A DNA stretch of 64,000 nucleotides from Halovivax gelatinilyticus (lineage in GTDB: Archaea; Halobacteriota; Halobacteria; Halobacteriales; Natrialbaceae). How positions within the stretch are numbered: the stretch's first letter is position 1; the number at the start of each line of letters is the position of its first letter. A model generated the notes under the pieces. It searched no databases, was not told the origin of the DNA, and saw nothing but the letters and a program-made list of their open reading frames with translations. This document shows positions 1 through 64,000 of this stretch, piece by piece. The stretch lies in assembly GCF_024300625.1 (NCBI RefSeq), contig NZ_CP101322.1, positions 757,992-821,991 on the forward strand, written 5' to 3'. The position numbers and the translations under genes are program-made.

Positions 1-594
1 GGCGCATTGGGAAGCGTCGGCGTCGCGGCCGGGTGTCTGGACGGGGCCGGCCCAGCGGCCGACGATGAGACGGAACCTGACGACGCCGGCGACGATACAG
101 ACCCGTCCGACGACGAGACGGCCGATCCGGTCACAGACGAGATCGATCACGAAGACCCGACCGGCAGCGTCGCGTTCGTCGAACCGGAAGACGGCGACAC
201 CGTCGAGAGTCCGTTTACGGTCGAACTCGAAGTCACCGATTTCGACCTCGTCGCGACGGGAGACAACGGCGAACTGGCGGACGACACGGGCCATCACCAC
301 ATCCTGATCGATCGCGAGCCAGTTGACCCGGGTGAACCCATCACGGATGGTCCCGGCTACCTGCACCTAGATGGCGGCGAAGAAGAGATGGAACTCGACC
401 TCTCCGAAGGCGAGTACACCCTCATCGCCCAACCCGGAGACAGCGCCCACGTCGCGTTCGACATGACCGACGAGATCGCTATCAGCGTCGAGAACGGAAA
501 CGGTGAACACGACCCCGACGACGAGGGTGCGTTCCCCGTCGACGATGCTGATGACGCTGCCGACGATGGAGACGACGACACCGATGACGAATAG
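1..594 (+). CDS. DUF4399-like lipoprotein, 5' end missing
   Basis: The reading frame is open to the window edge, so the true start lies outside. The first visible residues end in a lipobox (V-A-A-G-C, Cys near codon 13), which points to a lipid-anchored surface protein. An acidic linker rich in Asp, Glu and Thr follows. Then comes a domain with the GHHHILID motif near residue 97 and a second beta-rich block, which fits the DUF4399 family. That family's function is unknown. The C-terminus is a second low-complexity acidic tail. The linker-domain-tail layout is typical of exported haloarchaeal proteins. The fold assignment rests on the triple-His motif. Confidence 0.7.
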   Translation, partial: GALGSVGVAAGCLDGAGPAADDETEPDDAGDDTDPSDDETADPVTDEIDHEDPTGSVAFVEPEDGDTVESPFTVELEVTDFDLVATGDNGELADDTGHHHILIDREPVDPGEPITDGPGYLHLDGGEEEMELDLSEGEYTLIAQPGDSAHVAFDMTDEIAISVENGNGEHDPDDEGAFPVDDADDAADDGDDDTDDE

Positions 595-810
595 ACGCCG
601 ACCGACTATGAAAACGACGAGACGGACGGCAGTTGAAACGACGGCCGATGGCGCGCTCGGCTCGGACTGAACCGATACCGCGTGACGTCACTGGCTGGCG
701 TCGGTGGTGAACCGTAAACTATCGAGACGGTGGGGCCGGGCGGAGAAAGCGATCTGTCGAACGCGCCGACGAACCGTCCACACCGTCGTCGGCGACCGAC
801 TCGCGGCTGT

Positions 811-1779
811 TTAGCCGTGGATTCCCATCGCTTCGATCTGTTCTTGGTAGCGGTTCCGAATGGTCACTTCGGTGACCTGCGCGACGTCGGCGACTTCCCG
901 CTGGGTCTTCTTTTCGTTACAGAGCAGCGACGCGGCGTAGATGGCCGCGGCGGCGTAGCCGGTGGGGGATTTACCCGAGAGCAGGCCCTCTTCGGCGGTC
1001 TTTTCGATGATTTCGTTAGCCTTGGTCTGGACCTCTTCGGAGAGTTCGAGTTCGGAGCAAAAGCGGGGGACGTACTTCTTCGGGTCGACGGGTTTCATCT
1101 CGAGGCCGAGTTCCTGGGAGATGTAGCGATACGTTCTGCCGATCTCCTTTCGCTCGACCCGCGAGACCTCGGAGATCTCTTCTAAGCTGCGCGGAATGCC
1201 CTCCTTCCGGCAGGCGGCGTAGAGTGCGGAGGTCGAAACGCCCTCGATCGACCGCCCACGGATGAGATCCTCTTTGAGCGCGCGACGATAGATGACCGAC
1301 GCGACCTCGCGAACCGAGCGGGGAACACCCAGCGCAGAGGCCATTCGGTCGATTTCCGATAGCGCGAACTGAAGGTTTCGCTCGCCGGCGTCTTTCGTTC
1401 GAATGCGCTCTTGCCACTTGCGCAGTCGGTGCATCTGGCTGCGCTTTTTCGACGAGATAGAGCGACCGTAGGCGTCTTTGTCCTTCCAGTCGATCGTCGT
1501 CGTCAGCCCCTTATCGTGCATCGTCTGGGTGGTCGGCGCACCCACGCGGGATTTCTCCTGGCGCTCCTGGTGGTTGAACGCTCGCCACTCGGGGCCCGGA
1601 TCGATCTTTTCTTCCTCCACAACGAGTCCGCAGTCCTCACAGATTAGTTCTCCTCGGTCGGAATCTTTTACCAGGTTATCGGATTCACACTCCGGACAGG
1701 CTCGTACCCCCTCTTGTTCATCGTCCTCGACCTCGACCGTCTCGCGCGTGCGCTCCCGCTGGCGGGTGGACCGTGTCAT
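811..1779 (-). CDS. tfb: Transcription initiation factor IIB (TFB)
   Basis: A 322-residue TFB, which bridges the TATA-binding protein and RNA polymerase at archaeal promoters. The N-terminal zinc ribbon has Cys 28, 31, 47 and 50. The B-reader region follows ([15 protein letters not shown]), then two cyclin-like repeats (about 120-215 and 220-320), the second with [14 protein letters not shown]. Length is full for the family. Haloarchaea usually carry several TFB paralogs, so the paralog number cannot be told from sequence alone. The ATG lies 28 bp from a strong TATA box, so the transcript is probably leaderless. Confidence 0.96.
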
Positions 1780-1806
1780 CGCACTTTTATAGTAGTATCT
1801 TTACCA

Positions 1807-1814
1807 CATATAAA
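1807..1814 (-). promoter_or_regulatory. TATA box of tfb
   Basis: On the minus strand this reads TTTATATG inside an AT-rich stretch. It sits 28 bp upstream of the tfb ATG, the usual spacing for a leaderless haloarchaeal transcript. Confidence 0.7.
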
Positions 1815-1939
1815 CCTTTTGTTCGGTGCGTGGTCGTGATCCCGGATTTCGACGCTTGCTGGTATTTTGTGGCCGAATACGCCTGAAATTCAGCGAGAAA
1901 CCAGAAAGGTTTTATCCCCGATTCCACTCCAGTGGATCG

Positions 1940-2533
1940 ATGCCGGTCATCGAGTGTGACGTCGACGACGCGCGCGAGCGCCTTGAATCCGCTGGTGTGA
2001 CCATCGAAGACGGCAACACCTCCCACGAACGCTGGCGAGCCTCGCGCGGCGACGCGACGGCCGTCGCCTACGACGAGAAAGTAGTCATCCAGGGCGGGCG
2101 ACCCACTGACCTAGCGGCGCTGCTCAGAGACGGCGGCGGCAGAGCACACCTCTACTGGGACGGCGCCGCCCGCGGCAACCCGGGCCCCGCGGCCGTCGGC
2201 TGGGTGCTCGTCACGAGCGACGGGATCGTCGCCGAGGGTGGAGAACGGATCGGCCGAGCCACCAACAACCAGGCGGAGTACGAGGCGCTGATCGCCGCAC
2301 TCGAGGCCGCGAGGGCGTACGAATTCGACGAACTCCACTGTCGCGGCGACGCCGAGTTGATCGTCAAACAGGTTCGGGGCGAGTACGACACGAACGATCC
2401 CGAGCTGCGCGAGAAACGCGTCACGGTCTGTGAACACCTCTCATCGTTCGACGAGTGGACGATCGAACACGTCCCGCGCGCGGTCAACGAGCGCGCGGAC
2501 GAACTCGCCAACGAGGCCCTGGACGGTTCGTAG
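1940..2533 (+). CDS. rnhA: Ribonuclease HI
   Basis: RNase HI cleaves the RNA strand of RNA-DNA hybrids. The protein is 198 residues. The RNase H fold starts near residue 68 with LYWDGAARGNPGPAAVGW. Catalytic acids are visible as Asp74, Glu113 (in NNQAEYEAL) and Asp137 (in CRGDAELI). An extra N-terminal domain of about 65 residues precedes it. The frame is open further upstream, but the ATG at 1940 gives the usual haloarchaeal N-terminus MPVIECDVDD. A TATA-like TTTTATC lies about 30 bp before it, so I chose this start. The gene 440 bp downstream is the conserved rnhA operon protein. Confidence 0.93.
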   Translation: MPVIECDVDDARERLESAGVTIEDGNTSHERWRASRGDATAVAYDEKVVIQGGRPTDLAALLRDGGGRAHLYWDGAARGNPGPAAVGWVLVTSDGIVAEGGERIGRATNNQAEYEALIAALEAARAYEFDELHCRGDAELIVKQVRGEYDTNDPELREKRVTVCEHLSSFDEWTIEHVPRAVNERADELANEALDGS

Positions 2534-2557
2534 CCGGTCGGTCGTACGAGGTTCGTC

Positions 2558-2854
2558 TCAGTTCCCGTCGTCGCCGAGCCACCGGATCGCGACGTAGAGT
2601 CCGATCGCTACGGCGGCGAGAACCCCGATCGTCCGGACCGTCGATCGGTCACCGGTCGTCTCCGTCGCGGGCTCCGCCGGCGTCGATTCGACGTCGACCG
2701 CCTCGTCGGCGGACGGGGCCTCCGCTACCTGCGGTTCGTCGGCGGCGACCGCCTCCCTGATGGGCTCGCCGAGCGGCGTCTCGAGCGCGAGGGAAATCGC
2801 CTCCCTGACCGCCAGTTGTACCACGTCGCGCTCCAGTTCGGTCTCTTCTAGCAT
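2558..2854 (-). CDS. Small membrane-anchored protein, unknown
   Basis: A 98-residue protein. The first 40 residues look helical, the middle is acidic and Pro/Thr-rich, and there is one C-terminal membrane segment (about 74-91, GVLAAVAIGLYVAIRWLG). This predicts a tail-anchored topology with the N-terminal part in the cytoplasm. It lies between rnhA and the rnhA operon protein but on the opposite strand, so it is not in that operon. I do not recognise a family. Strong third-position GC and acidic composition support it being translated. Confidence 0.6.
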   Translation of the reverse strand: MLEETELERDVVQLAVREAISLALETPLGEPIREAVAADEPQVAEAPSADEAVDVESTPAEPATETTGDRSTVRTIGVLAAVAIGLYVAIRWLGDDGN

Positions 2855-2975
2855 ACGCGAAGATGACGCGACGGCACACTAAAACGCTACGGCGTTTCTC
2901 CGCGAACTGAGACCTCGACGCGTCGGACGAAACCGACAGGCGGATGTGCGATTGCACCGAACGGCGCACAACCGG

Positions 2976-3716
2976 ATGACCGCCCCAGGAGCGAACGAAC
3001 GCCCGAACGCGGACGGAAAAGACACAGACGAACGAGTAGACGCGCTGCTCGACGACGCGATCGAATCGCCGTCCGAGGGGAGCGACGACGAATCAACCCC
3101 GGACCGATTCGCCGACGAAGCCCTCCCCGCAGCGCTCCTTCGCGACGTCTGCCGACTGACCCGACTCGCGAGGCGAGCCGTCGACGAGAACGAACGAACG
3201 GCCTACACCGACCGACGCGACGAGTTGCTGGCCGAACGCGGCTACACCGCGCGCCTCCGGGAGACGGACGAGACGTTGGTCTGTCACCCCGCGTCGTGGC
3301 TCGACGACGGCGTCGTTCGGACCGACCGGATCGACGACCTCTCGGAGGCGGTCGAACTTCGCCTCGCCGGCCCGGGCGACCCGGACGACTGGGACGCCCT
3401 CGACGCGGCGAATCGCGACCTCGTCGAGACCGTTCGGACCCGTCACGGCGACGTTCACGCCGCGAACGCCGACACGTTCGCAGACTTCATGGGAAACCAC
3501 TGCGCGAAACCGATCCCGTCCGCCACCGCCACCGAGATCGAGACATTCCTCGCCGAGTACTACCCGCGGAACGCCTGGCCATCGCGCGCACAGCGGGCGG
3601 TCGTCACCCGGTCGATCGAGCACGTATTCGACGCCTGCGGCGAGCCGATGCCGACGATTTCGATCCCGGAATCACTGCGGACAGGCGGGACGGAACCCGA
3701 TTCGTTCGAACGGTGA
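2976..3716 (+). CDS. rnhA operon protein (conserved haloarchaeal)
   Basis: A 246-residue acidic soluble protein. It resembles the protein that haloarchaeal annotations call rnhA operon protein, known only by its position beside RNase HI. An Asp/Glu-rich N-terminal tail of about 60 residues is followed by a predicted helical domain with ALLRDVCRLTRLARRAV and a C-terminal part with PSRAQRAVVTRSIEHVFDACG. No catalytic motif is obvious. The frame allows a GTG 10 codons upstream; I prefer the ATG at 2976. Function is unknown. The link to R-loop or RNA-DNA hybrid handling is only suggested by the neighbour. Confidence 0.75.
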   Translation: MTAPGANERPNADGKDTDERVDALLDDAIESPSEGSDDESTPDRFADEALPAALLRDVCRLTRLARRAVDENERTAYTDRRDELLAERGYTARLRETDETLVCHPASWLDDGVVRTDRIDDLSEAVELRLAGPGDPDDWDALDAANRDLVETVRTRHGDVHAANADTFADFMGNHCAKPIPSATATEIETFLAEYYPRNAWPSRAQRAVVTRSIEHVFDACGEPMPTISIPESLRTGGTEPDSFER

Positions 3717-3801
3717 GCAGAGCCGATCGGACGACGGCGCGCGCAAATACCGTCGGCACTGTCGAGGAAACTGGCGCGAAAAAGTAACCGGTAGTGGACG
3801 G

Positions 3802-4161
3802 TTAGTAGCTGTCGTCGATCAGGGCGTCGACTTGGTCTGCGCGGTCCTCGTCGGTGACGATCTTCGAGAGCGTCCACTCGAGCTGGTCGAGGACGGCCTC
3901 GAAGCCCTCGTCGGTGAGTTCGTACTGGTTCGTGCGCTTGTCGAGTTCGCTCTTTTCGATCAGACCGAGATCGACGAGTTCGTCCAGGTTCGGGTAGAGC
4001 CGACCGTGGTTGACCTCGGTGTCGTAGTACGACTCGAGTTCGCGCTTGATGGCCAGTCCGTACATGGCCTCCGTCGAGAGGATGGTCAGAATGTTGTTCT
4101 GGAATGCGGTGAGATCGCGGGCTGTGCGTCCGTCGTCGTTGATTGATTGTGCCTCTGACAT
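3802..4161 (-). CDS. rosR: PadR-type winged-helix regulator, RosR-like
   Basis: A 119-residue winged-helix protein. The PadR signature is clear: NILTILSTEAMYGLAIKREL, then VNHGRLYPNLDELVDLGLIEKSE, then NQYELTDEGFEAVL. In Halobacterium salinarum the oxidative-stress regulator RosR is of this type and, as I recall, lies beside the pyrophosphatase gene ppa. The same divergent arrangement occurs here, so orthology is likely but inferred. It presumably binds DNA as a dimer and lacks a ligand domain. A TATA box is at 4183-4190, 22 bp before the ATG. Confidence 0.85.
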   Translation of the reverse strand: MSEAQSINDDGRTARDLTAFQNNILTILSTEAMYGLAIKRELESYYDTEVNHGRLYPNLDELVDLGLIEKSELDKRTNQYELTDEGFEAVLDQLEWTLSKIVTDEDRADQVDALIDDSY

Positions 4162-4187
4162 AGTTTGGGTAATGTCACCGATCTATT

Positions 4188-4207
4188 TAACCCTTTCTTA
4201 CGGGTTA
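4188..4207. promoter_or_regulatory. Inverted repeat at the rosR-like promoter
   Basis: TAACCC (4188-4193) and GGGTTA (4202-4207) form a 6-bp inverted repeat with an 8-bp spacer. It overlaps the TATA box and the BRE position of the rosR-like gene, so it could be an autoregulatory operator. The repeat is short and the call is tentative. Confidence 0.35.
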
Positions 4208-4352
4208 GGCGTGCAGTTCGGTGGGTACCGCCGAGACACCCGCGATATCACCAGCTTCGGACGATCCGCTGGGCGACAGCGCAGATGTCGTCCGTGTAAT
4301 ATCCAACGTTATTACGAAAGTACTTTTTGATCGACCACGGATACTCCGATGG

Positions 4353-4886
4353 ATGACGAATCTCTGGGAAGACCTGGAAACCGGACCGAACCCGCCAGAA
4401 ACGATCTACGCCGTGATCGAGTGTCTGAAAGGCGAGCGAAACAAGTACGAGTACGACAAGGACGTCCCCGGCGTCGTCTTAGACCGCGTCTTGCACTCGA
4501 ACGTCCACTACCCCTCTGACTACGGCTTCATCCCGCAGAGTTACTACGACGACGAGGACCCGTTCGACGTACTCGTTCTCGTCGAAGACGCGACCTTCCC
4601 GGGCTGTATCATCGAAGCCCGCCCGGTCGCACTCATGCGAATGGACGACGACGGCGAACAGGACGATAAGGTCATCGCGGTCCCGACCGAAGATCCCCGG
4701 TTCGATCACATCGAAGACGTAGAAGACATCCCCCAGCAGACCCGCGAGGAGATCGACGAGTTCTTCGCGACCTACAAGAACTTAGAGGCCGGCAAAGAAG
4801 TCGAAACGCTCGGCTGGGAGGATCGTCAGGCCGCCTACGACGCGATCGAACACGCCCAGGACCTCTACGCCGAACACTTCGGGTAG
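4353..4886 (+). CDS. ppa: Inorganic pyrophosphatase, family I
   Basis: Hydrolyses pyrophosphate from biosynthetic reactions to two phosphates in the cytoplasm, using Mg. At 177 residues it has the normal size of the soluble family I enzyme. The signature DEDPFDVLVL (near 69-78) carries the metal-binding Asp residues. KYEYDKD and YPSDYGFIP are conserved active-site segments. An in-frame extension upstream exists, but the ATG at 4353 starts the canonical MTNLWEDLETGPNPPE and lies 25-30 bp after a TATA-like TACTTTTTG (4319-4328). It is divergent from the PadR regulator. Confidence 0.96.
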   Translation: MTNLWEDLETGPNPPETIYAVIECLKGERNKYEYDKDVPGVVLDRVLHSNVHYPSDYGFIPQSYYDDEDPFDVLVLVEDATFPGCIIEARPVALMRMDDDGEQDDKVIAVPTEDPRFDHIEDVEDIPQQTREEIDEFFATYKNLEAGKEVETLGWEDRQAAYDAIEHAQDLYAEHFG

Positions 4887-4950
4887 CCTCCTACGATTCT
4901 TCGACGAACGTACACGCGATCAGTGACGCCACAGCCAGCGCGGGCGAAGC

Positions 4951-7900
4951 TCACTCGGAAACGGTCGACGTCGATGTCTCGTCGTCGAAGGGAGCCGTCG
5001 ACGCCGGCAATCGTAACTCGACGATCGTCCCGCGCGGTTCGTTCTCGGCGAACTGGAGTTCACCCCCGGCCTGGGTGACCACCCAATCGACCAGCCAGAG
5101 GCCGAGCCCGCTCGCGTGTCTGAGTTGCGTGATCTCTCGCTCTTCTTCGAGCAACTGTCGTTCCTCGTCGGGAATACCCGGCCCGTCGTCCGCGATCGTG
5201 ATCGCGATCGGTTCGTCAGCCCCCGCCGCTTCGATCGAGACCGAGATGCCGGGAACGTCACGGTCCGAGTGTTCGACTGCATTTTCGAGGACGTTGTATA
5301 TCGCCTCCGTCAACAGGTCGTCCGCCCGAACGTGGGCGCGTGCCGGTAGCGAACGGTCGACGTCGACCGATCCGTACTGATCGACCACGCGCCCGATCGC
5401 CGCCTCCGTCGCGTCGACGGCGTCAACCGGCCCGGACGCCAGCGCACCGCGATCGAGCGTCCGCTCGACGACGCGCGTTTTCGCCGCGAGGCTGATGAGT
5501 TCGTCCGTTCGCGCGCTGATCGCCTTCGAATACTGCTCGGCCTCTTCGTCGTCGGCCAACGCGGCGAGTCGTTCGGCGCTCCCTTCGATGATGTTCATCC
5601 CGTTTCGTAAGTCGTGTCGCAGCACCCGGTTTAGCACTTCGACGCGTTTTTGTCGCTGTTTTTGCTCGGTGATGTCGGTGTAGACACCGAAGGCGTACTT
5701 TCCGCCGTCTTCGACCTCGAACGGGACGACGCGAAGCATGAAATCTCTGAGACCGTCGGTCGTTCGCCGCTTGACTTCCGTCTCGATGACCTCGCCCGCC
5801 TCGCTCCGACTGTTGATCGCCCGGGCCTCGTCGCGTCGTTCGGGCCCCGTGATGTACTCGTCGATCGGCTCGCCTTCGAGCGTCTCGAGGTCGAACCCGA
5901 ACGTCTCTTCGAACGCCGAGTTCATGTCCTCGACGATGAACTCGTTACCGACGTGCGGCCCGGCGACGACGGCGTCGGGAACGTTCTCGAAGAGGACGGC
6001 AAAGCGGTCTCGCTCGGCGACGAGCTGGGCCTCGAACGCGAGCCGGTCGAGGGCGTCGACGACGTGGCTGATCAGGAGTTCGGCGAGTTCTTCGTCCCGT
6101 TCGTCGAACGCATCGTACTCGGTCGATATCGCCTGGAACACGCCGTACTCGCCGATCGGAACGCTCAATCCCGACTTGAATCCCTCATCCTGCGGTTTCG
6201 CCTCCGCCGACCCGGGAACGTCGTTCACCCGGAACGTCCGTCCCTCGGTGTAGGTCCGTCCGCCGAGCCCCTCGTCAAGCGACCGACGCGTCTGGAACTG
6301 ATCCGGATCGATGCCGGACGAGAGAGTGTGCAGTTCGAGGACGGAATCGACGACCTCGCTCACCACGCAGAGGTCGAACTGTAAGACACCTTCTGCGACC
6401 TCGACAGTCTCCTCGTAAATGTCCGCTCTGGTCTCACACGCCTCGAGCCGGGAGACGACCTCGTGGAGGTTGGTAATCTTGGTCTGGTGATCGAGCAACG
6501 CCTGTTGCATCGCCGCTCGGTCGCTGACGTCCCTGACGATACCGACGGTCCCCATCGCCTCCGCGTCGTCGGCCACTTTCGTCGTCACCTCACACGGTAT
6601 CGTCTCGCCACCCGCCGTCTCGAGGAGAATTTCGGTCGTCAGCGTGGTGTCGCGCGGATCCGCACCGTCGCACGCTGCGACGAATTCCGACGCCGATCCG
6701 GTAACGACCGCGAGCGCTCGCTCGTTGGCGTCTGACGGGAACACCGCGGACGCGTGTGCGTCGAGAAGCGCCTCCCGCTCGCACCCGGTCATCGACAGCA
6801 AGGTGTCGTTGACCGTGGTAAACCGGCCAGCGTCGTCCAGCGCGTAGACGCCGTCGCCGACCGTTTCGACGATCGTTTTCGCCCGGCGAAGTTCGCGATC
6901 ACGATCGACCCGTTCGAGCGCGACGGCAGCGGTCGCCGCCAGGACGTCGGCGAGGTGGTACTCGACCTGCCCGAACGAGGTATCGGCCGTCGACCCGATC
7001 GTCAGGAGGCCCCGCTCCCCGATCGGCATGCAGATGACGGTCCCGATGGCGACCTCGAGGTCGTACGGGAGATCCACGTCGTCGATCGATTCCACGACGA
7101 TCGACTCACCCCGGTCGAAGGCGTCCCAGAGCGTCCCGTCCCCCTTCCCGATGGTCGTCCCTTCCACTGATGGCCCGACATCTGCAGAAACGGCCCCGAG
7201 AGTCAGCGCTTCCCGCGTCGAGTCGTATAACCGAACGGATGCGCGGGCGCGGTCGACAACGTTCGTCACCGCTTCGACGACGATATCCGCGATCTCCTCG
7301 TCCGACCTGGCGCGCATCAACCGGTGCGTGGTCGACTGTAACGCCTCTAGGGTATCCGATCGGCGGACTTCGTCGGTGACCTCCTGGGCGAACGAGAGGA
7401 TGCCGGTTACGTCGCCCGATTCGTCTTTGATCGGGCTGTTATGCCACTCACAGACGCAGATCGAGCCGTCGCTTCGGACGTTTCGTCCGAGTTCGCGATC
7501 GCTCTCGCCCGTCTCGACCAGGCGCTTCCAGTGATCGAGGACGGCCTCGCGGTCGCGCGGTGGGACCATTATCTCGATCGCCGGTTCGCCGATCACCTCC
7601 GAGGCGGCGTAACCGAACAGTTCCTCCGCGGCGTCGTTCCACCGCACCGCTTCGTAGGAGAGGTCCCACTCGATGATCGCGAGCGGCGCCTGATCGACGA
7701 CCATATCCGACCACGTCGGCGAGTACGTCGCCGTATCGCGCCGACTCCCCGTCGCCGGAGAACGGCGCTCATCGGCCGAAAGCGCGTCGAGCAACCGCTC
7801 GCCCAACAGGTCGTCGGCCTCGACCAGCGGAACGTAGCCGTCGGCCCCCGCAGCGATCGAACGACCCGCGAGCGATTCGCTTCCGTCGGCCGGACAGAGT

Positions 7901-8127
7901 ACGACGGGCGTACCGGACGCGTGTTCGCTGACGAGTCGACAGCAGTCGATCGGCGTGGCGTCTTCGAATCCGGATCCGACCACCACGCAGTCTACACCCA
8001 CCAACCGCTCGCGACAGGCGGCCACCGAGTAACACCGTTCGACCTCGAACGGCGAATCCGCCCCCTCGATCCCGAGCGCCGGCGTGCCAGCCGGCGCGAC
8101 GTGCAACACTGAGATAGAATCTGACAT
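4951..8127 (-). CDS. Large soluble PAS/GAF sensor histidine kinase
   Basis: A 1058-residue cytoplasmic sensor kinase with no membrane segment. In order: a degenerate receiver-like domain (about 1-120), PAS (140-265), GAF (265-420), PAS (420-545), GAF (555-705), PAS (705-830), then HisKA and HATPase_c. The phospho-accepting His is His838 in VLRHDLRNGMNI. The ATPase has NVLENAVEHSD, IADDGPGIPDEE and GLGLWLVDW. The receiver-like domain has VVVGSGFED where a phospho-Asp is expected, so it probably cannot be phosphorylated. A TTG start 11 codons upstream is possible; I chose the ATG at 8127. No partner response regulator is adjacent. The ligand is unknown. Confidence 0.9.
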   Translation of the reverse strand: MSDSISVLHVAPAGTPALGIEGADSPFEVERCYSVAACRERLVGVDCVVVGSGFEDATPIDCCRLVSEHASGTPVVLCPADGSESLAGRSIAAGADGYVPLVEADDLLGERLLDALSADERRSPATGSRRDTATYSPTWSDMVVDQAPLAIIEWDLSYEAVRWNDAAEELFGYAASEVIGEPAIEIMVPPRDREAVLDHWKRLVETGESDRELGRNVRSDGSICVCEWHNSPIKDESGDVTGILSFAQEVTDEVRRSDTLEALQSTTHRLMRARSDEEIADIVVEAVTNVVDRARASVRLYDSTREALTLGAVSADVGPSVEGTTIGKGDGTLWDAFDRGESIVVESIDDVDLPYDLEVAIGTVICMPIGERGLLTIGSTADTSFGQVEYHLADVLAATAAVALERVDRDRELRRAKTIVETVGDGVYALDDAGRFTTVNDTLLSMTGCEREALLDAHASAVFPSDANERALAVVTGSASEFVAACDGADPRDTTLTTEILLETAGGETIPCEVTTKVADDAEAMGTVGIVRDVSDRAAMQQALLDHQTKITNLHEVVSRLEACETRADIYEETVEVAEGVLQFDLCVVSEVVDSVLELHTLSSGIDPDQFQTRRSLDEGLGGRTYTEGRTFRVNDVPGSAEAKPQDEGFKSGLSVPIGEYGVFQAISTEYDAFDERDEELAELLISHVVDALDRLAFEAQLVAERDRFAVLFENVPDAVVAGPHVGNEFIVEDMNSAFEETFGFDLETLEGEPIDEYITGPERRDEARAINSRSEAGEVIETEVKRRTTDGLRDFMLRVVPFEVEDGGKYAFGVYTDITEQKQRQKRVEVLNRVLRHDLRNGMNIIEGSAERLAALADDEEAEQYSKAISARTDELISLAAKTRVVERTLDRGALASGPVDAVDATEAAIGRVVDQYGSVDVDRSLPARAHVRADDLLTEAIYNVLENAVEHSDRDVPGISVSIEAAGADEPIAITIADDGPGIPDEERQLLEEEREITQLRHASGLGLWLVDWVVTQAGGELQFAENEPRGTIVELRLPASTAPFDDETSTSTVSE

Positions 8128-8235
8128 TCGTCGATCCTCGTTCCCGTCCCTGTCTCGCAAGATGGATCTACCCCCTCATTAACCTTTTAGCTGTACCGAA
8201 TAGACCGTCAGTCCTGTCCGACCGAGCGAAAAGGC

Positions 8236-8910
8236 TCACTCGAACGCGCGGAGGACGCCCTGGCCGTCGGTCGGACCGACGTGATCCAGCGTCGCCCGCT
8301 CGGGGTGTGGCATCATGACCGCGACGGTCTCGCGCTCGCCGAGGACGCCGGCGACGTTGTGTGCGGAGCCGTTCGGGTTCGCCTCCTCGGTGACGGCGCC
8401 GTCCGCATCGCAGTAGCGAAAGAGGACGCGATCATCCGCCTCGATCTCTTCGAGGCGGTCCGCGTCGATCTCGTAGCGCCCCTCGCCGTGGGCGATCGGA
8501 ATGTGGACGACGTCTCCCTCGTCGTAGGCCGCCGTCCACGGGGTATCGGCGCGCTCGACGCGGAGGTGAACGGGCTCACACTGGAATCGGGCGCTCTCGT
8601 TCGTCGTGAAGACGCCGTCGGTGAGTCCCGACTCACAGCCGATCTGCGCGCCGTTGCAGATGCCAAGAACCGGCACGCCGTCGGCCGCACGCGCGGTGAC
8701 CTCGTCGATGATCGGCGACTGGGCGGCCATCGCCCCGGCGCGGAGGTAGTCGCCGTAGGAGAACCCGCCCGGGAGCACGATTCCGGTCGTCTCGGCCGGA
8801 AGCCCGTCTTCGTGCCAGACGATCTCGGCGTCGATTCCGAGGTGGGCTAGTGCGCGCGCCGCGTCGCGATCGCAGTTCGACCCGCCGAATCGGACGATGG
8901 AGACGGTCAT
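8236..8910 (-). CDS. purQ: FGAM synthase subunit I (glutaminase)
   Basis: The glutaminase subunit of phosphoribosylformylglycinamidine synthase, which supplies ammonia to PurL in step four of purine synthesis. It has 224 residues. The class I glutamine amidotransferase nucleophile Cys lies in VLGICNGAQI (near residue 86), with LPGGFSYGDYLRAGA upstream. The His-Pro-Glu of the triad is in MMPHPERA near the C-terminus. It overlaps purS by 4 bp (ATGA), so the two are translationally coupled. purL is not in the window. Confidence 0.95.
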   Translation of the reverse strand: MTVSIVRFGGSNCDRDAARALAHLGIDAEIVWHEDGLPAETTGIVLPGGFSYGDYLRAGAMAAQSPIIDEVTARAADGVPVLGICNGAQIGCESGLTDGVFTTNESARFQCEPVHLRVERADTPWTAAYDEGDVVHIPIAHGEGRYEIDADRLEEIEADDRVLFRYCDADGAVTEEANPNGSAHNVAGVLGERETVAVMMPHPERATLDHVGPTDGQGVLRAFE

Positions 8911-9158
8911 CGTTCCTCGACGGTGACCTCGTAGTCGTGGATGGTCGGATTCGCGAGCAATCGTTCGGCCATCTCGTCGGCCCGGGACGCGGCCGCCTCG
9001 GCGTCGGCCGCCTCGAGGTCGATCTCGAACCGGTCGGCCGATCGAAGCGCCTCGAGGTCGAAATCGAGTCGCTCGAGCGCCCGCTTCGTCGTCTCGGCTT
9101 CGGGGTCGAGGACGCCGTGCTTCAGACGCACGGTCACCGTCGCAGTATACGCCGTCAT
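8907..9158 (-). CDS. purS: FGAM synthase subunit PurS
   Basis: The small PurS subunit (83 residues) that links PurQ and PurL in the multisubunit FGAM synthase of archaea and Gram-positive bacteria. Family features are YTATVTVRLKHGVLDPEAET at the start and the alternating beta-alpha pattern ending ANPTIHDYEVTVEE. The frame continues upstream by 19 codons, but the ATG at 9158 starts the conserved first strand directly. It overlaps purQ by 4 bp and follows purC by 78 bp on the same strand, forming purC-purS-purQ. Confidence 0.93.
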   Translation of the reverse strand: MTAYTATVTVRLKHGVLDPEAETTKRALERLDFDLEALRSADRFEIDLEAADAEAAASRADEMAERLLANPTIHDYEVTVEER

Positions 9159-9236
9159 TACCTGAAGGCGAGCGAGCGGGCTCAAAAACGCTTTCGTCTC
9201 GCGGGCGCGGCCCACGGCGACGAGCGAGTACCCCGC

Positions 9237-10256
9237 TTACAGTCGACTCACGGCGCCGATCGCCGTCGAAAGCGACGGCGCGGAGAAGAAGTCGACGCCG
9301 GTGTAGGCGTTCGTCCCCGCACAGTACATGTCGCGAGCGGTCTCGACGACGTCCGCCGCGAGCGGTTCGGGATCTCGCTCACAGAGAGACTTCCAGTCGG
9401 CCCGGTCCTCTCGCTCGGCGGTCGCCTTCGCCTCCTCGACCGCGTCGACCCACTCGGGCTGGGTGCGCTTGTGGTACTGACGGATGACCTCCTTCGAGAG
9501 CTGGGTTCCCTCGTAGCCGAATCTGTTCTCGTCGAACGTGCCCACGACGTCGGCGACGCGGACCTCGCCGTCGTAGTAGAGACACTCGATCTTGCCGTCC
9601 TGGTGATCGAGGTTCGCCGTTTCGGCCTGCGCGGTTACGTGGCGATTCACCGCGCGGGCGATCTCGTCTAACTCGTCGATCGACGCGACGCCGGCGATCG
9701 CGCCGGCTTCATCGCGCGTGAGATACCGATCGGACTCCTCGTACTTCGTCGAGAACTCGACGATCGGCGTCTCGAGGTCGACCGGCTCGTCGGGCCAGTC
9801 GTCGAACGGGAGATCGTGATCGGTCGGATCGGTTCGTCGCCGGAGACTCGACCCGACGGGAACCTCGTTGCGAAAGATGATCTCGAGCGGAATCAGGTAG
9901 TTCTCGCCCGCCTCGGCGTGGTAGGCGTCGTAATCGTAGGTTCGACCCTCGTTCGGCAGGGCCGGCACCCGCGTCAGGTCGATCGCCATCTCCCGCGGCG
10001 GCGACGAGGTTTCCTCGAGCGAGACGACTCGCCCGTCTTCGACGACACCCCGGTAGTGCGTCGGAACGCCGGCTTCTTCCAGTATCTCGAAGTTGAACGC
10101 GCCCATGGTACAGAGACTCGCGCCTTTCTGCGGAATCGTATCGGGCATCTTCCCCCAGTCGAAGACCGAGTAATCGTCGGTAAAGACGAACGAGCCGCGG
10201 CCGAGTTCGTCCGCGGTAGCCGCTTCCTCGATGCGAAATTCCTTGACGCTCGTCAC
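9237..10256 (-). CDS. purC: SAICAR synthase
   Basis: Joins aspartate to CAIR with ATP to give SAICAR in purine synthesis. The protein has 339 residues, longer than the bacterial enzyme of about 240 but as in other haloarchaea. Key segments are GRGSFVFTDDYSVFDWGKMPD near the N-terminus (ATP site), LIPLEIIFRNEVPVGSSLRRR and DGKIECLYYDG. The start is GTG at 10256, giving MTSVKEFRIEE. A second GTG three codons upstream is equally open, and no ATG fits. It heads the purC-purS-purQ cluster and is divergent from cofH. Confidence 0.92.
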   Translation of the reverse strand: MTSVKEFRIEEAATADELGRGSFVFTDDYSVFDWGKMPDTIPQKGASLCTMGAFNFEILEEAGVPTHYRGVVEDGRVVSLEETSSPPREMAIDLTRVPALPNEGRTYDYDAYHAEAGENYLIPLEIIFRNEVPVGSSLRRRTDPTDHDLPFDDWPDEPVDLETPIVEFSTKYEESDRYLTRDEAGAIAGVASIDELDEIARAVNRHVTAQAETANLDHQDGKIECLYYDGEVRVADVVGTFDENRFGYEGTQLSKEVIRQYHKRTQPEWVDAVEEAKATAEREDRADWKSLCERDPEPLAADVVETARDMYCAGTNAYTGVDFFSAPSLSTAIGAVSRL

Positions 10257-10509
10257 GCGCGACACCCCGCCAGTTCGGGTCCGGCTGCGTCCATACCGTA
10301 GGGTCTGTGTGGCGCCCCCAAGAAGGTTTCAGTCCGCGCCGCGATCTCGGCGAGTGCCCGGACCGACCGCCAGTTCCGAGACGATCACTGCCGATCGACG
10401 TGATGTCACGGCGGGAGCGTTACACCGAAATGGGGGGTTGACCGACGACAGCCGAGTGCGGATGTCGCTATCACCACGTTTTTCTCCCGGGGAAGCCTCG
10501 ACTCGGTCG

Positions 10510-11916
10510 ATGGCCGAGCCAGCGAGCGACGTTCCACGCGCAGACGATCTCGAGTACGACTGCCTTCCCGAGACCGACCAGTCGTTCGAGAACGCGCTGG
10601 CGAAGGCCCACGACGGCGAGCGTCTCACCGTCGACGATGCGATCGAACTCCTGACGACCGGAACCGACGTCGAGGGGATCGACCCCGGTCGGAAAGAGCG
10701 CGTGCTCCGGGCCGCCGACCACCGCCGGCAGGATGTCGTCGGCGACGAGGTGACGTTCGTCGCCAACCTCAACAACAACGTCACGACCGCCTGTAACGTC
10801 GGCTGCCTGTTCTGTAATTTCAAAGACGCCGCCCACACGTTCGAGACCGCAAACGAGCGATCGGCCGAAGTGCCCGGGTTCACGAAGACGCCGGCCGAGA
10901 GTCGAGAGATCGTCACCGACGCCGTCACTCGCGGCATCTACGAGGTGTGTTCGGTTTCCGGGCTCCACCCCGCGTTCGCGCTCGACGACGAGCACCGCGA
11001 GGTCCTAGACGGCTACGCGAACGAAGATCCGAAGGCGGCCTATCGGCGATCCAACTACAAGACGCCGGACACCTACGCGGTCGATCCCGGCACCTACGTC
11101 GAACAGGTGGCCGCGATGGCCGTCGACGACGTCCACGTCCACTCGATGACGCCGGAAGAGGCCGCCCACGCCCGCCGGGGAACCGAGTGGTCCTACGAGG
11201 AGGTCTACCGCCGCCTCCGGGACGCCGGACTCGACACCGTTCCAGGTACCGCCGCGGAAATCCTGGTCGACGAGGTGCGCGAGGTGATCTGTCCCGGCAA
11301 GATCGACACGCAGGGATGGCTCGACGCGATGGAAGCCGCGGCTTCGGTCGGGCTCGGACTCACCGCGACCATCATGTACGGCCACGTCGAGAACGAAGCC
11401 CACCGCGCCCACCACCTGAAGGCGGTGCGCGACCTGCAAGCGCGCGTCGACGGCGCCATCACGGAGTTCGTCCCGCTCTCGTTCGTCCACCAGAATACGC
11501 CGCTGTACGAACACGGCGTCGTCTCGGGCGGTGCGAGCCGGGCCGAGGACGAGCTGATGATCGCCGTCTCGCGGCTCTTTCTCGACAACGTCGACCACAT
11601 TCAGTCCTCCTGGGTGAAGTACGGCGACGAGGGTGGGCTGAAGATGCTCACCTGCGGCGCTGACGACTTCATGGGGACGATCCTTTCAGAAGAGATTACC
11701 AAACGCGCCGGCGGCGAGTTCGGCGAGTTCCGCTCGTTCGAAGACTACGTCGATCTCATCACCTCGATCGGCCGGATCCCCGTCGAACGATCGACGGATT
11801 ACGAGCGGCGACGGGTCATCGACCCCGACGAATCGCCGATCGGCCCCCGACTCGGGCCGAAGGCAGACGGAACACCGCTTCTGGCCGAGGAATCGAACCC
11901 GCTACCGAACGATTGA
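10510..11916 (+). CDS. cofH: FO synthase subunit CofH (radical SAM)
   Basis: Radical SAM enzyme of coenzyme F420 synthesis. With CofG it makes the deazaflavin FO from tyrosine and 5-amino-6-ribitylaminouracil. The iron-sulfur motif C-x3-C-x2-C is visible in TACNVGCLFCNFKDAAH. It has 468 residues. The start is the ATG at 10510; another ATG lies 16 codons upstream in frame. cofG is not adjacent. The next genes, rbkR and ribB, belong to riboflavin metabolism, the pathway that supplies the ribitylaminouracil substrate, so the placement makes biochemical sense. Confidence 0.88.
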   Translation: MAEPASDVPRADDLEYDCLPETDQSFENALAKAHDGERLTVDDAIELLTTGTDVEGIDPGRKERVLRAADHRRQDVVGDEVTFVANLNNNVTTACNVGCLFCNFKDAAHTFETANERSAEVPGFTKTPAESREIVTDAVTRGIYEVCSVSGLHPAFALDDEHREVLDGYANEDPKAAYRRSNYKTPDTYAVDPGTYVEQVAAMAVDDVHVHSMTPEEAAHARRGTEWSYEEVYRRLRDAGLDTVPGTAAEILVDEVREVICPGKIDTQGWLDAMEAAASVGLGLTATIMYGHVENEAHRAHHLKAVRDLQARVDGAITEFVPLSFVHQNTPLYEHGVVSGGASRAEDELMIAVSRLFLDNVDHIQSSWVKYGDEGGLKMLTCGADDFMGTILSEEITKRAGGEFGEFRSFEDYVDLITSIGRIPVERSTDYERRRVIDPDESPIGPRLGPKADGTPLLAEESNPLPND

Positions 11917-11955
11917 AGTGATCGAGACTCCCTCGTGAGGTACGGCGACGACCCC

Positions 11956-11973
11956 CATAACATATCTGTTATG
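11956..11973. promoter_or_regulatory. Perfect palindrome upstream of rbkR
   Basis: CATAACATATCTGTTATG is a perfect 7-bp inverted repeat (CATAACA / TGTTATG) around a 4-bp centre. It ends about 18 bp before the TATA-like GCTTTTACG (11990-11998) and 48 bp before the rbkR ATG. RbkR proteins are known to be DNA-binding regulators of riboflavin genes as well as kinases, so this is a good candidate for its own operator. The match to a known RbkR motif was not checked. Confidence 0.55.
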
Positions 11974-12021
11974 TGTGCCACATTCGGTACGCTTTTACGC
12001 GATCACGGAAACACTAGACGT

Positions 12022-12723
12022 ATGTCACTGACTGCGACGTCCGCCGTGGGCCACGACGAGCGGGCCACGCTGAAGCTGCTGGCGCTCTCGGGCGGGCTCG
12101 GAGGGGATGTCAAGCTCTCCTGTGCCGACCTCGCCGAGCGGCTCGACGCGTCGAACCAGACCGCGTCGAGACGACTCCAGCGTCTGGAGAGTTCCGGGCT
12201 GATCGAGCGCGATACGGTGAGCGACGGGCAGTGGATCGCCATCACCGACGAGGGCGAGCGCGAACTCCGGACGGCCTACGAAGAGTACCGGCGAATCTTC
12301 GAGACGGCCCCACAGGTCGACCTCGACGGGACCGTCACGAGCGGGATGGGCGAAGGCCGCCACTACATCTCACTTCCCGGCTACCAGCGCCAGTTCGAGG
12401 ATCGGCTCGGCTACGACCCGTTCCCGGGAACGCTCAACGTCGAACTCCGCGATGAGGCGGTTCCGCGACGGCGCGCGATGGAGGCCGTCGAACCGATCCC
12501 GATCGACGGCTGGGAGGACGACGACCGGACCTACGGCCCGGCGGTCTGTCACCCCGCGACGATCGAGACCGCAGACGGGGAGACGGCGGCGGTCCACACC
12601 ATCGCCCCGGAGCGAACCCACCACGACGACGATCAACTGGAGGTTATCGCCCCGGAAAAACTCCGAGACGCCCTCGACCTCACCGACGGCGACCACGTGA
12701 CCATCCACGTCGGGGCCCACTGA
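12022..12723 (+). CDS. rbkR: CTP-dependent riboflavin kinase with HTH (RbkR)
   Basis: A fusion of an N-terminal winged helix (about 10-95; [20 protein letters not shown] is the recognition region) with an archaeal CTP-dependent riboflavin kinase domain (about 100-233). Kinase segments seen are [24 protein letters not shown] and the C-terminal [11 protein letters not shown]. The enzyme makes FMN from riboflavin and CTP, and the HTH domain lets it regulate riboflavin genes. It has 233 residues. The ATG at 12022 follows a TATA box by about 25 bp. The ribB start is 1 bp after its stop. Confidence 0.93.
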
Positions 12724-12724
12724 T

Positions 12725-13390
12725 ATGTCCGGCTATCAGTCCGCGTCCGGCGCGCTCGAACACGCGATCGACGCCTTCGCTAGCGGCGACCCCGTCTGCG
12801 TTCACGACGCCGCCGACCGCGAGGGCGAGACGGACCTGATCTACCCCGCAGACGCCGTGACGACCGACGCCGTCTCGCGGCTGCGAAACGACGCGGGTGG
12901 ACTCGTCTGCGTCGCCCTCGACTACGAGGTCGCCGAGGCGTTCGACCTTCCCTTCTACACCGACGCCGTCGACCACCCCGCCACGAACGCCCACGACCTC
13001 GGCTACGACGAGCGCTCGTCGTTCTCGCTCACCGTCAACCACCGCGACACCTACACCGGCATCACCGACGCCGATCGATCGCTGACCATCCGCGAACTCG
13101 CCGCGGCCGCACGCGAACCCGGCACCATCTCCTTCGGCGATCGATTTCGCGTTCCCGGCCACGTCCACCTCCTCAAGGGCGCGCCGGACGGTCTCTCCCA
13201 GCGCGAGGGCCACACCGAACTCGGCCTCGCGCTCGCCGACGCGGCCGGCGCCGACCCGGCGGTCGTCGTCTGCGAGATGCTCGACGACGCGACCGGCGGC
13301 GCGCTCACCCCCGGCGACGCACGCGCCTACGCCGCTCGACACGACTTCGTCTACCTCGAAGGACGCGAGATCGTCGACGGGCTTCGGTGA
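12725..13390 (+). CDS. ribB: 3,4-dihydroxy-2-butanone-4-phosphate synthase
   Basis: Makes the four-carbon unit of riboflavin from ribulose 5-phosphate. The family motif DAADREGETDLIYPAD carries the metal-binding Glu, and the C-terminal segment has QREGHTELGLALADAAG and VVCEMLDD. It has 221 residues, a normal size for the monofunctional enzyme with no GTP cyclohydrolase II fusion. It starts 1 bp after the rbkR stop and is very likely co-transcribed, so it may share control by the palindrome upstream of rbkR. Confidence 0.95.
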   Translation: MSGYQSASGALEHAIDAFASGDPVCVHDAADREGETDLIYPADAVTTDAVSRLRNDAGGLVCVALDYEVAEAFDLPFYTDAVDHPATNAHDLGYDERSSFSLTVNHRDTYTGITDADRSLTIRELAAAAREPGTISFGDRFRVPGHVHLLKGAPDGLSQREGHTELGLALADAAGADPAVVVCEMLDDATGGALTPGDARAYAARHDFVYLEGREIVDGLR

Positions 13391-13488
13391 CCGGCCAGCG
13401 AGCGTCAACTCTCAGGTTTGTCGAACAGCACAGCAACCCCCGGGGCACAACACGAACACTTAGTAGACACCTCTGCCACCCAGTAGGC

Positions 13489-14418
13489 ATGGGATTCGAC
13501 GACATGGACGTCGACACGATATGGATGGATGGCGAGTTCGTCGACTGGGAGGACGCCCAGATCCACGTTCTCACGCACGGACTCCACTACGGCACCGGCG
13601 TCTTCGAGGGTGCGCGCTGCTACGAAACCGAGCGCGGACCGGCGATCTTTCGCTGGCCCGAACACCTCGATCGACTCTACGCGTCGGCTGCGCCCTACGA
13701 GATGGAGATCGACCACGAGCCCGAGGAACTCACCGAGGCCACGCTCGAACTCATCCGTCGCCAGGACCTGTCGTCGTGTTACATTCGCCCGATCGCGTTC
13801 TACGGCTACGAGTCACTCGGCGTCAGCCCCGGCGACTGCCCGACGCGCACCGCCATCGCCGTCTGGCCGTGGGGCACCTACCTCGGCGAGGACGCCCTGG
13901 AGGAGGGCATCGACGTGATGGTCTCGTCCTGGCGCAAACACGCCTCGAGCCAGATCCCCACCAACGCGAAGACCACCGGCCTCTACGTCAACAGCCTGCT
14001 CGCCGGCGAGGAAGCCCGTCGCAACGGCTTCGCCGAGGCGATCGTCCTCAACAAAGAGGGCCACGTCGCCGAAGGCCCCGGCGAGAACATCTTCCTCGTC
14101 CGCGACGGCGACCTCTACACGCCCGGGCTCTCTCAGTCCATCCTCGACGGCATCACCCGCGAGACAATCATCACGCTCGCGCGCGACCTGGGCTACACCG
14201 TCTACGATCAGGCGACCATCTCTAGGGGCGAACTCAACACCGCCGACGAACTCTTCTTCACCGGCTCGGCCGCCGAGGTCACGCCGATCAGACGCGTCGA
14301 CAACGTCGAAATCGGCGACGGCACCCGCGGACCCGTCACCGAGGAGATCCAATCGAAATTCTTCGAGGTCGTCGAACGCCGAACCGACGACTACGACGAG
14401 TGGTTCACCTACGCATAG
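13489..14418 (+). CDS. ilvE: Branched-chain amino acid aminotransferase
   Basis: PLP enzyme of fold type IV that transaminates Val, Leu and Ile with 2-oxoglutarate. Family landmarks are WMDGEFVDWEDAQIHVLTHG, HYGTGVFEGARCY and the PLP-binding Lys in NAKTTGLYVNSLLA, followed by EGPGENIFLVRDG. It has 309 residues, full length. The ATG at 13489 follows an upstream stretch open in frame but without conserved sequence. The gene runs convergently into the DUF502 gene, with the palindromic element between them. Confidence 0.94.
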   Translation: MGFDDMDVDTIWMDGEFVDWEDAQIHVLTHGLHYGTGVFEGARCYETERGPAIFRWPEHLDRLYASAAPYEMEIDHEPEELTEATLELIRRQDLSSCYIRPIAFYGYESLGVSPGDCPTRTAIAVWPWGTYLGEDALEEGIDVMVSSWRKHASSQIPTNAKTTGLYVNSLLAGEEARRNGFAEAIVLNKEGHVAEGPGENIFLVRDGDLYTPGLSQSILDGITRETIITLARDLGYTVYDQATISRGELNTADELFFTGSAAEVTPIRRVDNVEIGDGTRGPVTEEIQSKFFEVVERRTDDYDEWFTYA

Positions 14419-14420
14419 AC

Positions 14421-14908
14421 AACGAACTTTTTCGCTGCAACCTTTTTCGCTGCGCTCGTGTCGCGGCGAGAGCGCACGGCGCTCTACGCCGCGCCGACGC
14501 TCGGAAAAACGTTGATGAAAAGCGCTCCTCGCTCCCGGTGGTCACTCGTCGGCCCGCTCACTCACGTCGTTCGTTCGCGGTGGTTTCTCATCTATGCCAG
14601 CCCTTCCCCGGATCACGTCCTCGGCGCTTCGCGTCAAGAGACGCTCACGGCCATCGAACTCGGTTATTTGATACCGAGCTTAGTTTGTGGCCGTGAACAC
14701 GCTCGCCGAAATTCGGCGAGCGTGTGATCCGGGGAAAGGCTGGGTTGTGAAGTAGTGGCTCAACCGCGAGCAACGGACGTTGCGAGCGGGCCAAGGAATC
14801 CCTCGAAGCCGCGACGAAGTCGCGGCTGAGGGGGTGACGCCGTGCTTTTCATCGAAGTTTTTCCGAGTGCGGTCGCAGAAGCGACCGCACGCAGAGAAAA
14901 AGTTCGGT
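14421..14908. repeat. 480-bp imperfect palindrome between convergent genes
   Basis: The whole gap between ilvE and the DUF502 gene is one nested inverted repeat. Outer arms are GAACTTTTTCGCTGC (14424-14438) and its complement at 14891-14905. Next are 14499-14523 against 14844-14867 (2 mismatches in 24). Inner arms are 14597-14617 against 14724-14743, with related sequence on their outer flanks (14551-14559 / 14784-14792). The centre holds two more hairpins: 14646-14695, and a perfect 14-bp stem at 14697-14725. Extra perfect hairpins (for example GTGCGGTCGC / GCGACCGCAC near 14868-14890) are inserted in the right half. Each flanking gene meets the same oligo-T sequence just past its stop codon. 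Confidence 0.8.
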
Positions 14909-14909
14909 T

Positions 14910-15587
14910 CTAGTCGTCGTCCGTCCGTTCGGTGCGGCCCTCGTCGATGACGTCGATTGGGATGCCGGCGTCGGCGTCTCGGTTGCGGTCGGCGTCGCCA
15001 AAGCCGGCACTCAGGACGCGCGTGAGGGCGTCTTCGACGTCCTCGTCGATTTCGGTTAGGCGAGCGGAGTCAACTTCGATGACGAACCCGGTGGTGATGT
15101 TCGGCGAGGTCGGGAGAAAGAGCACTTCACGGTCGTCTTCGGTCGTTTTTCCGGTTCGAAACGCCGTCATTCTGAGCCCGTCCCACACCTCGAGTTTGAC
15201 CGGTTCCTGCAGGCTGTCCTGTTCGCCGAACGCGGTTTCTGCGGCCATCTTCGAGGCGTTGTAGACGACGCGGAGGCCGGGGAGTCGGTTGGCGAGGTCG
15301 TCGAGGATTCGTTCGACGAGGCCGCCGACCGTGGTCCGCATCAGGTAGCCGACCGCGAAGATCAGGATGACGAGCACGGTGAGCGTGATGAGGACCCGGA
15401 GCAAGCCGGCCAGGCGCTGGGCCGCGTCCGTCTCGCCGAGGATGCCTTCGAGAAATTCATCGGTGAGGATGAACGTCGGCGTCAGCGACGAGACGAGGCC
15501 GTAGAGCCAGAGGAGGACGAAGAGGGTGACCAGAATCGGCCCGAGGACGACGAGGCCGCTTGCGAAGTCTCGCTTCCACGAGGTCAT
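14910..15587 (-). CDS. DUF502 family membrane protein
   Basis: A 225-residue integral membrane protein of the DUF502 family, which has no assigned function. Two membrane segments are clear: about 9-31 (ASGLVVLGPILVTLFVLLWL) and 66-88 (VLITLTVLVILIFAVGYLM). A conserved soluble domain follows, with LPGLRVVYNASKMAAE, EPVKLEVWDGLRMTAFRTG and LFLPTSPNITTGFVIEVD. The tail is acidic. The ATG at 15587 starts MTSWKRDFASGLVVLGP, the usual beginning of this family. Confidence 0.88.
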   Translation of the reverse strand: MTSWKRDFASGLVVLGPILVTLFVLLWLYGLVSSLTPTFILTDEFLEGILGETDAAQRLAGLLRVLITLTVLVILIFAVGYLMRTTVGGLVERILDDLANRLPGLRVVYNASKMAAETAFGEQDSLQEPVKLEVWDGLRMTAFRTGKTTEDDREVLFLPTSPNITTGFVIEVDSARLTEIDEDVEDALTRVLSAGFGDADRNRDADAGIPIDVIDEGRTERTDDD

Positions 15588-15723
15588 GATCGATCACTCA
15601 CACCCGGCCCCTATGAGCGTGTTCATTTTGTGTCGTGTCGATGGCTACGGGATGAACGGGTACGAATCGGTTGCGGAGCGCTCGAGCGCGATCTATGCGC
15701 TCGATACCGTCGGCGAACCGTAT

Positions 15724-16563
15724 CTACCGTCCGAGGACCGCCCGAAGGGCGAAGAAGAGGTTCTCCTTGCGCTCGCGGACGCGTCGCCAGAAGTACGAGA
15801 GCCACTTGCCGCCGTACGGTGCGTACTGCCAGACCTCGTAGCCCTCCGCGGCGAGGTCGTACTGGGCGTCCTCGCGAACCCCCATGAGCATCTGCACCTC
15901 GAAGTCGGTCCCGTGTTCGTCGTGGAGCTCCTTCGCGAGGTCGATCATCTCGGGGTCGTGGCTTCCGATGGCGATACCGCCGTCGTACTCGGCAAATGCG
16001 TACTCGAGGAGGTCGCGATAGGCCTCGTTGACTCGTCCCTTGTCGGTGTAAGCGACGGACGCGGGCTCGTCGTAGGCGCCCTTGACGAACCGGACCTTTC
16101 CGGGAACGTCGGCGAGTCGTTCGACGTCGTCGCGCGTGCGTTTCAGGTTGGCCTGGACGCAGACGCCCACGCCGCCGTCGTGTTCGCGCGCGAGGTCGGT
16201 GAAGACGTCGAGCGTCACGTCGGTCGTGGTGTAATCTTCCATGTCGATCCAGACGAAGACGTCGCGGTCGGCGGCGTGCTCAGTGACGTCCGTCACCAGG
16301 GTGCGGAAGGCGTCGGCGCCCAGGTCGAGGCCGAGCTGGGAGGGTTTGATCGAGATGCACGCGTCGAGGTCGGCCTCGGCGATCTCGTCGACCAGATGGC
16401 GATAGGTTGCGGCGTCTTCTTCGGCCGGATCCGGTTCGTCGTAGTGCTCTCCGAGCAGGTTCAAGATGACCGAAACGTCGCGCCCGTTCAACTCGCGGGC
16501 GTGATCGAGCGCGGCGTCGGAACTCTCGCCGGCGACGAACCGGCGAGCGATCGGCGGAAGCAT
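15724..16563 (-). CDS. Proline dehydrogenase
   Basis: FAD-dependent oxidation of proline to pyrroline-5-carboxylate, the first step of proline catabolism. The TIM-barrel family is recognised by SIKPSQLGLDLG, VWIDMEDYTTTDVTLDVF, GVCVQANLKRTRDDVERL, VRFVKGAYDEP and the C-terminal YGGKWLSYFWRRVRER. It has 279 residues, the size of the stand-alone short PRODH of archaea and Gram-positives, not the long PutA. A TTG two codons upstream is possible; I chose the ATG at 16563. No pyrroline-5-carboxylate dehydrogenase gene is adjacent. Confidence 0.9.
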   Translation of the reverse strand: MLPPIARRFVAGESSDAALDHARELNGRDVSVILNLLGEHYDEPDPAEEDAATYRHLVDEIAEADLDACISIKPSQLGLDLGADAFRTLVTDVTEHAADRDVFVWIDMEDYTTTDVTLDVFTDLAREHDGGVGVCVQANLKRTRDDVERLADVPGKVRFVKGAYDEPASVAYTDKGRVNEAYRDLLEYAFAEYDGGIAIGSHDPEMIDLAKELHDEHGTDFEVQMLMGVREDAQYDLAAEGYEVWQYAPYGGKWLSYFWRRVRERKENLFFALRAVLGR

Positions 16564-16706
16564 ACTCAACCCATCGGAGCCCGGATATATGTGCGTTGAT
16601 GATCCGGACCGTCGTGGCCGGTAGCGAAAGCTACCCCTACTCGGCCGGCGGTCCCGATCGAAAGTGAATGCGATTAAGAGGGGAGCGTCCGTTCGATCGA
16701 TCGATA

Positions 16707-17252
16707 ATGGGAGTGTTCACGACGATCGTCGTCGCGTTCTGGTTGATGTTACCCGCGTACGTACCGAACAACGCCGCGGTGCTGGCCGGCGGGGGCCGAC
16801 CGATCGACGGCGGTCGGACCTGGAACGGAAAGCGCGTCCTCGGCGACGGAAAGACCTGGCGGGGAACGCTCGTCGGCACGGCCGTCGGCGCGGCGCTGGC
16901 GCTCGTCCTGAACGCGGTCGCCGGCGACGTCGGGCCCGCGGTCGGCGTCGACCTCCCGACGTTCCCCGTGGCCGTCGTCGTCGCGCTTCCGTTCGGGGCG
17001 ATGTGCGGCGACATCGCCGCGTCGTTTCTAAAGCGCCGGACCGGCCGCCGGCGCGGCGCGCCGTTTCCGGTCGTCGACCAGCTCGACTTCGTCGTCCTGG
17101 CGCTGGCGTTCGCGTTCGTCGCCGCGCCGACGTGGTTCTCCGAGCAGTTTACGCTGGGCGTGCTCGCGGTCGTCTTCGTATTGACACCGATATTACACGT
17201 CGGGACGAACGCCATCGCGTACGCACTCGGGCTCAAAGACGAACCGTACTGA
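16707..17252 (+). CDS. carS: CDP-archaeol synthase
   Basis: Transfers CMP from CTP to unsaturated archaetidic acid, making the activated lipid for archaeal polar headgroup attachment. It is an integral membrane enzyme of the CarS/DUF46 family, 181 residues. Conserved cytidylyltransferase-like features are [18 protein letters not shown] near 35-52, [15 protein letters not shown] (catalytic Asp region) and [11 protein letters not shown]. About five hydrophobic segments are present. An in-frame ATG 13 codons upstream is less likely, because [18 protein letters not shown] matches the family start. Confidence 0.93.
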
Positions 17253-17364
17253 ACTCCCTCGCACTCCGGATTAGCGATCGGTGGCGGGCGGTTGCGATCG
17301 ACCGACCGTCCACCTGTCCGCCAATTCCAAATTGCTTATCTCGATGGACCGTGCCCGTTCGAGC

Positions 17365-17898
17365 ATGGTCACTCAGGAACTCATCGGCGCGTTGCGGGCG
17401 GCCGAGGCCGTGAAATTCGGCGAGTTCGAACTCTCACACGGCGGGACGAGCGAGTACTACGTCGATAAGTACCTCTTCGAGACGGATCCGGCGTGTCTGT
17501 CGGCGATCGCCGAGGCGTTCGCCGAGCGAGTCGACGCGGACGAGAAACTCTGCGGGGTCGCCCTCGGCGGCGTTCCGCTGGCGGCCGCGACGAGCGTCGT
17601 CGCAGGCGTCCCGTACGTCATCGCGCGCAAGCAACGAAAGGAGTACGGCACGGGTAACCAGATCGAAGGCCGGCTCGAGGAGGGCGAGGAGGTCGTCGTG
17701 GTCGAGGACATCGTCACGACGGGGACGAGCCTCGTCGACGCCGTCGAGGCCGTTAGAGCCGCCGGGGCGACGGTCGAACGCGCCCTCGTGGTCGTGGACC
17801 GAGAGGAAGGCGGCCGCGAGGCGATCGAGCAAGCGGGCGTCGAGATGGAGGCCCTGGTGACGGCGAGCGAACTGCTCGAAGACGCCGACCGCCAGTGA
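17365..17898 (+). CDS. pyrE: Orotate phosphoribosyltransferase
   Basis: Converts orotate and PRPP to OMP in pyrimidine synthesis. The PRPP-binding motif is [20 protein letters not shown] (about 112-131). [20 protein letters not shown] near the N-terminus and [16 protein letters not shown] are also family-specific. It has 177 residues, a typical size. The ATG at 17365 follows a TATA-like GCTTATC (17334-17340) by about 25 bp. carS is 112 bp upstream on the same strand. Confidence 0.95.
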
Positions 17899-17950
17899 CG
17901 GGACGTGAGCTCGGGTGACAATCCAGCTCGATGGGGCCGTACCATCAAAA

Positions 17951-17960
17951 CGTTTTTATC
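17951..17960 (+). promoter_or_regulatory. TATA box of thrS leader transcript
   Basis: CGTTTTTATC is the best TATA match before thrS. It would start RNA near 17982-17986, at the ATG of a short upstream reading frame and about 130 bases before the thrS ATG. Confidence 0.55.
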
Positions 17961-17985
17961 CCGGTCGGGGTTAGGCGTAGTCACG

Positions 17986-18027
17986 ATGGTAGGTGTCCGT
18001 TTTACAGGGCGACCCGCCCGCTTCTAA
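17986..18027 (+). CDS. 13-codon upstream ORF in the thrS leader
   Basis: ATG at 17986 to TAA at 18025-18027 encodes MVGVRFTGRPARF. The ATG falls where the thrS transcript is predicted to begin, so it could be read as a leaderless mini-gene. It has one Thr codon, fewer than a classic attenuation peptide. The ORF overlaps one side of a hairpin whose stem begins at the start codon. Translation is not proven. Confidence 0.3.
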   Translation: MVGVRFTGRPARF

Positions 18028-18037
18028 TCCACCTACC
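17988..18037 (+). promoter_or_regulatory. Structured leader hairpin upstream of thrS
   Basis: GGTAGGTG (17988-17995) and CACCTACC (18030-18037) form a perfect 8-bp stem. Inside the loop GGGCG-ACC-CGCCC (18007-18019) makes a second small hairpin. The structure lies in the predicted 130-base 5' leader, which is unusual because most haloarchaeal transcripts here look leaderless. Control of thrS by folding or by the short ORF is inferred. Confidence 0.45.
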
Positions 18038-18117
18038 GTGCGCTGTATCTCGACGGAAATACGGCGAGCGGCGTGTGCGGACACCGACGCGAGCTTCTCA
18101 CCGAAGTACCACCAGCC

Positions 18118-20064
18118 ATGTCAGAATCAGAATCACAGTCACAGATAGCGGTCGTACTGCCCGACGGATCCGAACTCTCGGTCGACGCCGACGCCACGGT
18201 CGAAGACTGCGCCTACGAGATCGGCCCCGGCCTCGGCCGGGACACGGTCGCCGGGAAACTCGACGGCGACCTCGTCGCCAAAGAGGCGCCCGTCTACGAG
18301 GGGGCGAACCTCGAAATCGTCACCGTACAGTCCGACGAGTACGTAGACGTCATGCGCCACTCGGCGTCACACTGTCTCGCCCAGGCCGTCACGCGCCTGT
18401 TCGGCGAGGACGTCAAACTCGCGATCGGCCCGCCGACGGACGACGGCTTCTACTACGACTTCGACGACCTCGACGTCGACGAGTCAGACCTTCCGGACCT
18501 CGAGGCCGAGATCGAAGAGATCGTCGAGGCGGACTACGAGATCGAACGCGAGGTGGTCTCGGTGGAAGAAGCCGAGCAACGACTCGCCGACGAGCCGTAC
18601 AAACTCGAGCTTCTCGCCGAGTTCGCCGACGAGGACGCGACGGTCACGTTCTACCGACAGGGCGAGTGGGCGGACCTCTGTGCCGGTCCGCACGTCGACT
18701 CCACGGGCGATATCGGCGCCGTCGAGTTGCTGGAGATCGCGGGCGCCTACTGGCGCGGCGACGAGGAGAATCCGATGCAGACGCGGATCTACGGGACGGC
18801 CTTCGAGAGTGAAAGCGATCTGGAGGCATACCTGGAGCGTCGCGAGGAGGCCAAAGAGCGCGATCACCGAAAGATCGGCCGCGAGATGAACCTCTTTTCG
18901 ATCCAGGAGGTGACGGGCCCGGGACTCCCGCTGTATCACCCGCCGGGCAAGACGATCCTGCGCGAACTCTCTCGGTTCGTCGAGTCGATCAACGACGACG
19001 CCGACTACGAGTACGTCGAGACGCCACACCTGTTCAAGACCGACCTCTGGAAGCAGTCGGGTCACTACGACAACTACGTCGACGACATGTTCATCTTCGA
19101 CGTCGGCGACGACGAGTTCGGCTTGAAACCGATGAACTGTCCGGGCCACGCGTCGATCTTCGAAGACCACTCCTGGAGCTACCGCGACCTGCCCGTCCGC
19201 TACGCCGAAAACGGGAAGGTCTACCGCAAGGAACAGCGCGGCGAGCTCTCGGGCATCTCGCGCGTCTGGGCGTTCACGATCGACGACGGACACCTCTTCG
19301 TCAGACCCGACCAGATCGAAGCCGAGGTCGAGGCGATCATGGACGCCATCGACGAGGTGCTGACGACGTTCGATCTCGACTACGAGGTCGCGCTGGCGAC
19401 GCGTCCCGAGAAATCCGTCGGTAGCGACGAGATCTGGGAGCGCGCCGAGGCCCAACTCGAGTCGGTTCTCGAATCGCGAGAGATAGACTACGAACTCGAA
19501 GCCGGTGACGGGGCGTTCTACGGGCCGAAGATCGACTTCTCGTTCGAAGACGCCATCGGTCGAAGCTGGGACGGCCCGACGGTGCAACTCGATTTCAACA
19601 TGCCCGAACGGTTCGAGCTCTCCTACGTCGGCGAGGACAACGAGTCCCACCAGCCGGTGATGATCCACCGCGCGCTCTACGGCAGTTACGAGCGGTTCTT
19701 CATGATGCTCATCGAGCACTACGAGGGCAACTTCCCACTCTGGCTCTCTCCCGAACAGGTTCGAGTGCTTCCCATCTCCGACGATAACCGCGAGTACGCA
19801 GAAGAGATCGCCGACGCGTTCTCAGACTTCCGCGTCGAGGTCGACACGAGCGACGCCACGCTCGGCCGGAAGATCCGGGCGGCCCACGACGACCGGGTTC
19901 CCTACCAGATCATCGTCGGCGACGACGAGCAAGCCGACGGGACGATCTCCGTTCGTGATCGCTTCGAAGACCAGGAGTACGACGTCGCGGTGGATACGTT
20001 TCTGACCCACCTCGAAGCCGAACGCGACGAGAAACGTAACGAACCCGACTTCTTGCAGTCGTAG
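18118..20064 (+). CDS. thrS: Threonyl-tRNA synthetase
   Basis: Charges tRNA-Thr with threonine. The 648 residues contain a TGS domain (about 8-70), a bacterial-type editing domain with [11 protein letters not shown] and [11 protein letters not shown], the class II catalytic core (about 250-540) and an anticodon-binding domain (from about 545, [19 protein letters not shown]). Motif 2 is the [20 protein letters not shown] region. The H-x3-H editing module differs from the unrelated editing domain found in many other euryarchaeal ThrRS, so a bacterial-type origin is likely. The ATG at 18118 opens [17 protein letters not shown]. Confidence 0.95.
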
Positions 20065-20096
20065 GGCCCGTCGGTCGGTTCTCGACTGACTTTCGG

Positions 20097-20531
20097 TTAT
20101 CGAACGATCGTGACCGGCACCGGCGACCGCCGGGCGACGGTCTCGGCGACGCTTCCGAGGAGAATCCGTCTGGCCCCGGTTCGTCCGTGACTGCCGATCA
20201 CGACGTGGTCGACGTCGTGTTCCTCGACGTAATCGATGATCGACCGCGAGACGCTGCCGATGACGTGGTCGGTCCTGATGTCGACCCCGGCGTCCGCGGC
20301 TCGATCGCTCGCTTCGCGAAGGAGGTTCTCCGCGCGCTCGTTCTGGTGGTCGATGATCGCGTCGTAGTTCGCCATCGCTCCGCCTTCCATCCCGGTCGCC
20401 GCGTAGAAGTCGCTCGGATCGATGACGTGTACCGCCGTGATCGTCGAGTCGGGGTGTGCTTCGATCGCGAAATCGAGCGCGTCGGTCGATCGCTGCGAGT
20501 CGTCGTACGGGACGAGGACGTGCTGAGCCAT
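20097..20531 (-). CDS. Universal stress protein (UspA family)
   Basis: A single-domain Usp of 144 residues. It starts MAQHVLVPYDDSQRSTDALDF with the conserved Asp of the nucleotide site, and ends with the ATP-binding G-x2-G-x9-G-S pattern in VIGSHGRTGARRILLGSVAE. It is cytoplasmic and probably dimeric; the specific role is unknown. The ATG at 20531 follows a TATA-like GCGTTTATCC (about 20554-20563). It converges on thrS with a 32-bp gap. Confidence 0.92.
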   Translation of the reverse strand: MAQHVLVPYDDSQRSTDALDFAIEAHPDSTITAVHVIDPSDFYAATGMEGGAMANYDAIIDHQNERAENLLREASDRAADAGVDIRTDHVIGSVSRSIIDYVEEHDVDHVVIGSHGRTGARRILLGSVAETVARRSPVPVTIVR

Positions 20532-20690
20532 GCACAAATTTTCGACGGCCGGGAGGATAAACGCACGGTTCGTGTCCACAGTCTGCACACCCGGTGATCG
20601 AATCCGATCGTTCCCGGGTCGGTGCCGGTCGGCGAGTACCCTCGGTGCACTACCCACTGTCGGTTACGGCCGCGAAAAATGTGCGGTCGA

Positions 20691-21266
20691 TCAGTCGCTG
20701 TTGGTCGAGGGTCTGACCTTCTCGGTTCCCTTGCCGCGGTTGTAGAGGCCGCGGTTGGACTTGCCGGCGTTGGTCAGTCCGCGGAAGGCGCGGTTCTTGT
20801 GGTCGTCGCCGCAGATCCAGTTCAGGTCGTCGTCGTTCTCGATCGCCGGGTGCTCCGGGTCCACGAGGATCACTTCGAACCACTTCTGCGAGCCGTCCTC
20901 ACCGACCCAGTAGCTGCCCAGTACGCGGAGGTTGGGGTACTTCCGGGAGACGCGCTCTTCGCCGATGCGCTGGATGTTCTTGCGGCGGCCGATGCGGTTT
21001 ACGCCCTGGCGCTTCGTCCGCCGTCCGGCGGTAAAGCGCTCTTTCCGGGCGGTTCCCTTTCGGACCGAGACCCGCGTGAGGACGATGCCCTGTTTTGCCT
21101 TGTAGCCGAGTTCACGGGCCTTGTCCAGGCGCGTCGGTCGGTCGATGCGCTCGATAGCGCCCTGTTTGCGCCACTCCTGTTTGCGTTGCCACTGGAGTTC
21201 CCCGAGTTTGCCGTCGCCGGGGTTCTTCCAGGCCTCCTTGATGTGAGAGTAGAAGCTTCGTGCCAT
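20691..21266 (-). CDS. rpl15e: 50S ribosomal protein L15e
   Basis: Archaeal and eukaryotic large-subunit protein, 191 residues, rich in Lys and Arg unlike its neighbours. Family segments are MARSFYSHIKEAWKNP, RPTRLDKARELGYKAKQG, RTKRQGVNRIGRRKNIQRI and PNLRVLGSYWVGEDG. A TATA-like CTTATG lies on the minus strand near 21405-21412, which would leave a leader of about 115 bases. That is long for this genome and may matter for ribosomal-protein control. Confidence 0.97.
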   Translation of the reverse strand: MARSFYSHIKEAWKNPGDGKLGELQWQRKQEWRKQGAIERIDRPTRLDKARELGYKAKQGIVLTRVSVRKGTARKERFTAGRRTKRQGVNRIGRRKNIQRIGEERVSRKYPNLRVLGSYWVGEDGSQKWFEVILVDPEHPAIENDDDLNWICGDDHKNRAFRGLTNAGKSNRGLYNRGKGTEKVRPSTNSD

Positions 21267-21458
21267 GTGTATCACCGCGGGCGTCTCCTGGTTCAGACCG
21301 GACGAGTCGTCTCGTGCGGTCCACATTCCGACCCGTGACTGGCGTCGAACGGGTGCCCGCTGGTGCCCGCCGTCCAGCGTAGCTACCGGTACTACCCAGC
21401 GTCGTTTCATAAGGCCTTCGAAGCGTCGACGACGCCGGCGAACGAGGGGTATCGAGCG

Positions 21459-23147
21459 TCAGAATCGATCCCGACGATAGCTGCGGGGCGAGGAGCGATT
21501 CGGGGCAACGAACGCTACCGCGAGCAGCCCCGCGAGCGCGAACAGGCCGAACGCCGGGTGGACGAGCTGGGAGAGGACGATCGCGAACGGAATCGCGAAG
21601 ACGACGATCCGGAACGGCGTCACCACCGCGGAGAGATACCTGTCGGAAAGCCAGTCTCCAATCGACCGATCGGACGCCTCGCGTCGAGCACTGCTCGCCG
21701 TCACGGCGAGGACGGCGACGAGCGAGAGGGCGATCGACACCTTCGCGATCGACGGCGAGACGGACGGTCCTGCCCAGCGGGCGCCGTAGACGATCGCCAG
21801 GCCCAGACCGACGCCGACGCAGCCGACGACGCCGGTCGTGCCGGCACGCGCAGCGAGGGGATCCGAGGCGTACCCATCCGGTCCGACTGTCCGGTGGACG
21901 TCGAGGGCGTTCGTTCCGAGATCCCAGACGAGAAGCGTAGCCGCGATCCCGACGAGTACGCCGATCGGGGCGAGTCCGGCGGTCGCCGAGAGGATCGTCC
22001 CGGCGAACAGCGAGGCGGCCGCGACGCCGACCAATCGCGACCGCCACCGCTCGCCCGCGGCCATCGCGAGCAGCCGCGGTGCGTGGAGCCAGCTGGCGAC
22101 GAAACCGATCCACGCGGCGACGATCAACGCCCACGTGATAGCCGACGTCGTCCCGCCGGTCGCGAGGCGGTCGCCGCCGAGGATGGCAACCGGAACGACC
22201 GCACCACCGGACATCGAGGCGAACGTTCGCAACGGCACCGGTTCGAGTCGGTGACGGACGGCCGGGGCGATGGCCACCGCGACGGACGCGAGCACCACCC
22301 CGACGATGACGGCGAGTAACGCCGCGATCACCACACCGCTCGTCAACACCGCGGCGACGGCCCGGCCGACCGGACCGATCGCCTCGAACCCCGAGTCGAT
22401 CGCCGCCCGCAGTCCCGGAACGTACCAGACGACGACGTAGAACCCGATCACCCAGTAGATCGATTCGTTCCACTCGCGCACCCACTCTACGAGATCCCTG
22501 ATCGACGGGACGTCCAGTCCGAGGCGTCGACACGTCCGCCTCGCCGTATCGCTACCGGCGATCGAGAAGAGCGCAAGCAGCGTGAGCACTTGAATCGTTA
22601 TCAGTGCGATCGAGGGCGTTCGACTGGCGAGCGAGATCGTCTCACGAATCCCATCCCAGTAGAGGGCGAGCGGTCGCCCATCGAGGACGAGCGCCGCGAT
22701 CGGCGTCGCGATCGCCGCGGCGAGCGTCGCGTCACGCGCGGTCTCGCCGAGCGCCGATCGACAGGACTCCGCCGGCAGGAGGGCAACGCCCGCGGCCGTT
22801 ACGGTGACCGCCGCCGCGGCAACGATTCCGACGGCTCGATAGGGGCCCACGTCGACAGCCGGTAATCCGGCGGCGGTTCCGGCCAGTACGGCGATCCAGA
22901 CGCTGCCGGCAACCCCGGCGAGTCCGGCAACTGTCGTGATACCGCCGAGTGCGCGGTCTCGAATCGAATACGTCGCGATCAGGCAACACCCGCCGACGAT
23001 CCCCAGCCCCGACACAACTGCCACCGCGACTGGCACCACCGCGCCAGCGCCGTATCCGAGGCCGAGAACGACCAGCACGGCGAACGCGACCAGAAGCGGC
23101 GATCGGCCCGGCGGGGCGTACAGTGCGTGGCCGGGGTCGTCGGTCAC
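21459..23147 (-). CDS. Polytopic membrane protein, DUF7519-like
   Basis: A 562-residue protein made almost entirely of hydrophobic segments (about 14 predicted). I place it in the haloarchaeal DUF7519 group because of its position as last gene of a DUF4129-DUF7269-DUF58 operon; the name is from memory. The start is GTG at 23147, whose GTGA overlaps the DUF58 stop codon by 4 bp. The frame is open much further upstream, but that part is Arg-rich shadow sequence. No catalytic motif is visible, and a transport or scaffold role would be a guess. Confidence 0.75.
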   Translation of the reverse strand: MTDDPGHALYAPPGRSPLLVAFAVLVVLGLGYGAGAVVPVAVAVVSGLGIVGGCCLIATYSIRDRALGGITTVAGLAGVAGSVWIAVLAGTAAGLPAVDVGPYRAVGIVAAAAVTVTAAGVALLPAESCRSALGETARDATLAAAIATPIAALVLDGRPLALYWDGIRETISLASRTPSIALITIQVLTLLALFSIAGSDTARRTCRRLGLDVPSIRDLVEWVREWNESIYWVIGFYVVVWYVPGLRAAIDSGFEAIGPVGRAVAAVLTSGVVIAALLAVIVGVVLASVAVAIAPAVRHRLEPVPLRTFASMSGGAVVPVAILGGDRLATGGTTSAITWALIVAAWIGFVASWLHAPRLLAMAAGERWRSRLVGVAAASLFAGTILSATAGLAPIGVLVGIAATLLVWDLGTNALDVHRTVGPDGYASDPLAARAGTTGVVGCVGVGLGLAIVYGARWAGPSVSPSIAKVSIALSLVAVLAVTASSARREASDRSIGDWLSDRYLSAVVTPFRIVVFAIPFAIVLSQLVHPAFGLFALAGLLAVAFVAPNRSSPRSYRRDRF

Positions 23148-24391
23148 GCCGACCACCCCCGCGACGCCCGATCCAGTGCGACGTGAAGCGACTCCGTCGG
23201 CGACCACGCGACGACGCGTACGCCCGCGCTCCGAAGCGTCGAAATCCGGTCGTCCCGGACAACGGTCTGGACGGTTCCGCCGAGGGAGTCGGGGACGACC
23301 GAGGGAGAGACGACGGTCACGTCGTGGCCGAACGCCGCGAACCGCCGGGCGGCCTCGACCGGACCGTCGTCGAGCAGCGGCGAAAAGAGGACGATCTGTT
23401 TCTCGTCGGCCAGGTGGCGACAGCACCGGTCGACGTCATCAGCGCCGGCCGAGAGCCAGTTCGAGTACCCGAACGTGTCGTCCCACTCGCCGTCGAGAAA
23501 TCGTCGGATACGGGCCCGCTGTGGCCTGCCGCTACACGGGCGTAGATAGTGACCGCTGCCGCCGAACCAGGCGACGCCAACCTGGTTATTCTCGACGAGC
23601 AACCGCGTCGCGAGGTGGCGTACTCCCCGCCGGCTCAACTCGATCGCCGTCGCTTCGCCCGCTCGTCGGCGCGAGGCGGCGGCCGACCGGGCGTCGACGA
23701 GACAGACCACCCGCACCGCCTGCTCCTGGCGGAACTCGATCGTCGCGAGTTCGCCCGTCCGGGCGAGTCGCGTCCAGTCGATGCGGTTCATCGGGTCTGT
23801 CGGCTGGTGGGCACGAATTGCGTGGAACTCGACGCCTTCGCCGCCGGCCTCGCCGTCGATTCGCCCCGTGTACTGGATCGTCTCCCCGCCGATGGGGACG
23901 GTCTCGACGAGGTCGGCACAGTCGATTTCGCTCTCGATCGGGTACGTTTCGACGACCGCTGCGCCGCCAGAAACCGTCGCCGAACGGGCGGTGACCTCGC
24001 CGAACTCGTAGGAGCCACGCCTCGCCGTTACCGCGTACTCGATCGTCTCGGTCTCGCCGGGCGACAGCGAGACGCCGGCCCGCGTCGACCCATCGACGAC
24101 CAGTCCGTCGGGCGGACTGTCGGCGACGCGAACGTCCGGGAGGACCGTCGAACCCTCGTTTCGAACCGTGAGGCGAACCGAAACCGATTCGCCCGGTCTC
24201 GGCTGGGTCGGCGTAACCGTCCGCTCGACGGCTAGGGACGACGCGGGTGCGTCGCCGAGGCTCGCGTAGGCCGCGTACGTGAGACCGACGGCCGAGGCGG
24301 CGAAAACCGTCAACAGTTCGAGCACGATCCCCGCACCGATACAGACCGTGGCGACGGCGAGCCCGGCCCAGTACCGGTGTCGACGGCTCAT
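23144..24391 (-). CDS. DUF58 domain protein
   Basis: A 415-residue membrane-anchored protein of the DUF58 family. Two N-terminal membrane segments (about 5-45) are followed by a CARDB-like beta domain (about 55-150, TPTQPRPGESVSVRLTVRNE). Then comes the DUF58 core with EFHAIRAHQPTDPMNRIDWT and a vWA-like region (VVCLVDARSAAASRR). DUF58 proteins usually act with MoxR AAA ATPases and DUF4129 proteins in envelope functions. It overlaps both neighbours by 4 bp. No MoxR gene is in this cluster. Confidence 0.87.
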   Translation of the reverse strand: MSRRHRYWAGLAVATVCIGAGIVLELLTVFAASAVGLTYAAYASLGDAPASSLAVERTVTPTQPRPGESVSVRLTVRNEGSTVLPDVRVADSPPDGLVVDGSTRAGVSLSPGETETIEYAVTARRGSYEFGEVTARSATVSGGAAVVETYPIESEIDCADLVETVPIGGETIQYTGRIDGEAGGEGVEFHAIRAHQPTDPMNRIDWTRLARTGELATIEFRQEQAVRVVCLVDARSAAASRRRAGEATAIELSRRGVRHLATRLLVENNQVGVAWFGGSGHYLRPCSGRPQRARIRRFLDGEWDDTFGYSNWLSAGADDVDRCCRHLADEKQIVLFSPLLDDGPVEAARRFAAFGHDVTVVSPSVVPDSLGGTVQTVVRDDRISTLRSAGVRVVAWSPTESLHVALDRASRGWSA

Positions 24392-25173
24392 CGGTTCACC
24401 TCGGGGTTCACTGATTCTGGCGTACTCGCCGTCGACCGCGAGCCGGCGGCCTCGCCATCATCCGCCGAATCCGCATCCGTCCAGCGTGAATAGGCGACCG
24501 ACGGGTCGTAGCCACCGGACGGGCCGGCGGAACGATCGGCCGAATCCCGTCTGCCGGTCGAGGCGATACCGTCGCGCGGTCCGTCCCCAACGGGCCCGTG
24601 CTCCGGCGCCGCGTCGAGTCGCGCTATCGTGTCGATCGTCGCGCGCAGCATCCGTTCGTAGCGCCGACCGACGAGCCAGTCTCGATATCGAACGGAACGC
24701 GAACGGTGGTCGACCTCGCCGAGGAAGGTCGCCGCCCGCGGATCCTCGGTCCAGGTTCCCTCGCGTAGCAACTCGTCGATCGTCGAGTTCGACCGGTCTC
24801 CCGTCTCGCCCAGTTTCGTCTCGACGGCGGTGCGTACGTCGTCTTCGATCCGTCGGCGAGCCGTGCGCGGGACGTCCGACGATTCGCGCAGAGCCCGATC
24901 GATGCGGGCACCGACAATGTTGCTGGACGGAGGCGGGATCGGTCGTCCGTGGCGCTCGGTCAGTCCGTTCGTCGCCGCGTCGGGCGATCCGACGACCGAT
25001 GGGACGAACCCCTGTTGCACCCAGATGGCGAGCCCGAGGACGATCGTCACCAGCCCCACGCCGGTGACGACGAGGGGCGTAACGAACGCGGGTGTCGAAT
25101 CGGTCGGGTTGACAAGCAGGGCTATCGCGGCGAGTATCGCACCGGTCGCGAAGACGAGCACGAGTCGTCTCAC
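24388..25173 (-). CDS. DUF7269-like membrane protein
   Basis: A 261-residue protein with two membrane segments at the N-terminus (about 3-20 and 33-52, LVVTGVGLVTIVLGLAIWV). A cytoplasmic helical domain of 150 residues follows (RRRIEDDVRTAVETKLGET, RYRDWLVGRRYERMLRATID). The tail is disordered and Asp/Ser-rich. The operon position between DUF4129 and DUF58, with 4-bp overlaps on both sides, matches the haloarchaeal DUF7269 group; the name is from memory. Function unknown. Confidence 0.72.
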   Translation of the reverse strand: MRRLVLVFATGAILAAIALLVNPTDSTPAFVTPLVVTGVGLVTIVLGLAIWVQQGFVPSVVGSPDAATNGLTERHGRPIPPPSSNIVGARIDRALRESSDVPRTARRRIEDDVRTAVETKLGETGDRSNSTIDELLREGTWTEDPRAATFLGEVDHRSRSVRYRDWLVGRRYERMLRATIDTIARLDAAPEHGPVGDGPRDGIASTGRRDSADRSAGPSGGYDPSVAYSRWTDADSADDGEAAGSRSTASTPESVNPEVNR

Positions 25174-26276
25174 TGTCGATCACCGCCGGTTTCCTCGCGG
25201 ATCCGCTGGTAGGCGGCGCGCGCCCGTTCCAGCTGCGCGGCCGTTTCGGACGCTCCACCGTAGCGCACGCGTTCGAACGTCTCCGTGAGGGTGATTACGG
25301 CGTCTTCGGGCATGCCGGCGTCGACGGCGGCGACGGCGCACTCGCGGGGCGTTCTGACCGACGCGCGGCGGAGCGAAAGCGAGGCGACGATCCGTTCCCA
25401 GGCCGCCGCGACCGACTCGGGTTCTCTTGGCGGCTCCGCCGACGGCGTCGGTTGCGATTCGTTCGATCGCTCCGTTCGCCTCGTCGGTCCGGTGGCAGAT
25501 CGGGTTCGATCGGTCCGCGAATTCCACCCGAACGAAGGCCACCGGAGTGAGAGACGCCAGAGTCCGCTCACGGACGGAAGTGACGGGAGTCTGATCGACG
25601 CACCCGTGGCTCGAAGCGACCGCCACCCGTGACCGACTCCGCGGGCAGCAGTGGCCCCCAACTCGGCCACGCCCGAACCGACCGTCGTCCCGTACCGTGC
25701 CGCGGCGATCGTCGCGAACATGGTCGCTTGCGGCAGTCGCTGAATGCGGAGCGCGAGCCGCGCTGATCGCCGATCCGGCAGGTCCGCCGCCGTAATCCCG
25801 TCAGCGCGGGTGGGATCGGTCCGTTCCCACACCCGGCCGCTTACCAGCAGGCTCACGCCGAGTAAGGCGATCAACCCGACTACCTCTACCAGGAACGCTC
25901 CAAATAACGTACTTCCGGCGCCACCGTCATCCGCCGTCTCGTCAGCATCCGTACCGGTCTCGTTCCCGTCAGTCGAGCGATCGTCCGTCGTTCCGTCGCT
26001 GTCGCTCGAATCATCGACACCATCCGCGGCGTCGCTCGAGGCGCCTCCGTCGTCGCTCGGATCATCCGCGGCGGCGTCCGGGTCGTCAGAGCCGTCCGAC
26101 CCCTCGCCGTGTCCGTCGTCAGTCGTCGCATCCTCGTCGGAACCGACCGGACCGTCCGTTCTGTCACCCGTCTCGACGGCGCCACCGTCCATTCCGGCGG
26201 CCGGAAAGAGCGCCGCCCCCACGACGATCGCGACGAGACAGAGAGCCAGCACGACGAGCGGTCGATCCTGTATCAC
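25170..26276 (-). CDS. DUF4129 domain protein
   Basis: First gene of the four-gene operon, 368 residues. It has a membrane segment at 5-27, a long acidic Asp/Ser/Thr linker (about 30-120), a second membrane segment (about 125-145) and a C-terminal DUF4129 domain. The DUF4129 part carries RTPRECAVAAVDAGMPEDAV and TETFERVRYGG. DUF4129 is often linked to transglutaminase-like proteins and to DUF58; here there is no transglutaminase partner. The start is GTG at 26276, 24 bp from a strong TATA box, so the message is likely leaderless. Confidence 0.85.
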   Translation of the reverse strand: MIQDRPLVVLALCLVAIVVGAALFPAAGMDGGAVETGDRTDGPVGSDEDATTDDGHGEGSDGSDDPDAAADDPSDDGGASSDAADGVDDSSDSDGTTDDRSTDGNETGTDADETADDGGAGSTLFGAFLVEVVGLIALLGVSLLVSGRVWERTDPTRADGITAADLPDRRSARLALRIQRLPQATMFATIAAARYGTTVGSGVAELGATAARGVGHGWRSLRATGASIRLPSLPSVSGLWRLSLRWPSFGWNSRTDRTRSATGPTRRTERSNESQPTPSAEPPREPESVAAAWERIVASLSLRRASVRTPRECAVAAVDAGMPEDAVITLTETFERVRYGGASETAAQLERARAAYQRIREETGGDRQ

Positions 26277-26298
26277 GCTGAAACGTGCAACTCGCCCG

Positions 26299-26309
26299 AT
26301 ATATTTATT
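26299..26309 (-). promoter_or_regulatory. TATA box of the DUF4129 operon
   Basis: ATATATTTATT (plus strand) reads AATAAATATAT on the minus strand, a near-ideal haloarchaeal TATA box. It lies 24 bp before the GTG start and supports both that start and a leaderless operon transcript. Confidence 0.7.
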
Positions 26310-26497
26310 TGTATCGGGTTAGCGGCGTTCTCCGAACGTCACACGGCTGGGAAAGGAAGGGGTGCGAAAGTCCAAGTCGATTCGCTGTGGCTCGAATAGA
26401 CACAAACGGGTGTGACCACCGCTCGCGACTACGAGTCGACGTGAGACCTGAAAGTGGAGCGAAACGATTTTCGTACACTGACGCGAACGGCGGAGAT

Positions 26498-27535
26498 ATG
26501 GACGAGCGACTCACGATCAGACTGGCGGTGACCCTGGGTCTCGTCCTCGCGATCGACCTGTTGCTCGCCGTCGGTCTCGCGCTCGTCCTGGAGCCGTGGG
26601 TGGCGGTCGTCCTCGCCCGGATCGGCATCGAAACGACGGCACCGTCGGTCGCGGCGGTGGCCGTCGTCGTGATGGCCGTGTTGCTGGTCGGACAGTTACG
26701 GTACACGCGCCAGGAGTTGCTGGCCGAAACCGACGCGACAGTGGCCGGGCCGGACGACTCGGCGCTCACCGATCGCGTGCGACGGCTCGCGGCACAAGCC
26801 GACATGCCCACACCCACGGTGGCGATTTCTCGGTCCCCGGTCCCGAACAGCATGGCGATCGGCGACCTCGGATCCGGGACGATAGTCGTCAGTCGCGGGC
26901 TCGTCGAGCGCCTCGACGATGCGGAACTAGACGCCGTCCTCGCACACGAACTCGTCCACCTCAAGAATCGCGACGCGCTGGTGATGACGGGAGCCACGTT
27001 CGTCCCCGCCCTCGTCGCCGACGAGTACTCCCCCTTCGACGGACTTCCCAGCTGGGTGAAGCCGGCGACCGCGGGTACCGCGTTGCTCGCAGCCGCGTTG
27101 CTCGCGGGCAGCTTCCTCGACGCGCCGGTCGTGACGCCCACCGGCTTTGTCCAGTTCGCCGTCGCCACCGTCGTCACGCTGGTCGTCGCCGGGCTCGTTC
27201 TCGGCGTGCTCGCCGCGGCCCTCGTCGGGGCGGCGGGGTCCCTCTCGCGCTATCGCGAGTACGTCGCCGACCGAGACGGCGCCCACCTCGCCGGAAATCC
27301 TGCGGCGTTGGCGAACGCGCTGGCCGGCCTCTCCGGTGACGACCGTCGTCCGGAAACGGACAAGCGCCTCACGACCCAGGGGCTCTGTCTGCTCCCGTAC
27401 GGATTCGACGCTCCCGACCAGCCGTCCGACGCGGACGGGCGTTCGGTCGACTTTCGGTCACACCCCGCCGTCGAAACGCGCATCGCCCGGCTCCGAGAAC
27501 AAGCCGGGAGGCTCGAAACGGACCGAACCCGCTGA
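26498..27535 (+). CDS. M48 family membrane metalloprotease (HtpX-like)
   Basis: A 345-residue zinc endopeptidase. The zinc motif HELVH is in AVLAHELVHLKNRDA (about 147-161), and a third ligand Glu is plausible in RYREYVADRDGAHLAG. Two N-terminal membrane segments (about 8-30 and 46-66) and two more after the active site (about 190-210 and 222-245) match the HtpX fold. HtpX degrades misfolded membrane proteins. The ATG at 26498 starts MDERLTIRLAVTLGLVL. It is divergent from the DUF4129 envelope operon. Confidence 0.9.
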   Translation: MDERLTIRLAVTLGLVLAIDLLLAVGLALVLEPWVAVVLARIGIETTAPSVAAVAVVVMAVLLVGQLRYTRQELLAETDATVAGPDDSALTDRVRRLAAQADMPTPTVAISRSPVPNSMAIGDLGSGTIVVSRGLVERLDDAELDAVLAHELVHLKNRDALVMTGATFVPALVADEYSPFDGLPSWVKPATAGTALLAAALLAGSFLDAPVVTPTGFVQFAVATVVTLVVAGLVLGVLAAALVGAAGSLSRYREYVADRDGAHLAGNPAALANALAGLSGDDRRPETDKRLTTQGLCLLPYGFDAPDQPSDADGRSVDFRSHPAVETRIARLREQAGRLETDRTR

Positions 27536-27559
27536 ACGAGAACCAACCGATCGAGACCG

Positions 27560-28093
27560 CTACTCGAGCACGGCTATCCGGTCTTCCAGCCCGACCGGCG
27601 TGGCGCCGTTGATCGTCGCGAACGTCGCCCCCAGGACGAGTCCGTAGACGAGGTGACCGATCGCAAAGATGACGGCGACGACGAACTCGCCGGCCGCTCC
27701 GGGAATCGGCAGGAACGGGAGCGGAAGCGCGACGACCCCGGCCCGAGCCATCGCCACGGGAAAGACCACCCCGCCGGCGAGAATCCCGATGAACGCCCCG
27801 AAGGCGAGGCCGGCGATGACGAAATCGGTGAACGACGTCAGACTTCGTCGCATCGTCCGTCGGGAAACGATCGCCGCGAATACGAGCCCGAATCCGACGC
27901 TGATCAGCATGTGAATCAGCCACCCGAGGCCGATCGACGCGCCCGCGATCGGCGCGAGTCCGCCGAGAACCTCGATGAGATCCGCGCCGAAGTGCAAGAT
28001 GACGCCCATCGCGATTCCGGCGACGATCGCAGCGATAACGCCGCCACCCCAGACATCGACCGCGTTGTATTGGCGCATGCTATCACTAGACAT
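27560..28093 (-). CDS. Multi-spanning membrane protein, DUF6789-like
   Basis: A 177-residue hydrophobic protein with four or five membrane segments (starting near residues 18, 50, 88, 112 and 145). Many Gly residues are present (GLAFGAFIGILAGGVVFP). It may belong to the haloarchaeal DUF6789 group, named from memory. I chose the ATG at 28093 (MSSDSMRQYNAVDVWGG), because the ORF extension upstream runs into the dyad operators. Function unknown. The three operator-like dyads just upstream suggest tight regulation. Confidence 0.7.
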   Translation of the reverse strand: MSSDSMRQYNAVDVWGGGVIAAIVAGIAMGVILHFGADLIEVLGGLAPIAGASIGLGWLIHMLISVGFGLVFAAIVSRRTMRRSLTSFTDFVIAGLAFGAFIGILAGGVVFPVAMARAGVVALPLPFLPIPGAAGEFVVAVIFAIGHLVYGLVLGATFATINGATPVGLEDRIAVLE

Positions 28094-28107
28094 ACCATCT
28101 CGGACGT

Positions 28108-28169
28108 CACCCAGGTGCAAAAACCGCCTGCCATCTCACCCCGGGTGACAGATTTTTACACCCCGGTGT
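28108..28169. promoter_or_regulatory. Three CACC-GGTG dyads upstream of membrane gene
   Basis: CACCCAGGTG (28108-28117), TCACCCCGGGTGA (28136-28148) and ACACCCCGGTGT (28158-28169) are three related dyads in 62 bp. The first is 15 bp upstream of the ATG at 28093, near a weak TATA position. The repeated pattern looks like a regulator's operator array. The regulator is not known. Confidence 0.5.
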
Positions 28170-28404
28170 GAACGGACGACCCGATTGTGGAATTGAATTG
28201 CACACCGTTCCCGACAGTCTCCACTCACCGGACCGTTGCTGTGGACGGCCTCTATCGATCCGACCTCGTCCGTCGACGGGACGAATTGCGCTTGCATGTC
28301 GTCGATCCTCGACTCGATTCCCGATAGTGGATCCTCCGTTCGCGACAGTTGGACGCGTTTGTCACAACGGCTTCTTACAACGAAGGTGAACGTCGTGACG
28401 TGCT
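28170..28404. other. Gap upstream of the subtilase; no gene seen
   Basis: With the dyad region this completes a 310-bp intergenic stretch. The short open frames lack haloarchaeal codon bias. A weak TATA-like CTTCTTACAA near 28371-28380 may serve the subtilase gene at 28405. Confidence 0.6.
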
Positions 28405-31400
28405 ATGTGTTCACACCACGACCCCGATCCGATAGATCGAGTCGACGTATCGCGACGAACCGTACTCAAAACGAGCGCCCTCGCCGGAACCGGACTACTC
28501 ACGGGCGCACTCGGTACGACCAGCGCACTCGGCACCGAGTCGGGTAGCATCGACCCGGTGTACGCGAACGTCCGGGTTCGAGAGGCGAGCCACGCCTGGG
28601 AGCGAGGCTACCGGGGCCGACCCGACCGATCGCTCGCGTTGACCGACTCCGGAACCGACGCGCGCCATCCCGACATCGGTCCGTGGAGCGGCGTGACGGT
28701 GACGACGGCCGACGGCGAGTTCCAACTCGAAACGACGCACGCGCCACCGGGTCACGGCGACGACGAGTACGAGACGGAAGAGCTCGACGCCGAGACGTTC
28801 ACGGGGACGAATCAGGGTACGGTCGTACTCGGCCTCGTCGACAGTCCCGACCTCTCGCCGGTCGACGGAACCGATCGCATCGAGGCCACGCTCGATTGGA
28901 CGTCGGAACTTCCCTCGGAGATGGAAGTTCGCCTCCTCGAAGACGGGAACCAGCGAACCAGCGCCCGCGGTACCGACGGACCAATCACGACGACGTACGA
29001 CGGGTACGATCCAGAGGGAGACTACAGTCTGGAGATCGTCTGCTGGGAGGGGAGCGTCGAGTACGAGGCGGTCGCCTCCTACCAGGCGATCGTCGACGGC
29101 GGGGAAAGCGGCGGCGAGTCCGAACCGCCGGGTCACGCGATCGATCCGTTCGACCCCGTCGAGCGTACCGGTTTGCCCCACCTCGTCGGCTGGCACAACG
29201 ACCACGACGCCTACGGGTCGTTCAGTCGACCACGAGACGAGAACGGACACGGCACACACGTCGCCTCGATCATGGCCGGCAGCGGCCGCGCGAGTGCGAT
29301 CGATCCGGATCGGTCGCGGACGGACGAGCCACACGCAGTCCTCCTGCTCGGCGACACGCTCTCGTACGAGGTCGAGGCCGAAGCCGGAACCGGCGTCTTC
29401 GTGAGCGTTTACGGAACCGCCATCGACGTCGTCATCGAGGGGCCGGATGGAGCGGAACTCGCAAGCGCGAGCGGCGTCGAGGGAACCAGTGAGGAGAGTT
29501 TCGAGACCAATATCGCAGAGACGCCGACCGTTCACGACGAGGGAGAGGCCACCTACACGGTCCACGTCCGAACGATCGAGGGCGAACTCGTGACAGCCGG
29601 CCGGGTCGAGACGGTCGCCGTGGGCGCGTTCAGGCACGCGGGCGAGACCGCGGGCGACGCCACAGGTGGTGGCGACCGGTCGCTACACGCCGGCGTCGCC
29701 CCCGGCTACAGCATCACGAGCCTGACCGACCTCGCCACCGCAACCGAGACGCTCGGCGAGTTCGCCGACGAGTTCGCTGAGACGTTCAACGTACGCGCCG
29801 TGAACATGTCGTGGGGATATCTCGGCGGGTTGCCGCTCGGAGCGGCGGGCGGCGCGCTCGACGACATTCCAGCGTCGATCCGGGAAATCGCCGAAGCCGG
29901 GATGCTGTCGGTGGCGGCCGCCGGAAACGACGCCACGCCGGCGAACGGCAACGGCGCACCAGCGGTTGCTAACGAGGCGATCTCCGTCGTCTCGACGGGT
30001 CCCTACGACGGCATCGCGGCCTACTCGGCGGGCGGAATCGGCGGCATCGACGACGAGACGGGCGAGCCCTACGCGAAGCCGGACGTCACCGCGCCGGGCG
30101 GGCAGGTGAACGTCCTCGACATCGCCGCCGCAAACGGCGAACCCGAAGACGACGTCACCGAGAGTTCGGGCGACGACGAGGCCGCGTCGGCCGATCTCGA
30201 ACCGGTCACCGTCCTCGACGAACTCGAATACGGAGCGCTGGAACCGCGAACCGAGTTCGACGACTCGATTTCGGGCGACGCCGGTTACGAGTTCGAGCTC
30301 GCGGACACCGTCCTCGAGACCCTACTGGACGTCGACGCCGAGTTACTCGGCGCCCACCGCAACCGGGACCCAGAAGGAGACGGCCGCGACGGCGTGCGCG
30401 ACTATCGCGGCGCCGCCGGGACGTCGATGGCCGCGCCGTCGGTCGCCGGAATCGCCGGACTCGTCGCCGACGCCATGGAAGACGACGCCCCGACGGCGAT
30501 CTCGCTTCCGGAACCGGCCGAAACGGGCTACCGCGACGTCCTCCGGCTCAAATCGACCATCCTCGCGACCGCCACCGAGACGGCACTGACGGCCGCACCC
30601 TACCACCGGGCGAAGGTCCCGGTTTACACCCACGGGAGGCGCGACCCGTACGAAGGGTACGGCCGGGCGAACGTCGGCCCGGCGATCGACGCCGTCACGC
30701 GCGATCTCACCGACCAGACGATCGCTGGAACGGTCGGTCTCGCCGTCCCCGACGACGAACGCGCCGTCGCCGGATACGTCCGCGTCGACGCACCGGGAGA
30801 GATCGAGGCGACCGTCGAATTCGGCCACTACAGCGGTGGAAACGCGGACGCCGCGCGAGCCGATCCGCACGTCGATCTCTTCGTCTACGACGCCCAACAA
30901 CCAGACGAGCAGACGGGAGAGCCGACGGTCGTCGACAGTGACGCCGGAATCGGCGGAAGCGCGGCCGTCTCCACCAGCGTCTCGGTCGACGACCTCGAAG
31001 CGAACGACGGCGAGCGCGTGTTCTACGTCGTCGCGAAGCTCGTCGCCGTCCCCGGCCTCGTCAACGGCTTCGACTGTCGAGCGCACCTCGACCTCGAGAC
31101 GGCAGTCGACGAAGACGGCTTCGTCGTCGAAGGCAGCGCCGAGGCCGACGCGTCGATTTTCTCCGGCGGCCAGACCAGCAGAACCGAGGTTGACGTCGAC
31201 GTTCGCCATCCAGAGGAGGGACGAGTGATCGTCAGGGACACCGTTCCTCACGGCTGGTCGGTCGACGATGAGTTCGGTGACGTCGAAGCGACCAAGCCCG
31301 CCTTCGGCGGGGGCACCCACGTCTACTTCGGGCTCGAGGACGCGCAGTCGGTCTACGAGGACCTAACCCACTTCGCACGAGCGCCCGACGACGTAGCGGA

Positions 31401-31533
31401 CTCCGACCGCTACACCTTCGGCCCCGTCGCGGTCTCGACCGAAACCGACGGCGACGGAACACTCACCGACCGCGAGTGGACGACCGTCTCGGGGACCGAG
31501 CGGACCGTGACGGTGCTCGCAACGGACGTCTGA
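28405..31533 (+). CDS. Tat-exported subtilisin-like protease (S8)
   Basis: A 1042-residue secreted serine protease. The N-terminus has a Tat signal with twin arginines (SRRTVLKTSALAGTG, cleavage near residue 43). The catalytic triad is visible: Asp81 in LALTDSGTDARHPDI, His282 in NGHGTHVASIMAG and Ser674 in GAAGTSMAAPSVAG; the oxyanion Asn is in SVAAAGNDAT. Two large insertions split the fold: about 200 residues between Asp and His, and a long beta-rich stretch after His. The last 300 residues are beta-sandwich-like and acidic. There is no typical membrane anchor at the C-terminus. Confidence 0.88.
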   Translation: MCSHHDPDPIDRVDVSRRTVLKTSALAGTGLLTGALGTTSALGTESGSIDPVYANVRVREASHAWERGYRGRPDRSLALTDSGTDARHPDIGPWSGVTVTTADGEFQLETTHAPPGHGDDEYETEELDAETFTGTNQGTVVLGLVDSPDLSPVDGTDRIEATLDWTSELPSEMEVRLLEDGNQRTSARGTDGPITTTYDGYDPEGDYSLEIVCWEGSVEYEAVASYQAIVDGGESGGESEPPGHAIDPFDPVERTGLPHLVGWHNDHDAYGSFSRPRDENGHGTHVASIMAGSGRASAIDPDRSRTDEPHAVLLLGDTLSYEVEAEAGTGVFVSVYGTAIDVVIEGPDGAELASASGVEGTSEESFETNIAETPTVHDEGEATYTVHVRTIEGELVTAGRVETVAVGAFRHAGETAGDATGGGDRSLHAGVAPGYSITSLTDLATATETLGEFADEFAETFNVRAVNMSWGYLGGLPLGAAGGALDDIPASIREIAEAGMLSVAAAGNDATPANGNGAPAVANEAISVVSTGPYDGIAAYSAGGIGGIDDETGEPYAKPDVTAPGGQVNVLDIAAANGEPEDDVTESSGDDEAASADLEPVTVLDELEYGALEPRTEFDDSISGDAGYEFELADTVLETLLDVDAELLGAHRNRDPEGDGRDGVRDYRGAAGTSMAAPSVAGIAGLVADAMEDDAPTAISLPEPAETGYRDVLRLKSTILATATETALTAAPYHRAKVPVYTHGRRDPYEGYGRANVGPAIDAVTRDLTDQTIAGTVGLAVPDDERAVAGYVRVDAPGEIEATVEFGHYSGGNADAARADPHVDLFVYDAQQPDEQTGEPTVVDSDAGIGGSAAVSTSVSVDDLEANDGERVFYVVAKLVAVPGLVNGFDCRAHLDLETAVDEDGFVVEGSAEADASIFSGGQTSRTEVDVDVRHPEEGRVIVRDTVPHGWSVDDEFGDVEATKPAFGGGTHVYFGLEDAQSVYEDLTHFARAPDDVADSDRYTFGPVAVSTETDGDGTLTDREWTTVSGTERTVTVLATDV

Positions 31534-31682
31534 GCGAACGGAGACGAATTCCTTCTCCCGGCCACGCTCCAGGTTTCTCCATTGTCGACCGCGTCCGCCA
31601 TCGATCTGGTGACCCCATCGAACCCTCGCAATCACCCAGCACAGCCGTTCTCGGCGGGAAATCGGGATGGAATTGAAAGACG

Positions 31683-31750
31683 AACGTGGCAGTTTTTTAT
31701 ATAGCGTTATTTAGTTTATCCGGCTAGAAATGGCCGCCCCTATATAAACA
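31683..31750. other. AT-rich island between convergent genes
   Basis: About 70 bp of strongly AT-rich sequence with two TATA-like cores: TTTTTTATATAG near 31692-31703 and CTATATAAAC near 31739-31748. It lies between the stops of the subtilase (31533) and rio2 (31770). It could serve as a terminator for both genes, or hold a promoter for a small RNA. No open frame is present. Confidence 0.4.
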
Positions 31751-31769
31751 GACGGCGACCATCGAACGA

Positions 31770-32678
31770 TCAGTCAGAAGAGGCAGCGATCGTATCGAAC
31801 GAGCCGTCCCGTATCTGATCCGCAACGGACCGAACCGATCGATCCGGGACCGCACGCGGGTACTTGCGTTCGAAGTACCCGAGCAGATTCGACAGGTCGC
31901 GTTCGAGGAATTCGTCGGCGTTGGGGTGATCGATCGGAACGGCCTGGGGCCAATCGAAGATCGTTACGCCACTCTCGCCGACGAAGATGTTGTACGCGCT
32001 CATGTCGGCGTGGACGTATCCGAGTTCGTACGCGCTAGCGAGTTCTGCGAGTAGAAGGTCGACGATCCCGACGACCTGATCATCATCCAACTTCGCCCGC
32101 GATAGTTCGACGCCGTCCATCTTCTCCATCACGATGGCGTGGCGATTCTGGGCGATCGGCCGCGGAACCGAGACGGTCGGATAGAGTGATTCGAGAATCT
32201 CGTGTTCGCGTTCGGCCGCCTTTCGCGCGGTGTACAGCCAGGAGACGTGTCTTCGGTCGGACGTGTAATCGCGTTCTTTGTTGACCTCACGAAAGTTCGT
32301 ATAGCCCTCCCGGTGGTACTTGAGCGCGAGCGGTTTGTACGATCGCACCTCGTAGACGTCGCTCTCTTTTCCGACGCCGAGCGGAGAACCGAACTCGTCG
32401 ATCACGTCCTGCTCGACGAGGGCCCTGAGCGCCAGCGCGTCGTAGCCTTCGAACTGGAGGGTGAACCCTTCGTACTGGATGGTCTTCTTTTCGATTAGCC
32501 CCCGCTTCAGACAGCGCTCTACCCGGTAGTCGACTTCTTCCGTCGTGAGACTCGAGAACTCGGGTAGCTTCTCACGTTGCACCCACTCGGAAAAGCGCAT
32601 CCCCTGCTCGACGCCCGAGAGGAGATAGAAGTCCTCGGGGTCGAGTTCGGCGAGAAGCGAGGCGACGTTACGAACCAT
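31770..32678 (-). CDS. rio2: Rio2 atypical serine/threonine kinase
   Basis: RIO-type kinase that acts in 30S/40S ribosome maturation. It has 302 residues. The N-terminal winged helix (about 1-85) is followed by the kinase: the P-loop-like GVGKESDVYE, Lys in KPLALKYHREG, the catalytic HADMSAYNIFV (His-x-Asp and Asn) and IFDWPQAVP as metal-binding loop. The ATG at 32678 starts MVRNVASLLAELDPED, the usual Rio2 N-terminus. A TATA-like GCTTTTTACC lies about 20-28 bp upstream. Confidence 0.93.
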   Translation of the reverse strand: MVRNVASLLAELDPEDFYLLSGVEQGMRFSEWVQREKLPEFSSLTTEEVDYRVERCLKRGLIEKKTIQYEGFTLQFEGYDALALRALVEQDVIDEFGSPLGVGKESDVYEVRSYKPLALKYHREGYTNFREVNKERDYTSDRRHVSWLYTARKAAEREHEILESLYPTVSVPRPIAQNRHAIVMEKMDGVELSRAKLDDDQVVGIVDLLLAELASAYELGYVHADMSAYNIFVGESGVTIFDWPQAVPIDHPNADEFLERDLSNLLGYFERKYPRAVPDRSVRSVADQIRDGSFDTIAASSD

Positions 32679-33295
32679 GGGCCGTCTAGTCGGTCCGATG
32701 GTAAAAAGCGACCGACACCGAAACCCGCTCGTCGACGTTCGATTAGGTCGGTGTAGCCCGCTCGCACCGACGTTCAGCTCGTCCGTGCCGTGTAGGCAGT
32801 ACCGGACCAGCCCCATCGAATGATTCGTCCGATAGCGGTGAGCGGATCGGCCGATCACCGTTCGAACGGCTCGAACGTCGCGAATACCGGATCGTCCGTT
32901 CGCTGTTGACGACGAAACCCCGGGGGTGGACGGGGTGAAGACCGGCCCGAAGCGAGGACCTCGAAGAGAGACGGTTCGTCGAACGCTTCGACAGCGGGCG
33001 TCTGCAACCGCCTCATGTACCGAGAGCTCGGTCGGAATTAGATACCCTGTCCGAGCCTGCAGAGCGACGGCCGTGTGGCCAATTCGACGTTACATCCCCG
33101 AATACGCCGCCGTGCGATATTTATAAATCATATATCACGATATAGAATTGATTCATCCAGTGTGACTTCCCGGGTCGATCGGGGCGGACCGAATCGTACG
33201 CGAGCGGCCTCACGAGACCCCAGGACACATATTCCGCCTTGATTTCGGACGAACGAATCGGAACCGCTTTCTCGATTCCACCCGAGAGTGGGCAC
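32679..33295. other. 617-bp region with no recognisable gene
   Basis: The space between rio2 and the lipoate ligase holds only short frames without the acidic, GC3-rich signature of real genes here. A 40-bp AT-rich island at 33115-33155 (TATTTATAAATCATATATC) resembles a promoter or a small-RNA start. It lies 140-180 bp before the ligase ATG. No tRNA or other RNA was recognised. It may be decayed sequence. Confidence 0.5.
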
Positions 33296-34132
33296 ATGAC
33301 CGATCTCGCCGAGCGCGAGTGGCGGTTGATCCGCGACGAACCCCGCCCTGGAGCGATCCAGATGGCGTTAGAAGAGATCGCCGTCCGGACCGCACACGAA
33401 GACGACCTCAGGACGGTCCGAACGTACGACTGGAACCCGAGCACGCTCTCGCTCGGATACCGCCAGAAGGCCGAAAGCGTCGACTGGGAGTTTTGTGACG
33501 ACCACGGTATCGACGTCACGCGACGCCAGACGGGCGGGGGCGGCATCTACCACGACGCCCACGCGGACATCTCCTACACCATCGTCGCTCCGGCGGACGA
33601 CGTTCCGGGCGACCTGATGGAGTGCTACGCACTGTTTTGCGAGCCGATTCTCGACGCGCTCGATCGAATGGGACTGGACGCCGATTTCGCGTCGGTCCCG
33701 AAATCGTCCGTTCACGGCCCCTCCTGTTACCTCCGGGACGTAAACCCCGCACACGACATCGTCGTCAACACGGACGGCGATGGACCGTCGCTCAAGGTAA
33801 GCGGGAACGCACAGTACCGGCGCAAAGACGCCGTTATTCAGCACGGATCGATCAGCTACGATCTCGAACCCGACCGCCACCTCGGCGTCTTCGCCGACCA
33901 CGACGTCTCGACGGAGCGGTTCGCAGAGCGAGTCGGGAGTATCCGCGCAGCGACCGGTATCGACCGAACCGAGGCCGTCGACACGCTCGCGAACGCGCTG
34001 GGCGAGTGGTGTGACGCGACCGACCGCGACTGGCGAGACGACGAACTGAACGCGGCTGAGACGCTCGCCGACAGAAAGTACGCCAACGATCGATGGGTAC
34101 GAGACCGCGAGCAACCGACACCACGCAGCTGA
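33296..34132 (+). CDS. Lipoate-protein ligase A family protein
   Basis: Attaches lipoate (or a related cofactor) to lipoyl domains of 2-oxoacid dehydrogenase or glycine cleavage proteins. It has 278 residues of the BPL/LplA/LipB fold. Visible features are TRRQTGGGGIYHDAHADISY (substrate loop), SCYLRDVNPAHDIVVN and the catalytic Lys region LKVSGNAQYRRKDAVIQHGS. It lacks the C-terminal accessory domain of E. coli LplA, as in many archaea, where a separate partner may be needed. The ATG at 33296 is preferred over one 19 codons upstream. Confidence 0.88.
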   Translation: MTDLAEREWRLIRDEPRPGAIQMALEEIAVRTAHEDDLRTVRTYDWNPSTLSLGYRQKAESVDWEFCDDHGIDVTRRQTGGGGIYHDAHADISYTIVAPADDVPGDLMECYALFCEPILDALDRMGLDADFASVPKSSVHGPSCYLRDVNPAHDIVVNTDGDGPSLKVSGNAQYRRKDAVIQHGSISYDLEPDRHLGVFADHDVSTERFAERVGSIRAATGIDRTEAVDTLANALGEWCDATDRDWRDDELNAAETLADRKYANDRWVRDREQPTPRS

Positions 34133-34221
34133 GGAGAGGGGCCGTTCGGCCGCGAATGCACACACCGGCGAGCCTAGCGGCCTTCGATAGCCCTTTGACG
34201 CCCTGGTACTGACACCGTTCC

Positions 34222-35091
34222 ATGAACGTCGGAGCACACGTGTCCATCTCCGGATCGCGCGTCTCGTCGGACGAGGAGACCCCACCGTACGACGACATTC
34301 GAAACGCAATTCCCCGCCAGCTGGCCTTCGGCGGCAACTGTGGACAGATATTCACGACGTCCCCGCAGGTGTGGGCCGAACCCGAAATCGACGACGACGC
34401 GGCCGACGGGTTCCGAGACGAGACTGATGAGAAACTCGACGGACCGTGGGTGATCCACTCTGCGTACCTCGTCAACCTCTGTACGCCGAAAGACGGGCTG
34501 CGCGAGAAGTCGCTGTCGTCGCTGCAGGCGGAACTCGACGCGGCCGAGCGACTCGGCGTCCCGTACGTAAACACGCACCTCGGCGCACACACCGGCGCTG
34601 GCGTCGACGGCGGACTCGACAACGCGGCGAGCGCGATCGGCGACCTCGACATTCCCGAGGGCGTACAGCTGCTCATCGAGTCCGACGCCGGGAGCGGCAC
34701 GAAACTCGGCGGCGAGTTCTCCCACCTCGCCGGAATTATCGATCGAACCGACGCGGATATCGGCATCTGCATCGACACCGCACACACCCTCGTCGCGGGC
34801 AACGACCTCACGACCCCCGAGGCCGTCGACGAGACGATCGGCCGGTTCGACGACGAAGTCGGCCTCGAACACCTCGAGTACATCCACCTCAACGATTCGA
34901 AACACGACGTCGGCACCCACAAGGACGAACACGCCCACATCGGCGAAGGGTACATCGGCGAGGACGGGATGCGCGCCATCGTCAACCATCCCGACCTCCG
35001 CGACCTCCCGTTCGCCCTCGAGACGCCGACCGAGGACGGCCGCGGCTTCGCGTGGAATATCGCGAAGACGAAAGAGCTCCGCGACGACTGA
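34222..35091 (+). CDS. nfo: Endonuclease IV (AP endonuclease)
   Basis: Cuts DNA 5' to abasic sites in base excision repair. It is a zinc TIM-barrel enzyme of 289 residues. Metal-ligand segments are visible: [10 protein letters not shown] (His), [65 protein letters not shown] and LETPTEDG. All family landmarks are present, so it should be active. The ATG at 34222 begins directly with the first strand. Confidence 0.96.
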
Positions 35092-35225
35092 GTCAACCGC
35101 GCCAAAGAATCGGACGAACCGTTCGATAGATCGGCTCGGATCGATCCGTTCGATGGACCGATTCGCCGACCAGTTCGATACGTCAGATCGACCCGTTTTT
35201 GCCGCTCGCACCCCTCGGTCGACCC

Positions 35226-36032
35226 GTGCGCGAGTTTTCAGCCGACTACCTTCGCCGGACGCGCGAGGGAATGTGGGACGATACGAGGCAAGCGCTCTGC
35301 GGTCTCTCGCTCGAAGACCGCGAGCGGGTGCTCGACGTCGGTTGTGGAACCGGAGAACTGAGTCGAGTGCTCGTCGAAGAGACGCCGGCGGAGACGACCG
35401 TCATCGGCTGTGACGTGGATACGACGCTGCTGGCCCGTGCGAGTGAATCGGTTCCGGTCGTCGCGGGGGACGCCCGTCGACTCCCGTTTCCGGACGATTC
35501 GTTCGATCTGATCGTCTGCCAGGCGTTACTGATCAACCTCCCCGACCCCGCCGCTGCCGTCGCCGAGTTCGCTCGCGTCTCGTCCGACCTGGTCGCGGCC
35601 ATCGAACCCGACAACAGCGCGGTGACGATCCGATCGAGCGTCGAGGGTGAACCCGCGCTCGCCTCCAGGGCCAGAGACGCCTACCTCGACGGCGTCGATA
35701 CGGACGTCGCTCTCGGGGCGTCGGCGCGCGATGCGTTCGAGTCGGCCGACCTCTCGGTCTGTGGGTCGGCCAGGTACGATCACGATCGATCGATCGAGCC
35801 GCCGTACGACGCGGCCGCGGTCCGATCGGCCCGCCGAAAAGCCTCCGGCGCCGGCCTGGCCGAGGACCGAACGACCCTCCTCGAGGGCGAACTGACGCCG
35901 GAAGGGTACGACGACCTGCGAGCCGACTGGCGGGAGATGGGTCGAACGGTTATCGCACAGATGGGCGAGCGGGACTACCGACGCACGGAGACGGTTCCGT
36001 TCTACGTGACGGTGGGGCGTGTAGACGACTGA
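35226..36032 (+). CDS. SAM-dependent methyltransferase
   Basis: Class I methyltransferase of 268 residues. Motif I is RVLDVGCGTGELSRVLVEE, motif II includes VIGCDVDTTLLARA, then VVAGDARRLPFPDDSFDLIV. The substrate is unknown; the fold matches small-molecule or ubiquinone-type methyltransferases. The start is GTG at 35226 (MREFSADYLRRTREGMWDD), about 22 bp from a TATA-like CGTTTTTGCC. It follows nfo by 134 bp. Confidence 0.87.
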   Translation: MREFSADYLRRTREGMWDDTRQALCGLSLEDRERVLDVGCGTGELSRVLVEETPAETTVIGCDVDTTLLARASESVPVVAGDARRLPFPDDSFDLIVCQALLINLPDPAAAVAEFARVSSDLVAAIEPDNSAVTIRSSVEGEPALASRARDAYLDGVDTDVALGASARDAFESADLSVCGSARYDHDRSIEPPYDAAAVRSARRKASGAGLAEDRTTLLEGELTPEGYDDLRADWREMGRTVIAQMGERDYRRTETVPFYVTVGRVDD

Positions 36033-36038
36033 GAGTGA

Positions 36039-36069
36039 CGTAAACGCCGTTATACTACCGTAAACGCCG
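36039..36069. repeat. Two direct copies of CGTAAACGCCG
   Basis: CGTAAACGCCG occurs at 36039-36049 and 36059-36069, exactly 20 bp apart (two helical turns). It lies just past the methyltransferase stop and before the stop of the opposite-strand DUF7095-like gene. Role unknown. Confidence 0.5.
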
Positions 36070-36146
36070 GTGTTCTATCCTGAGTCGTGACCGTCGACCC
36101 GGTGGTGAGTACCACGGCGGGGCTGTCTGATCACAGATCCCGGTCC

Positions 36147-36797
36147 TCAGACGACGTCGCCGCGGACGGTCACGCCCTCCTGTTCGTCTCGCCAGGCGTG
36201 GACTTCTTTCGCGGCGACCGACGCTTCGGCTTCGTCCATTCCGAGCATTTCGAGGGCGGCTGACAGCGTCGGCATGGCGAACTCGCTCTCGCGGAGCTTC
36301 TCGAACGCCGACTCGGATCGCGTTCCGTCGACCCAGAGACAGACGCCGCGCGGGTCTAACAGCTGTGAGTACTCCTCGCGAAGTCTCGCGCCGCGAAGCC
36401 GTTGAGAAACGTTGTCCTCGAACGAGGCGTTACAGACTTCGAGGTGGATCGGCTCGTCGCCTTCGAGTAAGTGTGCGGCGAGACAGCGTTCCGGAGCGAC
36501 GTGGCCGTGTTCGTTCGCTCGCACGCGCTCCGGGTTGGCCTCGGCCCAGTCGGCGTCCACGGCGGTCCCGACGCCGCGAACGCCGTGAGACTCGTAAAAC
36601 GACTCCTCGCGATCGCGGTCGGTTTCGAAGTAAATGTCTTTCGTGAGGTAGATGTCGAGCCTGTCGATCGGATCGAGACCGAGTGCGAGGTCGCCGTAGA
36701 CCCACAGCTCCCTGATCGGAACCGGCGCGGGCTCGGTCTCGACGGTTTCGATCACGCGCTCCAGTCGATCGACCGCCGCGGATCGGTCGAATCCCAT
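36147..36797 (-). CDS. Conserved haloarchaeal protein, DUF7095-like
   Basis: A 216-residue soluble acidic protein. The central segment LWVYGDLALGLDPIDRLDIYLTKDI looks nucleotidyltransferase-like (an Asp-x-Asp arrangement after a GD), but this is only a resemblance. The C-terminus has a helical region (LSAALEMLGMDEAEASVAAKEVHAW). I believe it corresponds to the haloarchaeal DUF7095 family, named from memory. The ATG at 36797 is 86 bp from the divergent hydrolase gene. Confidence 0.72.
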   Translation of the reverse strand: MGFDRSAAVDRLERVIETVETEPAPVPIRELWVYGDLALGLDPIDRLDIYLTKDIYFETDRDREESFYESHGVRGVGTAVDADWAEANPERVRANEHGHVAPERCLAAHLLEGDEPIHLEVCNASFEDNVSQRLRGARLREEYSQLLDPRGVCLWVDGTRSESAFEKLRESEFAMPTLSAALEMLGMDEAEASVAAKEVHAWRDEQEGVTVRGDVV

Positions 36798-36882
36798 TGG
36801 AGAGACGTAGGGAGCTACCGGCAAAACGACTTCCGGTCGGCTGGGACACAGTTTTTAGACCGGTCACGACGAAGTCGACCGT

Positions 36883-37602
36883 ATGCGCCACCGAGTGTTC
36901 AACGAAGCCGGTTCCGACGATCTCGTCTTCCTCATGGGCTTTGGAAACCGGTACACGCACGAGAACGCGAGCTGGTTCATCGGAACCCTCGCAAACGCCG
37001 GGTATCGGGTCCACGCCTTCGAGTTTCCGGTCGACGTGACTGACTTTCGCGCCGACTGGGTGGAACCGGTCGCCGAGTACGTCCGCGACCTGGACGACTA
37101 CCAGCTACTCGCACACAGCGCCGGCTGCCTGATCGGCCAGGCGCTCGACGGCGCGGACAATCACGTCTATCTCGCCCCGTTCTGGGGGTACGGACCGCTG
37201 TGGAACGAGACCGTGCTGGAACTCGTCGGGGCGATTCCGACCGACTTTCCGTTTCTCCCCGTCCGAGGGCTCGACCGCGACGCGCTGGGCGTGCAAGCGA
37301 CGGATCACCAGCTCGCCACGATGGCGCGGTGGGTTTCGCCGGCGTTCGTGAGAGAGACGCTCGCCGCCCAGGAATCGATACTCGAGATCGATCACGACGC
37401 CGTCGCGTTCTGTTCGCTGACCGATCCAGTCATCGACCTCGCCGTCGTCGGCGAGAACGTCCCTGCCGAACACGTCGTTCTCTACGACGGCGGTCACGAG
37501 CTGTTCTCCTCACCTGAGCGAGATCAGTACGTCGAGACCGTCATCTCCGCGCTCGAAGACGGAGCGGCGGCGATCGAACGCGAACCACTGGTGGCAGACT
37601 GA
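36883..37602 (+). CDS. Alpha/beta hydrolase fold protein
   Basis: A 239-residue hydrolase-fold protein. The nucleophile elbow is QLLAHSAGCLIGQ (Ser near residue 79). A late Asp (CSLTDPVIDL) and His (VLYDGGHELF) complete a plausible triad. The segment VFLMGFGNRYTHENASWF supplies the oxyanion region. There is no signal peptide, so it is cytoplasmic; substrate unknown. A TATA-like GTTTTTAGACC lies about 28 bp before the ATG. Confidence 0.82.
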   Translation: MRHRVFNEAGSDDLVFLMGFGNRYTHENASWFIGTLANAGYRVHAFEFPVDVTDFRADWVEPVAEYVRDLDDYQLLAHSAGCLIGQALDGADNHVYLAPFWGYGPLWNETVLELVGAIPTDFPFLPVRGLDRDALGVQATDHQLATMARWVSPAFVRETLAAQESILEIDHDAVAFCSLTDPVIDLAVVGENVPAEHVVLYDGGHELFSSPERDQYVETVISALEDGAAAIEREPLVAD

Positions 37603-37682
37603 TCGGCGTCGGCAACGTCTGACGTGCGTGTCTTACGCGTACAACGAAACGGACTTCCCGTCGGGTCACCAACGCCGGGGTG

Positions 37683-38648
37683 ATGGATTGCGATCGATGC
37701 GACGAGGAGGCGGTCATGCACGCCGCGTACTCCGGCGCCCACCTCTGTAGCGACCACCTCTTACAATCGATCGAAAAGCGCGTCAGGCGGCGAGTTCGTC
37801 GCGACGGTCTTGTCCCGAGAGAGGCGTCGCCCGAGAACCCGCAGACGTGGGTGATCGGCCTCTCTGGTGGAAAAGATAGCGTCGTTCTCACGCACATTCT
37901 TCACGAGACGTTCGCCGAGGATCCGCGGATCGAACTCGTCGGACTGACGATCCACGAGGGGATCGACGGCTACCGCGATAAGAGCCTCGACGCCTGCGTC
38001 GAACTGGCCGACTCGCTCGAGTTTCGTCACGAGGTCGTCTCTTACGCCGACGAGTTCGGCATCCGGATGGACGACGTCGTCGAAGACGATCCAGAAGGCA
38101 TGGCCGCCTGCGCCTACTGCGGCGTCTTTCGACGCGACGTGCTCTCCCGGTACGCCGAGAAACTGGATGCGGACCTGCTGTTGACCGGTCACAACCTGGA
38201 CGACGAAGCGCAAACGGCGCTGATGAATATTCTGGAAGGCGACGTCGCACAGGTCGCAAAACACTTCGACGCGAGTCTCGGTCCGATCGCTGAACGCGAA
38301 CTGAGCGACGAGTTCGTCGCCCGAGCGAAGCCGCTTCGCGACGTGCCCGAAAAAGAAGTCGCCCTCTACGCCCACCTCGCTGATCTGCCCGCCCACATCA
38401 CCGAGTGTCCACACTCCAGCGAGGCCTATCGCGGCGAGATCCAGCGCGTACTCTACGGTCTGGAGGAAAATCACCCCGGAACGCGTCACTCGATCATGGC
38501 CGGCTACGAAGAACTCGCAGGGATCGTCGCTGACCACGTTAGCGGGGCCGACGGAGCCGAGCTCACGGAGTGTCCGTCCTGCGGGTCGACCACGTCGGTC
38601 ACTGGCGATCAGTGTCGCAAGTGTACGCTGTTAGATGCGCTGGCCTGA
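37683..38648 (+). CDS. ncsA: tRNA 2-thiolation protein NcsA
   Basis: An adenylating sulfurtransferase of the TtuA/Ncs6 family that thiolates the wobble uridine of tRNAs for Lys, Glu and Gln, in archaea with a ubiquitin-like SAMP as sulfur carrier. It has 321 residues. Zinc ligands are in DCDRCDEEA and HLCSDH at the N-terminus and CPSCGSTTSVTGDQCRKC at the C-terminus. The PP-loop is IGLSGGKDSVVL. A catalytic CAYCGVFRR and LLTGHNLDDEAQT follow. The ATG at 37683 comes right after an in-frame GTG. Confidence 0.92.
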   Translation: MDCDRCDEEAVMHAAYSGAHLCSDHLLQSIEKRVRRRVRRDGLVPREASPENPQTWVIGLSGGKDSVVLTHILHETFAEDPRIELVGLTIHEGIDGYRDKSLDACVELADSLEFRHEVVSYADEFGIRMDDVVEDDPEGMAACAYCGVFRRDVLSRYAEKLDADLLLTGHNLDDEAQTALMNILEGDVAQVAKHFDASLGPIAERELSDEFVARAKPLRDVPEKEVALYAHLADLPAHITECPHSSEAYRGEIQRVLYGLEENHPGTRHSIMAGYEELAGIVADHVSGADGAELTECPSCGSTTSVTGDQCRKCTLLDALA

Positions 38649-38671
38649 TCGGCAAACCGGCTTCGATTCGC

Positions 38672-39208
38672 TCAGAGGCCGACGAAGAGCCGCCCGAGTC
38701 CGAGGACGCCGTACGCCGCTCCGAGAAGGAGTACCATGTAACACGCGTTTCCGACGCCCGAGGCGATCACGTACCCACGTTCCGGTTGCACCCCGAGTCC
38801 GGCGACGATCGGAACGACGGTTCGAACCGCCGGCAACGCCGTACAGACGGCGATACCGATCCGCCCGAATCGGTCGACCTGCCGTTCGACGAGTGCCACC
38901 CACCGGTGGCCCAGCCAGCGCCGGATGAGCCCGGGGATTCGACTCAGCACACCGATCGACAGTCGCGCGTTTCCGGGAGCCGGTCTCGTCGGCGTGATCG
39001 TCCGATAGAGCATCCACTGGCCGACCGTCGCACCGACCGCCGACGCGGCCGTCACGAGCGTGAGTGCCGGCCACGGCGGCGTGACGATGGTGACGTACCC
39101 AACGAAGAAGACGGCGGGTTGGAGAATTTTTCCGAGAACGAGTCCCTCGCCGACGAAAAAGAGGCCGAAACCGACCGCGATCGTCACCGTGAGAAGTGTC
39201 GTTTGCAT
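38672..39208 (-). CDS. DedA-like membrane protein
   Basis: A 178-residue integral membrane protein with about five hydrophobic segments. The central part resembles the DedA/SNARE-associated (VTT) domain: VERQVDRFGRIGIAVCTALPAVRTVVPIVAGLG, with the Arg and Pro typical of that re-entrant segment. DedA proteins are candidate lipid transporters or proton-dependent flippases. A T-rich TATA candidate (TTTTTTATTG, minus strand, about 39265-39275) lies well upstream. Confidence 0.75.
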   Translation of the reverse strand: MQTTLLTVTIAVGFGLFFVGEGLVLGKILQPAVFFVGYVTIVTPPWPALTLVTAASAVGATVGQWMLYRTITPTRPAPGNARLSIGVLSRIPGLIRRWLGHRWVALVERQVDRFGRIGIAVCTALPAVRTVVPIVAGLGVQPERGYVIASGVGNACYMVLLLGAAYGVLGLGRLFVGL

Positions 39209-39389
39209 TAGTTGTGAGTGCGGTGATCGGCCGAATCTATCTACGAGAAGCTACGGTGAGAGATCAATAAAAAAGAACTGGGAGTAAATCGGGACAGTCA
39301 CCCGATCGGGACGGTTAGTTGGAGAGCCCGGTCTCCCTCGATTGCACAACCGGCGAAATCAGCTGGTTCGATCGCTGGAGGTCGGTCCG

Positions 39390-40580
39390 TCAGCGGATGA
39401 CGTCGACGCCGTTGTTGCGTTCGAGTTCGTCGTGCCCACCGTCGCTGTGTGCGCCGTATCCGGAATTCGAACCGGTATCGACGTTGTTGCTCGCGTCGAA
39501 GTCGGCGTCGGTGACGCCCTCGATGCTGGCGCGGGATTTATCCGCCTGCTTCTGCGTGGTCGGGCCGAGAACCTGGGCGCTCTGTACGCCGGTCATGATG
39601 GCCATGACGCGGACCTTGCCCTTGTAGTTCTCCTGAATGCGTGCGCCCCAGATGACGTTGGCAGAGGCCTCGAGCCGCTCGGTGATGTTGTCGGCGATTC
39701 CCTCGGCCTCTTTTAACGTAAGGTCCGGACCGCCGGTGATGTGGACCAATCCGCCGGAGGCACCGCGGTAATCGACGTCTAACAGCGGGTGGTTCATCGC
39801 GTCGCGGACGACCTCTTCGGTCTTGTTCTTGTCCTGGGTCTCGCCGACGAGCATCACCGCGACGCCGCCCTGATTCATGATCGTGGACATGTCGGCGTAG
39901 TCCAGATTGATCAGGCTCGGCTGGGTGATCGTCTCCGAGATTCCCTTGACGGTTTCTGCGATGATCTGATCCATCACCGAGAACGCCTTTCCGATCGGGA
40001 GGTTCGGGACGTAATCGAGCAGTCGGTTGTTGTCGAGGACGATGATCGAGTCTGCGGTTTCGCGCAGTTTCTCCAGTCCCTCTTCGGCTTTTACCGTTCG
40101 AGCGCGTTCGACGTTAAACGGCGTCGAGACCATCCCGACGACGATCGCACCCTGTTCCTTCGCGATTTTCGCGGCGACGGGGGCCGCACCGGTACCGGTA
40201 CCGCCACCCATTCCGGCGGTGACGAAGACGAGATCGGCGTCACCGAGGACGTCTTTGATGGTGCTCTGGGCCATTTCGGTGGCGCGCTCGCCCATCTGCG
40301 GATCGCCACCGGCACCGAGCCCCTGAGTGAGCGACTTGCCGACGAGGATCTTCGTGTCGGCTTCGATCATCTTCAGGTGCTGTTTGTCCGTGTTGATCGC
40401 GATCGTATCGGCTCCCTCGACGCCGATGTTGTACAGTCGGTTGATGGTGTTGTTACCGGCGCCGCCGGCGCCGATGATGACGATCCGCGGGTCACCGAAT
40501 TCGTCATCATCCATCGAGACGTCCATGTCTCGGGCTTCGGCTTCGGCATTTTCGAGGGCGTCCTGAACGATGTCTTGCAT
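39390..40580 (-). CDS. ftsZ2: Cell division tubulin homologue FtsZ2
   Basis: A GTPase that forms the constricting division ring with FtsZ1 in haloarchaea. It has 396 residues. The tubulin signature is [13 protein letters not shown] (Gly-rich loop about 123-134). The N-terminus [15 protein letters not shown] and the sequence [23 protein letters not shown] are of the FtsZ2 rather than FtsZ1 type. The T7 loop [15 protein letters not shown] is intact. The C-terminal tail is polar and Asn/Gly-rich. It starts 2 bp after the cdrS stop, so both are on one message. Confidence 0.95.
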
Positions 40581-40582
40581 CG

Positions 40583-40762
40583 TTACACCTTCGCCCAGTT
40601 TCGTTTACCGGCGCGCTCGGGGCGGCCGTCGTTCTGTTCGTTGATCATTTCACGGACGGCCGACCGGATCGCCTCGCTCCGGTTCGGAAACTCGCCCGTC
40701 TCGACCAGCTGTTCGACTTCGTCGATCTGCTGCTTCGGTATTCGCAGTGTCACACGCTCCAT
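40583..40762 (-). CDS. cdrS: Ribbon-helix-helix regulator CdrS
   Basis: A 59-residue ribbon-helix-helix protein. It begins [20 protein letters not shown], continues through [16 protein letters not shown], and ends RKNWAKV-like. This is the small division regulator CdrS, known in Halobacterium and Haloferax as the first gene of the cdrS-ftsZ2 operon and as a regulator of ftsZ2 and other division genes. The first strand (VTLRIP) contacts DNA and FPNRSEAIR is the conserved turn of the RHH fold. The stop is 2 bp before ftsZ2. Confidence 0.92.
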
Positions 40763-40787
40763 TGTTGTATTCCCCGTTTGGCTTCGA

Positions 40788-40954
40788 GTAAGACGCGGCG
40801 TCCCTGTCAGACGCGATCCGTCTTACACCCGTGAGCCGTCGAGATGGCCGCCGAGGGCCAAATCGGCTGTGTGTAAGACGACCGTCTTACGTGGCTGCTA
40901 CCAACAGTCTGGTAGTATATAAAAGTATCGACAGTGTGTATTTCGGCGTCTTAC
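40788..40954. promoter_or_regulatory. Five GTAAGACG boxes at the cdrS-ftsZ2 promoter
   Basis: GTAAGACG or its complement CGTCTTAC occurs at 40788-40795, 40819-40826, 40873-40880, 40883-40890 and 40947-40954. Boxes three and four form the perfect palindrome GTAAGACGACCGTCTTAC. That palindrome lies just downstream of the predicted transcription start of cdrS-ftsZ2, and the fifth box is upstream of the TATA box. The site is a strong candidate for binding by CdrL or CdrS (both RHH proteins encoded here). Confidence 0.7.
40916..40924 (-). promoter_or_regulatory. TATA box of cdrS-ftsZ2
   Basis: TATATAAAA on the plus strand (TTTTATATA on the minus strand) is the strongest TATA sequence in the locus. 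It predicts a start near 40890 and a leader of about 130 bases before cdrS. Confidence 0.6.
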
Positions 40955-41057
40955 GAAAGTCAGATTCGTGTGACAGACGGCGTCGCTATCCGGATTCAGA
41001 ACGGAGCACCAATATCGTTTCGGTCCGGACCGGTCGGTCGGCGAGTTGGAACAGGAT

Positions 41058-41624
41058 TCAGGACCGGTGAGAATCGAGCACGTCGGCAGCCGGCGTCCGA
41101 CGGCCACACGACGGACAGAACGACCAGTCCGACCACACTTCGTCTCCGCACTCACAGAACACTCGCTGCGTGGCTTTCTCCCCGCAGTTGGGACAGTAGA
41201 CGTGAGACGAGTCGACGGTCATCCCGCACTGTCCGCAGTCGCCGACGGGATTGTCAGCCGATTCCAGGTCGGCGCGCTCGGTCCGCAACTGGGACGACGG
41301 CGGTATCGTGACGCGGCGGTCTGATTCGTCGACTCGCCGTGACGGTTCGGAATCGAGTAAAATACGGACGGTGACGTCCGACGGCTCGCCGGAGCGCCGA
41401 GGTTCGAGTCGCTCGTCGAGCGCGTCGTCGATTCGATCCGCTAGCACGTCGTCGATCGACGGCTCGTCGGACTCGACACTCGACGAATCGGACGACCGAC
41501 CGGCGTCCGTCGGGTGATCGAGGTACGAGCGGAGCGCTTCGCGCATGACCTCGCTCTTCGAGACGTCGAAGGTCTCGAGTTCGTCGACGAGGTCGTCATC
41601 CGCGCGAAACGTGATTTTTCCCAT
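41058..41624 (-). CDS. cdrL: Ribbon-helix-helix zinc-ribbon regulator CdrL
   Basis: A 188-residue protein: an N-terminal ribbon-helix-helix (about 1-36, MGKITFRADDDLVDELE, VSKSEVMREALRSYL), a disordered acidic middle, and a C-terminal pair of zinc ribbons (CGQCGMTV, YCPNCG, FCECGDE, FCPSCGRR). This matches CdrL, the longer partner encoded next to cdrS in haloarchaea and reported to act on the cdrS-ftsZ2 promoter. The ATG at 41624 is 27 bp from a TATA box (41651-41660), so it is probably leaderless. It has its own promoter, separate from cdrS-ftsZ2. Confidence 0.85.
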   Translation of the reverse strand: MGKITFRADDDLVDELETFDVSKSEVMREALRSYLDHPTDAGRSSDSSSVESDEPSIDDVLADRIDDALDERLEPRRSGEPSDVTVRILLDSEPSRRVDESDRRVTIPPSSQLRTERADLESADNPVGDCGQCGMTVDSSHVYCPNCGEKATQRVFCECGDEVWSDWSFCPSCGRRTPAADVLDSHRS

Positions 41625-41650
41625 CGCTACGACAGCCATCCACACTCTCG

Positions 41651-41660
41651 TATAAATATC
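41651..41660 (-). promoter_or_regulatory. TATA box of cdrL
   Basis: The minus strand reads GATATTTATA, 27 bp upstream of the cdrL ATG. This supports a leaderless transcript and the chosen start. Confidence 0.65.
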
Positions 41661-41730
41661 ATTCCCCGATCCCGACGTGCGACGACGAATAACAACCCTT
41701 ATTTGGGAATCGACTGCTACCTTCTACTAT

Positions 41731-41804
41731 CCGCCCTTAGCTCAGCCTGGTAGAGCAGTCGACTGTAGATCGACTTGTCCCCCGTTCAAATCGGGGAGGG
41801 CGGA
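41731..41804 (+). tRNA. tRNA-Tyr (GTA)
   Basis: A 74-base tRNA, without encoded CCA and without intron. The acceptor stem is CCGCCCT / AGGGCGG with the archaeal C1-G72 pair of tRNA-Tyr. The D-arm is GCTC...GAGC, the anticodon loop CTGTAGA carries GTA, the T-arm is CCCCG-TTCAAAT-CGGGG and the discriminator is A. It is followed immediately by three tandem repeat modules that copy its 3' end. Confidence 0.97.
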
Positions 41805-42346
41805 CTGCGAGGCGCGAACGAAGTGAGCGCCTCGATATACCGAACGGCGAAGCCGTGAGTACTTTTGTTGCGAACGAAGTGAGCAGTCAAAAGTCCACAC
41901 CGACACGGTTTGAACACGGAAGTCGCACGCCCGCGCAGCCGAGCGTGAGCGAGGTGAGCAGGAACGTCTTCCACCTGTTCAAATCGGGGAGGGCGGACTT
42001 TTGGAGATCCAACTGACGAGCGAAACGAGTACTTGGATCTCCAAAAGTCGATGCCGATCCGATTTGAACACGAGAGTCGCAGCCCCGGAACGGCCGAGCG
42101 AAGCGAGGCCGCATGCCCGGAACGTCTCCCATCTGTTCAAATCGGGGAGGGCGGACTGCGAGGCGCGAACGAAGTGAGCGCCTCGATATACCGAACGGCG
42201 AAGCCGTGAGTACTTTTGCTGCGAACGAAGTGAGCAGTCAAAAGTCCACACCGACACGGTTTGAACACGGAAGTCGCACGCCCGCGCAGCCGAGCGTGAG
42301 CGAGGTGAGCAGGAACGTCTTCCATCTGTTCAAATCGGGGGCGGAC
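41805..42346 (+). repeat. Three tandem tRNA-Tyr tail modules
   Basis: The last 23 bases of the T-arm and acceptor region (41784-41806, GTTCAAATCGGGG...) recur at 41977-41999 and 42135-42157, and as a copy lacking 3 bases at 42328-42346. The spacings are 193, 158 and 193 bp. Each module has a hairpin (8-bp stem CGAGGCGC/GCGCCTCG in modules 1 and 3; 15-bp stem CTTTTGGAGATCCAA in module 2). Then follow an antisense T-arm (41907-41916, 42059-42070, 42258-42267), a hairpin-rich stretch and the conserved lead GGAACGTCTYCCAYCT before the sense copy. Modules 1 and 3 are nearly identical. Confidence 0.9.
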
Positions 42347-42744
42347 AGTATGAGTCAGACGGTCTTCCACTATCGCCGCGTCGGCCACCCGACGAAGTAC
42401 ACTCGTGACGTCCGATCCAGTTTCGGAAACTCCAGCCAGCTCAGTCCCGAACCGACAGCAGGTACGTTCGCATCTCCGTTCTCGATTCGAACTGGTCCGG
42501 TGGACCGCCTTCAGCCCTGTTTTCCGGCACCTGAGCGTGGGGCCCCTCGTGTAAGTGTTCGTGAAGCGAGAGGTGTATTCGGAAGTCGGCGTCGATCCGA
42601 GTCGCTGGAGGTGACCAGCGTCGTGGCTCCGTTCGGCGTCGAAGCCGGCAGAAGCGAAGAAAAGAAGGAAAACACAACCAATTTTTTGGAAATGGTGGAA
42701 ACAGGAGCGTCTCGGCTAAGATCCAAAGACCCGTTCGTCTCAGC
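42347..42744. other. Gap after the repeat array; no gene seen
   Basis: About 400 bp between the last tRNA-tail copy and the next gene. Open frames here have no coding character. A weak AT-rich stretch (CAATTTTTTGGAAATGG) near 42679-42695 could be the promoter of the 110-residue protein gene. I see no integrase or other cargo remnant. Confidence 0.5.
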
Positions 42745-43077
42745 ATGTCCACTGTATCGAGGGAAGCCGAATCGATCCAGGCGCAGGTAACGCGGTACCT
42801 CACCGACGCCGACCGGAACGGAGACGCCGATCGGATGGCCCAGCGAATCGCGCTGGCGCACAGTCGCGGATCGAGGGTAGTGGGATTTCGACGAGCCGGT
42901 CGAGAACTGTTCGTCTACGAAGAGCGGTCCGACGGCGCGAACAGACTCGCGATCGATGCCGTCGCTCGAGACGGTCGACTGCGTCGGACGGCGACCGTCT
43001 GGACCGGCCGCTCGCTCGAATCGTGGCTCGCGGAGAATCACCACTATCTGGAGTGGATCGCGCCGCGGTGGCGCTGA
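42745..43077 (+). CDS. Small soluble protein, unknown
   Basis: A 110-residue protein starting MSTVSREAESIQAQVTRYL. It appears to have a helical N-terminal half and a beta-rich second half (GSRVVGFRRAGRELFVYEER, RRTATVWTGRSLESWL). It has the acidic, GC3-rich style of real genes in this window. I recognise no family, and it has no membrane segment or signal peptide. It is the first gene after the tRNA-Tyr tail array, but its codon use does not look foreign. Confidence 0.55.
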   Translation: MSTVSREAESIQAQVTRYLTDADRNGDADRMAQRIALAHSRGSRVVGFRRAGRELFVYEERSDGANRLAIDAVARDGRLRRTATVWTGRSLESWLAENHHYLEWIAPRWR

Positions 43078-43161
43078 ACGAACCAGTTCGCGTCGCCCGC
43101 GGTTGCCGACCGACCAGCGCTTCGAACCAGTCGGCTCGATGGGGCCGCGGTGACTGGCTTC

Positions 43162-43392
43162 CTACAGGCGCTCGCCCACACCGTCGACGATCTCCTCGAC
43201 GTCGTACTCGTCTTCGGATTTGTCGAACAGTAGTTCGTCGTCTGCGCGGACGGTGAAGACGCCGGCGTCTCCGGTGACAAGCGAGACGGCATCGAGTTCC
43301 TGACCGAACTCTGTCAGCAACGATTCCTGGAGCGACTGGGCGCGTTCTAAGTGTCCGCACGGAACGCAGTACTGAATCTCGACTGTCGCCAT
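43162..43392 (-). CDS. Rdx/SelW-like thioredoxin-fold protein
   Basis: A 76-residue protein of the Rdx (SelT/SelW/SelH) family. It begins MATVEIQYCVPCGHLERAQ, with the redox C-x2-C motif CVPC right after the first strand. Cys replaces the selenocysteine of animal relatives. The rest (FTVRADDELLFDKSEDE, EEIVDGVGERL) fits the small thioredoxin-like fold. A redox role is likely; the partner is unknown. Confidence 0.85.
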   Translation of the reverse strand: MATVEIQYCVPCGHLERAQSLQESLLTEFGQELDAVSLVTGDAGVFTVRADDELLFDKSEDEYDVEEIVDGVGERL

Positions 43393-43626
43393 ATCGGGAG
43401 AGTCACGCTCGCGTACCGTAAACGTACGCTTTCCGGCATCACCGGGCGGGTGGAAGTCGCGTCCGAAGACTCACACGCCGTGGTCCGCCACCGGCGAATC
43501 CGTGCCAGCCTGTATGCATCGATTTCGCGGCCGGCGCGATCAGTTACCCGGCGACACGTCGTTGAGGGGGTGACCCTACCGGGTTCGACAGGTGGCACCT
43601 GCGACGGAGGTAGGTCCGGGGAAACA

Positions 43627-44412
43627 ATGGACGGCGCCCGAGTGACGAACAACGAACGCGAGGTGAGTCCGATCAATCGAACGTACACGAAGACGACGTC
43701 GGCCGAGTCCGTCGAGATCCAGACACCCGCCGTCGCGCTCGACGGTGTAAGACACGTTTACGGGAGCGCGAGCGGCCGGTTCCGGTCGGGAAGCCCCGTC
43801 GTCGCGCTCGAAGACGTCTCGCTCACGATCGGGCCGGACGAGGTGGTCGGACTCACCGGTCCGAGCGGGAGCGGAAAGTCGACGATACTGCATGCGATCG
43901 CCGGCTTGCTGGTTCCCACCGACGGGCGCGTCACACTTCACGGGACCGATCTCACGAGCTGTTCCGGTCGCGAGCGCGTACGACTCCGACGACGACACGT
44001 CGGCATCGTCTTCCAGCACTTTCATCTCCTTCCGTCACTCTCCGCTCGGGCGAACGTCGCCCTGCCGCTCGTTCAGGCCGGCGTCCCGCGAGCGCAGCGC
44101 CGGACCCGCGCTTCGGCGCTGCTAGAGCGGGTCGGTCTCACCGATCGATCGTCGCACAGACCCGGCGAACTCTCCGGCGGCGAACGGCAGCGAGTCGCGA
44201 TCGCGCGGTCGCTCGCGGCCGACCCGGACGTGATCGTCGCCGACGAGCCGACCGGCGAACTCGATTCCGAAACGAGCGAGACCGTCCTCGGATTGCTCAC
44301 CGACGTCGCGTCGGATCGAGCCGTCGTGATCGCCTCGCACGACGCGCCCACGCTCGCGGTGGCAGACCGCATCGTCACCGTTCAAGATGGACGAATCGTC
44401 GACGGAGGGTGA
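43627..44412 (+). CDS. ABC transporter ATP-binding protein (MacB/LolD type)
   Basis: ATPase subunit of the exporter encoded with the next two genes. It has 261 residues. Walker A is [16 protein letters not shown], the Q-loop [11 protein letters not shown], the ABC signature [15 protein letters not shown], Walker [16 protein letters not shown] and the switch His in VIASHDAP. The D-loop and LDSE are typical of the MacB/LolD group. The start is uncertain: ATG at 43627 gives a 35-residue extension, and a GTG at 43663 is possible. It overlaps the first permease gene by 26 bp. Confidence 0.92.
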
Positions 44413-45787
44413 CTCACGCGTGTCACCGGGTCCCGACCGAACGGACGGCGACGGCGAACCGCGATCGGTCGACGTGCCGTCGGTGACCGACGGCGTTCGT
44501 CGCGCCCGCTGGAGCGGGCTCGTCCGACTGGCGCTCGCGCGATTTCGCGGGCAGCTCACCGGCGCCACCCCGGGTCGGTCGGTGGCGATCGTCCTCGCCG
44601 TCTCGCTGACAATCGCGCTGTTGCTCGTCGTGACCGGACTGGCGCTGGCGCTCGTCGACGACGGAACGGCGAGCCAGCACGACGCGACCGTCCAGATCGA
44701 GCCCGACGACGAGCGGACGTTCGCGTCGATCGACGCCGTCGAACGACCACGGCTCGCGAACGCCAGCGCTCAATCAAGTTCCATCCGGTCTGAACCAGGT
44801 GTCGAATACGCCACACCGGTGCTCTCCGAGACGGTCGCAGCGACGGGATCGCTCCCCGAGCAGACCGAGGGGACCGTCGACGTGACCGAAATCGAATACC
44901 ACCGAATACTGGCCGTCGGAATCGAACCGGACGAGCGTGCGGAGACGGTGGCCGGGCTCCCGGTCGACGAACTCGCGCCGAGCGGAGATTCTGGCGGGAA
45001 CGACACTGACGGCGCCACTGACGAGGGCGACAGTAGTGAACCGATGGACGGTGATCCGACCGGAATCGTACTCTCGGAGAGCGCTGCCGACCGGCTCGAC
45101 GTCGCCGCCGGAGACGACGTCTACGTCTCACGCGACGGAGACCTACTCGCCCTCTCCGTGCTGGCGGTCGAACCGGGAGACGGAACGGGAGAGACGCCGG
45201 TCGCGCTCGTCCGGCTCGACGCCTTACAACTGTTCGCCGGCGCCGACGAACACGACCTGGCAGACCGGGTACTGGTGTGGGGCGACGAGGACGATGCCGT
45301 CGCCGCGTCAGAAGCGGCGTATCCGGACGCGTCGGTGCGGACGACCGGGTCGACTCACCCGCGGGCACTGTTCGGCGACGGCCTAGCGCTGGCGACGAGC
45401 CTGATCGCGCTGGTCGTCGGCGTGGTGATCTGCGGGTTGTTCGTCGCGACGACGGCTGGGATGGCCGTCGCTGAAGATCGACGCCAGATCGCGACGCTCG
45501 TGGCCGTGGGCGTTCCGGTTCGAAGCTGTTTGCTCGTCGTGACGATCGCGACGCTGGCGACGGTCCTCGTCGGGGCGCTCGTCGGACTCGCCCTCGGAAC
45601 CGCCGCGATATTCGCGGCGGACGGGCTGGCCGCGATCGGACTCACCACCGAGTCATCGCTCGTCGCGTTTCACCCGCTCGTGCTCCCCTACGGGCTCGTC
45701 GTCGCCCTGTTCGCCGGTGTACTTGCGATTTCGTATCCGCTCGCGATTACCGCGCGGACCGACGTGCTCTCGGAGGTGAATCGATGA
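44387..45787 (+). CDS. FtsX-type ABC permease 1
   Basis: A 466-residue permease with four membrane segments: one N-terminal (about 64-90) and three C-terminal (starting near 333, 380 and 430). A large extracellular domain of about 230 residues lies between them, rich in Asp, Gly and Thr. This is the FtsX/MacB layout. It overlaps the ATPase upstream by 26 bp and the second permease by 4 bp, so the three form one operon. The substrate is unknown; the layout resembles lipoprotein or peptide extraction systems. Confidence 0.87.
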   Translation: MDESSTEGDSRVSPGPDRTDGDGEPRSVDVPSVTDGVRRARWSGLVRLALARFRGQLTGATPGRSVAIVLAVSLTIALLLVVTGLALALVDDGTASQHDATVQIEPDDERTFASIDAVERPRLANASAQSSSIRSEPGVEYATPVLSETVAATGSLPEQTEGTVDVTEIEYHRILAVGIEPDERAETVAGLPVDELAPSGDSGGNDTDGATDEGDSSEPMDGDPTGIVLSESAADRLDVAAGDDVYVSRDGDLLALSVLAVEPGDGTGETPVALVRLDALQLFAGADEHDLADRVLVWGDEDDAVAASEAAYPDASVRTTGSTHPRALFGDGLALATSLIALVVGVVICGLFVATTAGMAVAEDRRQIATLVAVGVPVRSCLLVVTIATLATVLVGALVGLALGTAAIFAADGLAAIGLTTESSLVAFHPLVLPYGLVVALFAGVLAISYPLAITARTDVLSEVNR

Positions 45788-47055
45788 GCCGCCTGAAACC
45801 GACGCGGCTGTTCGCGGTGATCGGTCTGGCGACGGCCCAGCTTCGTCGCTCGCCGGGTCGGACGATCTTCGCCGTCCTGGCCGTCGCTCTCGCCGTCCTC
45901 TCTGTGACGCTGTTCATCAGTCTGGGCATTGGCGTCGTCGAGGTCGGCCAGGAGAGTGTCCAGGGGACCGACCGCGACGTGTGGATAAGCGCAGATCCCG
46001 TCGATTCCTCGCCCGGTGGAACGGAAAACGGAATCGTCGAGTCTCACACCGTCGCGGCCGACGTCCACCAGCACGAGGACGTTCGCCGGGCCGCACCGGT
46101 CGCGATCCACAGCACCTACGTCGGCACGAACCCGGAGGAACTCGAGTCGGTGACCACCGTCGGTCTCCCGCAGACGCACGGCGGTTTCGAGTTCGACGAG
46201 GGTGAGGGATTCGACGCCGACGAGGACGTCGTCGCCGAGTTAGCCAGCCCCGAACGCGACGTCTCGGATCCGGGGGCGCCATCGCCGACCGACGACGTCG
46301 AGCCGACCGACGTGGTCATCGACCCCGATCTGGCCTCGGCGCTCGGCGTCTCCGTCGGCGAGACGATGTACGTCGCACCGAGCCCGAACGAGGACGCCGC
46401 TCGCGCTTACACCGTGGTCGGGACGGCCGATCGGTACTCGCAGTTCGTCGGCGAGCCGACCGTGGTGATGCGATTACACGAACTCCAGTATCTGGCCGGC
46501 AGTCGAGGGGCCGATCGCGCGTCGTTCATCACCCTCGACCTCGAATCCGGCGCGGACCCTGAGGCCGTGCGCGACGACGTCGCCGCGGACTACCCCGAGT
46601 ACACCGTCCAGACGGCGGACGAGCAGTTCTGGTCGATGCTCGAAGATCACGCGCTCGTCGTCGTCAGCGGCGCCGCGCTCGTGGTGCTCGCGATCGTCGG
46701 CGGGATCGTCCTCACGGCGAACCTGTTCGTTCTCGTCGCCTACCAGCAGCGCGAGCAGCTCGCGGCGCTCAGCGCGGTCGGTCTCTCCAGGCCGCTGCTC
46801 GCCGGAATCGTCGGGTTTCAGGGGCTGGTGATCGCGCTGCTCGGCGGACTCGTCGCGATCGCCGCGACGGGGCCGATCGTCCACCGGTTGAACTCCCTCG
46901 CGTACGCAGCGGTCGGCTTCGACGGCCTGTTGCAAACCCCGCTTGCCGTCTACGCCGCAGGTGCGCTCGTCGCCGTCGGCGTCGGGACGATCACCGCTCT
47001 CGTTGCCGGCTGGTCGGCCAGTCGGTACGCCAGCGTCGCCCGGATGCAGGCCTGA
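45784..47055 (+). CDS. FtsX-type ABC permease 2
   Basis: A 423-residue permease with the same 1+3 membrane-segment layout as permease 1: N-terminal segment about 23-45, C-terminal ones starting near 295, 340 and 390. The extracellular domain is about 240 residues. The segments differ enough that the pair likely forms a heterodimer with the single ATPase. ATG overlaps the previous stop by 4 bp (ATGA). Confidence 0.87.
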   Translation: MSRLKPTRLFAVIGLATAQLRRSPGRTIFAVLAVALAVLSVTLFISLGIGVVEVGQESVQGTDRDVWISADPVDSSPGGTENGIVESHTVAADVHQHEDVRRAAPVAIHSTYVGTNPEELESVTTVGLPQTHGGFEFDEGEGFDADEDVVAELASPERDVSDPGAPSPTDDVEPTDVVIDPDLASALGVSVGETMYVAPSPNEDAARAYTVVGTADRYSQFVGEPTVVMRLHELQYLAGSRGADRASFITLDLESGADPEAVRDDVAADYPEYTVQTADEQFWSMLEDHALVVVSGAALVVLAIVGGIVLTANLFVLVAYQQREQLAALSAVGLSRPLLAGIVGFQGLVIALLGGLVAIAATGPIVHRLNSLAYAAVGFDGLLQTPLAVYAAGALVAVGVGTITALVAGWSASRYASVARMQA

Positions 47056-47122
47056 GTTCGCATGACGGTCTCGTTCGCCCCGACCGTCCGGTATATGCCG
47101 CGCGCGTGCGTACGCCGAGGTG

Positions 47123-47848
47123 ATGACCGAGCTTCGATACTTACCCGACGCGGACGACGTGACGTCGTTTACCGCCCGCGTAACCGAGGCGACCGAATCG
47201 TCGATCGTCCTCGACGGGACGTACTTCTACCCCGAAGGCGGCGGTCAACCCGCCGATCGCGGGGAACTCGTCTGGGACGGGGGCCGAGCCGCCGTCACCG
47301 ACGTCCGGAAGGATCACGGCGACGTCAGACACGAGATCGATTCGCTGGAGGGAACGCTTCCCGACGAAGGGGATGAAATCGACGGTCGAATCGACGCCGA
47401 GCGACGTGACCAGTTGAGACGGATGCACACCGCCCAGCACGTCGTCTCGCGGGTCGTTCTGGACGAGTACGGTGGATCGACCGCCGGAAACCAGATCCAC
47501 CCGGAACGCTCGCGGATCGATTTCGAGCCGGTGAGCTTCGACGATGACGACCTAGAGTACGTCGAGACGAAGGCGAACGAGGTGATCGAACGCGACCTTC
47601 CCGTGACCAAAGCCGACCGACCCCGAGCGGACGTCGAACGGGAGGTCGACGACGGACGGTCGCTCCTCGAATTGATCCCCGATCACGTCGATCCGCTCCG
47701 CGTCGTCGCGATCGACGACTGGGACATGTGCCCCTGCGGCGGAACCCACGTCGACCGACTCGGCGACGTCGGTCCGATTCGGATCACCGACCGCACGTCG
47801 AAGGGAGCCGACATCGATCGGATCGAATTCGAGTTACGCGACGACTAA
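47123..47848 (+). CDS. alaX: Alanyl-tRNA editing protein AlaX
   Basis: A stand-alone editing domain that removes Ser or Gly from mischarged tRNA-Ala. It has 241 residues (the AlaX-M class). An N-terminal beta-barrel with GTYFYPEGGGQPADRG precedes the zinc-dependent editing core with RRMHTAQHVVS (H-x3-H) and CPCGGTHVDRLG (Cys and His ligands). All four zinc ligands are present. The ATG at 47123 follows an in-frame GTG. The window also holds a tRNA-Ala gene, but it is not linked. Confidence 0.93.
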   Translation: MTELRYLPDADDVTSFTARVTEATESSIVLDGTYFYPEGGGQPADRGELVWDGGRAAVTDVRKDHGDVRHEIDSLEGTLPDEGDEIDGRIDAERRDQLRRMHTAQHVVSRVVLDEYGGSTAGNQIHPERSRIDFEPVSFDDDDLEYVETKANEVIERDLPVTKADRPRADVEREVDDGRSLLELIPDHVDPLRVVAIDDWDMCPCGGTHVDRLGDVGPIRITDRTSKGADIDRIEFELRDD

Positions 47849-47886
47849 TCCTGGTGGGTCAACGATGCGGCGATCGATCCGGTCGC

Positions 47887-48141
47887 TCACCGGTCGATCG
47901 TCACCGAGCCGTCGCCGTCGACCGACACCGCGTAGCCGGCGTAGGAAAAGGAGAGAGTGACGTCGTCGCTTCCGGCACCCTCGATCACCGAATCGAGGGC
48001 TTCCGGGTCGATCACGGCGTACAGCGGTGGCTCGAGCGATTCGGGTTCGACGCCCTCGCGCTCGGCGACCCCAGTGACGACCCGATAACTGGGGGATGAG
48101 TCAGACGAATCGAAAAATCGCGACGAGTGGGGGGAGTCCAT
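47887..48141 (-). CDS. HalOD1 domain protein
   Basis: An 84-residue protein of the haloarchaeal output domain 1 family. The core is PPLYAVIDPEALDSVIEG then VTLSFSYAGYAVSVDGDGSVTIDR. HalOD1 is found alone or as a C-terminal output domain of haloarchaeal regulators; its molecular function is unknown. The N-terminal 25 residues are Ser-rich and disordered. It converges on alaX. Confidence 0.85.
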   Translation of the reverse strand: MDSPHSSRFFDSSDSSPSYRVVTGVAEREGVEPESLEPPLYAVIDPEALDSVIEGAGSDDVTLSFSYAGYAVSVDGDGSVTIDR

Positions 48142-48582
48142 ATGCCGGACTTTAACTATGTGCGTAAAAACGTTCCGACGACTAGACCGTTGAATTCGGT
48201 GAACAGATAGCGGTGTCGGCGTACAAGGTAGGCTTGTACGGACAGGAAGCGGTCAACTACCCCACTTTTTGGGCCGACGTCTCCTCACGAGATCCGCCCG
48301 CTCGCATGGTCCGGGACACTGCATCTCGCTACTCGCGTTTGAGGACGGAACATGCCCGTGGGACTGCCCTTCTGGCCGAAACTCGGCGGAGGAAGTATCG
48401 TCGCACCGGGTCACCGTCAGACTTCAGAACCAGTTGATTATGTCCATCACGCAGTCTCCCGCTGTTCGAGCGCTTTCATGAGGACGATATGGAGAGTGTA
48501 GGCACATTTATCCGCACCCCGAAGGCGGTTTTGTATTCCGTTCAGAATTTCTACGGAGTAATCACAGCGAAGTGCGCTCCGA
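48142..48582. other. Decayed region, possible IS200/IS605-type end remnant
   Basis: A 440-bp gap without a credible gene. CGTACAAG-GTAGG-CTTGTACG (48220-48240) is a perfect 8-bp hairpin. It is followed by GCGGTCAACTACCCC (48249-48263), which resembles the end region of haloarchaeal IS200/IS605-type (tnpB) elements as I remember it. No transposase coding sequence remains. Composition is less GC-rich and less haloarchaeal-like than the neighbours. Confidence 0.35.
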
Positions 48583-49137
48583 CTACTCGCCGAAACACGC
48601 GACGAACGTGCCCGACTCACGGGGATCCGGTGGATCGGCGTTGCGGCCCTCGTCGACCGTACGACGGACCCATTGCGTCGTAATCGCGTACTTCGCGACA
48701 AATTCATCCGAGCTCCCGACTGCTTCGTCCTCATCGGACCCGAGTCCATCCGTGTACTGATACGTGAGCCGAACGACCGCCCACTCGTCGCCCGACGCGA
48801 CGACGCTCGCCTCTCCCGTGAATAGGCGGAAAAAAGTGAGATCATCTCGATGTACTCGAACGTACTCGTTACGGACGTAGGCCTCCTCGAAGGCTTCGAC
48901 GTACGCAACGAGTTCTTCGTCGGACGTAGTGTCCAGCAGGTCGGGGTACTCGAGCGGAGAGACGGCCTCGTCGGTTTCCGGTTCCGATGGCTTCGGGCGG
49001 GATTCTCCGTGACAGCCGACGGTCGACGGATCCCACCCGTCTTGGTCAGAACCACCGAGGGGAGATCCATCGAGACAGCCGGTAACGATCCCGACGAATG
49101 CGGTCGTCGTACTCGCGAGCAGCGTCCGTCGATTCAT
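48583..49137 (-). CDS. Predicted lipoprotein, unknown function
   Basis: A 184-residue exported protein. The signal peptide MNRRTLLASTTTAFVGIVTG is followed by a lipobox Cys (VTGC, Cys near residue 21); twin Arg at positions 3-4 suggests Tat export. A linker precedes a domain with VAYVEAFEEAYVRNEYVRV and EWAVVRLTYQYTDG. No family is recognised. The upstream 280 bp (49138-49414) hold no gene. Codon use is slightly less biased than in the core genes around it. Confidence 0.75.
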   Translation of the reverse strand: MNRRTLLASTTTAFVGIVTGCLDGSPLGGSDQDGWDPSTVGCHGESRPKPSEPETDEAVSPLEYPDLLDTTSDEELVAYVEAFEEAYVRNEYVRVHRDDLTFFRLFTGEASVVASGDEWAVVRLTYQYTDGLGSDEDEAVGSSDEFVAKYAITTQWVRRTVDEGRNADPPDPRESGTFVACFGE

Positions 49138-49414
49138 GAGTCTCTGATTTTTCGGTTCATGTGTTTTGGATTGATTATGTGTTCCAACCGTATCCGTTGT
49201 ACGTAATGGTACCACGTAGATCGGTGACATCTTGTAGCGGTGCGTCTCTGTACCGGTAAATCATGAGGTTGGTGGTGCGATCCAGGTATTACGTCGGAAG
49301 AACCAGTTGACTATCGGAGGGGTCGAATTCCACACATAGTTGTCCTGTTCGAGTGGACCTCGGGATTATGAGGATCACGGTACCGGCACCGAAAACCATA
49401 CGTCGGCGTTCGCG

Positions 49415-50899
49415 TCAGTACGTCTTCGCGAAGTAGGCGATCTCGTCGGCCGGTTCGTCGCAAACGCCGCAGGTGGCCCCGTCGTCGGGACGGACGATGT
49501 CGCCGGCGGAGGCGCCGCCCTGGTCGTCGACCGGTTGCATGACGATCTCGGCGGCGATCTCGTCTTTGATCACCGTCTCGCAGGCTTCGTCGCCACACCA
49601 CGGCGTCTTCACGTAGCCGCCGTAGCGGCCGATCGTTCCCAGGATCTCCTCGGGCGAGTCGGCTTCGCGAACGTTCTCGTCTAAGTTCTCGGCGGCCGCG
49701 TCGTAAAGTTTCTCGAAGATTCGATCGAGGTGGGCGTCGACCGCGTCGGTGATCCCGTCGCGGTCGGCGACGGTCTGTTCGCTGTCGGGTCGGTGGACGA
49801 GCGTGACCTCCGCGTCGTCGACCTCGTTCGGACCGATCTCGAGTCGGAGCGGGACGCCGTTGAGTTCGTGTTCGTTGAACTTGAAGCCGGGATTGCGCTC
49901 GTCGCGGTCGTCGAGTTCGACCCTGAACCCGGCGTCTTCGAGTTCCTCGGCGATGGAAGACGAGTACTCGAGGACGTCGTCTTTCGTCTCGGCCTGCCAG
50001 ATCGGAACGATGACGACCTGCGTTGGTGCGATCGTCGGCGGCAGGACGAGCCCCTGATCGTCGGAGTGAGTCATGATCATCGCCCCGAGCGCCCGCCACG
50101 AGAGGCCCCACGAGGTCGTGTACGCGGTCTGTTCGTTCTCGTCCGCGTCGGCGAACGTGATGTCGAACGCCTCGGCGAAGCTCTGGCCGAGGTGGTGGCT
50201 GGTCGCGCTCTGGACGGACTTGCCGTCGGGCATCAGCGCTTCGACGCAGGTGGTCGTCTCCGCGCCCGGGAACTTATCGTGATCGGGCTTCTGCCCGCGA
50301 AGGACGGGCACGGCGAGCACCTCCTCGAGCGCACGGGCGTACTGGTCGAGTCGGAGCCAGACTTCCTCCCAGGCGCCCTCGTCGGTCGCGTGGGCGGTGT
50401 GGCCTTCCTGCCAGAGGAACTCCTTCGTTCGGAAGAACGGCTTGGTCTCGGTCGCTTCCCAGCGGACGACCGAACACCACTGGTTCAACCGCATCGGGAG
50501 GTCGCGGTGGCTGCGGATCCAGTCGGCCATAAACGGCGCGATGATCGACTCGCTGGTCGGCCGAACGGCGAGTCGCTCTTCGAGTTCGGTGTGGCCGCCG
50601 TGGGTAACCCACGCCACCTCCGGATCGAACCCCTCGACGATGTCCTTCTCGCGTTCGAGAAAGCTCTCCGGGATGAACATCGGGAAGTAGGCGTTCGTGA
50701 CGCCGGTCTCTTTGAACCAGCCGTCGAGTGCGTCCTGAATCGCCTCCCAGAGGGCGTACCCGCGGGGTTTCGTTACGATGAACCCGCCCATGGGGGCGTA
50801 GTCCGCCAGGTCCGCTTTCTGGACGACTTCGGCGTACCACTCGCCGGGCTTGTGAGATTTGGACTCGGTGATCCCGAGGTCCTGTGCGTCGTCGCTCAT
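49415..50899 (-). CDS. proS: Prolyl-tRNA synthetase
   Basis: Class II synthetase of the archaeal/eukaryal type, 494 residues, without the bacterial insertion domain. Motif 2 is the LNQWCSVVRWEATETKPFFRTKEFLWQEGHTAH region. Pro-binding and ATP segments (APMGGFIVTKPRGYALWEA, RPTSESIIAPFMADWI, VVIVPIW) and a C-terminal anticodon and zinc-binding extension ending IAYFAKTY are present. Two Cys pairs near the C-terminus (CGDEACE, CGVCDE) look like zinc ligands. ATG at 50899. Confidence 0.95.
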   Translation of the reverse strand: MSDDAQDLGITESKSHKPGEWYAEVVQKADLADYAPMGGFIVTKPRGYALWEAIQDALDGWFKETGVTNAYFPMFIPESFLEREKDIVEGFDPEVAWVTHGGHTELEERLAVRPTSESIIAPFMADWIRSHRDLPMRLNQWCSVVRWEATETKPFFRTKEFLWQEGHTAHATDEGAWEEVWLRLDQYARALEEVLAVPVLRGQKPDHDKFPGAETTTCVEALMPDGKSVQSATSHHLGQSFAEAFDITFADADENEQTAYTTSWGLSWRALGAMIMTHSDDQGLVLPPTIAPTQVVIVPIWQAETKDDVLEYSSSIAEELEDAGFRVELDDRDERNPGFKFNEHELNGVPLRLEIGPNEVDDAEVTLVHRPDSEQTVADRDGITDAVDAHLDRIFEKLYDAAAENLDENVREADSPEEILGTIGRYGGYVKTPWCGDEACETVIKDEIAAEIVMQPVDDQGGASAGDIVRPDDGATCGVCDEPADEIAYFAKTY

Positions 50900-50984
50900 A
50901 CTGAAACCGAGTGTCAGTACGGTCTTAAACGATGCGAACCCAGGGCACGGGATGAACGGTCAGGCTTGCCGCCGACCGCCGAGA

Positions 50985-51479
50985 TCACGACCGCGTCGGA
51001 GACTGCGCGACGTCCCACTCGAGGTCGTACTCGACGAACTCCGCCTCGTCCAGGGGTTCGCCGCCCTCGAAGTAGAACTCTCCGCGAACGGTCCATCCCT
51101 CGATGACGCCCGGGAGCCAGTGGCGGTCGTCCTCCCACATCCGATCGTACGGGACGTCGTCGACGGCGAACCACTCCGGGCGGGCCTCGTCGGAGGCCGT
51201 CGGTTCGCCCTCGAATCGATCCGTCCGGAAGACCTGACACTCGATCTTCGCCTCGCCGTCGAGGTGAAACGTCAACACGCCGGCCCGTTCGAGCGACGGC
51301 GTATCGACGTCGATTCCGACCTCCTCGCGAACCTCGCGGATCACGCACTCGCGGTGGGTCTCGCCGTCCTCGCGTTTGCCGCCGGGGCCGTTGTACCAGC
51401 CGGCGCCCAGTCCGCGGCGCTTTTCGATCAACAGCACCTCGTCAGCGCGAACGACGAAACAGAGCGTCCCCTCGATCAT
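50985..51479 (-). CDS. Nudix hydrolase, MTH1-like
   Basis: A 164-residue Nudix enzyme. The Nudix box is GGKREDGETHRECVIREVREEVGI (only part of it is quoted by family pattern; it spans about 34-57), preceded by GLGAGWYNGPGGK as in 8-oxo-dGTP hydrolases. The catalytic Glu residues of REVREEVG are intact. A pool-cleaning role on oxidised nucleotides is likely; the substrate is not provable from sequence. It sits 85 bp upstream of proS on the same strand. Confidence 0.88.
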   Translation of the reverse strand: MIEGTLCFVVRADEVLLIEKRRGLGAGWYNGPGGKREDGETHRECVIREVREEVGIDVDTPSLERAGVLTFHLDGEAKIECQVFRTDRFEGEPTASDEARPEWFAVDDVPYDRMWEDDRHWLPGVIEGWTVRGEFYFEGGEPLDEAEFVEYDLEWDVAQSPTRS

Positions 51480-51649
51480 CGTCCGTCGTTCACAGCGCGC
51501 GGGGAAAAATGACCTGGAATCCGGACACCGATCCGTCGAGTCCGTGACCAGCGTGTGAATTCCGCTCGCGAGGGAATCGTCGACCTGGCTGGAACGGTCG
51601 ATCTCGCCGCTGCGGAAATTCTTTTAGGTTCCCGTGCGGAGACGTACCC

Positions 51650-52054
51650 ATGGAAGACATTTTCGTCGCCCGGTTCATGTCGACTGACGTCTACACCGTC
51701 TCACCGGAGACGCTCGTCGAAGACGCCGCGGGAGCGATGCTCGAGCGATCGATCGGATCCGTCGTCGTGGTCGACGACTCGAACGACCTCCGCGGGATCC
51801 TCACCTCGACCGACTTCGTCCAGATCGTCGCCGAGTGCAAGCCGAAAGATCAGACTCCCGTCTCGGCGTACATGACCGAAGACGTCACCACGGCGACGGC
51901 ACAGGACACCGTCCACGATATCGCCGCCCTCCTCACCGAGAACGGCTTCCACCACGTCCCCATCGTGGACGAGACCGAAGGCGTCATCGGCATGGTCTCG
52001 ACGAGTGATCTGGCGGCGTACCTCACCGAGTACGAGCAACCGACTGCGGTCTAA
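51650..52054 (+). CDS. Two-CBS-domain protein
   Basis: A 134-residue protein made only of a CBS pair (Bateman module). Repeats are FMSTDVYTVSPETLVEDAAG...IGSVVVVDDSNDLRGILTSTDF and YMTEDVTTATAQDTVHDIAA...HHVPIVDETEGVIGMVSTSDL. Such modules bind adenine nucleotides or SAM and regulate partners; the partner is unknown. A TATA-like TTCTTTTAGG near 51620-51629 lies about 22 bp before the ATG, so the message is likely leaderless. Confidence 0.9.
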   Translation: MEDIFVARFMSTDVYTVSPETLVEDAAGAMLERSIGSVVVVDDSNDLRGILTSTDFVQIVAECKPKDQTPVSAYMTEDVTTATAQDTVHDIAALLTENGFHHVPIVDETEGVIGMVSTSDLAAYLTEYEQPTAV

Positions 52055-52118
52055 TTCCGCCGTCGTCGATCCGACTTCTCGACCGAAGCCCACCGTCCAG
52101 CGAGTGAACGCTCGCGAG

Positions 52119-52436
52119 TTACGCACCATCGGTCCGTGCGTGCGAAGGCGGTTCGACCGGAATCGTTGCCGCGGAGACGACGTCGTACGAACCGCGACAC
52201 GCCCTCGCGACGGTTTCACCGTCTAAAACGAGCGGATACTGGGTCCCATCGAACCCCACCAGGACGCTCACGTAGGGGTGGCCGACCGACTCGTCGGCCG
52301 GCCACAGATACCGAACGTCGGCGTGCGGGTCACGGAAGCGAATCGCTTCCCCCGATTCGAGCCGCGGCGGGGCGTCCGATACCGCTTCGCCCGCGGCGCG
52401 TCCTCGCGATCCGAGCGACTCCGGTTCGACCGTCAT
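52119..52436 (-). CDS. Small conserved-looking protein, unknown
   Basis: A 105-residue acidic protein with a beta-rich centre (AIRFRDPHADVRYLWPADE, HPYVSVLVGFDGTQYPLVLDGE). It has no membrane segment, signal or known motif. The composition is normal for the genome. I chose the ATG at 52436, directly after an in-frame GTG. It lies between the CBS and HAD genes and is convergent with the CBS gene. I do not recognise a family. Confidence 0.5.
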   Translation of the reverse strand: MTVEPESLGSRGRAAGEAVSDAPPRLESGEAIRFRDPHADVRYLWPADESVGHPYVSVLVGFDGTQYPLVLDGETVARACRGSYDVVSAATIPVEPPSHARTDGA

Positions 52437-52534
52437 CACTACGGACGAGGGAGGACCGGACGATAATCCTCACTCACCGGTTTCCGATTTTCCGATAGTG
52501 ACCCACCGATCCTACATTCGGCTCCGTGGCCACG

Positions 52535-53143
52535 CTACCGACCGGTTTGTACCCATCCGAACGCCGACCGAAACGGTGGAAACTCGCCACCGTCGTATCG
52601 GATCGCGTCCCAGCCCACGTTCCGGGCGCCATCGACGTCCGCGTCGGCGTCTCCGATCATGCCGTATCGGTCCGCACCGAGTTCGGCCTCGACGGCACGG
52701 AAAGGTCGCGGGTCGGGTTTGTGCGCCCCGGCCTCGTAGGACGTGATGACCGCATCGAACGGATCGAGTAACTCGTGTGCCCGCAGCTTCTCGCGTTGCC
52801 ACGCCCCGACGCCGTTCGTACAGACGGCCAGCAAGTTGTCACAAGCGAGCGATTCGATGATCGAGCGTGCCGAGGGTGCCGGTTCGAACGCCTCGATTTC
52901 GGCTTCGAGCAAGGCGCGTGCGAACGCATCCGGTTCGGGGCCATCGTCGATACGACCGACGGCCCGCCGGACGGGCGCTCGCTCGAGCGCGTCGAACGCC
53001 TCGAAAAACGCCGATTCGTACGCATCTAGCCACTCGTCTCGGACGGTCCCCGCCGTCTCGACGAACGCGTCGGCGACGATGTCGCGATAGGGGCCTGACG
53101 GCGCGAGAAGCGTTCCGTCGAGATCGAACACGATAGCGTTCAC
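52535..53143 (-). CDS. HAD-superfamily hydrolase
   Basis: A 202-residue HAD phosphatase. Motif I is IVFDLDGTLLAP at the very N-terminus (nucleophile Asp near 7 and acid Asp near 9). Motif II includes LLAVCTNGVG, Lys is in GAHKPDPRPF and motif IV is MIGDADADVDGARN. Cap residues are mostly helical (about 15-90). Likely a small-metabolite phosphatase such as phosphoglycolate or nucleotide phosphatase. The start is GTG at 53143. PAP2 lies 74 bp upstream on the same strand. Confidence 0.88.
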   Translation of the reverse strand: MNAIVFDLDGTLLAPSGPYRDIVADAFVETAGTVRDEWLDAYESAFFEAFDALERAPVRRAVGRIDDGPEPDAFARALLEAEIEAFEPAPSARSIIESLACDNLLAVCTNGVGAWQREKLRAHELLDPFDAVITSYEAGAHKPDPRPFRAVEAELGADRYGMIGDADADVDGARNVGWDAIRYDGGEFPPFRSAFGWVQTGR

Positions 53144-53217
53144 ACTCGTTCAGTCTCGACGGACCATCGTAAAGTCCGGCGAAACGAGACGGTCGGCAGG
53201 GCGGAAATCGGGTACGC

Positions 53218-54192
53218 TCAATCGTCGGTCCGGATATCCGATCCGGGAACCTCGAGTTCGGTCGGATCGAACTGCCGGCCGCGAAACGGCAGCCGCGACT
53301 GGAGCCAGACGACGGGGGCGCGGTCGTTCAGCCGTTCGGCGGTGAACGGAACGAGGACGACCCCGGCGGTGACGACCGCGTACCCGAGGGCGACGGTCAC
53401 CATATTGTACCCCACCGCCGCCCCGAATCCGACGACGTACTCGACCGCGCGGATGACGAACAGGGCGGGCAGCGTCAGGACGCCGAGCGCGAGAATTGCG
53501 GCGCCGGTCGGTCGGGCGTCTTGGTCCCTGACCGCGTACCAGGTTACCCCGGCACCCAGCGACGAGCCCGCCACGAGGATGCTGTGTTCGCGGGCGCCGA
53601 GGACGAGCCCGAGCAATCCGAGTCCGAACGCGGCGGCGAACGCCCGTTCGGGTGAGACGTGTGGATAGCCCCGGAACGCGACGAGGACGAACGCAACGCC
53701 GATGGTGGCGCCCACGATGACGTCGCCGAGGTAGTGGACGCCGACGACGACGCGCGAGAGCATGACCGTCCCGACGAGTCCGGCGGCGACGAGCGCACGC
53801 TGCCATCGTTCGCCTACCGAAAGCGTGAGTACGAGCATCGTGAAGATGGCCGCAGACCCGAGTGCGTGGGCGGACGGAAAACTGAACCCGCCGTAGGCCT
53901 CCGGGGCGAACGCGAGCACGTTCGGATCCGGTCGTTCGCGACCGATGACGCCCTTCAACATCGTCGAAAGACCGAGCGCGCCCAGCCCGACGGCGAGGAC
54001 GAAAATTCTCGTTCGTCGGCGCTCGGCACTAAACCAGTACATGACGACGGCGATCGCGGCGACCGTCGCTCCGTCGCCCAGATGCGTCGATCGTTCGATG
54101 AGCGGAACCAGGACGGTCGGAATCGCCTCCCGAATCGCCTCGTTCGTCGACTCGTCGAAGAGGACGTCGTATGCCATGACAGTTTGTGTCAT
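53218..54192 (-). CDS. PAP2-type membrane phosphatase
   Basis: A 324-residue integral membrane protein. The PAP2 motifs are KGVIGRERP (K-x6-RP), FSFPSAHALGSA (PSGH-like, with Ala in place of the usual Gly) and SRVVVGVHYLGDV (SR-x5-H-x3-D). The family dephosphorylates lipid phosphates or pyrophosphates such as undecaprenyl or dolichyl diphosphate. About nine membrane segments are predicted. The ATG at 54192 is about 22-28 bp from a TATA-like CTTTTTA at 54213-54220, better than the ATG at 54177 (MAYDVLFDES). Confidence 0.86.
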   Translation of the reverse strand: MTQTVMAYDVLFDESTNEAIREAIPTVLVPLIERSTHLGDGATVAAIAVVMYWFSAERRRTRIFVLAVGLGALGLSTMLKGVIGRERPDPNVLAFAPEAYGGFSFPSAHALGSAAIFTMLVLTLSVGERWQRALVAAGLVGTVMLSRVVVGVHYLGDVIVGATIGVAFVLVAFRGYPHVSPERAFAAAFGLGLLGLVLGAREHSILVAGSSLGAGVTWYAVRDQDARPTGAAILALGVLTLPALFVIRAVEYVVGFGAAVGYNMVTVALGYAVVTAGVVLVPFTAERLNDRAPVVWLQSRLPFRGRQFDPTELEVPGSDIRTDD

Positions 54193-54411
54193 GAATGTGC
54201 AGGTAGACCAGTAAAAAGTCAGTGGTGAACCCGCTGGGTCGGTCACGGACGAGACGGAAACGGGCATCAATCCGGCAACTGCGCCATACAAACGGGTGTT
54301 ATCTCGCTCTTTCTGGTAAATCGAAGACGGTACGACACAACCATAATTAATCCGAAATGTTTACGGTGCACTCGGCATACTCTACAGACAATCCCCCTGC
54401 GAACCACCCCC

Positions 54412-55611
54412 ATGAGAGTTACGGACCCCACCGACATCGAGCGGTTGAATCAGGCGGCGACACACTTCTACACGGCCAGTTCGACGCAGGCGTGTTACGA
54501 CGAAGTGATAGACGCGGCCGTCGAAATACTCGGCCACGAGTGGTCCGTGCTGGCATCACCGGTCGGCGACGGCGAACGATTCGAGATCAAGGCGGTCTCA
54601 GCGGAGGCTCCGTTAGATCGCGGTGACCGACCGTTCACGATCCACGACGGCGTCGCTGGGCGGGCCTTTCGCCAGAATGAATCGTCGACGGTCGACGACG
54701 TCAGAGAGTCCGAACACGGGAAGCCAGTGACGCCGGACTTGCGATCCGGACTGACAGTTCCGGTCGGCGACTGGGGCGTGTTCCAGGCCGTCGACACCAC
54801 CATCGGTGCCTACGACGAAACGCACGTTCGGCTGGCAGAACTGTTGATGACGCACGCGGCGACCGCGATCGAACGCCTCGAAACCGAAGCCGCGCTCAGA
54901 ACGCAGAAAGCCGAACTCGAACGCCAGAACGAGCGCCTCGACAACGTCACCAGCATGATCTCACACGATCTCCGCTCTCCGCTCAACGTCGCGCAGGGTC
55001 ACCTCGAACTCGCGAGGGCCGAAGCCGACTCCCCACACCTCGCAGACGTCGCCGCCGCACACGAGCGGATGGACGACCTGATCGAAGAATTTCTCGCCTG
55101 GGCTCGCGGCGGACAGCTCATCACCGACCGAACGACCGTCTCGCTCCCCGAAGTGGCCCGTGCCGCCGCGGAGTCGCTCTCGGTCGGTCAGTGTCTCGTC
55201 GTCGATACCGAAACGCGGATCGAAGCCGATCCGGACCGACTCAGACAGCTCTGTACCAACGTGATCAGAAACAGCGTCGAGCACAACGGCGGCCGGGTCC
55301 ACGTCGGCGACCGAAAAACGGCGACACCGTCTGGGGCCGACGGTGGTCCGTTCCCGGAGGGCGCACCCGTCACGGTGACCCTCGGCGATCACCCTGACGG
55401 GTTCGTTATCACCGACGACGGATCCGGCATTCCGCCGACGGAACGCGAGTCAGTCTTCGAGCCGGGCTACACGACCAGCGACTCCGGAACCGGCTTCGGA
55501 CTCGCGATCGTCGGGGCGATCGTCGACGCACACGGCTGGGAGGTCTCGCTGGGCGAGAGCGACGACGGTGGCGTCCGCTTCGAGATCACCGGCGTCGAAC
55601 GTATCGAGTGA
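54412..55611 (+). CDS. GAF-domain sensor histidine kinase
   Basis: A 399-residue cytoplasmic kinase. A GAF domain (about 8-155, LASPVGDGERFEIKAVS, GVAGRAFRQNE, LTVPVGDWGVFQ) is followed by a short coiled coil (about 160-180), HisKA with His185 in SMISHDLRSPLNVAQG, and HATPase_c with NVIRNSVEHN, ITDDGSGIPP and GTGFGLAIVGA. No membrane segment or receiver is present. Haloarchaeal orphan kinases like this often act without a neighbouring regulator. The ligand is unknown. Confidence 0.92.
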   Translation: MRVTDPTDIERLNQAATHFYTASSTQACYDEVIDAAVEILGHEWSVLASPVGDGERFEIKAVSAEAPLDRGDRPFTIHDGVAGRAFRQNESSTVDDVRESEHGKPVTPDLRSGLTVPVGDWGVFQAVDTTIGAYDETHVRLAELLMTHAATAIERLETEAALRTQKAELERQNERLDNVTSMISHDLRSPLNVAQGHLELARAEADSPHLADVAAAHERMDDLIEEFLAWARGGQLITDRTTVSLPEVARAAAESLSVGQCLVVDTETRIEADPDRLRQLCTNVIRNSVEHNGGRVHVGDRKTATPSGADGGPFPEGAPVTVTLGDHPDGFVITDDGSGIPPTERESVFEPGYTTSDSGTGFGLAIVGAIVDAHGWEVSLGESDDGGVRFEITGVERIE

Positions 55612-55763
55612 GTCGTCTACACGAATCGAGAACGCGACTCGAAGGTATCGAGCCGCGAGGACTACGCTAGCACACGAAATCGTTGTGAAGGTCAGTGGAG
55701 GGTGCTGACGATACTCCACGACCTCACAGATCGATCGACGAACCGACGGACCATATTTCTTTT

Positions 55764-55786
55764 GGAAATGGTTTTACGATATTTCC
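55764..55786. promoter_or_regulatory. GGAAAT/ATTTCC repeat around a TATA box
   Basis: GGAAAT (55764-55769) and ATTTCC (55781-55786) form an inverted repeat flanking GTTTTACGAT. That core looks like a TATA box 19-25 bp before the ATG at 55797. A further ATTTC at 55755-55759 can pair with the first arm. It could be an operator for the small gene that follows. Confidence 0.4.
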
Positions 55787-55796
55787 AACTAGTTCG

Positions 55797-56018
55797 ATGA
55801 GTACCGCACGTGACGGCGAAATCTCGCCCCACATCCGAGAGGCGAAGAAATCGATCAACGCTGGACAAGCAGTGATCGACCGCCTCAGGCCGGCCCACTA
55901 CGCTCGGTTGATCCGACTCACTCGACACCATCAACCGACTACGAAGGGGAATACGGTATTGGTTTCTCACTCCCGAAATCGTCCGTTCGTTACGGTTGCT
56001 TCGATGTACAGAACGTAG
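55797..56018 (+). CDS. Small protein of unknown function, uncertain
   Basis: A 73-residue frame starting MSTARDGEISPHIREAKKSIN, with a basic C-terminal half (RLIRLTRHHQPTTKGN). It could be a truncated DNA-binding protein, but no family is recognised. The promoter-like TATA plus inverted repeat directly upstream is the main support for it being a gene. Amino-acid composition is more basic than usual here, possibly a sign of transfer. It lies between a kinase gene and the tRNA-Ala tail module. Confidence 0.3.
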   Translation: MSTARDGEISPHIREAKKSINAGQAVIDRLRPAHYARLIRLTRHHQPTTKGNTVLVSHSRNRPFVTVASMYRT

Positions 56019-56072
56019 CGACAGCCGTTGACTGACGACTACCGGAACACTTCGAAACGACGAGGATACGGG

Positions 56073-56205
56073 ATGGACTCGCTGGGATTTGAACCCGGAG
56101 GTAGACGGTCGCTCGCTTCGCTCGCGCTTCGACTTCCAGGGCTTCAAATCCCAGCTTCGACGAGGATCCGCGCGGCTCACGAATGAGTGAGCCGCGCACG
56201 AATAA
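56073..56205 (-). repeat. Single tRNA-Ala tail module
   Basis: The 24 bp at the 3' end of tRNA-Ala (56205-56228) recur exactly at 56073-56096, 132 bp away. Reading from the tRNA 3' end on the minus strand: a perfect 11-bp hairpin (56170-56180 / 56187-56197), an antisense T-arm copy (56139-56155), a GAGCGAAGCGAGC-type hairpin stretch, then the sense T-arm plus acceptor copy. The antisense copy pairs with the sense copy over 16 of 17 positions. CGACGAGGAT also recurs at 56058 and 56158. The plan matches the tRNA-Tyr modules. Confidence 0.9.
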
Positions 56206-56277
56206 TGGACTCGCTGGGATTTGAACCCAGGGCCTCTTCCTTGCGAAGGAAGCGATCTACCACTGATCTACGAGCCC
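56206..56277 (-). tRNA. tRNA-Ala (CGC)
   Basis: A 72-base tRNA on the minus strand. The acceptor stem is GGGCTCG / CGAGTCC (one G-T pair), D-arm GATC...GATC, anticodon stem CTTCC / GGAAG with loop TTCGCAA (anticodon CGC), T-arm CTGGG-TTCAAAT-CCCAG, discriminator A. There is no intron and no encoded CCA. Its 3' side is followed by one tail module. Confidence 0.96.
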
Positions 56278-56330
56278 GCGACCGATTCTAGCGTAGATTG
56301 CTATTTGAGCGTTGTGTTTTACGGCCCATA

Positions 56331-56933
56331 TCACACGCGCAACACGCGGAACCACCCGGCGACGAGCCCGAACAGCAGTCCCGTAAAGTGAGCGACGAGA
56401 GCGACCCCGGGTGCGCCGGTCGCGACCGTCACGAATCCGGCGACGATCACGAAGACGATCGCCGTCACCCAGCGGGGAACGCTGACGACGCCGCCGAGGC
56501 TCGTAGAGAGCCGGTTCGCGGCGAGCAAGTAGCCGAGCAGCGCGAATACCGCCCCGCTAGCTCCCAAGACGCCCGCCGTCGGGGTCGCCGGAACCAGCGG
56601 CGCAGACGCCAGCGCACCGGTGACGACGATCTGTGAGACGCCAGCGACGGCTCCCGTCGCGAGGAAAAAGGCGTGAAACTTCGCGCGCGAGGTGGCTCGT
56701 GCAACCGGCCAGCCGAACAGGACGAAAGCGACGCTATTCGAAACGAGATGTGAGAGATTCGCGTGCGCGTAGACGCTCGTCACGGCCGTCCAGGGACTCG
56801 ACTCGATCGGCGGCTGTAAGACGAACAGCCCGGCCAGGACGGCCAGGTTGAACAGAGCCGCGAGGTACTGAAGGACGAATACGATCGCGAATATGGCGAG
56901 GATCTCGACGATCGGACTGCCGTCACGAGCCAT
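56331..56933 (-). CDS. Rhomboid family intramembrane protease
   Basis: A 200-residue, six-segment rhomboid. The catalytic Ser126 is in GVLGASGAVFALLG and the catalytic His182 in LVAHFTGLLFG. The HANLSHLVSN motif (His57, His62, Asn66) is intact. Rhomboids cleave substrates inside the membrane; in Haloferax volcanii one is linked to N-glycosylation and motility. The ATG at 56933 (MARDGSPIVEILAIF) is chosen over a longer frame without conserved sequence. Confidence 0.9.
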   Translation of the reverse strand: MARDGSPIVEILAIFAIVFVLQYLAALFNLAVLAGLFVLQPPIESSPWTAVTSVYAHANLSHLVSNSVAFVLFGWPVARATSRAKFHAFFLATGAVAGVSQIVVTGALASAPLVPATPTAGVLGASGAVFALLGYLLAANRLSTSLGGVVSVPRWVTAIVFVIVAGFVTVATGAPGVALVAHFTGLLFGLVAGWFRVLRV

Positions 56934-57021
56934 GATCGGTACTAGGCGGTGACGTACTAAAAGGCACCACACCCACCGATACACCCGGGAAACTCGACGT
57001 GAGCAACCGCAGGTTCCGAGG

Positions 57022-57330
57022 TCAGTCCTCGAGGACGATCTCGATCGAGACGTCGTTCGGCACCTGAATGCGCATGAGCTGACGGAGCGCGCGTTCGTCG
57101 GCGTCGAGATCGATCAGGCGCTTGTGGACGCGCATCTCCCAGTGCTCCCACGTCGCCGTCCCCTCGCCGTCGGGGGACTTGCGGGTCGGCACCTCGAGCG
57201 TCTTCGTCGGGAGCGGAATCGGTCCGCTCAGGTTGACGCCCGTGTTGTTCGCGATCTCGCGGACGTCGTCGCAGATATCGTCTAAGTCCTGCGGACTCGT
57301 TCCGGCGAGACGGACACGTGCTTGTTGCAT
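57022..57330 (-). CDS. rps10: 30S ribosomal protein S10
   Basis: A 102-residue S10 of the archaeal type. Family segments are [60 protein letters not shown] and [17 protein letters not shown]. It begins directly at the stop codon of tef1a (TAA then ATG, no spacer), so both are on one message. This EF-1alpha-S10 pair is conserved in archaea. Confidence 0.97.
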
Positions 57331-58596
57331 TTATTTCTCGTCGACGCTCATGACCTTACCCGCCGCGACGGTCTGGCCCATGTCGCGGATGGCGAAGCTC
57401 CCGAGTTCTGGGATTTCGCTGGCGGGCTCGATGCTGAGCGGTTTCTGGGGTCGGATGGTGACGACTGCGGAGTCTCCGGACTGGATGAAGTCCGGGTTCT
57501 CCTCTGCGACCTCGCCACTCGAGGCGTCCATCTTCTTGTCGATGGATTCGATCGTACACGCGACCTGTGCCGTGTGGGCGTGGAAGACCGGCGTGTATCC
57601 CGCGGTGATGACCGACGGGTGCTGCATGACGACGATCTGTGCCTGGAACGTTTCGGCGACCGTCGGCGGGTCGTCGGCCGGGCCACAGATGTCGCCGCGG
57701 CGGATGTCGTCCTTGCCGATGCCGCGGACGTTGAATCCGACGTTGTCACCGGGTTCGGCCTTCGGAACTTCCTCGTGGTGCATCTCGATCGTCTTCACTT
57801 CGCCGCCGACGTCGCTGGGCTGGAAGGAGACGTTGTCGCCGATGTTCATGACACCGGTCTCGATTCGTCCGACCGGGACGGTCCCGATACCGGAGATGGT
57901 GTAGACGTCCTGGATCGGCAGGCGAAGCGGCGCGTCGGTCGGTGGCTCGGCTTCCGGCAGGTCGTTGAGCGTCTCGAGCAGGGTACGGCCGTCGTACCAC
58001 GGCGTGTTGTCCGAGGATTCGGCGATGTTGTCGCCCTCGAACGCCGAGATCGGCAGGAACGAGTCGTCGTCTACCTGGAAGTTGACCTGCTTGAGAAGCG
58101 TGTTGACTTCGCCGACGACCTCGTCGTACGTGTCTTCGGCGTAGTCGACGACGTCCATCTTGTTGACGGCGATGATGAGCTTCTCGATACCGAGGGTGCG
58201 CGACAGGAAGACGTGCTCCTGGGTCTGGGGCGCGACACCGTCGTCGGCGGCGACGACGAGAACCGCGTGGTCCGCCTGGGACGCGCCGGTGATCATGTTC
58301 TTTACGAAGTCGCGGTGACCAGGGGTGTCGACGATGGTGAAGTTGTACTTGTCCGTGTCGAACTCCTGGTGGGCGATGTCGATGGTGACCCCACGTTCGC
58401 GCTCCTCGGCGAGGTTGTCCATGACGTAGGCGAACTCGAATCCGCCCTTGCCCTTCTCTTCGGCTTCTTCGCGGTGCTGTTCGATAACGTGCTCGGGAAC
58501 GCTCCCTGTCTCGTAGAGGAGCCGCCCGACCAGCGTACTTTTTCCGTGGTCAACGTGGCCGATGATGGCCAGGTTCTGGTGCGGTTTGTCGCTCAT
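57331..58596 (-). CDS. tef1a: Translation elongation factor EF-1alpha
   Basis: GTPase that brings aminoacyl-tRNA to the ribosome. It has 421 residues. G1 is [10 protein letters not shown], the switch region contains [13 protein letters not shown]3 is [10 protein letters not shown]4 AVNKMD and G5 PISAFEG. Domains 2 and 3 follow ([35 protein letters not shown]). The TATA-like GGTATAAGCG (minus strand, about 58620-58630) lies 25-30 bp before the ATG. It is followed without gap by rps10. Confidence 0.97.
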
Positions 58597-58762
58597 TGTT
58601 ATAGCTCACGCGCAAAGGCGCTTATACCGGGGATGTTGGCCGGAGCCGGTTAAAACCATTTCGAAAGCCGGATCAGACAACCTCGACGCCGTCTTGCGGA
58701 TTGTGTTTGACTCACACACGCACCGTGTGCCAATCGAGCCGGTGGAATCGGTCGCGACCGGA

Positions 58763-59752
58763 TCACCCGCCGTCGACCCCGACACGCGAGGGGAGCCGAT
58801 CGACGTCGGCGAGCACCGCCGACGCCGTCTCCGGCCCGCCAGCACCCGGCCCGCTGTTGTGGAGCGTACCAGCGTGACGCGTCTCGAACTGAACGATGTT
58901 TCGCGTCCCGGTGACGGAGAGCGGACCGTGTTCGGGGACCAGCCTGGGTGCCACCCGAACGCCGTCTCGGCTGGCCTCGCCGATCAATCTGATCGTCTGG
59001 CCGTCGGCGGTCGCCAGGTCGAGCGCGCTCTGGGGGATAGCCTCGATTCCCTCGACCGTCGCATCCTCGAGCGAGAATCCACCGTCAGCGAGTACGTTCG
59101 CGACGATCACGCACTTCAACGCCGCGTCCGTTCCGTCGACGTCGAACGTCGGGTCCGCCTCGGCGACGCCCAGATCCTGGGCCTCGGCCAGGACGTGATC
59201 GTAGTCGAGCCCCTCTGCAGCCATCCGCGAGAGGACGAAGTTCGCCGTCCCGTTTAACACGCCGCGAACGGTCGACACCGCCTCCGGCGAGTAGGTCTCG
59301 ATCGTGGAGAGGACGGGAATCGCGCCGCCGACGGTCGCCTCGAACCGGAGCGAGCCCTCGCTCTCTCGTTCGAAGTCGCGTAACTCGGCGTACCGTTCAG
59401 CGACGGGACCTTTGTTCGCGAGGACGGCGTGTCGGTCGGTTTCGAGCGCCCGACGTGCGTGCGTGAATCCCGGTTCGGCGTCATCGAGCGTCGTCGGCGT
59501 CGCTTCGATCAGGACGTCGTACGCCGACTCGAAGATCGCCTCGGGAACGGCCGAGCCGAGCGGTTCGTCGCGGTCGTATCGGGCGAAGGTGCGTGAGACG
59601 TCGATGCCCGAGTCGTCGACGGCCGCGTCAGACGAGTCGGTGATCGCGACGACGGAGTGACCGTATTCGCCGGCGAGTTCGGCGACCGATCGTCCGACCG
59701 CGCCCGCGCCGAGGATCGCCAGTCGTCGGCCGACGTTCGAATCGGACCGCAT
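58763..59752 (-). CDS. hom: Homoserine dehydrogenase
   Basis: Reduces aspartate semialdehyde to homoserine for Thr, Met and Ile synthesis. It has 329 residues. The NAD(P)-binding motif is LAILGAGAVGRSVAELAG, and the catalytic domain has VLANKGPVAE (Lys), FEATVGGAIPVLSTIE and VLNGTANFVLSRMAAEGLDY. It lacks a C-terminal ACT domain; instead the upstream gene encodes separate ACT domains. Its ATG shares one base with the stop of that gene (TGATG), which implies translational coupling. Confidence 0.93.
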   Translation of the reverse strand: MRSDSNVGRRLAILGAGAVGRSVAELAGEYGHSVVAITDSSDAAVDDSGIDVSRTFARYDRDEPLGSAVPEAIFESAYDVLIEATPTTLDDAEPGFTHARRALETDRHAVLANKGPVAERYAELRDFERESEGSLRFEATVGGAIPVLSTIETYSPEAVSTVRGVLNGTANFVLSRMAAEGLDYDHVLAEAQDLGVAEADPTFDVDGTDAALKCVIVANVLADGGFSLEDATVEGIEAIPQSALDLATADGQTIRLIGEASRDGVRVAPRLVPEHGPLSVTGTRNIVQFETRHAGTLHNSGPGAGGPETASAVLADVDRLPSRVGVDGG

Positions 59753-60477
59753 CAGGTGCGCACCCCCGACAGGGGTTCGATCACGTCGAGGCCGTGATCG
59801 GCGGCGACGGTTCCGACGACGTCGAACGCGTCCGCGAGTCGGCCGTCGGCAACCGCGATCGTGAGGCTGGCGCTCGCCGGACCGTCGGTGCTCGTCGGCG
59901 AGACCAGCGACGACTCGACGACCGACGCGTAGGAGAGTCCGTCGACGTCAGCCAGCACCGACGAGAGCGACGCTGCGAGTCGGTCACCGACGAGTACGAC
60001 CGTCTCTTTTCGTTCGTACGCGTGTGTACCCGCCTGAGTGACGGTGACGTCAGCCTGGCGAAGCGCCTCGACGATGCGGTCGATTCGATCGAGCGGGCAG
60101 GCGAAGTCGATTTCGACCGGTATCGCGCCGCGGGGCGTCCGGTTGCCACGTTCGTGGTGGATCGACCGGAGGTTTCCCCCGTGGTCGGCGATCGGGGAGA
60201 GCGCGTCGACGAGCGCGCCCGGTTCGTCGTCCAGTTCGATCCGGATCGTCACGGCCGTTCGGGTTCCTCCATCGGCTCGAACGGCGTTCGGAGCCGGGCC
60301 GGTGTCGGTCTCGAGCGCCGGGTGTGAGAGTGGGTCCGCTGTGTGGTGAGAGCGGTCGGTCGTCGTACGATCGGCCTCGTCGTCGGTCGACCCACGTGTC
60401 GCGAGTCGATCGGGCGTCGGTTCGAGGTCGTCACTCATCTCGCTCACCACCGGCGACGGTTCGTCCACACCGTCCAT
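59752..60477 (-). CDS. ACT-domain amino acid-binding protein
   Basis: A 241-residue protein with a disordered acidic N-terminus (about 1-75) and two ACT-like domains (about 77-155 and 163-241). The first contains RIELDDEPGALVDALSPIADHGGN and the second VLVGDRLAASLSSVLADVD. ACT domains bind amino acids to control enzymes. Being fused by operon to hom (1-bp overlap), it probably gives feedback control by threonine. A TATA-like GCTTTTACG at 60500-60508 puts the ATG at 60477 at the leaderless distance. Confidence 0.85.
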   Translation of the reverse strand: MDGVDEPSPVVSEMSDDLEPTPDRLATRGSTDDEADRTTTDRSHHTADPLSHPALETDTGPAPNAVRADGGTRTAVTIRIELDDEPGALVDALSPIADHGGNLRSIHHERGNRTPRGAIPVEIDFACPLDRIDRIVEALRQADVTVTQAGTHAYERKETVVLVGDRLAASLSSVLADVDGLSYASVVESSLVSPTSTDGPASASLTIAVADGRLADAFDVVGTVAADHGLDVIEPLSGVRT

Positions 60478-60631
60478 AGCACCTCGCAAGCGACGTATTC
60501 GTAAAAGCTTGTAGTCCGTCTCAATTATGGCCGCCGTCGTCGACCGGACAGCGCCGGGCCGATGGACCGGTGTCGGGACGGGTGTCCGTCGGCTCTAGTG
60601 GTCTGGCCGGCGTCTACACGTCGAGACCCGA

Positions 60632-61003
60632 TCAGAGGTGATCTTTTCCGGGGTTCGACGAGCCCCAGTCGCCGCGACCGCCTTCCGTGCGATCGATCCC
60701 CATGATCGATTCGGCCTGTTGCGGACCGCCGAGCTGTTCGTGCGCGTCTGGGACGCGGACGGTGACGTCGTCTATCTCCTCCCAGGAGAGTAACTCGGCC
60801 TCGATGTTACCCGTCGTCACGTCGCTCACCGTGCAGCCTCGACAGCCGCCGCCGAGTTCGATCACGACCTCGCCGGTGTCCGGATCGGCTTCCCTGACGG
60901 CGCTCGTGCCGCCGTGCATCTGGATGATCGGCATCTGCGTCGCGAGCCAGCGCTCGACACGCTCGCGAAGTGGGTCCGTCTGTTCGGACTCGGACGTGGT
61001 CAT
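60632..61003 (-). CDS. NifU C-terminal-like iron-sulfur scaffold
   Basis: A 123-residue NifU-like protein. The C-x2-C that holds an iron-sulfur cluster is in GGGCRGCTVSDVTTGNIEA, with upstream PIIQMHGGTSAVREAD. It probably carries or transfers clusters to target proteins. The C-terminal extension (GIDRTEGGRGDWGSSNPGKDHL) is Gly-rich. It lies next to the ROK kinase gene on the same strand, with no other sulfur genes nearby. Confidence 0.87.
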   Translation of the reverse strand: MTTSESEQTDPLRERVERWLATQMPIIQMHGGTSAVREADPDTGEVVIELGGGCRGCTVSDVTTGNIEAELLSWEEIDDVTVRVPDAHEQLGGPQQAESIMGIDRTEGGRGDWGSSNPGKDHL

Positions 61004-61102
61004 CGCGTAGAAGTACGCACCCTGGAAGGGAATACGTTGGGGTTCGACCGCCGGCGGAGCGATCGATCGTCGGGGTCGCGTCTCGCTCGTCGACGCGCGT
61101 CG

Positions 61103-62077
61103 TTACTCGAGCACCGACCTGTCGCCCGAACCACCCGTCAGGGCGCTCGCCAGCGCACCGTAGATAACGACGTCGTCGCCGAGAGTGGTGAGGCGGATGT
61201 CGGGGACGTTGGAGACCACGAGCGGCGCGAGGTGCTCTCGGATCGGATCGACGACGAGCGACGGGTTGTTGGTGGCGACCGCACCGCCGATCGTGACCAC
61301 CATCGGCGCGGTCGCGTGGACGAGATTCGCCACGCCGGTGGCGTTCCACCGGCCGATCCGTTCGATCACGAGATCGGCGAGCGGGTCCGCGCCGGCGCGG
61401 TCGAAGACGTCGGCCGCGTCGAAGCCGGCCGCCTCGAGCGGGAGGTCCGTCTCGACCGACGGTTCTCGGTCGGCGAGGTAGCGGACGTACCGGGGGATCC
61501 CGGTGCCGGAGCAGTACGCCTCCCAGTGACCGTCACGGCCGCAGCCGCAGGTGAGACGGCCGTCCGGATCGACGACGGTGTGGCCGACCTCGCCGGCGTT
61601 TCCGTCCCAGCCCGAGAGGACGTGGCCGTCACAGCACAACCCGGCGCCGATCCCCGACGAGATCGTCAGGTAACACATATCGTCCGGATTCCGATCCGCG
61701 TGGAACCGCTCGCCGACGACGCCGACCGTCGCGTCGTTGTGCAGGGAGACCTCCGCCGTCTCGAACAGCTCGCCGACGGGACCGGTGAGCGGAATTCGGT
61801 CGATCGAATCAGGGAGGTTCGCCGGGTCAACGACGGCGCCTTCGGCGAGATCGAACGGACCGATCGAGGCGATCGACGCGGCGTCGATCCGGCCGGGAGC
61901 GATTCCGGCCTCGCCACAACCCGCTCTGAGCATCTCCAGGACGGCCTCGGTGACGTCGATCCCCCGCGGCCCTTGCGGCGTCGGTCGGCGAACGATGGCG
62001 ATCGGTTCGCCCGAACGATCGCCGATCGCGACCCTGACGTTCGTCGCCCCGAGATCGACGCCCGCGACGTAGGTCAT
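61103..62077 (-). CDS. ROK family sugar kinase (glucokinase-like)
   Basis: A 324-residue ROK protein. The ATP-binding segment is YVAGVDLGATNVRVAIGD, sugar-binding DGHVLSGWDGNAGEVGHTVVD with the catalytic Asp in VSLHNDATVG, and the zinc-binding motif CGCGRDGHWEAYCSG with Cys and His ligands. It likely phosphorylates glucose or a related hexose, but the sugar cannot be fixed from sequence. The ATG at 62077 follows an in-frame GTG. It is divergent from a PAS kinase gene. Confidence 0.88.
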   Translation of the reverse strand: MTYVAGVDLGATNVRVAIGDRSGEPIAIVRRPTPQGPRGIDVTEAVLEMLRAGCGEAGIAPGRIDAASIASIGPFDLAEGAVVDPANLPDSIDRIPLTGPVGELFETAEVSLHNDATVGVVGERFHADRNPDDMCYLTISSGIGAGLCCDGHVLSGWDGNAGEVGHTVVDPDGRLTCGCGRDGHWEAYCSGTGIPRYVRYLADREPSVETDLPLEAAGFDAADVFDRAGADPLADLVIERIGRWNATGVANLVHATAPMVVTIGGAVATNNPSLVVDPIREHLAPLVVSNVPDIRLTTLGDDVVIYGALASALTGGSGDRSVLE

Positions 62078-62236
62078 CACCGGGAATCGACGGTCGCCAT
62101 CGACTTAACGACTGGACGTTTCCAGACGGGTATCGACACGTTCGCTCAGAACGATGGGCGCTGGAACCGTCGTCAGATGGTTCCAGGACGAAGTACGCCA
62201 AAAGCTATAGGGTCCTGTCGGTTCTCTAGTGGCCCG

Positions 62237-63691
62237 ATGTCGGTGGGACACATTCGCGTGGGCGTGATCGACCGGCTCGTTTCGCTCCTCGGCGGAGACG
62301 ACGGAGACGAGAGCGAGTCGGTCGAGAAACGAACAGCGCGCGACGGTGCGAACGAATCCCACCCGGACGGACTCATCGCCGTTGACGCCGACGGCCTGAT
62401 CGCAGACGCCAACTCGCTCGCCGAAACCATCCTCGGCGCCGACGAGTCGATCGTCGGCGACCGGGTAGAACGCCACCTCCCGTCACCCGTTACGTCCCAC
62501 GAACTTGAGTGTGTCATCGACGGCGAGCGACGACGATACGAACCGCACGTGCTTCCCGACCGGCGGGACGACTCGCGGTGGATACACCTGCGCGAAACGA
62601 GTCGGCGGAGTCTGCCCTACGGCGGATCGAGCGACGACGGGGTCGCCTCATCGAACGCGTTCGAGCAGTACGAGACCATCATGGACGTCGTGCCCGATCC
62701 GGTGTACGCGACAGACGAGACGGGAACGCTCACGTTCGTCAATCGGGCGTTCGAAGAGCAGTTCGGCATCGACCGAACCACCGTCGCCGAGTCGGACGTC
62801 CACTTTTCGGCGGTGACGACGGACGAAGGCGCCGAAACGATCACCGAGGCGCTCCGAACGCTCCACCGGGACGACGATTCGCCGTCCAGGACGACCATCG
62901 AGAGCGTCGCCGTCACCGAACGCGGTCGGACGCTCACCGTCGAGAACTCGCTCGCGCTCCAGCCCTCCGAAGGGTCGTTCACCGGCGCCGCGGGCGTCCT
63001 TCGCGACGTGACCGAGCGCCAGCGACGCGAGGAGATCCTCTCGGTGATGGATCGCGCGCTCAGACACAACCTCCGCACCAACGTCAACATCATCGCCGGC
63101 TACGCGGAGTCGCTGGAGGGGAAAGTCGACGACGAACACACCGACGCCCTGCGAACGATTCGCCGGTCGGCGAACTGGCTCGCAAAGCTCGGTGAGACGA
63201 TCCGCACCTTAGAGCGCTCGATCGACGAGACCGGTGATTCCCACCGGGCAGTCGAGATCGAGCCGCTCGTCGAGGATACCGCACGGTGGGCGCGAACACA
63301 GTTTCCGGCCGCCGAAATCGACGTCTCCATCTCCGCGCGCGGCGAGATCGACGCCGGCGAACCGCTCGACATCGCGCTGCGAAACGTCGTCGAGAACGCG
63401 ATCGTCCACAACGACGCCGACACGCCTTCGGTCGACATCTGGGTGACAGACTCGCCGCAGGATGGGTGGATCGACCTCTCCGTCGCCGACGACGGACCGG
63501 GCATCCCGACGGACGAGCGATCGATCATCCTCGGAACGGCCACGCCGACCCAACTCACCCACGGCAGCGGACTCGGCCTCTGGCTCTCGTCCTGGATCGT
63601 TCAGGTGTTCAACGGCGAGGTCGAGATCCAGAAGAACGCCCCAAAGGGGACGGTTGTCACCTTTAGACTCAGGCGGATGTTGCGCGAGTGA
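62237..63691 (+). CDS. PAS-domain sensor histidine kinase
   Basis: A 484-residue cytoplasmic kinase. Two PAS domains (about 35-115 and 140-265, the second with FEQYETIMDVVPDPVYATDETG) precede HisKA with His277 in DRALRHNLRTNVNII, and HATPase_c with VVENAIVHND, VADDGPGIPTDE and GSGLGLWLSSW. The motif LRHNLRTNVN is typical of haloarchaeal kinases. The frame is open for 441 codons upstream, but only the ATG at 62237 precedes PAS sequence; a TATA-like GCTATAGG lies about 24 bp before it. Confidence 0.9.
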   Translation: MSVGHIRVGVIDRLVSLLGGDDGDESESVEKRTARDGANESHPDGLIAVDADGLIADANSLAETILGADESIVGDRVERHLPSPVTSHELECVIDGERRRYEPHVLPDRRDDSRWIHLRETSRRSLPYGGSSDDGVASSNAFEQYETIMDVVPDPVYATDETGTLTFVNRAFEEQFGIDRTTVAESDVHFSAVTTDEGAETITEALRTLHRDDDSPSRTTIESVAVTERGRTLTVENSLALQPSEGSFTGAAGVLRDVTERQRREEILSVMDRALRHNLRTNVNIIAGYAESLEGKVDDEHTDALRTIRRSANWLAKLGETIRTLERSIDETGDSHRAVEIEPLVEDTARWARTQFPAAEIDVSISARGEIDAGEPLDIALRNVVENAIVHNDADTPSVDIWVTDSPQDGWIDLSVADDGPGIPTDERSIILGTATPTQLTHGSGLGLWLSSWIVQVFNGEVEIQKNAPKGTVVTFRLRRMLRE

Positions 63692-63706
63692 CGTCGGCTA
63701 CTCGGC

Positions 63707-63790
63707 TGGACGTCGCCCGGGCCGAGTCAGCGGTCGTCGGCCGGTCGAATCGGTGGACGTCGCTCGGGCCGAGTCAGCGGTCGTCGGCCG
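63707..63790. repeat. Two-copy 37-bp tandem repeat
   Basis: A 37-bp sequence starting TGGACGTCGC at 63707-63743 recurs at 63754-63790 with one mismatch; the period is 47 bp. It lies between the PAS kinase stop and the next gene's stop codon. Probably a recent duplication. No coding role. Confidence 0.85.
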
Positions 63791-63816
63791 AACCGACGGT
63801 GATCGGGCCAGACAGG

Positions 63817-64000
63817 TTACTCCGTCGAGCGATCAGTCGGCGCGGCTTCCGAGCCGTCGATTCGCGCCAGAAACGTCCGGAGTTCGGCGACCGCCGCGTC
63901 GTTGGCGTCCCGAAACACGTAGTGGCCGGCGTGGGGGACGTGAACGAGTCTACCGTCGTCCAGTCGGTCGGCAACTCGCAGGTCTGGCACTCGCTCGTCG
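63817..64000 (-). CDS. Alpha/beta hydrolase, C-terminal part only
   Basis: The gene continues beyond the window. The visible 60 residues read into LVHVPHAGHYVFRDANDAAV then LRTFLARIDG and a polar tail. The H-A-G-H-Y-V-F segment is typical of the catalytic His near the end of alpha/beta hydrolases. The stop codon is at 63817-63819. Nothing more can be said of function. Confidence 0.65.
   Translation of the reverse strand, partial: DERVPDLRVADRLDDGRLVHVPHAGHYVFRDANDAAVAELRTFLARIDGSEAAPTDRSTE

Follow-up and report, generated by a model that had tools for sequence, protein, structure and literature searches.

The 64,000-nt stretch of the Halovivax gelatinilyticus genome that was analyzed (the window) contains a tRNA-Ala(CGC) gene on its minus strand, followed by a 132-bp non-coding unit that ends in a second copy of the tRNA 3' end. 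The copy is part of a perfect 24-bp direct repeat (56073-56096 and 56205-56228, start-to-start spacing 132) which, read on the minus strand, consists of the last 23 nt of tRNA-Ala and the next T. An earlier reading of this DNA, made from the letters alone (the sequence-only reading), had reported the repeat and its spacing, and both match the sequence exactly. The parts of this unit, referred to here as a module, are listed below; R1 is a covariance model built from the modules of this genome.

56206-56277, minus strand: tRNA-Ala(CGC), the anchor, with its last 23 nt serving as template for the copy
56170-56197, minus strand: H1, an 11-bp perfect stem with a 6-nt loop, directly 3' of tRNA-Ala
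56140-56155, minus strand: antisense arm GCTGGGATTTGAAGCC, complementary to the tRNA-Ala 3' end at 15 of 16 positions
56130-56138, minus strand: 5' strand of helix P2, TGGAAGTCG, with a conserved T.T mismatch
56110-56126, minus strand: P3 terminal hairpin with tandem G.A pairs, CGCGAGCGAAGCGAGCG
56100-56107, minus strand: 3' strand of helix P2, CGTCTACC
56074-56096, minus strand: the tRNA-Ala 3' end repeated in sense orientation (T-arm plus acceptor), stopping exactly at the discriminator base
56074-56205, minus strand: the complete tRNA-Ala module, 132 bp (R1 match at 56074-56156, 63.8 bits)

The 11-bp hairpin and the antisense T-arm copy that had been described between the repeats are thus both present. 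A further hairpin, assigned to the GAGCGAAGCGAGC stretch, was located at 56111-56124, but it folds back on itself only when tandem G.A pairs are allowed, with the GCGAGCGAAGCGAGC stretch pairing as GC-GA-GC-GAA-GC-GA-GC. The predicted fold of the module has an energy of -68.2 kcal/mol (z = -5.1). The tandem-G.A hairpin sequence CGARCGNAGYGAG occurs six times in the window (0.13 expected), five times behind tRNA-Tyr and once behind tRNA-Ala, and every occurrence falls within the modules of these two tRNAs. Genome-wide, it was found at 60 sites, compared with 22 for the reversed control, and we counted 22 of these sites inside tRNA modules; it is enriched away from tRNAs too, where about 38 sites compare with the 22 of the reversed control. 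K-turn and H/ACA interpretations of the G.A hairpins were set aside, as the 3-nt bulge is absent and the ACA box is not consistent. Elsewhere in the window, an Rfam eL15-Euryarchaeota ribosomal protein leader is found at 21285-21353 on the minus strand.

The second array of the window is anchored at a tRNA-Tyr gene and has the following parts.

41731-41805, plus strand: tRNA-Tyr(GTA), the anchor
41901-41997, plus strand: Tyr module 1, with hairpin H2; copy end at 41997
42055-42155, plus strand: Tyr module 2, with hairpin H2; copy end at 42155
42252-42348, plus strand: Tyr module 3, with a decayed copy

Tyr modules 3 and 1 are 99% identical over 206 bp, and module 3 is, judged by its sequence, the product of a duplication of a two-module unit; such a duplication was also observed in the Gly(TCC) array of a congener (G001).

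In the 3.7-Mb genome of H. gelatinilyticus, the regions downstream of 40 of the 41 tRNA matches were scanned, and 30 modules were found at about 25 of these 40 genes, in one to three units each; a search of the genome likewise returned module-like matches 50-150 bp 3' of other tRNAs. Most module-bearing tRNAs are followed, at 77-169 bp, by a copy of their own 3' end, and almost all well-preserved copies start at the T-loop and stop exactly at the discriminator base. Each module has the order sense-antisense-sense and consists of the H1 hairpin, the T-loop region copied in antisense, a variable core containing the tandem-G.A hairpin, and the sense copy of the 3' end. When a copy was counted at an alignment score of at least 16, 65 of 122 tRNA genes in three congeneric genomes were found to have one of their own 3' end within 400 bp downstream, versus 4 of 1220 when downstream regions were swapped. 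All strong R1 hits that were inspected in the H. gelatinilyticus genome trace to a tRNA: by sequence inspection, those at 603808 and 1297428 each lie behind a tRNA that ARAGORN did not report there, and the one at 2219574 is separated from tRNA-Arg(TCT) by a 19.3-kb provirus inserted at that gene. Two trivial origins of the second copy were rejected, namely a dead tRNA gene pair, as the copies span the T-arm and acceptor alone and occur at 25 of 40 tRNAs, and a general genomic repeat, as the core pattern and the model hits are tied to tRNAs. No family in Rfam 15 matches the modules; above threshold, tRNAs alone match.

The antisense arm, the core and the sense copy form one long hairpin, made up of P1, P2, an internal loop and P3. 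P1 comprises the T-loop and the first T-stem bases, the T.T mismatch of P2 (GGAAG-T-CG paired with CG-T-CTTCC) is fixed, P2 and P3 are separated by an unequal internal loop (CAG/AC), and the terminal hairpin of P3 is variable. Among 29 aligned modules of the H. gelatinilyticus genome, 86.4% of the cells were paired versus 76.3% after shuffling, with 56 versus 18 double changes. We repeated this analysis with set A2, 66 modules that R1 collected from the congeners G001 and G002 and that had no part in building the model, and observed 84.7% pairing versus 73.3% after shuffling and 183 versus 67 double-changed cells (0 of 500 shuffles), while slid controls were all far lower. The same pairs were seen in set A3, which contains 57 modules from many genera. 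Because the alignments are fitted to R1, these shuffle and slide controls weigh more than the raw counts. The hairpin is conserved as a structure, and the folded molecule may be either single-stranded DNA or RNA. As a strand test, G.T mismatches were compared with A.C mismatches, giving an asymmetry in A2 (33 versus 13) that did not recur in A3 (9 versus 14); the folding energies of the two strands are nearly alike.

The module arms fit their own tRNA, as the sequence-only reading had noted for the two tRNAs of the window, and this extends to allelic differences within one tRNA: for Val(CAC) and Leu(TAA), one congener has the T-loop TTCAAAT and another has TTCGAAT, with a corresponding change in the antisense arm. 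In A2, antisense-tRNA complementarity was found in 53-66 of 66 over the T-loop and first stem bases and in 20-28 of 66 further out; opposite the acceptor the match to the tRNA is weak, and T-loops are near-universal in sequence. At cells in which the copy departs from the tRNA, the antisense arm agrees with the tRNA alone 12 times and with the copy alone once, although a shifted alignment accounts for a few of them.

The core behaves differently, being common to different tRNAs while the arms match the local one. An identical 43-nt core was found at tRNA-Glu(CTC) of G001 and tRNA-Gly(GCC) of G002 with differing arms, one T-loop being TTCGAAT with the antisense ATTCGAA and the other TTCAAAT with the antisense GTTTGAA. 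Core identity reaching 87% was observed in 24 pairs in which the tRNAs have differing 3' ends, a few of these pairs being the same isoacceptor of two species with a differing end. Copying between sites, which had been considered a poor explanation of locally adapted modules, thus does take place where the core is concerned. Core-sharing pairs have different H1 hairpins and linkers, which look tRNA-specific, and the Glu loci have the linker AAATGCGA.CCTGG in common. As H1, like the outer antisense arm, looks tRNA-specific and in part inherited, perhaps only the core moves. In modules whose cores end in CGTAG or CGTGG, the sense copy often has one added T-loop base (TTCACAATC, TTCAATATC, TTCATAATC), as at Thr, Lys(CTT) and Pro(TGG) of H. 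gelatinilyticus and at L144, L146 and L156. This extra base is common to different tRNAs, suggesting that the core may include some of the T-loop copy.

These observations also bear on the proposal that the local tRNA end was captured in both orientations. The sense end is clear, but the antisense copy matches closely over little more than the T-loop, with one or two stem bases. Because cores are shared and the antisense match is tight only at the near-universal T-loop, two-orientation capture is one explanation among others, which include core exchange among resident modules and selection on pairing.

Modules come and go within the genus. Among three congeners, zero to five modules were found at one and the same tRNA. 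In G002 no module is present at tRNA-Ala(CGC). From base 0 onward, the flank of this empty site aligns with what follows the distal copy in G001 (score 114 over 178 nt, versus at most 19 after shuffling); the site joins that flank precisely, in agreement with the earlier suggestion of a clean unit bordered by the repeat. The alignment of the same flank with the H. gelatinilyticus genome scored 33.5 and started 12-14 nt in; across these comparisons the shuffled maxima were 18-19. In the three congeners, a clean alignment was seen at some empty sites only, and in several further genera the tRNA-Ala(CGC) site is empty with a recognizable flank. Each unit is thus bounded by the exact tRNA 3' end and its distal duplicate. 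Units are stacked in tandem with the freshest copy beside the tRNA: in the 34 arrays with at least two copies, the tRNA-proximal copy was more tRNA-like in 24 and the distal copy in 4 (p = 6e-5).

The family appears confined to one class. R1 matches were found in 20 of 21 relatives and 185 of 194 Halobacteria genomes, and in a sample of the phylum they were found in 41 of 43 members of Halobacteria and in 0 of 204 genomes of other classes. A strict core pattern, searched in 84,980 bacterial and archaeal species genomes, returned 42 stretches, all from Halobacteria, and 43 of 45 pattern sites lie 33-308 nt behind a tRNA on the same strand. Viral contigs yielded no module by the one strict pattern used, no module match was found in phage records, and plasmid matches were confined to the tRNA part in all records but one.

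Altogether, our results suggest that the modules are probably non-autonomous, tRNA-anchored hairpin insertions of about 100-190 bp, non-coding, with a mobile or exchanged core, that occur throughout Halobacteria. The insertion site would be the T-loop-to-3'-end segment of the tRNA gene, as it is for tRNA-integrating tyrosine recombinases, and a putative recombinase supplied in trans may use the folded single strand as its substrate. We propose that the arms come to fit the local tRNA either because the tRNA gene being entered templates the ends or because the ends are chosen or required to match it; recombination between direct repeats may give rise to two-module duplications. A more specific and less probable version is that the modules are class-wide hairpin cassettes anchored at tRNA genes. 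The mobile core, folded as a single strand, would insert at the T-loop of nearly any tRNA gene, and the two arms would be rewritten from the tRNA found there, in opposite orientations; if so, one element could serve dozens of targets. Against the insertion reading, about 40% of the tRNA loci in the three congeners have no copy, and the presence of modules in nearly all genomes of the class fits a useful element as well.

Such a useful element might be a trailer RNA or switch, transcribed with the tRNA, whose antisense arm pairs either with the 3' half of the tRNA (H1 being the loop) or with the downstream copy and controls tRNA maturation; the arms would then match the tRNA because the pairing is selected. 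The strong covariation, the constant sense-antisense-sense order, the near-universal occurrence in the class and an antisense arm that tracks the tRNA and not the copy are all consistent with this idea. However, the presence, number and core of the modules vary at the same tRNA among congeners, from zero to five copies, a turnover that fits poorly with such a function; moreover, distal copies decay and many tRNAs have no module, and we regard a trailer RNA as unlikely.

We are similarly doubtful that core sharing reflects gene conversion, in which resident modules would swap cores within borders set by the near-universal T-loop (GAA...TTC) and template switching would keep the arms complementary, so that no insertion of whole units would be needed. 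Identical cores flanked by different H1 hairpins and arms are what such exchange would produce, and the sequence is hairpin-prone. Nevertheless, the border homology would be merely 3-8 nt, the antisense arm follows the tRNA instead of the drifted copy, contrary to arm correction, and the new occupation of empty sites is left unexplained.

Larger elements also occur at module sites. A 19.3-kb provirus-like element (L242, G000:C1:2200200-2219850) lies between tRNA-Arg(TCT) (G000:C1:2200197-2200271) and its module, with a tyrosine integrase at L242:18222-19274 and a 13-bp att, CCCATCGTGCCCG, at 2219522; by gene order it looks pleolipovirus-like. Behind tRNA-Gly(TCC) of G037, identical modules 3.0 kb apart (L297, G037:C1:3342500-3350500, 2383-5515) have a tyrosine integrase gene between them, and the second is preceded by a tRNA 3' half that extends into the anticodon loop. 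Behind tRNA-Tyr of G034, identical modules 1.9 kb apart (L298, G034:C1:702500-708000, 1710-3668) enclose a methyltransferase gene, possibly a gene cargo, and no integrase. No enzyme gene was found inside the modules, and none was linked to them. These elements, together with the usual targeting of tRNA genes by archaeal integrases (PMC8371274), might suggest that the modules are attachment sites left after internal deletion of proviruses or small integrative elements, but this is quite improbable, as uniform size, a covarying structure and cores common to unrelated tRNAs are not expected from random deletion, and att repeats leave the antisense arm unexplained.

The preferred reading, that of tRNA-anchored hairpin insertions, can be compared with several known systems. 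Downstream of tyrT in E. coli there are repeats in units of about 178 bp, each with a short copy of the tRNA-Tyr 3' end (rtT RNA). These repeats resemble the modules in being tandem units behind a tRNA, each with a copy of its 3' end, and would be the closest anatomical precedent; they differ in being restricted to a single locus and one bacterial group, and they are not known to have an antisense arm or a core shared with other tRNAs. No paper for comparing these repeats with the modules was found in the open literature.

Proviruses and plasmids that integrate at tRNA genes by tyrosine recombinases (SNJ2 type in Halobacteria; Williams-type attB) have the same target, restore and duplicate the tRNA 3' end, and leave a precise empty site. 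The modules share direct repeats that include the tRNA 3' end and the precise empty site, but such proviruses and plasmids are kilobases long and carry an integrase gene, whereas the modules are about 130 bp, non-coding, and have an antisense arm and a conserved fold; an integrase is encoded only in larger neighbors such as L297 and L242. Archaeal integrases usually have their attachment sites at tRNA 3' ends (PMC8371274), and partial tRNA genes adjoining integrated elements are already known (PMC9897764), but these are the borders of kilobase elements, unlike the tRNA-tail modules.

The modules may resemble integron attC sites in keeping the structure, more than the sequence, of an imperfect hairpin with fixed mismatches, to judge by their covariation, conserved T.T mismatch and unequal internal loop; as in integrons, the array is ordered with the newest unit at the anchor. 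Unlike in integrons, the anchor is a tRNA and the arms follow the local tRNA. Ordinary modules have no room for a gene; the identical modules of G037 and G034 enclose an integrase gene and a methyltransferase gene, respectively. REP/BIME and MITE-type repeats are likewise short, non-coding, non-autonomous hairpins in many copies, but they are dispersed with no fixed target gene, whereas the modules are tied to tRNA 3' ends, as seen at 43 of 45 pattern sites, and take their arms from the target. CRISPR arrays and casposons also duplicate the target with each insertion and have the freshest copies next to the anchor, as do the modules (24 versus 4 arrays), but a spacer is captured there, and the insert of a module is a conserved hairpin. 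No description of tRNA-tail modules was found in the open literature, to which the search was confined.

Genes for tRNAs are classic landing sites of mobile DNA, and nearly every haloarchaeal genome tested has structured units there. If the modules are mobile, they would illustrate how a single element accommodates many targets through ends that match each of them; if they are functional, they would constitute an unrecognized layer behind about half of haloarchaeal tRNA genes. In either case they complicate the annotation of att sites and tRNA fragments in haloarchaeal genomes. Furthermore, the family supplies many natural replicates, and target choice, polarity and core exchange are therefore directly testable.

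Finally, a second form of the module (type B) was observed, in which an inverted copy of the acceptor end surrounds a short hairpin, e.g. TGGACTCGCTG-TACCTCGCAAACCC-TTCGG-GTTTGCTC-AGTCCCAGCGAGTCCA. Type B modules occur behind tRNA-Ala(CGC) at L139, L142, L144, L146, L156-L158 and L163 and behind tRNA-Arg(GCG) of H. gelatinilyticus (L078), and their antisense arm mostly tracks the tRNA allele as well.
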